Below, in pieces: positions 1 through 64,000 of a stretch of 64,000 nt of DNA (within the stretch, counting starts at the first letter, position 1; each line of letters opens with the position of its first letter). Origin of the DNA: Polytrichum commune (Eukaryota; Streptophyta; Polytrichopsida; Polytrichales; Polytrichaceae). The notes below the pieces were generated by a model. The model searched no databases. It worked only from the letters and a program-made list of their open reading frames with translations, and was not told where the DNA came from. The stretch lies in contig OX485806.1 in the NCBI GenBank assembly GCA_950295325.1, forward strand, positions 26,662,001 through 26,726,000, given 5' to 3'. The translations under genes were made by a program, and so were the position numbers.

Positions 1-20
1 GTTGGCTTCATAGAAGTGAT

Positions 21-2547
21 TTGCAATGTTCTTGGTTGAAACAAACTAAATCTTTTTTCAAAGACTTGCATTGCTGTGCAATTTGTGGTGTGACGAAGTT
101 AAATAACCGCAATAAGAAATACCGCTTCCTTCACAATACATATCTCGATGGGGTAGCACCAATGCAAGGGTGTACCCCGTATGGTACAACAAACACATAC
201 ATTGCAAAACACACGACAAACGCCTCGGGGGACAAGATGATTCTTTGTAATCAATGTCATTCAAATAGAAAGAATCCTCCTCATGCCCCTTATATAGTGT
301 ACCAGCCACCAGCGTATATGAAGTCTATTGTCACGTTGAATCCTCTACACGTGCAGTTGTTGTAGTTCATGGACATTGGTGTGCACATGCAATCTAAAGA
401 TTGGGGATTCAACACTGGCAAAATTGTTTTTGACAGTCTTTTTAATAGTCCTTTATTTGGTTGGACTGAGAACTTTGATGCATCCCAAACAATTGAGAAT
501 TTGGTGTCATCTTTGACCCTATTGTTGTCTCAAAACTTGCATACAAACCCATTCTTTCAAAAATACATGACGGTTTTTGAACAACCAGAAAAGAGCACGA
601 GCATGTGTATTCTTACACTGGATGTGATTCAACCTATTATTGCCAACACTGGCACACACTCGATGTCATTTCCAACCATGGACGTTCATAGGGATGTGTA
701 CGATCTTGCACTTTTGTTTGACATGCGCACACAAACACAACCTAGAAAATATGCCAATTTTTTCACAATAGGAAATATCCATCTTCGAAATGGTTCGCGG
801 TCTGACACTAGAGGGGAGCCTATCACATTCAAGAGAAATATATTGAATGTCGAATTGGAAGGCATGACGCTTGAGAGTGCGCTATTTCCTTTCTTATTTC
901 CAACATGCCTACGATGGTCGGACTACACTCTCTGAATACCTGAAATATCGGATGACTACATTGTTCTTTCCTTTCACTCTATACAAACCATATTTGCTAT
1001 ACATGTATGATATACGACAATCCGTACAATTCTTGAAGGAAGTTTCTCATCAATGTTTGGAGAAAGATATCAAATAAACCCAACATGCACACCCGTATAT
1101 GAATGAAGTTGTTGTAACACGTTACAAATATAGTCTTCCATCCTCTATTGAAGGCACTCCACATTGGCACAAATTTCAACTAAAAGACTTACTCGCAATG
1201 GTTGACAAGTTTGGAATGCCTGACCTGTTCCTTACATTAACAGCCGATGAAGCAAGCTCTCTCCAATGGGAGGATGTTGCAGATATAGAACAAATAGTCC
1301 AACAAATCGATAAGTCCATGACATGGAAAGATTGTCCTGTGGAATGTGCTTCCTTATTCCACTCACGCGTTCAAAAATTCCTTCATGATTACATACTTTC
1401 GGGACCTTGTATACTAGGACGTGTGAAATAATATGTCGTTCGCTATGAAATACAATTTCGTGGTTCCTTGCACGCACACATAATGTTGTGGATAGAACAT
1501 GCAGACTTGGAACGTGTTGCAAACGAAATAACTGCAAGCATTCCTGCGGTATTTGACTCTACATCAGGCAATTTTATTGAGCCTATTGATACTGAGCAAA
1601 ACACTTTGTTCAAAACAGTGATAAGAAAGCAACTGCATACATGTACTTCATGATGCCATCATAGAAAAAGTCATGGCACATGCAAATACGGGTTTCCTTT
1701 TCCACCGCATATAGAAGAGCAGACGACGTACAATGTTGATACAAGAAGATGAGATTACTATAGACCCCGCAATGAAGACCACAATGTTGTGCCATACCAC
1801 ACAACCCTTTTGCTACTTTGGGGTGCACATATCAATTTGCAAAGAGTTAATACAACTTATTGGTCGTACTACTTGCTGAAGTATGCGATGAAATCTGAGC
1901 CACATGAACCTATACAATTAGATAAAACAAACGCTCAACGTTTGGGTCTACAAGGTGCCTCAAATTCTCAACTGCAATTAATCTCCTCACTCATTATATC
2001 GAAGCCAATTTCCTCTGCAGAAGCAGCACTGGCTTGCCTTCACATCCCGGTAATCCAAAAAAGCCGAATTGTGAAGTACATTGATTCTAATCCACCTATG
2101 CTACGAACAAAGTTGGTTACCAAATCCAGGATGTTTGGATTCCATCCCATCGATGCATATTGCAACAGACCAATTGCTTTTGAGAGCATGATTTTTTTTC
2201 AGTACTTTGAAAGATTTGAAACTGACAGAATACAAAAACCGAACATGACATGCTATGGGGTCGACATGTTTGGATTCTATTTGTACGAGACCACAAAGGT
2301 AACAAGGTTTACTGACTTTCATCTCACACACAATACACATGGTTTTTTCTTCAACATTCTCCTCCGCAACTTCACATTCAGAGATGAAAGACAACTATTG
2401 TCTGAGCGCAACACAAACAAGAACTACCTCCTTGAATGTTATATTAGAGGCTTGCTTCTTGATGTCCAAGCAGTGCAAAACTATTTGTCACAGTATGCTC
2501 ATCGAAACCTTATTGAGACCGAAAAACATGCACAACTTTTAGATTGA
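21..2547 (+). pseudogene. Helitron replication-initiator (Rep, HUH) half, broken
   Basis: Segments read in order. 21-365 has paired cysteines (CCAIC, LCNQC) like the Zn-binding N-terminus of Helitron proteins. 369-935 ends in the family phrase LESALFPFLFPT. From about 905 the reading moves to another frame (YDGRTTLSEYLKYRM). 1099-1431 carries LPSSIEGTPHWH and MPDLFLTLTA of the Helitron_like_N region. 1441-1653 carries the HUH motif as RGSLHAHIMLW. 1654-1790 carries CKYGFPFP. 1789-2547 carries the catalytic tyrosine/lysine segment YYLLKYAMKSEP. Rep of this type nicks and joins single-stranded DNA during rolling-circle transposition. Stops at 1075, 1429, 1651 and 1747 fall in the same frame as the flanking similarity, so they are point lesions, not introns. 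Confidence 0.87.
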
Positions 2548-2628
2548 CTTTTGCAAGACTATCCATTCCTCGATCCATTAAACATTTCTAACAATTAAAA
2601 TATTCCACACGAATTAACCCCTCCTTCA

Positions 2629-3989
2629 TTGCATCGCCTCAGTAGACCAAAAGACCATGTTTTTTATATTCAGCTTTCAGACATGATGCTTACACCTGAC
2701 CAACAACGTGTATTTCATGCCATTCTTCAAAATCCAACAGCGTTGCACGTTTTAACTGGAACACCTGGAAGTGAAAAAATATTTTTTGTTAAATATTTGG
2801 CTCAATACTTTCAAACACAAAACAAACTTGTGTTGTTGTCTGCTACAACAAGCGCTGCAGTTTTGAGACTGTCCTCAACTGCATCCACAACACATACATT
2901 GTTTCGTATTCCATCACGAGGTTACTTGTCACCACTGCCAGAGCCATCCACTGTACTAGAGCGTTTACATAGTGCAGACGTAATTGTCATAGATGAAATG
3001 TCTATAATGACTAGCTATATGCTATGCACGGTTGAACATCGCCTCAAACAAGCATGTAGAGACACAATTAGCAACACATTTTGCAACAAGCTTGTGCTGC
3101 TTGTCGGAGACCTTGCACAACTACCAGCAAATGTGTGCATGCTCCAAAAGCCCCAGATATTATTTGCAGATGTTGCCACATTAGTTCCGCTCCATGTTGG
3201 GCCAGTGCACTGCAGCACAAACTACAAATATCAGTGCGTCACGCAACTGATCCAACTTACTTGCAGTTTCTAAACATCATACGAGATAGAGAACCAACAG
3301 AATCTTAAATTGAAGCCACATTGTCGACATGCTTTGTCAACGAACTGGAGTTGACGAGCCACATTCATGCAGACACAACCATATTATGTTCTCATCGCCA
3401 GGATGTGATAATGTACAATGACATTGTGTTCAAAAAAAAATTTGATCAGTCGGAAACAGTGCGTGTAAACTTGGACAGCAATGTAGTGCCAAAAGACAAT
3501 ATGCAAAATTGGCTTGATGACCCGCACTTTGACCATATTCATCTTGTTGTTGTGGGTGCACTCGTTATGTTCATTGAAAATGTAAGCCTTGCAAAAGGTG
3601 CAATAAACAGAGCTACTGCAACTGTAAATGGCATCAATGTGGACAGCGTACAAAAGGTTACCAATATTGCCGTCGAAGTCAAAAATACTTCTAAGCACAT
3701 GCTCCTGAAACGTACTACCTTCCAACATGTATATACATTTGGTAAAAAGTTCTACAAAAGTGGATTTCCAATTGTGCTTGCATACGCAATGACTGGCCAT
3801 AAGTCACAAGGCGCCACTATTTCCACAAATGTGGTGGTAGACATCCGCAATGTCTTTGCCCCAGGGCTGACTTATGTAATGTTGTCAAGGGTTACGAACC
3901 GGCAAAATCTCAAAATCAAAGGACGATTGTCACCATCCCACTTTGTTCCATGTTATCTATCATACACCGCTTCTGAAAAGCTGAGTTAG
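2629..3989 (+). pseudogene. Helitron PIF1-like helicase half, broken
   Basis: 2629-3273 has a Walker A-like GTPGSEK, in which the Ser/Thr expected after the Lys is Ile; a Walker B VIVIDEMS; and the motif LLVGDLAQLP. The reading then shifts frame near 3220-3235 and continues as DPTYLQFLNIIRDREPTES, followed by a stop at 3306-3308. 3321-3989 supplies the C-terminal motifs, including GHKSQGATI and YVMLSRVT. Order and spacing are those of a Helitron PIF1 helicase, which unwinds donor DNA. The altered Walker A, frameshift and stop all indicate loss of function. It follows the Rep half in the same frame after stops at 2545 and 2596. Confidence 0.87.
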
Positions 3990-4359
3990 AGCTATGTTTT
4001 TTGCTCGAAGTTAACACATGCACAGTGACTGGTTTTGCTGCTTCTGTGTGCTACAAGAAGATGCACTCCGAGTTGGCATGCTCTCATTAGTCAACACCTT
4101 ATTGTTGCCTATCTTTAGACACAAAGCTTTCTTCCATCTACCAAGATTTCGTCGAAGAGGTGTGTCCCAAATGAAATCATTCCTAGGTTATCTAGATTAC
4201 CTAAGAATTACTCCATTTGCAAAACCTAAATAGGCTACTTAAGAATGTAATGCCCACATTTTGAGATCATTTTGAGATCATTTTGAGAATAATAATTCAT
4301 ATCCAGCACACTGAACAATTTTCAATAACACAAACTCACAAGATAATGGGTCTGTATAC

Positions 4360-4626
4360 CTTGCCAGTTGCTAGCCAGCCATTGATGCAAATTGGGAGCG
4401 TATGAATCAGCAGCAGCATACTCAGTCTCAAACTTGGAGTTCACATCAATGACCCAACTATCAATGGCCTGAAATAAGACAGATGATCCCCAAGTTGTAG
4501 AAGGCATATTACATGTAGCAACTGACTAAGGTGTAATGAAAGAGAAGGAGGTCTGGCACAAACTTGCTCATTATGACCATGCCGACGATAGCATACCAGA
4601 TCCACCACAACGTCTGTTTGAAATTT
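4360..4626 (-). pseudogene. Fragment of 2-oxoglutarate dehydrogenase E1 (two exon-like pieces)
   Basis: On the minus strand, 4626-4564 reads as a 21-codon piece KFQTDVVVDLVCYRRHGHNE plus Q. It is preceded by TTTTGCAG and followed by GTTTGT. The family phrase is DVVVDxVCYRRFGHNE, so His replaces Phe here. After an intron-like gap, 4468-4360 is preceded by TTATTTCAG and followed by GTATAC. It contains KFETEYAAADSYAPN and HQWLASNWQG, resembling the later E1 segment with NEEFEASKDYxPQKRDWLAS. Family E1 proteins have several dozen residues between these segments that are missing here, and I see no other E1 exons. It is best explained as a captured or relict gene fragment, possibly linked to the adjacent Helitron. 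The identification rests on two short stretches. Confidence 0.6.
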
Positions 4627-4911
4627 CTGCAAAAGTTGAAATATGGTACCAACATGAATCTCATGAACCAAATTGATCCAAATTGCAGTTCCTTCCAAGA
4701 ATTTTGGCCAGCATAGTTGCAGTTAATTTGGGTTGTCTGTATGTCTGTGCATGAGACATAGAAGGCTTTGTATCTTGTGAAAACTGCAGATGGTGAGTTC
4801 AATTGGGACTGGGAGTCTTTCTTTCAGAGTGGGTTACGAGTTCGAGATAACTTGAGAATAAACTGGACGGTGGTGTCAGTCACAGAGCAGCAACTGAGAG
4901 TTCCGCTTCCA

Positions 4912-4920
4912 CTATATAAA
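4912..4920 (+). promoter_or_regulatory. TATA box candidate for the downstream four-exon gene
   Basis: CTATATAAAG lies about 78 bases before the ATG proposed at 4990, and pyrimidine-rich sequence lies between and after them. The spacing suits a plant core promoter with a short leader. No other TATA-like site in this block is as clean. Confidence 0.45.
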
Positions 4921-4989
4921 GAGTGTCGCTTAGTATTGTCCTTCATTATGTCTATATTCCTGAGGCTTCTCGTCATTGATTAACAGTGC

Positions 4990-6999
4990 ATGTCATTCTG
5001 TCCTCCTCTGCAGCCGCAAGCCGCAAGCTTCGTCTCTGCCTCTGCTTTCACCATTCTCAAACGGCATCCGAAAGTCATCTTCTGTAAATCAGCACTGTAC
5101 GTTACGTTTCATTGAACATGTTTCATCTTGCAGTTTCGTAGTGAATTCTTGCTGATTGCATAGCTTGACGTTACCAAGTTATTCTTGGAAACAATATATG
5201 CATGACCTTAGTGGGTGTGTCCATCCGAGCTATGCAGGTACAGATTATATTTATCAAGTGTTTTATCGCTTCTGCGTAGGATGAGCAGACAATCTGCCAA
5301 AAATATTATGTTTCAGAGTGCTACATTATTTTTTCAATTTTAATTACGAGGATCATCACTGCTTAGCATTATTCCTGGATGATGGTTCTAACTTACGCAA
5401 AACTCCATGCTCATTTGAGCTAGGCACCAATTTATAGTTGTCGAGACACAATCCTTTGGCCATTGGGCTGACGTTGAATAAAAATGATGGTTATTTTCTT
5501 TGTTTACGTTACATGGGTGGTCACACGAGAAAGATAGATGGCTACTTAATTTGGACTAATATATACAAGTTGGTGTGACACTTGAGATGGCCAGTTCATC
5601 TCGTTGAACATCCTTTCAAATTACATTAATTTCTTTTCTGTTTCCTCGTGATTATTGGTTGTAATTGTACCAAGCAGTCTGGGGTCGTACTACAGTTGAG
5701 TATATTGGTGATATGATGAAGTGGTCTTCAAGGTACTTGTTTCTGGATTTTGTGATAATCCATTATCGCTTTATTGCCACATACAAATTTGAAATTTGGA
5801 TATGGTGTTTGCAAGATGCTCTTGCAGCATTGAAAAGTGGTCGTCTACCACCTCCAAGCACACTCCCTTCCTTTCAGACTGTAAAAGATATTGTAGGCTT
5901 TACGAATTATTTTGCAGAGGAGTCCCGTTATTCCACCAGTTCAGCTCCTCCATCTTATACTCGCCCATCAGGTTGTTAACATTTACATGTTCAATGACTT
6001 TGTTTTCCCTAAGGCTGTGTGATCTCAGTCGCGAATGGAATCCATTTGCCCAATTGTTTCATGGTTTACGTTATTTCAAGTTCTTTAGTACTTATACCTT
6101 TCATGCAGTTCAAACTCCTCATATCAATGGCTCCTATCAACTACGCAAGCCTGTTGACAAAACTGAAGGTTGATTTGCCGGAGTCAGAGCCAGAGCCCAA
6201 GAAAAGACGTCGCTCCTCCACAACCTCTTTTTATCCCACAGAGGCACAAAATCGCCTGTTGGATGTTTGCGGTTATAAAGATTTCACGAATCCGCCAACT
6301 TTCGATACCATCAAGGAAGCCAACACATTTGTCACTAAATATGCAGACAACAAGAAAGCATTCAAGGACATATATGGCTCAAAGCCATGTCCAGGTGAAT
6401 ACTCCATCTTCAGTATTAATCTCTAATTACTTGCACCATGACCCGCATTCAACTAACGACTTGCTCGCCTCATAACTACTGAAGTTTCAAAAAATACTAA
6501 TATTCCCATTTGTAATTTACATATATGTTTATGCATGTATTGTGTTAATATGTACATATGAATGCCACGATTCTTTTGTTGTTCCCTGTGCACATGTTTT
6601 TTACAAACATAGACAACTTCATGCGCTTCTGAATCAGGTCATGTGAAGATCCTCTTGGACTTATTTCAAATTGACTATGCGGGCGACATAGACAAACTCA
6701 CAGTTTGGAAGGCCAAATCGATGCTTAAGACGGTTGTACCGGAAGATTTGGGAACATACCAAATGTTCCGATTTTACCATGAATTTCGTATCACCGACCC
6801 TGCAGCTTGGTCTGATTTATTGTTTAAACAATCAACGGCCTTGTTGGAGGCACTGAGTTCTGAACGTGAAGCTGCTGCTGGACTCGAAGCCCCTGCACCC
6901 AATCCCGTTGTGCCCAATACTACTGTTGGTGTCACCAACGTTCCTTCATCTTCCCGTCCAAAAAACGGGAAGCGTGCCGCTTCAACGTCTACACCATAA
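4990..6999 (+). CDS. Unrecognised protein, four-exon model with two related phase 1-1 exons
   Basis: Model exons: 4990-5083, 5816-5971 (acceptor could be 5828), 6089-6394 and 6638-6999, giving about 305 aa. All three introns are GT-AG and all interrupt a codon after base 1. Exon 1 begins MSFCPPLQPQAASF. Exon 2 carries PSFQTVKDIVGFTNYFAEE. Exon 3 carries a basic cluster EPKKRRRSS (possible nuclear signal) and TFDTIKEANTFVTKYADNK, visibly related to exon 2. Exon 4 starts HVKILLDLFQIDYAGDIDKL and ends in a Ser/Pro/Asn-rich tail before TAA. I recognise no family. An ATG at 6127 in good plant context (TCAATGGCT) could instead start a 209-aa product from exons 3-4. Lack of lesions and constant phase support a real gene; exons 1-2 are the least certain. 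Confidence 0.5.
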
Positions 7000-7006
7000 C
7001 TTGCAG

Positions 7007-7390
7007 GTACTCTACGTATTGCCATTTGGTTTGATATTTCCTTTTCTGTTATAGAAATATCTCTACAATCTAATTTCTAAACTGCGCTCTCCTTTCTACT
7101 AGGGCCAATGGACGGGTCTACGTGGGGCAAACAATATCACCGCATACAAGATACCTACAACATGCCCGCTCCCCATCCCTCAAGATGAGAAAGGACGCTA
7201 GGACTTACCAACCGTTTCTAGCTCACTTTCAGCTGCAGACAGTCTTTACAACGGCAAGGAAGTACCTTGCCGATAGGAAGGAGAAACAGTTGATACGTAT
7301 GTATCAATCTCAACCAAATAAATCCTACAATATCTTAAGGGGTAGACTGTCAGCGGACCCTTTGTATTGGATATTGAGGAGAAAATAATA
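7007..7390 (+). other. Possible 3' UTR or extra exon after the unknown gene
   Basis: Just past the stop at 6997-6999 is TTGCAG/GTACTC. After an intron-like stretch, CTTTCTACTAG precedes 7102, whose sequence reads openly in two frames: 7102-7201 as QWTGLRGANNITAYKIP, and 7122-7388 as 88 residues. Neither reading resembles a family I know and neither joins in frame to the preceding exon, which has already stopped. It may be a spliced 3' UTR or decayed coding sequence. Confidence 0.2.
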
Positions 7391-10300
7391 AATATATGTT
7401 TCCATTCCAATATGGAATTGTTGAGTATGCATCTCTCTGTCGTGTATTTGGACGTACCGTAAATCTGAATTCAAGTACAGATTCTATAAACATGATATTG
7501 TATTGATGATATGCAAAGCATAACACCTTAGTGTTGACTTTTCAATGGTGAATAATCCATAAGTGTCACTACAAACTAGGATTTTTATGTATAGTTCTTT
7601 AAGAAAATCAGGAAAATCCAAATTCATACATTTCTATGCATAATGAATTCACACATTTCTCTCGACTTCTTCTCTCACCTCTCGTTCACGAAGGATTGTG
7701 ACGGTTCGTGAAGTGTCACAACAGTTGAGGCGGATGACACTTATAACATATCTCACAATAATGAGATTCAAGAGGCATGTTCCACCCAACCTTAGAGCTT
7801 ATATATTAGATACTACTATGAGTTGAGGCTCCCTTCAACTAGTAGTTCCAGATATCTTAACTAGCTCTCCCTCCATGCCTTTAAGATAACTCTAAGTACA
7901 ATTAACTCATGGTCATTTACTTACGAGGTGATAACCTAGGGTAAGACCATAGTCTCAACTAGTAGTGATTCCCTTTACCTTTAGAACTGCTAGAGCACCT
8001 AGGGTGGCACCTCTAGTCTTCTAGTAAAGGAGTTTAGTTGAACTAGAGGTTGTAAATAGTAAATAAATAATAAATAAGTAGATACACGTTACAACACTCA
8101 AGACAATTCTAAGGGTTTGGAAGTCCTTAGACCAATTTCAAATGTACTTTATTGCTGGACTTTGGGGTATTGTAGGGTCCAAGCCATGTATAAATCATCA
8201 CAAGATCGTCTTCTATGAAAATTTGTAATTAAGCTTTCTTTAGAGAAGTGAGATTTGTACAAGGACTAAGGAGAAAAAACACGTCTAAAGATGTGCTATA
8301 AAATCATGTGTTCCAAGGGTTCTTTGAGAATCATTATAAAAGAGGCACCATTGACAGATGAAATCCGTATAATTTCAAATATAAAGATTCAATGAATTTT
8401 ATTGCTAGTTTTATGAGAATTTCATATTCAACTTGGTTTAAAAGTATACCATAATGACAAATGTCATTGTTTTGATGGAGAAATCTTATATGGTTGGTCG
8501 ACATTCCAAAAAATGCCTAAGATATAATAGGTGCACTCAACATAGGCTTCGGTTCTCACCTCTAACAACTTAACTTACACTAAATTTAAAGCAGTGGATG
8601 AGTGGTGGCAACGGAGGAGATCAGGGGAGGAGGGTTACATCGGTCAAATCCGACGATCGTGAAAGCACATGCAACATGCTCGGGGGGTTCACTGGCGAAA
8701 ATCGTAGAACAACGTGCGATAAAAAATAGGGTCCAATATATTCATTGTAGATAAATTTTATGAAAAATGTACATGTAAAATAGGGGATTTTAAAATAGTG
8801 AAACATGTTTACAAGTAAAATACCATCACATATAATATTTTCAAGCTTTTTACATGTAAAATACCATCACCTTATAATCTTTTCTGCAAGGTAAATAGCC
8901 CCCCCAATAAATAGGTCCCGAACGCACGTGTATGAAAAATATAAGAGGGAGTGAACCCCCCGAGGCAACATGGCCTCACCAGAAGCTAGAAGTTGCTTTC
9001 ATCGCCCATAGACTTCTTCTCGATAAACCATGATGAGGTATGTATCATGGAATTTTAACATGCTTATGTGACAATGATATTTGGTTTTGCTAATGAACTC
9101 ATGTTATTTATTTATTTTATTTTGGTTAAATACATCTACATATGTTGAAATAGAATAAAAATGTCCATAATATTATAGGTGCACTTACCCATCCTTGGGG
9201 TTAAGTTCCCGAGGGTTGACACTTAGTGTGACTTACAAAATCTTAGAAATAATATGAACTTAATTTCATGGAATTTATAACAACCTACATTATTTTGAAC
9301 TCAAAGTCACGTATTGCATACGGTCCTATTTTATTTTGAAATTGTTACAACTTTTTTGATACCATCAATAAAAAAAACCCTATCTTTGGCCACACGTAGT
9401 TTTTAATTTTCAAGGAGTGTCAGCCCAAGTTATTTCCACCTCCTTACGTTGCCATCTATTCTTGGGCCTTAGAGTGTCAACAAGTGAGTGCGACAATGCA
9501 TTAAGAATACCAAATATAAACACAACAATTACATGCACCATGAAGTATAAAATAACACTACGTTGGCCAATCGTAGTGGCTAATGTAAGAAGGATGTAAA
9601 ACAACTTAAGGAGAGCACCAACTTTGACAAACCACAATGGCTAATTTAGATCTACATGCTCAACAAGTAATGGAAGAAGAGTTCTACAAAAAATGACCGT
9701 AGTTAATCTGTATTTTGAGACTCATGTATGGTCTGACCATCATCACACCAAGTAGTAAGTCGATGATAACACAATTTAGAAAATAAGAAATGCGCACTAT
9801 GTCTGCACCTACTAATGTTGGAGTTACCGTCACATCTTATGTGGGAATATGATGTCCGACACATGATGTTAATTAAAAGTGGTAAAATATCATTTAGTGT
9901 TAAGTTGTCATTGGCTCTTAGTGTTAAGTTTGGAATTTTATCTCAAAGTGAAGTGCTAATTTATATGTCCAAAAAAATGCAATTAAGTCAATGTTGACTT
10001 TACCACTGGGTGCGACACATGGGAATGTTATAATGATGATAATATAGTTGCTAATAAAGACAAGATCAATGTGTTGTTTTCAATTGATGTTAGACCCTCA
10101 ACATTCAAGTTATGGATGGCTAACACTTGATGTGGCCAAACCTTAATTTATTCAAATCTCCACATATGCTGAAACCCAAAAAAATGTCCATAAGATAGAT
10201 GGGTTTTAAATGGTTACTTATTCCGACTAGCCTGCTTCTCCTAGGATATGAATAGGCCATTTAGTATGTGATGGTTAGCAAATCCAATTTCCTCACAATT

Positions 10301-10500
10301 GTTGGGACAATTCTTATATATTCACTATTGAAGTAAAATTTCTCGTGCTCATTTTAAATGAACATATATTAGACCCCCCAATTATGCTGACTACTGAACT
10401 TAGAATGGTTATCATATTTCGATCATGTAGTCCAATCTCCTCAAGCACATATCTTCTCCATATAAGAAAAACAACAGAGTAAGGGTTCTCTTCCCTTAAA
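7391..10500. other. Intergenic, AT-rich, no gene seen
   Basis: I see no exon with family similarity on either strand. There are short local repeats, for example ACATGTAAAATAC-type phrases at 8765-8870, where AAAATACCATCAC occurs twice. Open frames are 60-75 codons or shorter, as expected by chance. The GC content rises sharply after about 10540, where the HDC1 leader begins. Confidence 0.6.
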
Positions 10501-10729
10501 AATTAAATAGAATAGATGCACTCACTCACCCAACTTTAGGCTTCTTCAGTTCGCTCCTCCGACAACTCGAGTTTCAACCCCCCCCCCACACCCGACTCTC
10601 TGCTGACGGGCGTTGACGGGGAACGACGGGCATTCCTCCGCCCTGGTTCTTCCCAGCGGTAGAGTGACGTGAACTGCTGGACTGGCTTGCATTTCGCATT
10701 TTGCTATTCCAAGGGCGAGGGAGCGAGCG

Positions 10730-10894
10730 ATGGTGGCGAACAACGCCGGCGATGATTGTTGTTGCTGCTGCTGTCTATGGGGGAGCGATCGATTGCCGGG
10801 GGCGGGAAGCGGAGGCGGATTGTTCTTCACTCCACCACCCGCATCAGCAGCAGCTGGTTGTGGATGTTGTCGCATGCATTTTAACTCAACTTAA
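10730..10894 (+). other. Upstream ORF in the HDC1 leader, Cys-rich, 54 codons
   Basis: ATG at 10730 opens a 54-codon frame containing DDCCCCCCLWGS and ending TAA at 10892-10894, about 20 bases before the main ATG at 10915. If the transcript begins upstream of 10730, scanning ribosomes would meet this frame first. The Cys run comes from a TGT/TGC repeat, so the peptide itself may mean nothing. Confidence 0.35.
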
Positions 10895-10914
10895 CTTAAC
10901 TTAGGGTTGGCGCA

Positions 10915-13900
10915 ATGAGCCTACCGGCGAAGCGACAACACGAGGAGAGCGGAGGGATTGGAGCAGCAGGGAATAAGGGCATTGCGGATGTCGTCGCTTC
11001 GGGAGGAGGAATAGGATTAGGAGGATTAGGGAAGCTGCAGCAGGGGATGGAGGGGGGGAGCGCATCAGCATTGGCGAATGCTATGGAATCATCGCGGCCT
11101 GCCAAGGTGGCCAGGCATGAGCACGAGGGGGAGTATTTCGGAAGTAGTAAGCGGGAGGGAGGAGGGAGCGGGGTGGAGAAGGAGGTGGCGATGGAGAAGG
11201 AGAAGATAGAGAAGGAGAAAGAGAAGGAAGGGAGGGCGGAGAGTAAGATGAAGGTGCGGGAGTACGGGGGGGAGGTGAAATTGGAGCGAGATCCGATGCG
11301 CGAGGGCTTGAAGGCAGAGAATAGAGAGAGGGAAGGGCGGGGAGGAGGAGCAGCGGAGGTGAAGGTGGAAAAGGATGTAGGCGGCTGGGGGGACGGGAAG
11401 GAAGGGGGCAGAGAGCGAGAGAGGGAGAGAGATAGAGAAAGAGAAATACAAAGAGAACGAGAACGAGAGAGAGAAAGGGAGAGAGAGAGGGAAAGCAGAG
11501 AGAGTAACAAGGAGTTTCTTGGACGGACGGTGAAAGGGGAGGAACCTTGGGGAGGAGGGGGTTTGGAATTGGCGGAGAACGTCAATTTCGAAGCGCAGAG
11601 GAAGAGGAGTCCGCGGGAAGGGGAAGTCAAGGTGCGGGATGGGAAGGAGATGGTTCTTCCAGAGGTGAAGAGAGAGAGGGAGGAGCGAGAGAGCCGAGAG
11701 AGAGAGAGAGAAAAAGAGGAGCGGAAGGAGAAGGAGAGGAAAGAGGAGAAACGAAGCGAGCGTAAGGAGGATTCGTCTCTGCAGCCGCATTCCATTGGAC
11801 CTGAAAAAGAAATTGAGAGGGAGGAGAGAGAGAGGGAAAGGGAGAAGGGAGAGAAAGAGAGAGAGAGGGAGAAGGAGAAGGAGAGGTCACGGGAGCGGTC
11901 ACGCGATAAAGAGAAAGAGGGAGGAGGGGGCCGTGGGGAGAAGCGAGAGAAGAGGGAGAAGGAGCGGGAGCGGGATTCGCATCGAAGAGAGAGGGCGGAG
12001 CGTGGGGAGGAGAGAGAGGATCTGGTGAGAGAGAGAGACGAAGGCAACAAAGATGACATTGAGATGACGGAGAGAAAGCCCAGAGGTGAGAAGGAAGGAA
12101 GGGATCGGGCGCGGGAAAGGGAGAGAGAGAGAGAAAGAGAGAGGGGAGAGAGGGGGGAGAAAGAGAAGGAGAAGGAAAAGGAGAGGGATGGTGGTGAAGG
12201 AGGAGGAGAAGGTGGTGGTGACGGTGGTGGTGGGGAGAAACGAAAGAAAAGAGTTCGGGAGGCGGAGAATAAGGCTCTGCTAGACCGGGAAGCTATGCTG
12301 GAAACTGGGGATGGTGAGGATGCTGGAGGAGGAGGCGGAGGTGGAGAGAAGGACAAGGATGCTGTGGTGAGCTATGGAGTGCAGCAGCGCAAGCGCATGT
12401 TGCGACCCAGGGGCCAGTTAAACCCTTCCGCTAGAGATTCGCGCTCACGGTTTCGGCCCAAGGACAATGAAGGGTAAATTACTGCACTCCTCTTCAGTAC
12501 CTGCTCATTCTCATCTCATCTCATCTCATTTTAGGTCGATTTTGCAATTGAATTGCATCCACATGCGGACATGCATGCATGAGTTCCACATGTATTCCAC
12601 TGTGATTGATGAATGGGGTATTAAGAACCATCATAAGAAACCATAAGCCTTCCACAAATTGAAGGAGATCTCCTTCCTGCTGAGGATTCTTTCCTCATAT
12701 GCTCTGTCATGCTCACAAGACGTAGATTTTTAGGGTCTGATTTGGGATTCATTCCCCTCTGACAATTTGGGGACAATGTGATTTTACATGGAGGTTTTTA
12801 TAAATTAGAACAGTCCCACCTTAAATTTTGGTCAATAAGAGGTTCCCAAAACTGAGTGGAGCCATCTTCCTGCATGCATCTTCCTGTTTCACCAATTAAG
12901 ATGGATTAAAACTGCATGAAACTGTAGGGGAGTGTTAGGAACTTGTGTGTGCAATCGATGAATGGGCTTAAGAAGCATTATAAGCAATCATAAGCAACCC
13001 ACAAGTGAAGGAGGGCTCCTTGCTCTCCTTTGAGTAGTTGGTATCTGGAGCGAAGGATTTTACATCCTCATTGCTATCTGCCAGGCTCACAAGACGTGGA
13101 TTTTGAGGGTCTGATTGGTCTGATTGACAATCTGGGGACAATGTGATGGATCTCACATGGTGAATTTATAATCTGGATCATAAATTTTTGGGACAGTCCC
13201 ACCTTGAGTTTTTGGTTATCAGGACGTTTCAAATACTATGTGGACTGATCTTCCTGCATGCATTTTCCTGTTTCACCGTCAAAGGTGTTTCACCTATAAA
13301 GAATAGATTGAAGCTGCATGGAACTACATGGAACTGTAGGGAATATATTGGGAACTTGTATGTGTAAGTGATTAATGGGGCTCAAGAGCCCGTCATAACA
13401 ATCATAAGCAATCCACAATTGGAGGAGGGTTCCTTGCTCTCCTTTTAGTAGTTGGTATGTGTAGTTGAGGTTTGTGTTTTAATTGAACTCTGCCAAGACA
13501 TTTAAGGGTCTGATTGGGATGCATTCCTCCTCTGACAAAATTTTGATGGCTTTTGTATTGCAGGACCCAAGGTTGGTGTGGCATTCTGTCTCTAAGTTCC
13601 CTCTCAATGTGTTTGACTTTCCCGACTTGGGTGGGACATTGCTATAACGAAAAACACTGTCCAAATTTGAGGTATTTTGCTGTGTTTATTAGCTTAACAA
13701 TGTAGTTCGAGGCAGCATCCAGGTTCTATCTGCCTGAGGCAAGGTGATTCTGGTTCCCTATCTCCCAATCATTATCGTTAAGCATTCGGAAAAGATTAGG
13801 GGCCAGTCTTCTACACTGAAGTGTGGCAGCATTGCTGGCCTCAACTTATTCCTGAGGTAATATTTTTCACGGGAGGCCGGTTCTGTTGTTAGCAGGCACT

Positions 13901-16900
13901 CACTTTTGAGATCTAGCGAGCTTGGATGCTTTAAGGACTGGAAATTAAATTCCTAAGTAAGATGAATATGACCTACATCCTGAATGATGGGATGTGTAGT
14001 TTGCTCTGGATTGAAGGAACCATGAAGGCTAACTGTTAGAGGGAGGTTTATATCTGATGTTACCATATGTATGATTTTTGGGGATTTGGTCTCTTCTGGC
14101 AAAGGACTAGGTTAGTCTGGAAGTGGTGAGTTTTTAAACGATTCTCAACTCTAATATAACCGGTCATAAGGGTATCTTCAGTTTTGAAGGTACTTCAACA
14201 CACAGTATATTTGTAGACCACTAATTCCTCCCCCACAGTAATTGCATGGAAAGGTGTAGTGCTGCTGCAAACATTTTTGCTTTCTTGAGAAAGACTTCTG
14301 CAAAAAGGTGAGCTGTTTCTGCAGGTCTCTATATGCACATGCACTTTGTGTTGCACCTGCAAACCAACTCTTTGGTCGGATTGGTGGGGTTATATAGATT
14401 GTTATATTCCAGTATTGGGAATTTGCCAGGCAATTGCAAATATCATGGTGAAAACCTCAAACTAAACTTGGGGGTGAAGTCTGACAAAATTACGGTGATC
14501 CTTATTGTAGAGGAATTTTTCGATTTCCACTCTAGGTTTTATGAAAATAGAGGTACAAGGCCTTGCTGTGTAAGACCTTGAGATACTACTGAGGCAGAAT
14601 GAGAAATTGGGATATTTAAGAGATAGCAAGTCCAAGTCGGTGTCAAGAGTTCTTAAACCCCTTTGGCTCTCTAAAAAGTTCTTGGACCTTCAAAGTGAAA
14701 ACTCTTCGTTGAGCCCTGGTTTATTTCTCATTCTTCTAGTATATTTTTTGTGAAAAGAATATGAAAAATACAAGCTTCCAAATCATAAAACCTTGCAGCA
14801 AATTTGATGGCTCTGTTCCCTGCCATCTTCATGAGCCTCTAGGCTTCATTCCTCTAATAAAGATATTTGGTTTTCCCCCATGGGTCTCTTTGACCCCTTT
14901 TTGTTGCAATGTTTTGAGCTATAGTGGTATAAGCACAGGTTCGAGGGTCCAGGGTACTGCTTATATGGGGGATGTAGCAGCCTGGATTGGGTTAACTGAT
15001 GTATTCAAGTATGAATAAGGTCTAGTCACATGTTGTATTAGAGTTGGGTTGTAACATCACAAAGCAGGGTCAGAAATTTGGCTGAGTCTCCTCATATTTA
15101 CAGGCATATGGTAAACTAATGCTCCAATGTTATTGCAGGCCGGTCAGAGAGCTCTGTTTTACAATATAGGATTGGAGAGGGCATGCCAGAACTTGCAAAA
15201 CTGCGTAGGGATTTTGAGGCTACAGAGCGAAACAATGCCACACATAGTCCAGGTCCCACTGTTGAAATACGCATAGCTGCTGAGCTTGCGACCACTTCAA
15301 ACCGCCAGGTTGGCTGTTAGAACCTTTCTGAAGTATTGAAGTATTGAAGCTGTTAGTACCTTTCTGGGTCAGTTTTGAAGCTAATATGAACAAACATTGG
15401 CCACGAAGTTGAAAGCTCAAGTTGAAAAGTGACATTTTTGCTTCAATCTAGTTTCAGAACTGAGACATGGATTCTTCAATTTAATGATAGAAAGAACTTG
15501 TGTTGCTGTAGGATCTGGGCATTAGTCATTTCTTAAATTTGAAGATATGCATGTTTATTGTGTAATTAGAGTTTAGAGTATTCTTACTCTGGTTTTTAGT
15601 AAAGGTGAACTGACAGCATTGGAAATGGTCTTACTGGCGTTGTGGGACTGGTATATGTACTCAGGTGTACTGTACCTCTTTTGTTTCTAAACCTTTCCTG
15701 TTATTGAATGAGATATCTATAAGTCTGAAGTTTAGTCTCACGAGGTTGTGGAGCTGGGCTGGGCCTATAAGGTGTAGTTGTCCGGAAAATGGTGACCTGA
15801 CAACCTGCGTATCACAAGACATGAGATGTGTTCTTTTCCTTCAATTGGACATGCAATTTGATTTGAAAGCTCACAACCTTAATTTTTCCCATTTTCTCAG
15901 ATTCGAGGGAGCCAGCTATGGGGCACAGACATTTACACTGATGACTCGGACATTGTAGCAGGTAAGCAGAGCTCTCTGAACCAATGTCCTTAGCACATTT
16001 GAATAATGGAATTAAGGCTTTCTGATGCCACTCAGACCAGAGGTTATAATCTTATAAGACTACAAATAGACCACTTTTGAAGGATTTGATATAAGTACTG
16101 CAGAATTGTTAAATAGTTTTTTTTGTGGTTCTGGTGATTGCAGTTCTGATGCACACGGGATATTATACACCTACAGCTGCCCCTCCCCCACATTCAATTG
16201 CAGAGTTGCGTGCCACCATCAGGATTTTTGAGTCTCAGAAAAGTAGGTACTTGTGTGGGATGTTATCAACCTCTTGCGTGCTACTTGGATCCTGATTCTG
16301 AAGATATTGATCCGTACTGATTCTGAAGATATTTGCTTACCATGACTAATATCATCTACATTTCAATGTATTCCTTGAACTGGTGGAATTTAAAGACTTC
16401 ATTCAATATGTTGTGCAGCATACACATCAACTCTCAGAAATAGCCTTCGATCTCGGGCTTGGGGAGGTGGAAGTGGGTGTAGCTTTAGTGTGGAGCGATG
16501 CCGTATCACTAAGGTATTGAGTGCCAGAACTGCCCAAGGTTGTGTTACACAATTGAGCATGAGGCGTTCTGTCTAATTCATTTGAGCTATACAGTAGGGT
16601 ATATGAAGTAGATTCTGCCATCTGACTTATATATGGCTGTTTCTACATCTTGACGGCCTATGCTTATGGTGTGTAGGGCTGTAGGAAGAAGTTTTTTTTT
16701 TTCAAGTCTATTTTTCCATGGAAAATCCCCATGTGTTTGGGAGTTCCTTCTGACCTCTATTTGGGCATCTGTATACAGCAAGGAGGGGGCAGTGTAGAGT
16801 TGGAGCCATGTTTGATCCGTACGCCCTCTGTTGCTCCAACCCTTGCACCTGCAGCTTCAGAGCGTACAGTCACTACCAGAGCTGCATCATCGGTAATTGT

Positions 16901-18653
16901 TTGGTTTGCACTTCCTTTTGTGGGGACATTCTAGGCATGAGTTTGATATATGTCCACCAGCTTACTTCTCAATGAACATGTGTAAGTATTGCTTCTGTGT
17001 TTCTTGGGTTGAGATGGTCATTGCAATTCTCTGTTCATATGTGCATTTACGATATTCTGGATTTGAAGTGCAGAGTGCATATCGACAACAACGATTCATG
17101 CAGGAAGTGACCATACAATACAATTTGTGCAATGAGCCCTGGTACAGCTGCATTCCACTCTTTACGAACAGCATATGTAGGTTTATGTTAATGGGATAAT
17201 ATATTTTACAACCTCTGTATAAAACTTGGTTTCATCATATACAAGACTCGCCGGATGTGCATTTTGAGAACTTGTTTCAAGAGAGAGCCTAGTGAGCCTG
17301 CTTTTGCAAGTGTCCCCTTAATGGAGAAACATCAGGGTTTATTTGGCTTCATGATTAATAGACTTGCCTCCATGCAGAGTTCGATGTCCAATGGTCGGTA
17401 ATATCTTCACATTCTATTTTCTCAATCAATATAATTCTTGGTGAAGCAAAGGTTGTTGACATGATACAAATTCACATGACATTTCTTCAAGTGAGATGGA
17501 AGCTTTGATGTCCAATTAAGAACTTACGTTGTTGTACTTGCTGGCTCTCTGTCAAGTTGAAATCTATTTTCTCAATCTATCCTACACCTCATTTTGATGT
17601 TCCCTTCTCGGTAACTACTATGCAGGCTAAAATACAGCATGAGTATCGTGGCTGATCGTGGGCTAAAGAAATCACAGTTCACATCTGCCCGACTTAAAAA
17701 GGGGGATGTCCTGTATGTGGAGACCCACAGTACCCGGTATGTTGTGTGTTCCACCCAGATACATGAGAAGTCTATATGTGTTTTTTATCTCTCTAAGTAC
17801 CAATTTTTCTTGAATTTAGAATATGGTATTTAATGTATGCAAGTGTCAATATATATTCCCTCTATATAGATTTCCTTTTATCCTGGAACTTTTTTATCCA
17901 GCCCTTTGGCTTGATTACTATGCAGTTATGAATTGGCATATGATGGAGAGCGAACCACCTGCAATGGTGCAACTACAGCCACGTCTGCTTTTCCACAAGC
18001 CACCACCAATCTGGAGAAGATGAAAGAGAAATGGAACTCTTTAGAGAAGCCAACAGGGGCTCATGACAAGGGTCCTGTTCCACATGCTCATAATGGAGAG
18101 AAGATGCATGCAAGTCATTCCAACAATGGAGAGATAGGAGGTAGCCATCAAGGTCACAGTATGGTTCACCATAATGGTGAACCGCATGAACATTACAGGT
18201 GGTCCAAGTGTAAACGACCACTTCCATTATCCTCCATGCGCAGCAAAGGTGTACCATTACCAGCAGACTATGTTGAGGTGAGCTAACCATCCTGCACTGT
18301 CTACTCTTGAAACGGATACACATGACCCTTTCCCTTTTTCATTCTTAATGATCTTTCTGATTTCACAGCTGAACCCTTTTCTCCTGTTTGGTGGCTCAGC
18401 TCCAAGAAGAACATAATTCCCAATCTTTGGTGGAAGTTGGAAAGAATCTCTGCATGTTTTTAAAAGGATGCTTGCGATGAGTTTGTGTGTCAGCCAGTTT
18501 TTGAAAATATAAATTGATGTGTAGGTTCTGGAAGACTCTTTGGCATGGGAGGAGGTGCAATGGTCACCAACAAGTGTGTGGGTGCGGGGCACTGAATACA
18601 TACTTGCAAGAGCACATTTTTTCACACCACAGGTTGATGAGATGGATGAGTAG
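10915..18653 (+). CDS. HDC1: HDC1/Rxt3-like histone deacetylation complex subunit, 921 aa, 11 exons
   Basis: Exons: 10915-12473, 13564-13571 (8 nt), 15139-15308, 15901-15961, 16144-16242, 16419-16513, 16779-16892, 17074-17141, 17626-17736, 17926-18277, 18525-18653. All junctions keep frame and give 921 aa; Arabidopsis HDC1 is about 900. Exon 1 encodes about 519 residues rich in Glu, Arg and Lys with long RE runs, probably disordered, ending near VSYGVQQRKRMLRPRG. From about residue 520 the Rxt3 homology follows: RIGEGMPELAKL, RGSQLWGTDIYTDDSD, VLMHTGYYTPTAAPPP, LRNSLRSRAWGGG, VELEPCLIRTPSVAPTLAP, QQRFMQEVTIQYNLCNEPW, LKYSMSIVADRGLKK, TSARLKKGDVLYVETHS and, at the end, EVQWSPTSVWVRG. HDC1 is known in Arabidopsis as a nuclear partner and stabiliser of RPD3-type histone deacetylase complexes; yeast Rxt3 is in Rpd3L. 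Function is inferred from this homology. Intron 1 is large and repeat-filled. Confidence 0.93.
11400..12240 (+). repeat. Coding GA-rich microsatellite tracts in HDC1 exon 1
   Basis: Purine-only runs of GAGAGA type recur, for example near 11410-11510, 11690-11720, 11810-11880 and 12110-12180. They encode alternating Arg/Glu stretches. The tracts are in frame and uninterrupted by stops. They also create a long spurious Ser/Leu/Pro frame on the opposite strand. Confidence 0.85.
12590..13560 (+). repeat. Tandem direct repeats in HDC1 intron 1, about 2.5 copies of 350-415 bp
   Basis: The phrase series 'GATGAATGGGG...CATAAGCAA', 'AAGGAG..CTCCTTGC', 'CTCACAAGACGT', 'GGGACAGTCCCACCTT' and 'CTTCCTGCATGCAT' occurs from about 12605, from about 12955 and partly from about 13370. 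The last partial copy ends just before the 8-nt microexon. Copies differ by many substitutions and small indels, so the duplication is not recent. Confidence 0.75.
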
Positions 18654-21600
18654 GGATGATGCCACTGGGATAAATGACACTATTGTTTTATTTTCCCTCT
18701 TACTTTTAGGATCAAATTGGTCAGGCACATGTTGATGAACAAGCAGAGCATTTGAAGTTGAACTGAACTATTTGCTTTAACAATGTCCAGATGTCACCTG
18801 AATTGCTTGCATGATAATCGAAATCGGATTGGTTGGCAGACAAGCCTCCTGCTTGAGTAGTCCTTTGGTAAATTTGTTCCTTAGCCAATGTCACATTCTT
18901 TTTTGCATATTTGTGGCCCTGTGAAGAATGTTGATTATTTTGCAGCATGACACAAGTTCAAGAGGATCTTCTGCTGAGAAGATCAAATTGAACAGAGCCC
19001 CTTGGAAGCTGACAGGATCCTTGTTTAATCTGTTGGCATAAATAATCACCCTTTGATTGAAAATGTGGATCCACTCTGGAGTTTACTGTTCCCATTTGGC
19101 GACTGATAGGTTGACCCTTGACCACCTAGTCTGTCCTCATGTCTTTTACTACTATGAGTCCCAAAGTTAAAATCTAACAAAATGCTGCTGATGTTGAGTA
19201 GTAACGTACTGATATATGCATCCACTGTGGATGGTAGGTAATGTATTTTCAAGCAGGTAATGTGTTTTCAGGAGGTTCAAAGCTGAATCTTCAGCTTTCT
19301 GGCATGTAAAGTCTATCATCAAGAAAATGTTGTGTTGTAGATTTCTAGTGACATCAACATTTTTTCCATTTCTCAATCCAAATGCACAGTTTTGGACATA
19401 ACATTCATTAAAAAGCATTGGGGTGTGCCATCGGCTAGGAACAGAACCAAGAATAGTCCATCGAACCATTTTTACAGAGCAACATTAGCCATGGGTAATT
19501 TGTAATGTTTCGAGCCAAGAATGTAAAGAATGACTTGGTGGCTACTTATTATTATTGTGGTGGCTCTGTGGCCTCTTCCCAATTCTTGGAGACTACCTGT
19601 CAGGTTATTTAGACTGAAATATTTCTTGCATAAAAAACTGAACAGGTTTTGCACCTAGGAAAAACCAAGAGGGAGCACCCATGCATCCTTTATCATTCTA
19701 TTATGATTCCTTTGGATCACTCAATTTTCAATATTTGTTAGGTAGTTCATAAGCATCTGATAAGTGGTAACATGTGATTTAATTTTTTTTAATTTTTAAT
19801 CTCACAGGCCTTGAGGTAGCAGTTGGAAGGACAGAGCCATATCTCATAGATTTAAAACCCCTCAAAGTCCATTTCACAGTTCACTGAATTTCTGTCACAG
19901 TTGTGAAATCCTGGAAGGATCAAGGCCACCCCTTTCACTCCCCTCCTTTAAACTGAACAAATAACAATAATAAGCCTTTCCTCTTTGGTGGTAATCCTTC
20001 TAAGTAGGCCGGTTGTAACTTAGGAGGAAGCCTCTAAGGGAGGCACATTAGAACCTTCACCATCACTCAATTGAAAACTAATGAAAACTAGAGGAACAGG
20101 AGAATGATGCATCCCCAAGCATGATGTGAAGGAAATATTAGAATATATTAGATGTGTACCCTGATTTGTGACAATCTTGTGAGTGCTTAACAATGTTATG
20201 CAAGAATGGGTCAAATAAACCAATTACAGTAGCACCATGGCAAGTGTACCACTTTACATGTCAAATCACGACTTTTGTAGGCATGTCATCTCTACTATAA
20301 GGTTCGTTCAATAGGCTTGTGGAATGTGAATCTTTTTATGTTTTAGCTTCAAAAACTATTGATTAGTGCCAAAGCTGCCATGGTACACTCTAAACTCTGT
20401 AGTATCACACCTGTGGCAACCAAAGTGCACATGATGTTACGGAGTTTTGTAGTATTAACATGGATGCGTGATACTATAGAATAAGTGTAGCATGTGACAT
20501 TATGGAATAACACAAAGGAGATGTGAGGACAATTTGGATTCGTTCTTCCGTCACCTACGCTAGTGTGGTCCACTCCACTTGGCCTTCCCGGGCAATGTGG
20601 CGGACGCATGCACCAACATTCAACAAGTGGCATAAGAAGAAGAATAAGACGAAGAATAAGAAGGTGACACTCCACATGTTGAAACAAGGCATAATGCAAG
20701 GGTGTGCATTGACTTCTTTGGTGGTTTGCATTAATGGAAAATTTAATAATATAAGAGAGAGAAATGTGATAATAAGGAGTGAGATTTGAACTACAAACAT
20801 CTGTTTCCTAGGGTTTTGGGATATTAGAGAGTGTGTGATATTACGGAGAGTAGGGTGTACTTGGGTATGTCCTGCATACCCAAAACCAACATCATGTACC
20901 ACAATCACACATTTGGTAAGGTTCCAAATGTACAAACATGGTAAGTTACATATTGTAGGTTTTGGGCATGCTTGACTCAATGTAATTCCTTCTTTCTGAT
21001 GTGGCAGTGACAAGGGAGGCCAATGCCGTGGCCTACGGCATGATGGCCTTCGGAGTAGACAGCAGACCTTGGGCGGGTGACGGGTTGAAAGAGACGAATA
21101 ATTGAAAATAATTCTCTTTTTCTCAGGCCTAAGGGACGCCAACGTGGCAATAAGAGGACCTGACACCGTGTCCCTCGGTTATAAGATGCCGTCGCGTGCT
21201 CGCCACAGATAAAGACCCATGCCCGCGTACGACCAAGCGGACCAGCAGCGCGGCGTCCGCTCGGATTCCTTCGTCGGCCTCAATCCCAATCCACCATATC
21301 CCCCCCAATCCCCCGCCACGGTATTGGGTTGCCCCAAATTCCACCACAATCCCGCAAAATTTTGTCGAAATCCACAAAAATTGCACTTCGAAGTGGGCCT
21401 TTGGGGGCCTTACCTCCCCACTCCACGCGATTCTTTCCCCGGACCACGCGACTTTGTTTCTTGCGTCTGGAAGATTTTGTTTCCGAAAGTCGCATGCTGA
21501 CCCGGAGTGGCGCAGGAATCCTTCTTGCTTCGTTCCAAATTGGGTGGGACGCCGAGCTCCGGGTCATATTCGACACATTTGAAGCAGAAAGAGTGTGTTA
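18654..21600. other. Intergenic between HDC1 and LCYB, no gene seen
   Basis: No exon with recognisable similarity was found. The longest open frame is a 203-codon minus-strand reading at 20555-21166, with no family signal or codon pattern that persuades me. GC rises from about 21000, where the LCYB upstream region starts. Confidence 0.5.
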
Positions 21601-21603
21601 GGT

Positions 21604-22170
21604 GAGCGTAGTTTGAGATTTTGGCACTTGGGGTTGGCATTTGTTTTCGGGTCAAGATTCTGGTGTTTGGCCTTTGATGGAATTTGCATTTCCGAAGTGT
21701 TTACAGTTTTTGGGAGCTTCAGGTTTATCCAATTTGATTGCAGCAGGGTTTGGGTTTGGGTTTGGGTTTGGGTTTGGCGAGCACAGTTTGAGATTTAGGC
21801 GCTCGGATTGGTGTTTGTGTGCAGGGGCTTAAGATTCTGGTGTTGGGTTTTGATGGAATCTGCATTGTCGAAGTGACTTTAGTTTTGGGAGCTCCAGTTT
21901 TATTCAATTTGGTTGCAGCGGGAGTTGGGTTTCGGTTTCGGTTTGGGTTGACACATTTTGAGGCAGGGAGAGATTTGGGCACTCGGGTTAGAGTTTCTGT
22001 GTGCGGGGGCTTGAGATTCTGGGATTGGATTTTGATGCAATTCGCATTTTCAAAGCTCTGACAACCTGGGACTAAAGTGGGTCTTTGGGAGTTCCGCTTT
22101 TTTCATTTTACCCAATTCGGTTGCATCACCAGGAGTTGGGTATTTGGGAAGTCACAGAGAAGTAAAGTGC
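21604..22170 (+). repeat. Three tandem direct copies of a ~180-bp segment upstream of LCYB
   Basis: Three successive copies start near 21604, 21785 and 21958. Each has a GAGATT(T)..GGC(A)CTCGG-like start, 'AGATTCTGG..TTGG.TTTTGATG.AAT', then 'TTTTGGGAGCTTC/CAG' and a 'CAATTTG/CGGTTGCA..GGGTTTGGG'-like end. The array lies 60-630 bases before the LCYB start codon, so it is promoter or 5' leader. Copies are diverged. Confidence 0.7.
21746..21772 (+). promoter_or_regulatory. G-quadruplex motif, five GGG runs with TTT loops
   Basis: GGGTTT repeats give five GGG triplets spaced by TTT on the sense strand, about 460 bases before the LCYB ATG. A partial version with GGTTTCGG repeats follows at about 21928-21950 in the next tandem copy. 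It could fold in DNA, or in RNA if transcribed. It differs from the plant telomere repeat TTTAGGG by lacking the A. Confidence 0.6.
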
Positions 22171-22232
22171 CCAGTGCACCCTGTTTTGATGGCTGTTCCA
22201 TCCTTTTGAAGATACACAAAAATCTAAGTTAC

Positions 22233-25200
22233 ATGGCTATGGCTATGGCGGAACTCAGTTCCGCACTGTCGCGGTCCAATTTCACTCTCTCCTCATCTTC
22301 CTCAAACCTGAAATCGTCCACCACCATCACCACCCCCTTCTTCCCCCAAAATTTCTTGGCAGAAACCTTACCATCATCATCTCCATCACCATCACCATCG
22401 ACCAAGAAGCTATGTGGAACTCGCCATATGAGTACATCGAAAAGGGCTATGGGGCCTATGACAACTTTATGCATGGGTAGCAGTAGTGCACTATTGGAGC
22501 TTGTGCCTCCTCACATATCCAAGTCGCTCAATTACGACCTGCAAAGGTTCGATTCATTAAAACGAACCCCTGTCGACCTCGTGGTGGTTGGGGCGGGTCC
22601 AGCAGGATTGGCGGTGGCACAACGAGTTTCCAAAGAAGGCGTGACAGTGTGCTGCATCGATCCGAATCCCCAGAGTGTGTGGCCTAACAATTATGGTGTC
22701 TGGGTGGATGAGTTTGAAGACCTGGATCTCTTGGATTGTTTGGACTACACGTGGGCAAGTGCGGTGGTGTACCTGGATGATGTGAAGAAGAAAACCCTGG
22801 AGCGGCCGTATGGGCGTGTCAACCGGACTCGCTTGAAGTCCAAAATGCTGGAAGCTTGTATTGCCAATGGTGTCCAGTTTCATCAATCTAAGGTAGCCAT
22901 TTTTTTTCTTTTTTCTCCACTACCCAATTCTCATTTTCGTCAGTTGTCTACACTTATGTAGTACCGCCTAGATATTGGAATTTGATGCAAATTCTAGTTT
23001 AATGAAAGTAGGAGCAGCCTCCTGGATACTGATTAGGGCTATGGTTCTTTCTCATGCCACTTTGTTAGTTTCCAGTTAATGCTGTATGGTTGGATTCGTC
23101 AATTCCATGAAGCAAGTGTTGTTGATGACCGTTGGTGAAAGATTGAAGGGGTAATTCAGCAGTGTGTGTGTCCTGATTTTTCAGTTTAGGTTTCCTTTTG
23201 ACCCTTTCTCATATCATTGTGCAAGATTTAGTCAATTCTGTCACGTGTATTTGTCCTTTCCATTAAGCAAGTGTTGTCAGTCATGGTCAGCCAAAGATGG
23301 GCATTTCAGTGATGTGTGAGTCCTGGTTTGGGTTACAGTTTCTTATCATCCTGTAAGTGTTCAGTCAATGCTATTTGCCTGGATTCGTCATTTCCATCAA
23401 GCACGTTGTGTTGTTGATCGTGGTCAACTAAAGATGGGCAATTCAGCACTGTCTGTGCCCTGGTTTTGGGTTGCAGTTTCTTTTTGATCCTTTCTCATGT
23501 CATTTTGTAAGTTTCCAGTTAATGCTGTATGGTCAACCAAAGACAGGTAATTCAGCAGTGTGTGTCCTGGTTTTGGGTTGCAGTTTCTTTTTTATCCTTT
23601 CTCATGTCATTTTGGAAGTTTCTAATTAATGTTGTATGTGTGTATTTGTCATTTTCATCAAGCACCTGTTATGGAGCATGGTAAACCAAAGATGGGCAGT
23701 TGAACAGTGTGTGTGTCCTGGTTTTGGTTTCAGTTTCTTTTTTAATCCTTTCTCATGCCATTTTGGAAGCTTCCAGTCACTGCTTTATCCCTGCATTTGT
23801 CATTTGCATCAAGCAAATTTTGTTCTGGGTTAATTTCTTTTGATCCTTTCTCAAATCATTTTGTCAGTTTTCAGCGAATGCTGAATGGTCAAGCAAGGGT
23901 TGGCAATTCAGCAGTGCATGTCCTGGTTTTGCGTTCCAGTTTCTTGTGATACTTTCTCATATCAGTTTGGAAGTGTCCAGTCAATGCTGTATATGTGTTT
24001 CATCATTTCCATGAAGTGTTGTGGATCACGGTGAACCACAAATGGGCAATTCAGCAGTGTGTTTGTCCTGGTTTTTTGGTTTAGTTTCCTTTTGATCCTT
24101 TCTCATATCATTTTGTAAGTTGTTTTGGGACCAGGTGTGTCTAGTGGCGAGGTAAATAAGTTCGTGGCAGAGGCCAACCTTGAAAGGGAAGAGGCAGGTG
24201 CTCATCAAGACTCATGAGCTTATGTGGGTTGTGTAGGTCAAGACTGTAGACCATAATCCATCAAAATCATTTGTTACATGCGAAGATGGCACTTTGATTG
24301 AAGCAGCTGTCGTCCTGGATGCCACAGGCCATTCAAGGCGGCTTGTGAAGTACAACAAGCCTTTCGACCCGGGCTACCAAATTGCTTATGGTATTGTTGC
24401 CGAGGTATACATTCCTTACCGTCAAAAAACACCTTTGGTTCGTGAAGTGCATCTTCTCCATGGGAATCAGATTTGTGCTAATAATGTTGTGGCAATCAAG
24501 GTATATGGCCCCATTGTTGGCACTTCAAATTCGAGACAATTGTAGCCATTGGATCTGGTTGAGAATTGTCTCATCCTCTTGGCAATACCGAATCACAAAG
24601 ATTGTTGTTTCAAGTTTCAGAGTCAGAGTGGAGATGCAAAAGTTTGATGAGTTCAAAGTGGAAGATTCTTTTTCTCTTTAAATGACCACATAAACCCTGC
24701 CAATTTTGAGCATGTAGTCCAATCTTAATGTGACATGTGTTTTTTTGGTGTCCGTTCTTAAGTACAAGACCGTGACACATACCACTCAAATACAGGTGTT
24801 TGATTAAGAAGAGTGACCATGAAAGGCCCACATACCTTAGTATTGGGCTTGATTCTTTGAGGATTACAGTGTTCTGCTGGGTCATATATTTATCCTTTAA
24901 AAATTTTGAGTTGTAAAAAGCACACAGGTTTCTACTATGAGGGTGTGTTATGCTTTTATGTACAATGTGAGGATGTTGTGTCGCTTGTTCTCTATTTTAA
25001 CTTATGGTTCTAGTAATACTAAGATCCCAAAATGTTAGATTCCTAAGAGTGGGTGATTTGCTTGTGCAGGTAGATAGCCACCCTTTTGATCTGGACAAGA
25101 TGTTATTCATGGATTGGCGAGACTCTCACTTGCGTTCGGATAAAGAGCTTAGGGAGGGGAACGCCAAGTTACCAACCTTTTTATACGCAATGCCTTTCTC

Positions 25201-28200
25201 AGCCAATCACATCTTCCTAGGTGGCATTTTATGCTCTGTATTGATGTTTGCAACCATGTTCATGTATGGAGGTCTAATGCATTGTCACTTGCTATCATGA
25301 GGTTTAGAATGAGAAAATGATCAAGAATACAAAGAACTTCAACAAATCTAAGTGCTGGGAATATCATGCTGTTGATGTCAGACAGAGAGACAATGCTGTG
25401 ACCTATCTTTTGTAGTTTTGGGTGTCAAACTGCAGCAGCTACCATCTAAGCTAGAATTGTCGATATTCAAGCCTGCAGGTTGTATGTCACTTGCTCCACT
25501 TGTATTGATTTTCTGGATGATGTGGCCGGTGGGATTCTCAGAGGAGACTTCACTGGTGGCAAGGCCTGGTGTCCCAATGGATGTGATCCAGAAACGCATG
25601 GAGTTGCGGTTGAAGCACCTGGGCATACATGTCCGTAGCATCGAAGAAGACGAGTGAGATATTCCATACGAACTGTTGACCATAGTACCTTATCAGTTTA
25701 GATACTTTCCTTGCCAAAATTGAATATAATTGTACACCTCTCAACTTTCCAACAGGTACCAACCAAGTAGTGCATGACATGTGGAACCTTCAGTCAAGAA
25801 AATAATCATCTCTTTTTAGTCTTGGTTCTTGTGTCTGTCCAGCAAAGATGTCCTGGGTAGCAAGTGATCTGCAATGTGTGGTAAACATCTAATTGTGAAT
25901 TTCAAATTGTTGGAATAGGGATCATTGGAAGCCAGGTTTGAATTATCTGCGACCAATACTTCGTGGGAATATATGCAGGAAATGTGTCATTCCAATGGGC
26001 GGTGTACTCCCTGTAATTCCACAAAGAGTCCTTGGCATTGGTGGGACTGCTGGCATGGTTCATCCATCCACTGGTAAATCTACTTACTCTCTTTGCTTAC
26101 AATGCAACCTTCGCTTGATAGCACAAATGAATTCAACAACATTACAACTAAGATCATGGTCTTTGGGCTGGTTTTGCCTTCAAATTAATAATTATTATGT
26201 GCTGAACTAAAGAGGACGGACTAAGATGTCTTTGTAACTCGAAATAATGGGGACTGCTTATTGTATTCTGCCAGTTGGAGATGACTTTCCTGTTTAATGA
26301 AATCATCTGCCTATATGTTGTGTTCAAAGTTGACTGCGGTTGTACATGCCATATATCCAGGTCCTTTAGTGAAAATTACTCTTTGTTGTTTTCAACATGA
26401 GATGCAATAGAGATGTCCTTAACTTGAGGGTACTTCTGGTTGGGAGTTGGTTGTTTTGTATACGACATCTTCCTTGTTTGGTGAGTTTCCATTGCATGCT
26501 TGGAGGTGGTGTGGAGGTTTGAACAAAGAACATTCTATATTGGTTTATTAATGGTCAAATTCATTTAGGTATGCCTACAAGAGGTGCTTAAATGAGTCTG
26601 GCCCTCAATGAACTGAAATTGGTTGCTATTCATTCAAGTTCAAACACTTCCTACCAAGTGTGCACCACAAGTGGAAAGAAATTATTGATTTTGGCTGCAA
26701 ACAACCAATGGGAAATTATGGGGGACCTACTCTATATAGAATCCAAAATTGTGACTAATCTTTGTGCTTATGAACAGGCTACATGGTGGCGAGGACATTG
26801 GCTGCTGCACCATTATTGGCTGAATCTGTTGTTCAGAGACTAGGGGGCTCTGCAAGCACCCATGTTCCTACTAAAAAGCCTGACTCGTCACGTCACTTAG
26901 AATCCACAGCTCCTTCACAGCAATTAGAGGCATCCATAAAAGTGGATGAGTCTTCTGGTCCACAAGGAGACGAACTCGCAGCTGGCGTGTGGGCAGACTT
27001 GTGGCCTTTGGATAGGCAACAGCAAAGGGCATTTTTCTGTTTCGGCATGGATGTCCTCCTTAAGGTGCAAAATGTGTACTGTTTCACATTCTTGTGACAA
27101 TTTTGTCTTTGCAATTTTTTGGTTTTGAGGACTAGGTATCGAAGAGCTCGAATGAGAGATTGCTCAACCCTTCAAGGACCAAGGGGTTCAATAAGCAACC
27201 TATACACAATTGTTCCGATTTTAAAGATTGATTGGAAATCCACGTTTCTTTAAAGATGGACCTTTATTCCATGTGAGTAGTAGTGTTTTGAAACAGACAA
27301 ATAGAAAGTGTGTACAGATAATTTCATTTGACGAATAGTTTGCAAGGAAAAGCAAGAAGATGTTGATGTTATGGACCAGTACTGACCCTTATAGGTTGTT
27401 GATGCAGCTTGACTTGGCAGGAACGAGGCGGTTCTTTGATGCGTTTTTTAATCTCGAACCTCACAATTGGCAAGGATTCTTATCATCCCGCCTTTATTTT
27501 ATGGAGGTAATTTCAAGTTCTAACCACTATCACTGCACTATCAAGTTTCTCTTATGAACTATACCAATATGTGCAGTTAGGTTTCCCCACACTAATGCAT
27601 CAGCATTCCACACTATTTGATTAGTTATTACCACAGTGACAAAATACAACTTGTTTGTTTTTTTAAAAATAAGTTTTATAACTGTGGTTGCTATAGGAAT
27701 GAATAGACAAAGTTTTAAGTCTTTGTAATCTGATTTTGACCCAGGGTAATTTTGCATGGGTAAAGAGCCAACCTACTCATGAAGGTAACTTAAGTGCACA
27801 TAATAGTGTAGGTAATGTAGGTAATGGATGCGAGGAGCCTTGCCACAAGCTGTAGTAGGTGCCTGACCTAATATGGCCAATGGGAGGGTGACACATATCC
27901 ATTATTGGACATAGTGGTCAGGTCATGGCATGGTCATTGGTTATGGGTGATAATGGGGCTCCTCGTATCCAATCAGGATAAGACACATCAGCAAATCGCA
28001 TGGCCTGACCACTACATCACTCTGACTGAACTCGGGTTAATGTCAATAACCTGCACCCTCACAATTAATGGACGTCTAGAACTGACTGCTAGTTACAGAT
28101 GAACTGGTTGAATTTGAGAAATAATTGGTTGAAGTTCAAGACTTCAGGAAAATTACCGAACGTTTTAGAGGAATTTAGAGAATATACCCCAAATTAATAA

Positions 28201-29133
28201 AGAAAAACCGAAAGGTGTCAGCATGTAACCGGTGGGAGGTGGAAACACTGGGATCTCGACTGACTGTGCCCAAAAACCTCCCAGGACACTGCTCCCAATT
28301 TGCATGGGCACTCAAAGTTGCAACTTCCAGATTCTCCTTCGTCTGACTTGTATAATGACATTCGATGCCTTTTAGAGGGCTATTAACAAATAAATTATAA
28401 ATTTACCCATTTATCTTAATAAGACTTTTGGTCGGGAGTAGGTCCTCTGATATCTCATTCGATGTTTTTCATACAAAATCAATCATATGTTCTCACTTGT
28501 GGTGCATGCTCAGAGGGAGTGTTTGAATTGGAATGAAGAGCAACCTATTTCGTTTCATTGATAGCCATACTCATTTTAGCACCTCTTGGCATGCTAAAAT
28601 GAGCTTGACCCTTCATGACCAAATTAAAATGTTCTTCGTACAAAGCTCCACACTGCCTTCAAGCATGCACTGAGAACTCACCTATATGGAAGGTTTTATA
28701 TGCAAAACAACTAATTCCAGCTTAAAAGTCCCATTGAGCTAACGATAATTTTGATGTCTGAAGATTTTAATGTGCAACTAACTAATGTACCTGGTTCAAT
28801 ATGATTGCAAGACCTGCTACAAAGAAAGTAAACTTAAGAGTAGTTTTAACTGACAAAACCATGTATGCCTCTAATAAACCAACACCTTCAAAAGAAATAT
28901 ATATTGCAATGCTGCATCCACGTGACTCTGTTGATTGTGTTACATCAATCAAAATTCATCACTAATATATCTGTTTGTGCTGTTTTTCTGGTCAGCTTAT
29001 TGGATTCGGGCTTTCTCTTTTCAAACATGCCACCAACCATGCGCGGGCAGAAATCGTAACTATTGGGACCCTGCCACTTGTCAAGTTAGTTACAGAGATT
29101 GCCCAGATGAAGCCCCCAAGAAGCCAGTCATAG
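22233..29133 (+). CDS. LCYB: Lycopene beta-cyclase, chloroplast, 569 aa, 8 exons
   Basis: Exons: 22233-22892, 24237-24404, 25070-25220, 25542-25653, 25979-26073, 26778-27064, 27408-27506, 28996-29133. All introns are GT-AG and the joined frame is open to TAG. The enzyme cyclises both ends of lycopene to make beta-carotene in plastids. The first ~110 residues are Ser/Pro/Thr-rich, as in a transit peptide. VVVGAGPAGLAVAQ (about 117-130) is the dinucleotide-binding motif, followed by WPNNYGVWVDEFE (150-162), RPYGRVNR, VVLDATG (245-251), MDWRDSH, FLEETSLVARPG (from 325), VIPMGG, GIGGTAGMVHPSTGYMVART, FFCFGMD and RRFFDAFF. RPYGRVNR and EETSLVAR fit beta rather than epsilon cyclase. It is longer than the usual ~500 aa because of the N-terminus and a ~30-residue Ser-rich insertion in exon 6 (26860-26960). 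First in-frame ATG of the exon chosen. Confidence 0.95.
23030..24130 (+). repeat. Degenerate tandem minisatellite in LCYB intron 1, about seven copies of ~145 bp
   Basis: The phrases TCCTGGTTTTGGGTTGCAG, TTTGATCCTTTCTCATGTC, AAGTTTCCAGTTAATGCTG and AAAGATGGGCAATTCAGCAG recur in order. The TCCTGGTTTT anchor appears near 23170, 23311, 23456, 23567, 23717, 23922 and 24068. Intervals vary from about 110 to 205, so copies carry indels. The array fills most of the 1.3-kb intron. Confidence 0.85.
28089..28291 (+). repeat. Dispersed repeat family R1, copy 1 (in LCYB intron 7)
   Basis: This ~205-bp unit starts TAGTTACAGATGAACTGGTT, contains GAGAAATAA(T/C)(T/C)GGTTGAAG and CATGTAACCGG, and ends near GCCCAAAAACCTCCCAGG. 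Two further same-strand copies lie at 51440-51643 and 55171-55382. I saw no clear terminal inverted repeats, so the element class is open. Confidence 0.8.
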
Positions 29134-32100
29134 TGAAGAAGTCCTTTTCCTTTCTGTACTTTATCCCCCCTTTCCCTTCTTGTTGATTGATGACTACCAT
29201 TGGTTTTGTGAGGTGTTTAGGGTCATATTTTTTCTCCTTGTCATTTTTGGAATAGCCGTGGACAATTTTAACACTTTGACCCTTCTTCTCAGGGGTTGTG
29301 AGATGTCATGTAATATTATCCTCATCAAAGAATGATTTGAAGACGTGTTGCTATGTCAGCCAAGGTCATTAGCAGCCAAAGTGGTATATCTGTGGATAAT
29401 CACAAATTCAGATGCATAACTAGCGTTACAGTTTGTAGCTTGTTAGAAAGTTGGGTTGGCTTTATTGAGCTACTTTGTTCGAAAACTAAAAGGCTGAGGC
29501 GGGTGTTTTTGTCTGGGCAGTCACCGCTGTTGGACAATACATGTTTATGTCATAATCTTGTCATTTTGGACACAAGGACAACTGAGTTTGAACACTCTTA
29601 ACTCTACAAAGCTTCCATCGGTATCATAACATTATTAAGCAATGTGTGTTTGTTCATGTGGGCATACGAATATAACCATGGAATGTCCCAACCTTGCAAT
29701 ACAGGACTACTATGCAATCAATCAATTCAACACTTTCATAGTGTGACAATTTTGCATATAGGTCTTGTGAAATTTGATGAAATTGGTCTCACTCAAGACA
29801 CTCATATGTCATCAATTCCTTTATATCTTTTAAACCAACGCCCTTTACACTAGAGGAGTGCAAAGCTTGAAGGAAAGAGCCTTCTTGTTTACGGAGAACT
29901 TTTTACCATCACTCTCTAGACTCTACACTCTTACAATGAATTGCCTTAATCATGTATACATGCTCCATTTTACAGGGGATGACAATAACATCATGGGGTT
30001 ATTATGTATATGAAGTAACTTTCTCATGTGAGAAGCTTTAGAGGGGCCTAATTAGGGTACGCTTATCTTAGGGTGACTTATAGCCAAGGTCTTAATCTTG
30101 GATTCCAAGAATATCCATCACATGTGTGGAATATCCCATGAATTGTGCATGCCATTTGCATTATCTCCTTGCCCCCCCCCCCCCCCCCCATAAAAATATC
30201 CCTTTAACTTAGGTTGTGTATGTCTCTACAAGTTTCAGAATTACATATAGATGTAGACCAACTCAAAGATGAAGCAATATTATAATTTGTGCCGGTGGCA
30301 ATATCGGAGTCATCTTTCTTTCTTTTCTTTCTCCTATACTTACCTCTCCTCAAAGTTCATACTACCCTATTAATTTTTACAAAACTATGTGGAGCATTAA
30401 CTATTATACATGTATCATTTTGCAATCCAAAGTCTCATTAAAAACCCCTTTCCACACCCACATGGTACAATGCGGGCTATAATGTTGAGTACACTCTCCA
30501 AGTACGTTTGCTTGTTTACTTGAATCCAATTTACACTTGAGATTTCTAATTCAAAGCTTAAACCTTTTAACGTTGTTGACAATGTTTAGATGTCGCCTTT
30601 ATGGATCTAGTGTGGAACAACTACAACAAACTCTCTATCAACATCCTAAGCTTTGGACTCATGAAGGTCAATGAGGAATAACAAGGGTTTGAACTCTCGA
30701 ATTGTTTGATGAACCTTTAATTATTTTTTGGATTGTCATGAGTGTTCCTTTATTTAGGTAAAAGAAAAGCATTGCAAACGAGCGTACCTCTCATTCATCC
30801 AACACAAAAACTTAACACGTTGTAGAATTGTGGTTGGATTATTCAATATAGCTTTTTGGAAGGTGTACTCAATGTTAGAACCATGAATCACGTGAATGCA
30901 TGACCATGAAATTAATACCCCTAATATACAAGATTTTCCCCTCCTAAAAATGATAATATACGTACAAATATGTAATTAAGGAATCCCCTTGAATACATAC
31001 ATAAGTGAAAAATAAATAAATCATATAGATCTCAATCATATGTGTGCACCCAAAAGATCATGTGAAAATTATGGTTAAAATATTTGTAGCGAGACATATT
31101 TACATATCATTGATGAAATGATTGAACACTCTTTCATCCATTGAATGTAACTCATACAAATTTGTTTCTATAATAGAAGTCATTGTAGCCAATGCAATGA
31201 TGATATGTAGCTCCACCATCACATAATCTGTCATATCATAAGTCCACATTGACCCATTCTTATTTTGATACCAATATAGCCCTATTTCCATATTGGAAGG
31301 CTAGTCCACGAGGTCGATCGGATGTTGATATTCAATACATCTATTGCCAAATTTGTGACGCATCCTACAAACCCTTCCCAGATACCAAGCCTTGGTGATC
31401 AATGTTTTGGCTAACTTGCCTTTTTTATTATTTATTTTCTTAATTTTTTTCCCTTCACTGCTTGAGAGACAAACAATATTGTACAATCACATCCCAATCA
31501 TAATCCCCGGGTATAGAGAGTCAAACTTTAGGTTTGACATACAATATACCAGACTTGATTCAGGTGAGCTAATTCTTGGACAACGTGGGATTACCATTCA
31601 ACTCACTAAGCAAGGTATTCTTGCATATTTTAGACCCATCCACTTCAACAAATGGCAATATAGAAAGTTGCAATGGATTTCCTTCATGCTCATCAACAAA
31701 ATTATCCAAAACATGCCTTAATTCACATTTGATGGTTGATACATTAGTCACTAAATGTTCATCAAACATCCAAAGGGTGGTCTTTCTCCTTACTGTCCTA
31801 AACCCTAAATTTTAGGGATAAATATGGTTCACATATTAGATGAACTATTCATTTGGATCTCTTGTAACTACCCACTTCATTATAATAACTAAAGGTAGAA
31901 GTACAACAAGGTAATTTTACAGTATGAGTAATACACTTGGTATACCCACAAAGCTAGAATAAGATATTATAAAACCCAATGGTTGTTTTTGGACTCCATA
32001 ATTCTTTTTGGTGTAACAAGTTCAATAATCTCATTCTATGTCATTGAAATGCCTCTTTGTTGCATGTTTTAATTAAGATTTAGGTAATTACTATATTGGG

Positions 32101-34970
32101 AAACACATTTATTTCTCATGCATGAATATGAGAAATGTTATGTTCCCTTGTTCCCATCGTTCATGTTGTTCCCAATGTTCCCAACATTCACAAATTTGGC
32201 ATCCCAAACTATGGGTAATATCTATTTTGAGACTATCTAAAGTCTCCAATATAGTGTTTTGGACTTGGATTTTTTTTATGAGGTGGATGGGTGCAAGCAT
32301 GGTAAAGTGGACAACTCCTAATCCCTACCTAGTGTTAGTTGAAAGTGAATCAAAACTATGCACTAACTTTGAATTTTGTGAAAGAAAAAAAAATCACAGA
32401 CATGTAAAAAACATATTAATCTATAGAGCCGGGAAATTTATGATGACAAAAAAAAGTCCAAGAAAAGTCTACATATTTTAGAGATGGTGCAAATGGTGTG
32501 CAAGTAGGTGATATTGAACAAGTAACTATCTCAAATTTGTTTGAAACAAGATAAAATTACATAAAAGTGATGGTTTTCTATTAAGTTTTGTGATGATGCC
32601 CTCAAGTATATAATGAATTCAAAGAATATGAGAAAAAGTCCAACTTCAAAATATTTAAGGTCATGAAATCTACGTCCAAAACTAAATTCAACCATTTGCT
32701 ATTGGGCATCACTTTTATGATAGGTTTAGGAGATCTCAACTTGATATTCTACATATGAGTATTTAACATAACAATAAAGGTCATAATGAAAAAAAATAAA
32801 ATTTAAACAACACTTTGCTACTACTTTTAAGCCTTTGACCAAAAAACCTTTGGTTTTAGTACAACAAAGCATTTTTTTGGTCCATTTTACCATGCTTTCA
32901 CCTGGGTGTCTTCTTGGTGTGTGGGCATGTGTAATTGTATTATGAGGAGTGACATGATAGGTTTGTTGGAGATTGTTGAGGGCTTGTAGGTAAGGAGATA
33001 TGTCAGCGAGGATTGGTATTCTGGTGACATTTTTGTTGAAGTAGATGGATTTGTGGATCATTGTGACTACACCTCCTCTAGTAGGTGTGTACATGGAGTA
33101 GGGGCTTTGTATGTGTGCGGTGTTGTCGTTGGCATGTCATAACTAGTTGCGGTGCATTTGGAAAAGTATGTAGGAATTCTTGGATATCCGGTAGGCTAGA
33201 GCTTATATGTCCCAAGTTCCATGTGATGAGTGTAAAGGTTGAAGATATTAAGGCAATTGGTGTGGTGGTGGGCGTCATGTTGTTTAGGGAGTTGTGCTTA
33301 TGGTGGGAGGCTTGTATGTATCATGTGACTTTACATTGGGTGTATTTCATTAGTTCTTGGATGATTTATGATGATATGTATGGAATATCCTCTTGGAGGG
33401 ATGTTGTGGAGATTGTTTCATTGCTTGTTATTTTCTGATTGATGTGCTCATATGCTTTGTGGGTGGGCGATTTTGTGTTGTCTTCTATATTTATGTTAGT
33501 GTATTGGGTTGTCAAGGCCTAGGTAGTCTTATGGTGGTGGGTAATTTGTGTAGTTGTCCGAGGGGGGTTAATAGGCTCCTTGAGCTTTAGCCCATGGGCT
33601 AGTTGTTCATTGCAAATTGGTTGTGATGAGCATAAAGAGTTTAAATGAGGGAGGGTAGGGGGTGAGTACTTGGACGTGCTTTGTGAGGTGAGGGAGTGTT
33701 GGTGTTTGTTATGGTGGACTAAGTTCCTAGAAGTGGACTCTTGATTGGAAAGCTTATGACGTTTGTGTAGCACTATGAAATTCAACCCCCTATATACGAG
33801 AAGTTTATAATGAAAAAAAAATGTATACATACTGACGGCATGCTAAAAAATAGTCTTGTATTCATATTAAGCATTTCAATTTGATGTGATAAATGCCTCC
33901 ACTACATATGCAAACTATACATCATAATTTAAATAATCCTTTATCACATATGAAATCCCCTTTCATTTTCCAATGAGAAAGTCATTGAATGTTTTTCATC
34001 CATAGCATGTAACTCAACGGTTTTTTCAAACAAACAAAGATAAGAGCACAATAAATTAGCCACAATGTAAAGTGCAAAACTTAAGGAAACCCATGAGAGC
34101 TCCAAGAGCCTCTAGTTTGTAAAAAACCTAGAACCCAAATTCAAACCCTAAATAGAATCACAGAATAGTCATTGAGGACTATGACCATATGAAAACAATG
34201 GATGAAAACATGCAGTGGATAAAATCAAACACATCTATTGTCAACTTTTCTCTAAATCTTAGGGCCCCCTTTTGTACATCTACCTTTACTTCATAGATTT
34301 TAATAGCCTTTTTAGATGTATATACTAGAGAAAAACAATACCTCTCCCTTACATATATGATGTATGCTAATGCCTCAAATCATACCCTTTCTTGCACTCA
34401 CGTTAGTTCGTACGTGGTATGAAGAGTCCATCCCTGAGACTCAGTTCTAGGTATGATTTGAACATGTCTTTTAGGTGGCGATTCGGCAAACACCTATCCC
34501 AATAATTGTATATATTATTTTTGTTCTTTTCTAATTCAATAGAAGATACGGCTAATCAAGTGAAAAAACACTCCACTTATTGACGTGCAATGAAAAACTA
34601 CCACCAATACATTGATGCAAAAACCAAATCAGATGGACAAGCTTACTAACCCCTACTCCATTGAGGTGCCTAGTGATTTCTTATCCCCTAAATGCTGTGT
34701 GGGGTTTTAGATCCAAAATAGGTCATTGCGGAGCCCCATTCTTTAAGTTATAGATAAACATCAAGACACATGTAATACAATCATATTAGATGGATGTAAT
34801 GAAGCTGAACTCTAAACAATCAAGTATTTTTTTTATCATCTGTCAGAATCATACAAATTGCAAAATCATGACAAATATATGAATAGAGGTGTGATTTTGA
34901 TAATTTTTAGACCTATTTTGGAAGATTAAAAAACATGATATATAAAGAACAAACAACAAAGACACATGTA
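29134..34970. other. Intergenic, no gene seen; repeat debris
   Basis: No recognisable exon. Notable content: a run of 18 C at about 30172-30189, and a block at about 32880-33790 whose + strand is unusually rich in G and T, with several 60-120-codon chance frames. No protein family is recognised in either strand of that block. Confidence 0.5.
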
Positions 34971-34977
34971 TTTTAGA

Positions 34978-35092
34978 ATGATTGGACTACATGGCACTCA
35001 AAATTTGTTACATATTCCATGTTTAATAGACTTCAACATAATTGAGGGAGGCCTATATGATCATTTGAAAAAAATGATAATCATCAATTTGA
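34978..35092 (+). repeat. Dispersed repeat family R2, copy 1
   Basis: It shares GATTGGACTA..., '(A)TTCCA.G.TTAATAG', 'AACAT(A)AT.G.GGGAGGCCTA', 'TATGATCA.TTTGAAAAAAA' with blocks at 40947-41040 and 58658-58766. It looks like a decayed transposon segment. The termini are not defined. Confidence 0.5.
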
Positions 35093-35654
35093 CAAATTTT
35101 TCAACATGATGAAGAGCTTCTATAACATTTTTCAATGGGCTCGGGTTGTTTGCCATCCCACTTTGGTGTGGCTTGACCCCACCAGAGTCAAGTCCACCCA
35201 CACAAGTACCAGACTCCGGTATAGGACTTGGTGGCTACTGCATGAACCGGCTAGGTTTCCCTTACTTATGGCTAGTATACCTTGGTAGGACAATACCAAT
35301 CATTGCCATGGTTTTCAACATCAGTTTAATTTTGATTGGAGATTTGAATATCTCGGACTCTATGCCTAGTACGTTGCTAAACGTCATGTATCATTGTAGT
35401 CTAGTTTCTTATTAGAGAACTCTTTATGTTTTGGTGTTAATGAAATTATTAGTTTTCAAAAGTTAGTAGGGAATTTAGATAAGATGATAGTTGCTAACTT
35501 GGGTAGGCAACACCAGAGATCTTTGGACTCCTATTTCAAGAGTTCTTAAGAATATTTGAATTTGTTTGGAGTAAAAAGTTATTATTTCATACCATCTTGT
35601 ATATTGCTTAAACTCGTTGTATATATACTTAAAGATCATATTACTTATGTTTTC

Positions 35655-35765
35655 GTACTCCCTCGATAATACGACAATTTCATGCCATGCCATTTGTCAT
35701 ATTAATGAGAAGACAACACCTCAATAATACGACTTTTTGTGTCGTACTACAGAGGGAGAACAGTA
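35655..35765. mobile_element. Small Stowaway-like MITE candidate
   Basis: Left end TACTCCCTCGATAATACGAC and right end GTCGTACTACAGAGGGAGAA are imperfect inverted repeats about 110 bases apart. CTCCCTC-type ends with TA flanks are typical of Stowaway (Tc1/mariner-derived) MITEs. An internal CAATAATACGAC repeats the left end. Similar CTCCCTC-type sequence without a clear partner lies near 44305. Confidence 0.5.
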
Positions 35766-36336
35766 TGTCAAACATTATGAGGGAAATGGCTACGACGGCA
35801 CAGCTTCTAGCTGTTTGTATTCGCTAATCGTCTCAAAACTACCTAATCACGTGTTGATCAATAGCCTAGGAGAAGTGGCAAATCGGATGATGATGAATCA
35901 CTCGACAAGTGATGAATGACACCGTTGTTTTAGTACTGCAAATTAATGCACAAGCTCCTGTCGAACGGCCAAGCAGTCAACTCGATCGAGGACCAACAAG
36001 TGAAAACTTTGGCAGCTTATAATCAATCACAGCAGGAAAACCATTATAACATTGACACACATGGTCCCCCACTCAGACAGACTCGCGGACAGGTGAAGGA
36101 CACGAGCATTGAATTGGGGTCAGAAGAAGCAGCGTACTATCCCCTCAAAAGGATTCATAAATGTGCACTAAAGTATAAGGAACCATGGAGGGCACTACAC
36201 CAGGAGACTCGAGAGGCTGGCATTTGTCAACAACCTAGGACCCATGATTTCAATCCCCGTTGTGCCAGCCTCCACCTTTGCAATTCAAAGCTCATGTTGT
36301 TTTACTAGATGTTGAAGTAGAATCTGTGACATTGAG

Positions 36337-36804
36337 CTAAGGTAGAAACACCTAAAGAGGTGAAAATTAGCTGATTCGGCTGGCTAGAACAAGTGGCTTG
36401 AAGTTTTGTGCAATATTTTTTGGAGATGGAGAAGAGGAGATGATGAGGAATGCAAGTTGTTTCGTATTTTTATTCCTTGTAAATAATTAGTTACATTTTT
36501 TTAAAGAGGCAAGTAAGTCAAACCCTCTATACTTGTATAATAGAGTCTCCCTAATCAAAACATCAAAATATTCTACTCCGCATACAAAGACACGCAAAAC
36601 GGTTAACTTAATGGCACCCAAAAGTGATTGTACGTGATGTGAAACAACACCTATCTGGCCAATCATTACATCTCAGCTAGTAGGGCATCCTCTTCAGACC
36701 ACCACTTTTCCAATTAGCCATTTTGAGTCCGCACAAAAATCATTATACCCCTAGTCTAGTGCACCACTAGTGATCATTCACCGCTTTAGGTATTTCTACC
36801 TTAG
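36337..36804. mobile_element. TIR element family M2, copy 1 (~468 bp)
   Basis: The left end CTAAGGTAGAAACACCTAAA and the right end TTTAGGTATTTCTACCTTAG are inverted repeats of about 28 bases with few mismatches. A second pair with the same AAGGTAGAAATACC core bounds 51000-51425. The interior shows no transposase, so it is a non-autonomous element. The target duplication is not clear. Confidence 0.65.
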
Positions 36805-37680
36805 GTGTCACAATATGGTGGATGCACCACTTTCTGGGAGAAGGTTGAATCTGTTGCAAACATCATAGTAATTATGGATTCTTTCAAGCAATGAAGAAAT
36901 CGCTCATACTGATCATTGTGAGATGCTTCCAAAGGATCATGGTCGCAGTAGGAGATGATCATACCGAAAAGCTCTCTTACAAAAGCGGTGCACTTCCATG
37001 TTGTTGTGCTAATGAGACAAGTGAAAGAGAAAGCTTGATTCTGTTGCCGAAACATTTGCAAATCCAACACCTCAAATATCTTGGGAGAAGGAGCCTTAAA
37101 ATCCAAACAAAATATTTTCTCCTAGCTCCAAAAGGCCAAGGTGAATGCCAACCAAGTAGATATTCTATGTTGAGGTTTCATGAAAGTGGGCTCACCTTTA
37201 GAACTTCAATCAGGATTCCCATGATCAGTGCACCATTTATGGTAATTAACTTATTATTTAGAGTTACGGAGTGCTATGACTAGTTGCTAAGAACATGAGG
37301 TTTTACCAAGTAAAGTCACTTATGATTTATAATGTCCATACAACCTATTTAAAACCTGACATGTAATTTCAAATAGTAAGTCACATTGAATACCATAAAT
37401 GGTGTTCGTGCAAGTTCCTCTATGTAAGATCAATGATGTGGCCCCCAACTTGATGAGCTGCATTGATGGTAATGTCTCTCATCTCGCACGTTTTTTTTTT
37501 CTTCTGCACATTTTGACCTTTTTCTTTTCTTTGGAGACAAACGAAATTTTTATTTCACTGCCAAAAACATACAAGGCCACTGTGATTGACTCACATTCAT
37601 TTGCTAAGGAGTCACACTGGATAGACGATCCACATTCACAGTTTCACTAATTCTAACCGCCGGAGGCATTCAATCGATCG
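36805..37680. other. Intergenic 3' of peroxidase A; contains R3 tail copy
   Basis: No gene seen. At 37521-37579 lies a copy of the R3 repeat (complement of a tail reading TTGGCAGTGAAAT...CGTTTGTCTCC...AAAAGAAAAA). Other copies are at 46541-46610 and 58463-58530, with a weak one at 63562-63600. On the minus strand it resembles the A-rich 3' end of a LINE or SINE. Confidence 0.5.
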
Positions 37681-40600
37681 TTAGGAATTGACGACCCTAC
37701 ACGACTTGCGAATTTCTCCGTTGGGATCAGTTCCTGTCTTCACATCCACACCCGAAAGCTTGACAAAAGCAGTCGCCCAACTCTCAAAAAACGCGGCCTG
37801 GTCGGTAGCAAACTTCTCCACCGTGGCTTTCGACCTCGTGTCTGTAAAGAGTGTTTGATCCGCGGTCATAAGCCCCATTCCAGTCTGAGCATGACAAATC
37901 ATTGTTACTAAAGACCACATCAACCCAAATGTGTGATTGCACCATTGAAGTAAAGACACCGGTATATTTATTGTACACCAAACCACACAAGGGAGCTCAA
38001 CCCAACACCAACACCGCCAAGCCTATTTGTGAGAGTGTCAGTGATTCAGAGTTCCTCCTTGTATGTCCCAAATTTGCAGTCTAAAATGAAGCGCTCCCAT
38101 TCATTTGGTGTTGGTGTTGGGTTGAGTTAGGTTGCCACTCAAGAATAGGTGTTCGAATAAGAAAAGTAATTGAATAAGGGCCGTCTACCTTAAGGGAGAT
38201 TAGTCAATGTTTGATTGAGAGAGGAGGGTAAATTGCATTACCTGCAAGTCCAAGAAGTAGCCATTGTCAAAGGTGGTGGGGGTGGAGGTGTCCAAGGGGA
38301 CAGTGGTGCTTGGGTCGGCCTGCGCGGGGCACTTGCTGATGAGCGTTTGGCTGAAAGTGGGGTTCATGGTAGGATCCACTTGCGCCACTGTGTTGTTAAA
38401 TACAATGCGCTCACTAAAAGCATTGCAATGGGCAACACCAATCGTATGTGCTCCTGAATCAGTGATAGCATACAAAAAATTAAAAATTGAAATAAAGCAC
38501 TTGAGGATTTGGTTTCTATTAGATGCAATAATTCTTGACATTTTGCCACATGATAGTTTTACATTGCTCGAGACCCTTTAGAATCCCACGCGGACATGTC
38601 ATAGTTCGGTGTCAAAGGAATGAATGTGGAGCACCTCAATATGGCAATTTACAACGCAAATTCAACTTTAATTTAGTAATGTCAACACTACTACTAGTGC
38701 TCAACTACTAGATTTCACAGAACAACATAACATGTCAAGATGATTTGTTGTGATCGTTTATTTATACCTGCTAGGGTGACAACATCCGTCATATCCAAGC
38801 CCTTGGAACCAAAGAATTTGAGCAGCTTGTCCAAATCAAAGTTGGTGTCAGGTAGATTAAACCTTACCACACTAGCATTGGACACCCGGCCGTCTAGCCG
38901 ACCTGTTGGGATCCTTACGTTTGGACCTCCAACCTATACAAATTACAAATTCATCACACTTCAACTTATGATAAGCAACTATTGATCCTTACAAAAAAAA
39001 ATATGAAAGACCTTCATCAATACTCCAGTGGCAAACACCGACATAGATTATAGTGTTGCTTCACTTTTGAAACAAGCCAGTCCACACCTATTTCCCCACC
39101 TACTATGATTGGGTGCACCGGAAATTAAGTGCTAAGAATGCCACCTATTCATCCAACACTATCCCAACCATAGCAACTTAGCCTCAAGGTTATGACGGGA
39201 TCTAGGTAAAGTCCTTGGGTTTAAGCCATCCTCACCCAACCCACTATACTTCTACATACAACTATAAAAGCTTGACAACTTTGGATATCAATAATTGAAC
39301 TTTGTCCAAGTTCCAACACATCAACTTGCTACAAATTTATAACAAATTTGAAATGAGTAAAAAAATGCAATAGTAGTATGCAATTTATAGCATATATCCA
39401 AATCAATAAGAATATTCAATCCTCATGCTAGGTTGATTTAAACCCAAATAAGAGCTATCATATTCAACCTAAATCATGAGCATCTGAAGCACATTGATGA
39501 CATCATGCCCTCAATATTCCCAAGCCCATAGAGCTCCTCAAGAGGGCTGAATAGTATACTGGATTAAGGTCATTGGGTTGAGCCGATGACCATTATCTGA
39601 GGTATTTCCATCGGCAAGAGAGTATGCACATCATAATGGAACTCATAATTAATATGTTGGATCATATGCCATATTTTGAATCAAGTGGATATGTTTGATA
39701 CGAAGAAACTTCAAGTGGACAGCATAATCCCTTTGCAATGAAGATTACGTAATTTTTAAATTTACCAAACACCAACTTATCAAATATCAAAATTAAAATG
39801 ATAATTATTTGGTAAAAAGATGATTGTGGTGTCAAATTACCTGCAGGACAGCGGCACTTGCGGCAAGAGCAACAATGTCAGCACATGAGACAACTCCTGG
39901 ACACAACAACTCCATGGACCTTTTAATGCCATCCACCAAGTTGTAACCTTCCACCGTCTTATTGATTGGGTCATCTTTCTCAGCTGTTTGGTTGGTTGTT
40001 GAGTCTAGTAACAAAGACCCGTCACAACCCTGCATATTAAAATTCCACCACTTAAGTACTCTTTGAAAATAATTCAATTGCTATCATATTAAATATGTAG
40101 CATTTTAGTATGATAATGTTGTTTGCTCCGAGTTGAAACTTACACAATAATGTTGTAAATTTGCTAAGATACGACAAGATTTTTTCTCAAAAATAACATG
40201 GGCATTTTAAGTCAATTTGGTCTGTCAATTTTGACACCATCGAGAACGAAGTACAAGCCTTTCAAAAGTGATGCATTTTGTTTGTCCAGAGCTAAACAAG
40301 TTGCTAAATATCCTAGTGCTATACATCAAGAGGAGAAACTGAAGAGTCATAGCTAGACTTTCCAAGAATGTTGCTCTGCCTCTTTGTGAAGTAACAAACG
40401 ATCACTTCATTAGAAGCTCTAGCAGTGATTTGGAGCAGCTATTGTAAACTAGGGGAAAGTTGCCACCCAAGTAAACTACAGGTTGGAAAATCTACTCTAA
40501 TCGATGTAAGAAGTTGATGAGTTGTACCTCATTCCAAGCATGTTGCTCCTCTTTGTGAAATAGCAAGTGATGAATTCATTAAAAGCATTCCAGGTGATTT

Positions 40601-42442
40601 AAAAACAACTCCAGGCAAGTAGGAACTCTAATACTTTCGTAGTGAGGAGAAATGAACAAGTACACCACTTTCCAAGCATGTTGCTAATGAGTGTGGAATA
40701 ACAAACGATCCATTCACTGGAAGCATTCTAATGTAGAAAAACAAACATAGGTTGTAATTAGAGGGTGCCCACCACCCTAGCCAAAATCTGGGAAATTTAG
40801 AAGCTCAGACAATGAGGAGAAAGTCACTAGCTTAGGTAGGCGTGTCTACTTTCAATACAACAATAATATGGTCACCTATAGTTAAGGGGTATGTGGTTAC
40901 ATATGGGTTTAAGAATTGGCACAAAAAGGTCATATGTTCAAAAAATAAAATTGGACTATGTGTTCAAAATGTGTAAACCATTCTAGGTTCAATAGTTGAC
41001 ATGATGGGGGGACCTATATGACCACTTTCTAAAAATAAGAATGTTCATTGTCATAATGCTTAAGATATGCATATGAGCTCCAAATATTATGACATAACAT
41101 TACTCAATCAATGTGGGCTCTCAAAATATAACATTGGGATGTTGAGAGCTCAATCTAAGTCTAAGTCTCCATGTGCAACCTTTTGAGCATCCCATTGTCA
41201 TATTCTGAGGGCCCACAAAATGAGAGCTAAATGATGAGTAATGTTTCAAAGGCAAATGGCTATGGGCTCAATTTGGATTTGCTATTCATCTCACACTAAT
41301 TGCGTGTCTCATATCCTACAAGAAGTAGGTGTAGCTATAATATCCTAGTATGAATAGCTGTAACATCCATGAAAAAGTATCCGTCTACCTTACAGCTCTT
41401 TCCATGGGTGTTGCTCTGACTCTCTGTGAAATCATAACAGATGGTGAATAAAAGCATTCATAGAAGTGAGCTAGTTTAAATATTCAAGGTTCTAAAGAGG
41501 AGATCAGGTGCCTGCCACCCCGGGCCCATGCAATCTACTCTTCTGATAGTGGGGAGAAATTGAAGAGTTATTCCTCTGATGGTTCTGATTAGTGCTGAAC
41601 ATGACACTTGAGGTGCAAATCTTTACTATTCCGGACACAAATCATATCAATGGACTCCTCCCAATGCCCTCCTTCCAAGCATGTTTCTCCTCTTCGTGGA
41701 AGAACAAATCACCAATCCATTAGAAGTGGTTTAGAGTCAACTGTTCTGAAAGGGAGAGATTCACCCAGGGTCTGATAGTGAGGAGAAATTGAAAGTTATA
41801 CCTCATTCCAAGCATGTTTCTCCTCTTTATGAAATACCAGACGATCTCACTCCATTAGAAGCATTAGGATCGATTAAGAGACAGCTGACCTGAAGGGGAA
41901 ATTAAAGGTGGCAGCATGCCACGCCTGGCCAGTACAGGGGAATGTAGTGGTGAGAAATTGAAGGGTTGTATCTAGGTAGCTCTTTCCAAGCAAGTTTGCT
42001 AGATGAGTCTTCGTGAAGTAACAAATGATCACTTCATTTGTCTTCGCATTTATGGGGCCAGTGAGTTAGAAACAGCACAAAAATACTAATAAAAGAGAAG
42101 AGCTGCTCATCAGCCCCGAGCCAATGGCAAATCTTGTACATATGGTAGTGAAGAGAAATTGAAGAAATAACATACCTGTACAAAGCAGTCGTGGAAGAAG
42201 AGGCGGAGGATCTTGGCAGGCAGCACAGGGTCCACTACAGAAGCAGTTCTCACAGCGGTGGTGATGATGGACTCCGCCCCAGGGCAGGAATTGGCATAGT
42301 ATCCCATGCTCAGCTGCCCCTCCACTGACCTTACTCCCACAGCAGCCACCACCAGCATGGCCACAACCAAACAACTATCACCCAGACATGGCCTCCTGCT
42401 GGATCTGCTACTGGACTCAATTCTTCTTGTGAGGCCCACCAT
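37681..42442 (-). CDS. Class III secretory peroxidase A, 345 aa, 5 exons
   Basis: Exons in transcript order (plus coordinates): 42442-42176, 40029-39841, 38933-38768, 38453-38242, 37884-37681. These haem enzymes use H2O2 to oxidise phenolics and usually act in the cell wall or vacuole. A hydrophobic signal segment ends near VRSVEG (residue 42), and the mature start QLSMGYYANSCPGAE is typical. Distal Arg80 and His84 lie in RLFFHDCF, GCDGSLLLD starts at 90, SCADIVALA is the usual Cys site, GPNVRIPTGRLDG binds in the middle, and proximal His210 is in GAHTIGVAHC. The end GEIRKSCRVVN carries the last Cys. Introns 1-3 are at the classical peroxidase positions; intron 4, after YFLDLQ, is extra. Intron 1 is 2.1 kb and repeat-filled. 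The joined frame is intact. Confidence 0.94.
40330..42045 (-). repeat. Degenerate tandem repeats in peroxidase A intron 1, about seven copies
   Basis: The anchor TTCCAAGCATGTTGCTCCTC followed by TTTGTGAAATAACAAA.GATC and ATTCATTAGAAGCATTC recurs near 40360, 40530, 40670, 41400, 41670, 41808 and 41982. It is often preceded by GTGAGGAGAAATTGAAGAGTT. Spacing is irregular (about 135-180 between neighbours, with one large gap holding an R2 copy at 40947-41040). Two related units occur in peroxidase B intron 2, at about 61200 and 61470. Confidence 0.8.
40947..41040 (+). repeat. Dispersed repeat family R2, copy 2
   Basis: It contains ATTGGACTATG, CCATTCTAGGTTCAATAGTT and GACATGATGGGGGGACCTAT ahead of ATGACCACTTT and an A-rich stretch, matching 58658-58766 closely and 34978-35092 more loosely. 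It interrupts the tandem array of peroxidase A intron 1. Confidence 0.6.
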
Positions 42443-42740
42443 GATTTCTGAAATGGGAGATCAGAATGTGTCTCTGTCTCTGCACAGCTCCAAATGTTAA
42501 TAGCAGCTAGGGATGTCCGAATTACCAACTTCGCTAGCTGTTGTACTCTTGGAGCTAGCTTGCTTGCTTATGTCAAGTACTCAAACATTAGTAGTGAAAT
42601 GAGAGATCAGAGTGCGTCTCTGTCTCTGCACAGCTCCGAATGATATAAGCACCTACCGTTGTCCAATTAACCTTGGATGTATTACTCTTGGAGCTAGCTA
42701 GCTGCTTATGTCAAGTACTCAAACACCAGCAATGCGCCCA
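42443..42740 (-). repeat. Two tandem ~147-bp copies directly upstream of peroxidase A
   Basis: The unit GAAATG.GAGATCAGA.TG.GTCTCTGTCTCTGCACAGCTCC...CTCTTGGAGCTAGCT...CTTATGTCAAGTACTCAAACA occurs at about 42449-42590 and 42595-42737. Position next to the start codon makes it 5' leader or core promoter. The copies are close to identical at both ends. Confidence 0.75.
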
Positions 42741-43009
42741 AAGCTAGTACTTTCCTGCATAATCAAGGTGCTTCTGCCCCGTTCTGCAAGAGTAGTTGTA
42801 AGTCTAAGTTTCACTGATTAACTGAGTGGACTGAGTTTGCATGTGTATGTTATCCAGTTCCTAAATGTGTTGAAGAAACGAGTCACTCTTAGATCGATCA
42901 GTTGATCTCCAGAGTCTTGATGCAACTCAAGGACTTGATATTTATCACTTGGGCAGCTGGTGAAGTATCCTTCCACCGAACGCACACAAATAGAAGTCTA
43001 CTTTATAAA

Positions 43010-43510
43010 CCTCAAGTTCTCAACTCAACCTGGGCAACTTTGATAGTACTGCAGTAGCAGTTGCTGCTGCTGCTGGAGCCTCTGGCAGCGCAAATGCTTA
43101 CAAAACTGCAGGCCGAAAACCCACCGACCTTTATCAGATGTCAAAACTGGCCATGAAAAGATTTTTCCATCAAAGGCACCAAAAAATAACCAATGTACAA
43201 ACCTCAAACCAGTCAGCCAGCTCAACTTCGGTAGTACGGCTCAAACCTGCAACCCACGCGCAAGTTGCTTGCTGCTGCAGCCCTCTGGCGGCTCAAATGC
43301 TTACAAAAGTGGCCTAAAGCACATTTACCTTGTTCAGATCGTTACAAAAATTGGCCTAAAACCCTTCCACAAGCCTAAATCAAAGGCGCAGTTCAAATAA
43401 CCAATAAAACAAACCTCAAAACAACCAGCTCAACTTCAGTAGAACCAAAAATGCGCTACCCATGCCACGCCTCTGGCAGCTCAAATATTTCCTTACAAAA
43501 CTGGCCAAAC
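43010..43510 (-). repeat. Three tandem ~190-205-bp copies further upstream of peroxidase A
   Basis: The marker CCTCTGGCAGCTCAAAT(G)..TTAC recurs near 43079, 43283 and 43470. Each is preceded by a CAGCTCAACTTCGGTAGTAC-like phrase and followed by AAAACTGGCC. A CTG/CAG-type triplet run lies near 43055-43075 and another near 43565-43585. Confidence 0.7.
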
Positions 43511-43599
43511 CATCACCTCTGATCAGATTCCAGCTGACTTGAGTGACTTACAAACAACAACCTCCTGCTGCTGCTGCTGCTGATTCAAGCACTCATGAC

Positions 43600-46500
43600 T
43601 ACTTGGAGACTGGGGGAGAGTCCGCAAAAAAATAATATACTAGAATCTCGCGGCCAATCTCACGCTGACAGCGGGAAGGCTTAGCAGAAGAATCAATCCC
43701 CCCGGGGTGGTCTACTAACTCAAGTGAGGAAGTTATTCTGGTGGGACCGAAAGTTGGTGTGGTGCAAAGGGCAACGCCATGAATTTGAGTTAAGGGAGTT
43801 AAGATAGAGTGCCCGGGGTGCGTGGGATTTGATGAGTTGGGAGCAGGAGCTAGGTACTAAATGCGAAGGTGGGTGATCAGATCCACATCATGGCTGGCAG
43901 TTAAGGTCCAGATTGTGTCAAGGCCGGAAGAGCGCAGTGGGAAATTCGGAATCAGTGCATGCGGCCCTGCACACCGCTGCTGAGTCTATTAAGTCAAGTG
44001 AGTGACTAGCTATAGTTTGCAGGCAGCAGTCTGCCAGTAGCCTTCCATAAGCTTAATTATGATCTGCTCTGTGTGTGACAAGTGTTGAGAGTGTGCAGAG
44101 AAATTGCAGTGACTTAAATTAAAAGCTACATGGTGTTTTTCTATTGAATAATCTATTGCAAGATAGCACTTTCCCAGCAGCAGCAGTACGTGTCTGTCCT
44201 TACCCTTAAAAGTTGGATTTTGCAGTCTAGTACCCAATTTATTTCTAATTGCACTTATCAATATTAGGTCATTGATGTCAAGATGATGAGCAATTAACTA
44301 CTGTTCTCCCTCTTTAATATGACATGTTTGGTCGCGCAAGAAAGTGTTGTAGTAGCTGAATGCTGATTTCTCAATAACATGACATTTTGGTCTCAAATGT
44401 AGGATTATCAAGGCTTTTCAAGAAAAATGGCCTATTTTGATGTAAAATGTCATTTTGTATACACAATGAAAATACACATGCATGAAATAACATTTTACAA
44501 TGAAGAAATATACTCACAACATCACACACTATGGAGTTTAGAAAATACATAGCCACATGATGATGTCTTCACCATATCACACACTATGAAGTAAGAATTT
44601 ATTGTCTTTTGATGATATTTGTTTATGTTGGAAATCGACGTTTTGTTCAACTTCATTCATAAAAGGTTGCATGTTCATTTGCAACTGAAAACTTCAAAAC
44701 ATGCTCCACTACAAAATGTGATAGTAGTTGAGCATGCTCACAGGCTTGAGGAAGCTTGTCTATTGGTGTGGGTTAGTCGTCCACATCATACTCCTTCATT
44801 GGCTCTTCATACAGATCTAAATCCAAACGGACTTCCCTACCCCATGCCAACTTAGCCATGCCTTCAACGCATCCCTCCCATCACATCATTCAAAATTAAA
44901 CCTAGGTTGTGAGAACAATCTCTGCAGCTGCATTCCCTCGACCAACTGCAAGATTCAAGAGATTAATACCCAGTCTTCTAAATCATCAACCATTCTCACT
45001 CCCCTATCCCAACTCCAAATCTAAACCTAGTATGGAGAGGAGACCAGTCCTTATACTCAAAACCCCTAACTCAACTCAATTTTGTTCAAATACCAAACAC
45101 CACCTCACCACCAAAACTCTAACCTAAAATCGTCCCCACTTTTAGATGTTACCAAGACTCTAGCACTTGCCGCTAGACTCTTCCAATAAATACATTGAAT
45201 AAATTCCCTTAACCCCACCAACATGCTTCTTAATTAACAAAACCGCTACCCTTTAAACACCTTCATTAACTCTCACCTACCAATTAGTGTTAAGTAAGCC
45301 ACCTCCCCCCCACCTCCCCCCCACCTCCACCCAACCTTCAATCAAAACTCATGATGGAATTCGTAACAACCACTTAAGCTCACTTGAATTTTTAGATTCA
45401 ATATTGCTTCAACCTCCATCCAATCCCAAATACTAAAAAATGCAACATATGATGTGGAACCAAGGTTTGAACCAAATAGCTTGAGTTAAGTTAAGCAAAC
45501 CCACTAATGATTGTGATTCATTTTCTTCTTCTGATTCATTTTGTACTTGGAACAACTCCATGTTCCCAACGCAAATCCTTATTGTGGATCCCACCACTTG
45601 ATTACCTTTATTATCTGACAAATCAGGCCTAAAGAACGTCGTATTACGAGCATTATAGTTGTAATTTGGGGGTTAATTAACATTAGAAATTTTGGTCGAC
45701 ATGAAATGTATCATATGATTGAGGTGTCATATTATCAAGGTGAGATTGTACAACATATCTATATATTGAGTCTGTAATGCCTACCAAGTGTTGGAGTTTT
45801 TTTTTTGTAGATTGATGTTTTATTGAAAGCATCACAAGTTGGTGTCATTATGGTCACTTCGTGTAAGATGGTTGTGACATTTCTATACCTTGTTTCTACT
45901 CTAAGTGCATGAACAACCCCTCGATGAGCATAAAAATTGAGAGTGTTGAGAGTGTGAAGGGAATTGTAGTAAAAACTTGCATGTTTTAATTGAATAATCT
46001 ACTATAAGTTAGCATTCTCTAGGAATAGTAAGCATTTATTGACTTACAAAGGTTGAATCTTCTAGTCTACCTAATTCATTTGTAAATATATGTAACAACA
46101 TTGATGTCACAAATTCATGAACAATCAATGATCACATCTAACTCCTTGACATTGAATCAATGCCTACCAAACATGCTTCATAGAGTTACACTTCAATTTT
46201 TTGACATTTCTATATATTTATAGTGGCAAGTTGACCTAAAAGGTTGAGGTATGGGTTCCATCAATGTGGAATGAATCCTTATCTAACTATTGGTAACTTG
46301 TACTTTTTTTAGATGTTCTTGTCCAATCAATTGTTTGTCTAGATTAGTTGGTGGGGAGGAATGTGTTTGTTGATATTTATGAAATAGAGCTACCCAGTGT
46401 GATAAATGTATCTACAAAGTTCATCCATAATTGTGGAACCATTGGATATTCTTCCATGTATTGGATCATCTTGCCTCTGCATCGAGTCAAATGAGTTTTA

Positions 46501-47810
46501 TTTTTCAAAACATGATATAGGTAACCTTGGAATAAATTTATTTTATTTTCTATTTTTGTGGAAAATGAAACAAAATTGTGTTTCACTGCCAAATAAATAC
46601 AAGGTGACTAGGTAGTGAAAAAGAAAGTGAGGAAACTCTATTGGGTAAACCCGGGGGAACTACAAAACCCCAAGTGATGTGAACAAACTAAGCATGATTG
46701 ACAAAGCATGAATAGCTAAGCCAACATTAGGCACACGATTGTTCTAGCACATGATATTAAAGTTCGACCTATGGTAGAGGAGGATCTTGTTGCCCCACAC
46801 AACGTCAAACTTGGATGAAGTGTAACTCAAGAATCCTTCACCATATGGCATCCATTTTAGTCTTTGTGGGTAGTTACATTCATAAAATAACTTCTCCCCA
46901 AGTCAACATATTTCTTCCTAGGCCCCTTGATATTTTCATTAACTCTTACCATCCTAAACCACCTCCTTTGATGTTGCTATCCAGGGTCTCAAGATCATCC
47001 AAGTCAAGAATATGAAAAAGGGGAGGCTCCTCAAAGCAATTAAGAGTGGGAGGAGGGAAGGGCGCAAGTGAGCACTCATTAAGAATTGAGCAAAAAAACC
47101 TATTGCTTTTACATATAACCTCTAGAGTAGCATCTTCATTAGGAGAATCAAGATTGCCAACTCACCTGCAGATGGGTGCGTGAACGGTCATATGCTAAAG
47201 AAGTTGATATCATAAGTTCATGATAGAGTTAACCCTTAAAGGACAATGCTGCCCCACGGGCTTGGTATTATTTTGGGAGAATCTTGTTCAAAACTTCTAC
47301 TCCATTGCACCAAATGGGGTTTTTAGAATGCCAAATCGAGCACCTTAGCAAGATCTATACTTCTTTAGAATAGAGCCTATGTAAATTAATTGGTTAATCA
47401 TGCTTAAAATGAATTTTAAAAGATATTTTGGGTGTGGTATCGGGAAAGCATATGTCCTTTAAGGGTTAACCATGGTGTCTAGAGCCTTGTGTTCCCTAGC
47501 ATCAATTCTGAACCTCAAAGCGTTGCTTTTAATAGGGAGGAACTCCTTGTGTTGGACACCCCACACATCTTGTGCTGATTTGAGTTCATTCTTGTTGAGT
47601 TGAGCACCTCTAGCCTTAGAAAAGTCATGACCAATTATTCCATGTTTGGGTGCCACCAAAGGCATGAGATTAAGATGTGAAACCCATTACTAGGTGGCAA
47701 AACCATAACATACTCAAGAATGTTATTGCTGATTCTTTTTCATATGCCAATCCCTTGGTTTGGAAGATGTTTCTTAAGAAATATCCACCATGGCCACACA
47801 TGCCACTTAT
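43600..47810. other. Intergenic, no gene seen
   Basis: No exon recognised on either strand. Visible are a C-rich simple stretch at about 45301-45332, an R3 tail copy at 46541-46610, and CTCCCTC-type MITE debris near 44305. The block at about 44850-45480 is rich in A and C on the + strand. Confidence 0.5.
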
Positions 47811-47817
47811 TGGCTCT

Positions 47818-48449
47818 ATTCCTTCTAGTGCATCTGAAACAAAACTTAATAAGAAGATTCCCCGCACATAAATTAAATATTGTTGCGCCAAGATGGAACA
47901 CAATGGGCTCAACCTTAGGAGCACCGTCAGTCGGGGCCCCCTTGCTAAATGGCACGGGGAGGTCACTTCATTGTCAAGTTGACACCACTTGCGGACAAAG
48001 TTTGCTACCCCTATATTACATGCCATATGTAATTTTAAAATTTATGATATGTTTTCTACATATACATAACCATTGATAGTATCTTTTGTATATATTTTTG
48101 AAATTTTTAGTCATCTTTATTTTTTTTAGTAATTTTTTTAGTTCAATTTTGTGTCATTCTAGTTAGAAACGGTATGTTTTATGACAAAAACAAATCATCA
48201 AATTTAGTTACCACTTTTAACTATGTCATAGGAACTGTGTATATCTACTCATGAAAAAAATTTGATAAAATTTTGACTCATTTTGGTGGTGCAACTTACC
48301 AAAAGAAGATTTTTTTTGGTTGCACGTGGTGTTCAACTTGACAATGGAGTGATCCCCCCGTGCTAAATGGGCACTCAAAGGGTTTGATGGTGACCTCCCT
48401 AACCTGCATCTTCTTATTAAGTTTTGTTTCATATGCACTAGAAGGAATT
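47818..48449. repeat. Long inverted repeat, arms ~175 and ~128 bp, loop ~330 bp
   Basis: The left arm (47818-47992) begins ATTCCTTCTAGTGCATCTGA, has ACAAAACTTAATAAGAAGAT, and later has GGTCACTTCATTGTCAAGTT. The right arm (48322-48449) has the reverse complements in reverse order: CAACTTGACAATGGAGTGAT, ATCTTCTTATTAAGTTTTGT and ATGCACTAGAAGGAAT. The right arm lacks a middle part of the left. This is a foldback element or two opposed copies of one repeat. Confidence 0.75.
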
Positions 48450-50555
48450 CACATCACAAGCACAAATTGGAATAACTATATTCGTTAATTTGGGTCTTTT
48501 TCTGCATTTTGAGACAGTTACAAATATAAAAACATGGATAAAATCACACAGATATTGGAGAATGTTGTAAGATGCAAATACTTTGGAGCGGGTGTTCATA
48601 TCAAGATGGTTTAGGTAGGACGACCCAAACATTAGACCATGTTGTTGTGGTCCATATATTAATTTGAGACAAGAGAAAGTCTCAAATTAACGAATATAGT
48701 GATAATTTCAAAAATTGCTTATGACATCAACTATCAAACTATTTGGATGTGGGCAAAGAATACATGTTCTTAGGGACATATTGTTCTTGAACATTGTGTA
48801 GTACACCATACGGTAGTGTAGCCAATCAAAGAGTATCTATCCAATTTTGTTTGTACATGATTGCATCCATGAGCTTCAAACTCTATTGTTCTCTTGTGTA
48901 TGTCACAATCTTAACTTCAATTTATATATCACCATATACTTGAATTTTTTGTTCATTTGAATGTAGACGTGAGATTCTAATTTTACATTCCTACGATGTC
49001 CATATAGTAGAGTTAATCATAAAGTAGCTCATACTAGCGTTTGGAAACCCGGTTTTTTGGGTTTTGGGTTGCTAGTTGTGTATAGGTTTTTATACTGGCC
49101 CTGGATCAAATCCTAGAAAAAATTGGGGCAAGAAGTTCCCAAGTTTGTATTCAAGGCAAGGAAAATTTATGGACCCTTCCATGAGTTAATTTTGTAAACT
49201 TTAGGTGAATGACCCCATTTAGTGTTTTAATCATTAGCCATTTCACATTGCAAGTCTGGAGGTTCCACAATTGCGAGGCCATGTCAATTGCAAGGGACAT
49301 CATCCATAAAGAGAGAGTCAAGGTCCAAGGGGGTTGGGTGAATGAGGATGAACTTGTCACTTTATAATCCCATAGGGGCGGGGTTGAATGAGCAAGCATA
49401 CGGTAATTCAAGTGAGTCCTTACAATTGGTGCTCAACTTTGTTGATGTGAATTTATTTGCACTAGTGAAGATGCATGGGGATTGACGATGCAGTGGTGCC
49501 TTTACTCAAACTGGGTGTATTCATTGTAAGGTGATTTGAGTAGGAAGAGATCTCCATGTACGTGAAAAGTGGCAAGGAGAACATTGCTAGAAGAGATCAA
49601 TTTGGGATCTACATTTCCTTCTATACAACGTCATAGCTTAGGAATACTTTGAGCTTACCTAACTGTATACGTTCATGACAATCCATGTTGAACTCAATAT
49701 GAAATTGAATAGTGAAGAAGCCAAATTTGTAGTGTAATCTAGTCACATGCACATGTTCGGCCAAGGCTGGGCTCGTTAGCCAATCTCTACATGTGTAGGG
49801 TAGGCACTTCAATGCATAGAACTCCAACTTTATGATAACATTAAGTAGCAATACTAACGGGGTACCATGTTCAATACCCATAATATTACCTCAACAAGAA
49901 GGGAATAACTTGCAAAGCAAGGACAAATGAATGGGGAATTGATTTTTTTTTAAATAGCTTCAATAAGGTATCGAAATGGTATCCAACAGTATGTAGAAGA
50001 CTTTTCCAAAAAACAATACAAATATCTTTTGGACCCGACCAACTTATTCCATTGCTTTACAGTTATTTGAATATGTTTAGAAACTAATTTGGCCTAGATT
50101 GGAACCTTTGTTACCACTTGGCATTAGCTTTTTTCTAGAATCTGATATAATTAATTATAAGTAATGAAAGTATCTATCAACATAAATTAAACATAGCCTA
50201 AGAAAAAATCAAATACACTGTCACCTTTGCTCTTGAAAGAGCATCAAACTGACGCCACGCAAGTTTGATGCTCTTTTACAAAAGGTCATTCCGAACTTGT
50301 TACTTAATGTTATGAATGTAAAATGCATGGGAACACCAGCTCCCAATTTTGTAAATAAAATAATTGTGACGGTTTCAATCGAAACTTGATTGCCCTTCAC
50401 CTGAACCACCTCTGAATTCACCAACAACCTGTATCTTTGAACATGCGAGGCGGGATTTGTGCTAATTAAGGCTGGATTGGTGTCACATCTTTGCACTAAC
50501 CTTTGATGTTACCTTTGGATCCGAGCCTTGGAAGGTGCTGCTGCTTATTTTCTGT
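48450..50555. other. Intergenic, no gene seen
   Basis: Only short chance frames are present. A short inverted pair GAGCATCAAACT / AGTTTGATGCTC lies at 50240-50274. No family similarity was recognised. Confidence 0.5.
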
Positions 50556-50558
50556 TAA

Positions 50559-50931
50559 GGGCCAGTTCACACTATGCCCAAGTCGAGAGGAGAAGCGTCA
50601 CTTTTCTGGACCAAACTAACTTATGTCGAGAGGAGAAGCCTTTGGGCTGAAAAAGTCTATTAAAATAATCCACTGTCAGATTTTGAATATTTTTATGAAA
50701 AAAAAGTTCGGCCTCTCGATGGAAGTTTGGGTCGAGCATTTTGCTCGAGAGGCTGAACTCTTGGCGCCATAACTTCCTAAAAGTGCTGCCACCTAGGCTC
50801 TTTTGGAGGCGACGTCCTTTGGACTTTGGCCTCTAATGTGAAGGCCAAGAGGACGGACTTTGGACATTTCTGCATTTTCATTGGTCCAAACGCTTCTCCT
50901 CTCGAAGTTTGGCCATAGTGTGAACTGGCCC
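50559..50931. mobile_element. Tourist/PIF-Harbinger-like MITE, 373 bp, with TAA target duplication
   Basis: The outer 18 bases, GGGCCAGTTCACACTATG, are perfectly inverted at the right end. After a few mismatches, GAGAGGAGAAGCG is inverted too, so the TIR is about 40 bp. TAA flanks both sides (50556-50558 and 50932-50934), the 3-bp target duplication expected of PIF/Harbinger. GTCGAGAGGAGAAGC occurs twice inside the left end. There is no coding capacity. The intact TIR and target duplication suggest a fairly young insertion. Confidence 0.9.
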
Positions 50932-50999
50932 TAAATTATACTATCAATACTTGTACATGGGATGCGGTATCTTGATTTTCTTCATACTAGGATTTGAAT

Positions 51000-51425
51000 C
51001 TAAGGTAGAAATACCAGGACTCGTTTACCACCCTCTAGCCGTGCACTAGACCGCCGTCATAATGGTGAAGTGCCATTTCTAAAACGGATCATGACTCAGC
51101 GGCAACTTCAATGGGTGTACACTCAATGTAGCAAATGGGAGTCAAGTGTTAATGTACTCATGAGGTAACCGATTTAGGCAACGTTCTGTATGGAAATGCG
51201 GATTACCATGTTCGGTGTAGGGAGAATCTAGTGAGCGAATAGGGGGTTGGACAACTTTCCACTTTGAAAAATTGTAGCATTTTTTGTAGAGGGCAGAAAA
51301 ATATAAAACAACTTGCAGTCTTCATGAATCCTTCTCGTCTATCTTGGAAAATTATCTCATGATTGTCAAACTAGATCTTCAATGCGAATCACCTTATTTT
51401 CACGGGTTATGGTATTTCTACCTTA
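51000..51425. mobile_element. TIR element family M2, copy 2 (~426 bp)
   Basis: It is bounded by CTAAGGTAGAAATACCAGGA on the left and TGGTATTTCTACCTTAT on the right, which are inverted repeats sharing the AAGGTAGAAATACC core with the element at 36337-36804. The interior is non-coding. The R1 repeat copy 2 begins 15 bases to the right. Confidence 0.6.
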
Positions 51426-51439
51426 TGTCCGGGACGGCG

Positions 51440-51643
51440 GTTAGTTACAAATGAACTGGTTGAGTTTGAGAAATAACCGGTTGAAGTTCGAGACTTCAAG
51501 AAAATTACTGATCATTTCAGAGGAATATATGAAATATACCTCAAATGAATGAAAGCAAAACTAGAAGATGTCAACATGTAACTGGCTGGATTTAGGATCA
51601 CTGGGATCTTCACCGACTATGCCCAAAAACTTCCCAGGCATTG
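51440..51643 (+). repeat. Dispersed repeat family R1, copy 2
   Basis: It matches 28089-28291 along its length: TTAGTTACAAATGAACTGGTT, GAGAAATAACCGGTTGAAGT, ATGTCAACATGTAACTGGCT and GCCCAAAAACTTCCCAGG. It is somewhat more diverged in the middle. Confidence 0.8.
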
Positions 51644-51984
51644 ATTTGAATGTCATCCGTGATAGAGGAAACAAAAGGTGCGCAATAACATGAGGGATTT
51701 CTAGTCTTCTTTGTACTAGTACACAAGTCCCCACAAGTTGAGGGGTACTATGGAGCCCGGGGTGGCAACTCAAGCAAATAATTTGTAATAGATAATCCAT
51801 CCATATTATCCTTGTACATTCATACCAAAGAACAATTTTACACAATTTAGAATGGAGTGATGTAGTGCACACTAAGACTGTCCATGATACATAATTTTTA
51901 TTTTATTTTATTGATTTGATTTGAACATGTCTATGTATTAAAATACATGAATAACTTGAAAATCATGTGGACTTTCTCTTGGAT

Positions 51985-54900
51985 AGGGGGGGGGGGGTTA
52001 GTCCATAATCTGGTCTCCATCATACCTAGTTATAATTCATATAATCTACAGAAATTTGAAGATAATATGGATTATTTTGGCTTGTAAGCCCTAACCCTAA
52101 CCCTCTTCCCAACTTCTCTGGGTGGCTTCTCTCCCGCTTCTCTTATGAAACTCTTCAACCCCTCCTCAACAGTTGAAAGTTGTAGATTACTTGAAACATA
52201 ATCCATATTATATGTACGATTATGTGTACATAATCTATGCCTTTGTGAAAGTTTTGGATGAGCACCTTGTAATTATTTGTTTGGGTTGCTGCCTCAGGCT
52301 ATGGAGGACATCATGGTTGCTCATATCCCAGGTCTCCTAACTTATGTTGTGGTTCACATGATCTTGCCAAAGCTTCTTGACAGGTTTATGAGAAAACGTC
52401 ACAAAATCCGCACACTCAAGTCTATTTTGCAAGCTTCCATGGTTTATCTAGATCAATAGACATTGGAGGTTGTTAATGGGAAAAATTCGTGAACCCTTTG
52501 GATACATACATGTAGTAGATTCTAGAGTCAGACTTCTACTTTGGACCAAGCAAAAACCTCGCATTAATCGCAAAATTTACTCACTTTTTTGGGTAGGATT
52601 GTCATACTCCTGCAAGGAGGTGAACTTGTGTGTAGCAGTAGTGCAGTCACATACATTAACTGACTTGCTCCCTTCTTGTACATGTCCAACAAGGATCTTT
52701 GGGATTTTCATGGGTGGAATTTACTTTTTATGAGGTTGGGTGTGAAGAATTTGACCTTATTAAGTTGAACCGGGTGAAGAAATATGTAAAGGTTTTTCCT
52801 TGTACTGAAATTCTATCACTTGCTAAGAGGTGTGATGTGTCTCTCACAGGTGATCACCTGTAGGAGACTTATCACTACGTAGTGGGGATGCGACATGTAT
52901 CGCAATGGTAGTGACAACAATGTTAATTAAATCAGAACTAACTTGACATAGTAAAGAATATACTCCATCTTATTAGTTCCTAGATTGTGTTGTGGGCCAT
53001 GGCAGTTTGTGTGAGAGAAGAAAATGTGTTTGTTGACAATGTAGTGATTCTTGTTGCAAAGGATGATTTAGAGAGATGCACGAAAGGGGAGCAAATGACG
53101 GGTGGCGGTCAATCCGATGATGGGAAGGGGTACCATCGAAGACCTCTACATTAAAGATGTATTTCTCAAACCTTGGTATCCACAGGTGAACTTCCGTGTG
53201 TGAGCATCAAAGGTGGACACTGATCATCATTTTGTATATGGAGCAATATGAAGGGTCAAAGTGTTTGGTGCTCCACTTTCTTGATATTCGGAGGTTCATC
53301 ATGAAGGGTTTCTTCTCCCATTGTTTTATAGTAACTAGTCGGAGGTTCCTTATTGTTGCTAGTATGAGCGTACCCTTGGTGTCATTGTGTATCTATGAGT
53401 GGCCACTCGTGGTTGGCTAGATTTGTGATTCCTGTCCTGCCCCATAGTGGATGCAAATTTGTTGACGGATGAAAAATTGGGTTGGAGAACGTTAAATGAC
53501 ATGTTTATGTAAGCAATGTGGAAGAGATTGGTCATGACGTTGCATCATGAGAGTTTGGTGCTTTGTTGGCATCTACAAATTGTATACCTTCTAGTAGTTC
53601 GGTATTGGCACATTTTTAATTTTTTGTTGTTTTTTCACATGAATAAAAATGTAGTAGGATTTCCATCACTCTGCTTGGGGATGTCATCGGTTAATTTTTT
53701 GCAATAAATGCATTTTATGTTTTTTCTTGAGTGCATTTCAATTTTGTGTGTGTGTGTTTTGTATTGTGGCTTTATGAAATTGCTTTGAGGCTAATGCATT
53801 GCAATTTTATTGGCCCTGCCTTATAAGATGGTTTTTGAAATGAGACAAAGTTTGGCCTCAGTTGGACAACCATCTAAAATTGGCACGTGTGAAGGATAAC
53901 CATAGGGCATAGCACTTTTTTTGACTAGCCACTTGTTGAGTTACAATAAAAATATGGTACATGAAAATGACTAACCCCAACTTTTCAAAGTAATAGAAAG
54001 GTACTACAATATATGCACAATTAGAAAACTACCTAATTGAATGGGTCATTTAATTTCTTGTTAGCAAGATGATACCCCCCAAACAATTATACTCTTGTTG
54101 CATGTGGTTCCCATAAACCACATTAAGTATTAGCCCCGTGATTACTACTTGCCATGATATCGTTAATGATGAACTTCAATGTGCATTGTCATTTTAAGAA
54201 CATGTTCTTTATGTAAAGTTGTCACCCAATGTGCATGATGGTCACAAATTGTCCATGGTATTCTGCCCATGGAATGTGAGCACAATCCTTTTGTCTTTAT
54301 TGATGAGTTCAACCATCTTACAATTTGTCTTTTGCATGGTTATCTATATATGTGTCATGTAAATGTTCAAGGTTTTTTATTTTTTATTTTTTATAAATCC
54401 TTCATAAATCCTTCATAAAATGATGGCTAGTTGGTACCATTTTTTTTCCAAGGCCGACTCAATTTCTAGTCTTGTGGTGTGTGCTTCAACTTTGGGAAAA
54501 TTTGCATTTTGGAACTATATGGGCACAAGTTTGTAGAGCAAAAAAGAAGTCTTGTATATCATGATCGTTATATTTTGATTGCAGCTATCAAGAGTGTTTA
54601 AAATAACAATGAAGAACATAACATTCATGACATAAAGAGTCTCCTTTTGTTCTTATCACCTACACATTCTTCTAGCATTTTGTAGATACATCCAGATGTA
54701 GTTGGCAAAAGCTGCCTCCAAAGACTTATTGAAGCCAACCTTCCTTGTACTCGAAAAAACAACATTTGTGACATTTTTTGCATACCATGTGATGTTCTCA
54801 CAAATTATACTATCTTTTGAGTTTGGTCGTATCAAAGAGTCTCATAAGTCTACATCACTTTCGTTTTGAGACCCCCAAGCCTGCACTCACCTCAAATGTG

Positions 54901-55170
54901 GAACCTTGCATGCATTTTGTACTATGCCGACAAGGCGAGGTCGTCTTTCAATGCCGACAAGGTGAGGCCATCTTCCAAACCTCATGCCTTTCAATGCAAC
55001 GCATTATGAACACCTCCTCGATTGCAGAGGTAAATGGGAGCGCCTAGCAAATGAAATGCTCAAAGTAGTCATTGATGTGCATGAAATGAATGTGCCAAGC
55101 GTGGTATACGTGAGACTTGTAGAGTAGAGTGATATCATGGTAGGATCCAGGGTCAATGATCAGGGAGAAC
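51985..55170. other. Intergenic, no gene seen
   Basis: A run of G starts near 51988. CCCTAACCCTAACCCTC near 52088 is a two-unit telomere-like stretch, too short to mean more. Open frames at 52277-53707 are short and unrecognised. A 36-bp phrase with TGCCGACAAGG(C/T)GAGG is duplicated at about 54926-54975. Confidence 0.5.
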
Positions 55171-55382
55171 CGGCAGTTAGTTACAGATGAACTGGTTGAC
55201 TTTGAGAAATAACCGGTTGAAGATCAAGACTGCAAGAAATTTACCGATCGTTTTAGAGGAATTTATAGAATATACCCCAATTCAATAAATAGGAAAACCA
55301 GAGGATGTCAACATGTAACCGGTTGGACTTGCAAACACGAGGATCTCAACCGATTATGCCCAAAAATCTCCCCAGTCACTGT
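55171..55382 (+). repeat. Dispersed repeat family R1, copy 3
   Basis: It contains TTAGTTACAGATGAACTGGT, GAGAAATAACCGGTTGAAGA, CCGATCGTTTTAGAGGAATT and TGTCAACATGTAACCGGTTG, with an end near ATGCCCAAAAATCTCCCC. It is closest to copy 1. Confidence 0.8.
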
Positions 55383-57249
55383 CCAGGGTAGCCAAGGGTC
55401 CAAGAGCAAAAACAACCTCTAATGGTTCACGATGACAATATTGTTCCTACAAAACATTTCTTTCATATCATTCAACCATTTTGAATGGAGAGGGTTCTTC
55501 CATGGGCGCATAATCTAAACCAACGTACTATCGATGATCCCAACACAAATTCATGGGAAGTTCGGGTTTTGGGCACCACGTCTTCTCCTCTCATCGACAT
55601 TTGGGCGCTGCAATCTCATGCTCAAGTGCATGGCTTATACACAATTTGATGAAACTTGCATCATCACACAAAGCACTTCTAGACCAATTCCAATCTATAC
55701 TACTGTAATAGTTAGCATTGTCATGCTTCATGTATTCCATTCAAAGTTCAACAATCTTTGCTGCTCCGGTGATACTTCATATTATGACTGGATCTTAATT
55801 TTGGAATTCTTGTGGATCGTGTATTTTCATTAATGACGGGAACAACCAACATGCGAGGAGCATCAAGCTCTACAATGGAGAAATTGATGTGGGTTCTGAG
55901 AAAAGATGGACGCTTATTTTTCATGTTTCCCAAAGGACCCCAAACACAAATGGTCAGGTCCACAGATGCGTTTCTCACCATCTTCAAGCTTGTTCAAGTT
56001 GAAGAATTGCGTAGAGTTGGTTTTCGCAACCAACACCACCAACAACGTGGCCTCTTCCTCCTCCAATTCATCGAGTAGTTGATCATTTGTATTGGAATAT
56101 GAAGGGTCCTCACCAATCGCAGACCGCAACCCTATATCCATAGCCTAAATCCTTATGCTTTTGATCATGGAAAGATTGGCAAATTTTGTTTGTAGCCCTC
56201 TGTTATTTCTGTAGCATTGTAGGTATGAGGCAAAGCCTCTAGTTTGCACGATAGAGCTCACAAGCGTGAGGCAGATCCATAGTTCGATGAACATGCCCCA
56301 GAGTTTGATCTCAAATAGACTAAAGTTCATAGCCGTTAGGCAACTAGACCCTCTACCTAGCAGACCGTTGACAAAAAAATTCCACATTGGTTGACGTTGA
56401 CATATTATCGTGTCATCAACATGAGTTGACATTTGAAGGTTGTGGGGTCGGGCCACTATCTACATGCATGTCATGAGAAGAGAGTCCCAGTTGCAAATTA
56501 GGGTTTCTACTTTAAGGTTGTGCTCAATCTGGGTGTGTTAGGGTCCCTCAGTTCCACAGACTCCAATTTATTTTACGGTGAACTTTATTATGCCAGCAAA
56601 ATAAATGAAGGGTTCTCCATCAACCACACTTCCCAAGTATTTTCAATTATAACATAGCAACTAAGCTCACGTGAATGTAACTGCTAAGTCATGTGAGCGT
56701 TGATGACCTCTCAAAGTTCCGACACATTGGCAAAGCCTTCATGTATGAAGTGGTGCATCAGATGACCATATTGTGACCTTTACCCAGAAACAATCTCTAC
56801 ATGCTCTTGCCCCAAATTAATAGGATTTGAACTGTATGAGAACCGATGGTCAGTTTTGAGCGCACATAGTTGCACTAATTGTCCTTCAAAGTTCAAACAC
56901 CAAAAAGGTCCAACAAAAATTGAGTTAGTCGAAGTATACAAAGTAAGATGCTTTAACCCCTAAAAGTTGTGGACATTTTTGTCTTGGCAATCACCGTTGC
57001 TGGACAATACCAAATACACATTTATGATTTAATCTTCTGATTATGGATACATGGACACTTGAGAATTTGTTTGAACATGTTTGAATCTACAAAACTTCTA
57101 TCCATACGCTTAGATGCACCTTACTAAGAGGTGCCGGTTTCCTTCAACAAGCTTATGAATTGGATTGAATTTTTATAAAAGCAATTTTCGAAGCAATTTC
57201 GCTTCGGCCTTGAAGGGTTAAAGCCTAACAATAATTAGAGGTGTAAGTA
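55383..57249. other. Intergenic, no confident gene
   Basis: The minus strand at about 55914-56141 has a Glu-rich phrase (LLDELEEEEATLLVVLVA) loosely like N-termini of some transposase-derived proteins, but nothing diagnostic follows. All frames are under 110 codons. Confidence 0.4.
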
Positions 57250-57452
57250 CACTAAATATGATATTTAGTGTCACTTACTATATGGATTTATACAATGCTC
57301 TATCTTTTTTCTATGGATGTAATTTTTTACCAAGCAAAGTTTTTAATGTTCTATAATGTCCAAACGACCAATTTGACATTTGTTGGTAACATATTAGATA
57401 TACAGTAAAGAAATATAGCATTGCATAAAGTAACGGACATAAATATTTTGTG
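57250..57452. mobile_element. CACTAAAT-end MITE family M1, copy 1 (~203 bp)
   Basis: The left end CACTAAATATG... is followed at once by its own inverse (...TATTTAGTG), and the right end is a decayed ATTTTGTG. TA flanks both sides. The interior, including ACCAAGCAAAGTTTTTAATG and GATATACAGTAAAGAAATAT, matches 59151-59369, which proves they are one family. It lies 0.8 kb past the 3' end of peroxidase B. Confidence 0.75.
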
Positions 57453-58257
57453 TAGTTATCTTAGGCTTTGAAGGTGGTATACTACCTCCACAGTGAAATG
57501 CATATATCCTGGAACTTATGCAGTCTGTTCTCTCAAAAGTTTGTGTAAGAACAGATGACACAGTAGTCAAAGCTCATCACAAAGGCATGTGCAGTAGTAC
57601 AAGCCATCTCATGACATACTGGAAAATGCCAAAAACCACTTGCAGGTTTGCAATCTACATTTAGCTCAAAGAGGACATTCAAGAGCTTGTATGAGCAAGA
57701 TGGCAACAAAAAGGAAACGTTAAACAACAAACATGTCATAGGGATAAATTTCATTGTTTGCTACTAAGGAACTTGCCATTTAACAATTTCAAAGCTGTAT
57801 GACAGAAAGGTACATCATCAAAGATTTCAGTGAAATCGTGTTCCAAAATCTTTTGCCCTAAACTCTTGCCACAGATATTGGAAGACCCACGAACGAATTT
57901 AATAGGATAACTGAGATAACCCCCTTGCGCTTCAAGAAAAATTTCTTTGATCCTCAAATCGAAGGAAAATTGTAAAATTGGGAACAAAGAAATTCATGTA
58001 AAATTACACTACATTGCAATTGGCTATGCATAAAAATTGAAGCTAATAATATTCTTGACCGAATCAAGTCAGATCAAATCAGATCATCAAATACAAATCT
58101 GATTCAAGAATTTGATCGACTTGAGACTTCAAGAAAATTATCCTTTCTCATCGAATTGTGTTCTAATCCGCTAAGCCTACAGTAGATGCCTTCCTTTGAA
58201 GTGTTTCAACTGAAGCAAGTGCAAATCCATGAGCGGATCAATTTAAGTTTTAGCAAC

Positions 58258-63206
<4,949 letters not shown>

Positions 63207-63304
63207 ATTCTCTATCTACCTGTTGCTGATGAACCCCTGAGTAAAAATTACGTCTTTCTTGCTTCCGGCCAAACTCTAACTTCACCAAAACTTATTGCGT
63301 CCTC

Positions 63305-64000
63305 CCAAAAAATTTCTCCCAATGCAACCTGCCGCTTGCTCTCGCCTTTGAGCAACTTTGATTTGAGCTCTAAATGCACAGGTCTGACCTCAAGGGGACC
63401 TCAACTCAACAAGCCGATGAATGCCTGCACGTCAGCACCGAGCTATTTGCATCCGCTTCACCTAGAGAGCGAGCGAGAGAGAGAGCAAGACAAAGCTTAT
63501 GAGAACTTGTAGCTGGGGCTCAGCAAGCCTTTCTGCCGCTTGTGAACTTTGAATTCTTTGTTTCTCTTTCTTTTGAGACAAAATGAGTTATTTTGAATAT
63601 CTCTAATACAACCATCAAGTACACAAAGTTGGGTCCATCGCAACAAAAATCCTCCTAAAGCAAAATGCCGCTTGCTCTCACCAACAACTTTGAGCTCAGA
63701 ACGTATATCTAGGTCTGGTGACCTTAATACTTGCCTTCACTACTGCACCAAGCTACAGCTACTGCTGCTTCACTCACAGACACAGAGACGGAGACAGAGC
63801 TAGAAGGCTTCACAGAAATTGCAGCTGGGGCTCAGCAAGTGCTGCTTGTAGACTCAAAATTTCTCAGCAACCAGCAAGTCTACAGCTAAGGCAGCTACAG
63901 ATGAACCGGAAATCAATCTGGTCCCCAATCTGACCCAACCTTCACACAAAAATTGGTACAGAAGAATGCCCCTACTCTCCCCACCAACTTTGAGGCTCCA
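63305..64000 (-). repeat. Tandem duplication upstream of peroxidase B, two copies and the start of a third
   Basis: TGCCGCTTGCTCTC.CC...AACTTTGA...GAGCTC, AGGTCTG..GACCT and GCTGGGGCTCAGCAAG occur in order at about 63330-63530 and 63668-63842. CTCTCCCCACCAACTTTGAG begins again at about 63975 and runs off the window. A GAGAGAGAG run lies at 63468-63484 in the first copy, GAGACGGAGACAGAG in the second. Being directly 5' of the gene, this is promoter sequence. Confidence 0.7.

Follow-up and report, generated by a model that had tools for sequence, protein, structure and literature searches.

Very small exons are a known feature of plant genes. A total of 2398 exons of 1-15 nt has been reported for ten species, with 105-454 per species, and 45 conserved clusters of them have been described, a cluster counting as conserved when three or more land plants have the exon in the same size and phase; 35 of these clusters are common to flowering plants and moss (accessible text of PMC8831610). 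According to the same text, most plant coding microexons have an inclusion above 0.5, they rely on signals carried by the introns on either side, and they show more detained introns, upstream above all. For 16 of 69 constitutive Arabidopsis microexons the only informative reads were those in which the downstream intron had been removed first, and for 32 more there was an excess of such reads; downstream-first removal was thus favoured in 48 of the 69, and reads with the upstream intron removed first were found exclusively for 4 (PMC8831610, accessible text). At the lower end of the size range, APC11 of Arabidopsis contains a constitutive and functional exon of 1 nt (accessible part of PMC4674806). 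Furthermore, many of the microexons in reference annotations have no RNA support, the share being 37% in Arabidopsis, 60% in soybean, and over 90% in rice and maize (accessible text of PMC8831610), which speaks against the microexon proposed here.

The window, by which we mean the whole stretch of 64,000 nucleotides that was analysed, contains a complete gene of the HDC1/Rxt3 type on the plus strand at 10915-18653, with 11 exons and a predicted product of 921 amino acids. This gene probably belongs to a land plant. Arabidopsis HDC1 (AT5G08450) is a partner in histone deacetylase complexes and a chromatin-silencing protein. It has been reported to bind histone deacetylases and histone H1; its C-terminal half resembles yeast RXT3 and its N-terminal part is restricted to plants (PMC10953426, in its accessible part). 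The features of the gene model are the following, with a slash marking exon borders:

10915-12473, plus strand: exon 1, beginning with ATG and holding 519 complete codons, which encodes the charged, low-complexity N-terminal half
12473, plus strand: 3' end of exon 1, in phase 2, after the bases GG of a Gly codon, with the donor AGG/GTAAAT
12474-13563, plus strand: intron 1, 1090 nt; when read unspliced it gives GGG TAA, a stop right after codon 520
About 12600-13538, plus strand: tandem array within intron 1, about 2.4 diverged units with a spacing of 349-414 nt
13532-13536, plus strand: candidate branch point CTGAC from a motif scan; its A is base 13535, which lies 28 nt before the acceptor
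13564-13571, plus strand: putative microexon GACCCAAG, 8 nt, which completes Gly, codes for Thr-Gln and supplies the first base of the next Gly
13572-15138, plus strand: intron 2, 1567 nt, GTTGGT...TTGCAG; if it is left unspliced, translation ends after 566 residues
15139-15308, plus strand: exon 3, 170 nt, with the border TTATTGCAG/GCC
15901-15961, plus strand: exon 4
16144-16242, plus strand: exon 5
16419-16513, plus strand: exon 6
16779-16892, plus strand: exon 7
17074-17141, plus strand: exon 8
17626-17736, plus strand: exon 9
17926-18277, plus strand: exon 10
18525-18653, plus strand: exon 11, with the TAG stop at 18651-18653

The C-terminal half of the encoded protein matches the Pfam family Rxt3 (PF08642) with E = 7.3e-15 and 56.3 bits against a cut-off of 29.9, and the protein also matched three PDB Rxt3 chains (E = 1.3e-7, 7.4e-5 and 1.3e-4). 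The strongest part of the Rxt3 match, residues 573-607, begins at the end of exon 3, takes in exon 4 and reaches into exon 5. The Rxt3-like part is preceded by 520 codons whose sequence is charged and of low complexity, with many R, E, K and G residues. Judged from the sequence, a low-complexity N-terminal half combined with a C-terminal Rxt3 match is the layout of plant HDC1. As in Arabidopsis HDC1 (AT5G08450), an N-terminal half is followed by a C-terminal half, which carries the Rxt3 match here; the protein may differ from it in its N-terminal half, which is very rich in the four residues just named. Opposite exon 1, at 10896-12356 on the minus strand, there is an open frame of 486 amino acids with a TTG start, rich in Ser, Pro and Leu, which very probably just mirrors the purine-rich HDC1 coding strand.

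Exon 1 leaves two bases of a codon, and exon 3 requires a donor that leaves one. When exon 1 is joined directly to 15139, a stop follows after 529 residues, which bears out the statement of the initial annotation that the direct join breaks the reading frame. The eight bases GACCCAAG at 13564-13571, preceded directly by TTTTGTATTGCAG and followed directly by GTTGGT, convert between the two phases: joined to exon 1 on one side and to exon 3 and all that follow on the other, they give a reading frame of 2766 nt, encoding 921 amino acids without an internal stop. The translation over both junctions is NEG-TQG-RSESSV, the peptide that had been claimed. Retention of intron 1 gives a stop after 520 residues, and retention of intron 2 gives one after 566. 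An acceptor further upstream, at 15104, as an alternative start of exon 3 would also preserve the phase, but was rejected because a stop follows after 524 residues.

In the gene model, 13564-13571 is internal and coding, lies within 1-15 nt and keeps the frame, as is characteristic of the small coding microexons of plants. It shares with the land-plant microexons described by Yu et al. 2022 (PMC8831610) and in MEPDB (PMC12409088), as far as the accessible texts of both go, its AG/GT borders, a size that is not a multiple of three and the fact that it is needed for the frame. The 8-nt example named in the accessible text of PMC8831610, cluster 18, lies in the gene RECQ3 and not in HDC1. The APC11 exon, like the one proposed here, is a microexon in a coding region, and it is reported to be constitutive; it differs in measuring 1 nt instead of 8 and in being an experimental case, and its existence makes the earlier description of 8 nt as among the shortest plant exon sizes too strong (PMC4674806, accessible part).

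The HDC1 exon may already be catalogued among the known clusters, because the genes would be listed in supplements and not in main texts. Neither HDC1, AT5G08450 nor Rxt3 is mentioned in the main texts of PMC8831610, PMC12409088, PMC10808074 and PMC11096116. Our search of main texts, with most subscription papers outside its range, found no paper linking HDC1 or Rxt3 with a microexon, and the sole plant paper found for the combination of microexon and histone deacetylation is, in its accessible part, unrelated. Broader microexon searches gave, among the matches listed, none that combined HDC1, AT5G08450 or Rxt3 with "microexon" or "micro-exon".

How distinctive the eight bases are was assessed by listing all cassettes between exons 1 and 3, defined as AG...GT pieces 1 to 300 nt long that keep a distance of at least 60 nt to either end of the interval, restore the frame and are free of stops. 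There are 164 such cassettes, 42 of which measure 15 nt or less and 8 exactly 8 nt. Frame restoration alone is weak evidence, because 164 cassettes achieve the same, and it was rejected as proof of an exon. The emphasis that had been placed on the restored frame is thus justified only in part: GACCCAAG does open the 921-aa frame, but this is not discriminating, since eight different 8-nt cassettes restore it. The peptide G-x-Q-G is encoded by two of the eight, 13564-13571 and 14946-14953, the latter with a very poor score of -2.7.

The cassettes were ranked by their splice sites. In a first site model, position weights were derived from the nine other donors and nine other acceptors of the gene, excluding the sites of the microexon itself. 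The microexon acceptor ranked first among the 155 AG sites of the interval and its donor third among the 158 GT sites, and the pair came first of all 164, with a score of 15.3 against 10.7 for the second-best cassette. By the criterion set in this analysis, its splice sites are therefore above chance AG/GT pairs. In leave-one-out scoring of the gene's own sites, two of nine donors and one of nine acceptors scored above those of the microexon. A second model also included the introns of the lycopene cyclase gene of the window, whose borders were set by eye, giving 14 donors and 13 acceptors in total. Under this model the acceptor ranked third of 155 and the donor second of 158; the pair was still first, with a smaller lead (15.6 versus 14.3). 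The training sets of both models are small, at 9 to 14 sites.

The second-best cassette in both models is a 59-nt piece, 14325-14383, which also restores the frame without a stop, and it might be argued that a longer exon such as this one bridges exons 1 and 3, the 8-nt piece being a chance AG...GT pair. Besides scoring below the microexon in both models, the 59-nt piece would put a hydrophobic stretch, SLYAHALCVAPANQLFGRI, into a polar region, and we know of no angiosperm HDC1 protein with an insert of this kind. We regard a longer bridging exon as quite improbable.

The likelihood of such pairs arising by chance was estimated in two ways. In 1000 dinucleotide-preserving shuffles of the interval between exons 1 and 3, the observed score was reached by 75 when any length up to 300 nt was allowed, by 19 at 15 nt or less, by 5 with a cassette of exactly 8 nt, and by 1 with an 8-nt cassette encoding G-x-Q-G; an 8-nt G-x-Q-G cassette of any score was present in 93. 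The second control consisted of 68 real, half-overlapping tiles of equal length from both strands of the rest of the window, with the spans of HDC1 and lycopene cyclase excluded. Five of these tiles reached the observed score at any length up to 300 nt, and none did so at 15 nt or less or at 8 nt. Among the tiles, 8-nt cassettes encoding G-x-Q-G were listed four times, two scoring 7.6 and two -4.2, and these are probably two sites, each counted twice by tile overlap. The site evidence is thus good for the microexon as such, and only moderate if a bridging exon of any size is allowed, because 75 of the 1000 shuffles and 5 of the 68 tiles then reach the score. Since any-length cassettes reach it in both controls, the splice sites alone do not settle the matter.

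What tips the choice towards the 8-nt exon over other bridging exons is the presumed fit of its peptide to angiosperm HDC1. The initial annotation had taken the Arabidopsis protein to read GAQGKPEVSSV at this position, and we assume that angiosperm HDC1 proteins in general read E-G-(S/A)-Q-G-K-x-E-V-S. The microexon region gives E-G-T-Q-G-R-S-E-S-S, in which G-T-Q-G fits the presumed motif.

Transcripts that dispense with an additional exon were considered as well, by trying direct joins between donors at 12323-12672 and acceptors at 14739-15288; the figures given here are the best three of 12 listed. The highest-scoring listed join (16.1) connects a donor at 12340, GAG/GTGGAG, with 15139, in frame and free of stops, and would make a microexon unnecessary. 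This donor scores slightly above the one at 12473 (5.8 versus 5.1) and lies in a coding repeat in which donor-like GGTG sites are abundant. Such a join, however, would lose 44 codons, including the segment RKRMLRPRG, which we take to be conserved in angiosperm HDC1, and would leave the best acceptor-donor pair of the interval unused, and we consider it very unlikely. The two other joins connect 12473 with acceptors inside exon 3, at 15209 (12.4) and 15170 (10.0), and both are likewise in frame and stop-free, the acceptor at 15209 scoring 6.5 against 7.3 for 15139. They would drop 23 and 10 codons of exon 3, respectively, which are in the same frame as the remainder and presumably belong to a VSSVVYKxGE motif; a join of this type seems extremely improbable. 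The low standing of the direct joins is mainly due to the fit of the lost segments to sequence that we assume to be conserved.

Taken together, the Rxt3 match, the 921-aa frame and the top-ranked cassette make an 8-nt coding microexon in an HDC1 homologue the best-supported model, so that the central proposal of the initial annotation stands, with other parts of it corrected as described. It is highly likely, on the sequence evidence, that 13564-13571 is a genuine 8-nt coding microexon of this HDC1/Rxt3-type gene, and that it is constitutively included. Very probably, it keeps the two halves of the gene in one reading frame.

The microexon would then function as a frame adapter: placed between a donor in phase 2 and an exon in phase 1, it would connect the charged N-terminal half with the C-terminal half that contains the Rxt3 domain. 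The two introns would have to be removed successively, since the upstream and the downstream splicing complexes could not both find room on only eight bases. Intron 2 is probably removed first, whereupon the microexon would become the start of a 178-nt exon; in the second step, the acceptor before 13564 would serve to splice this exon to exon 1, CTGAC being the candidate branch point. In transcripts that skip the microexon or retain a flanking intron, translation would end after 520 to 566 residues and would not reach the Rxt3 match, whose first residue is 573. A stop far upstream of later exon junctions leads to nonsense-mediated decay, and such decay would be expected for the failed forms, because their stops lie upstream of many exon junctions.

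The same position of the stops, at 520 to 566 residues and thus before the Rxt3 match at 573, allows one to speculate that the microexon is a regulated gate instead of a passive adapter. Changes in its inclusion could then set the dose of full-length HDC1, or could yield a stable protein of about 520 residues that consists of the N-terminal half alone; control would be exerted through detention of intron 1. We consider regulation of this kind unlikely, and favour the constitutively included adapter.

The tandem array that the initial annotation had placed ahead of the exon is real. Its pieces are 79-82% alike in blastn and 74-90% alike among long-spaced repeat pairs, and a blastn search of intron 1 against the window (E <= 1e-5) gave no matches outside intron 1. 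The microexon starts 26 bases past the last matched base of the array (13538) and is not part of a unit; it is absent from all six direct-repeat families (minimum length 25), and derivation of the exon from the array was rejected. The candidate branch point CTGAC does lie within the last array unit and may owe its presence, or its duplication, to the array. The scan used the branch-point motif YTNAY, further matches to which are located at 13510 and 13543, 50 and 17 nt from the acceptor, respectively.

As a single case, the HDC1 microexon changes little; the 8-nt exon is a good but ordinary example of the tiny exons of plants. If it is real, automatic annotation that misses the eight bases would split the gene or truncate it before the Rxt3 domain, and annotation errors from missed microexons have been described for other plant genes (PMC8831610, accessible text). 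If the same 8-nt exon were present across land plants, it would be a marker of gene structure, and it would offer a handle on how the spliceosome deals with exons too small for exon definition.

The likeness of the Rxt3 domain to LCCL domains is possibly more interesting than the microexon. With the Rxt3 domain of the window (15290-16513, from the end of exon 3 to exon 6) as the query, 47 loci titled bacterial were found (L001-L047). Of these, 28 were aligned, and at E <= 0.001 every one of them is matched by the Pfam models of both LCCL and Rxt3. Compared with a profile of the 28 loci, which were found with the window domain as the query and are hence selected for likeness to it, the window domain gives a probability of 99.3% and 35% identity over 72 columns. 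The window protein itself is below the Pfam LCCL cut-off (16.9 bits versus 22.6, E = 0.0071). From these sequence comparisons, the Rxt3 domain of histone deacetylase complexes appears to be of the LCCL type and homologous to bacterial LCCL domains; no paper naming both Rxt3 and LCCL was found in our literature search. A viral scan found no relatives. With 47 loci titled bacterial and no viral relatives, the idea of obtaining a plant orthologue through contaminated contigs was rejected. In a search of the same 47 loci with a longer protein, one locus (L011) spans the microexon residues (query 22-163), and at 23% identity and E = 0.34 it is too weak to aid an orthologue comparison; for the remaining pieces aligned to the Rxt3 region, the match begins no earlier than query residue 50.

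Several other genes were noted in the window. The lycopene cyclase gene, on the plus strand at 22233-26073, matches Pfam Lycopene_cycl with E = 5.1e-39 for its first part and is split by at least four introns, with borders set by eye; its joined exons are open in one frame. It is presumably of the beta type, and to our knowledge the beta-cyclase genes of angiosperms have no introns. Its first intron contains a tandem repeat at 23421-23638 (period 107, 2.0 copies, 88% matches), around which more diverged repeats are seen by eye, so that this intron and HDC1 intron 1 are alike in that each has its own local array. At 21-3989 on the plus strand there are consecutive ORFs, one of which (2629-3273) has a PIF1-like helicase domain (E = 5.4e-15) and another of which (1789-2547) has no Pfam match; the arrangement suggests a broken element of what we take to be the Helitron type. 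Finally, the minus strand carries peroxidase exons, presumably of class III, at 38200-38541 (Pfam peroxidase, E = 1.3e-18), at 59432-59782 (E = 4.7e-24) and at 42110-42442 (E = 0.0025, below the cut-off). Because the first two cover the same part of the domain, they point to at least two peroxidase genes.
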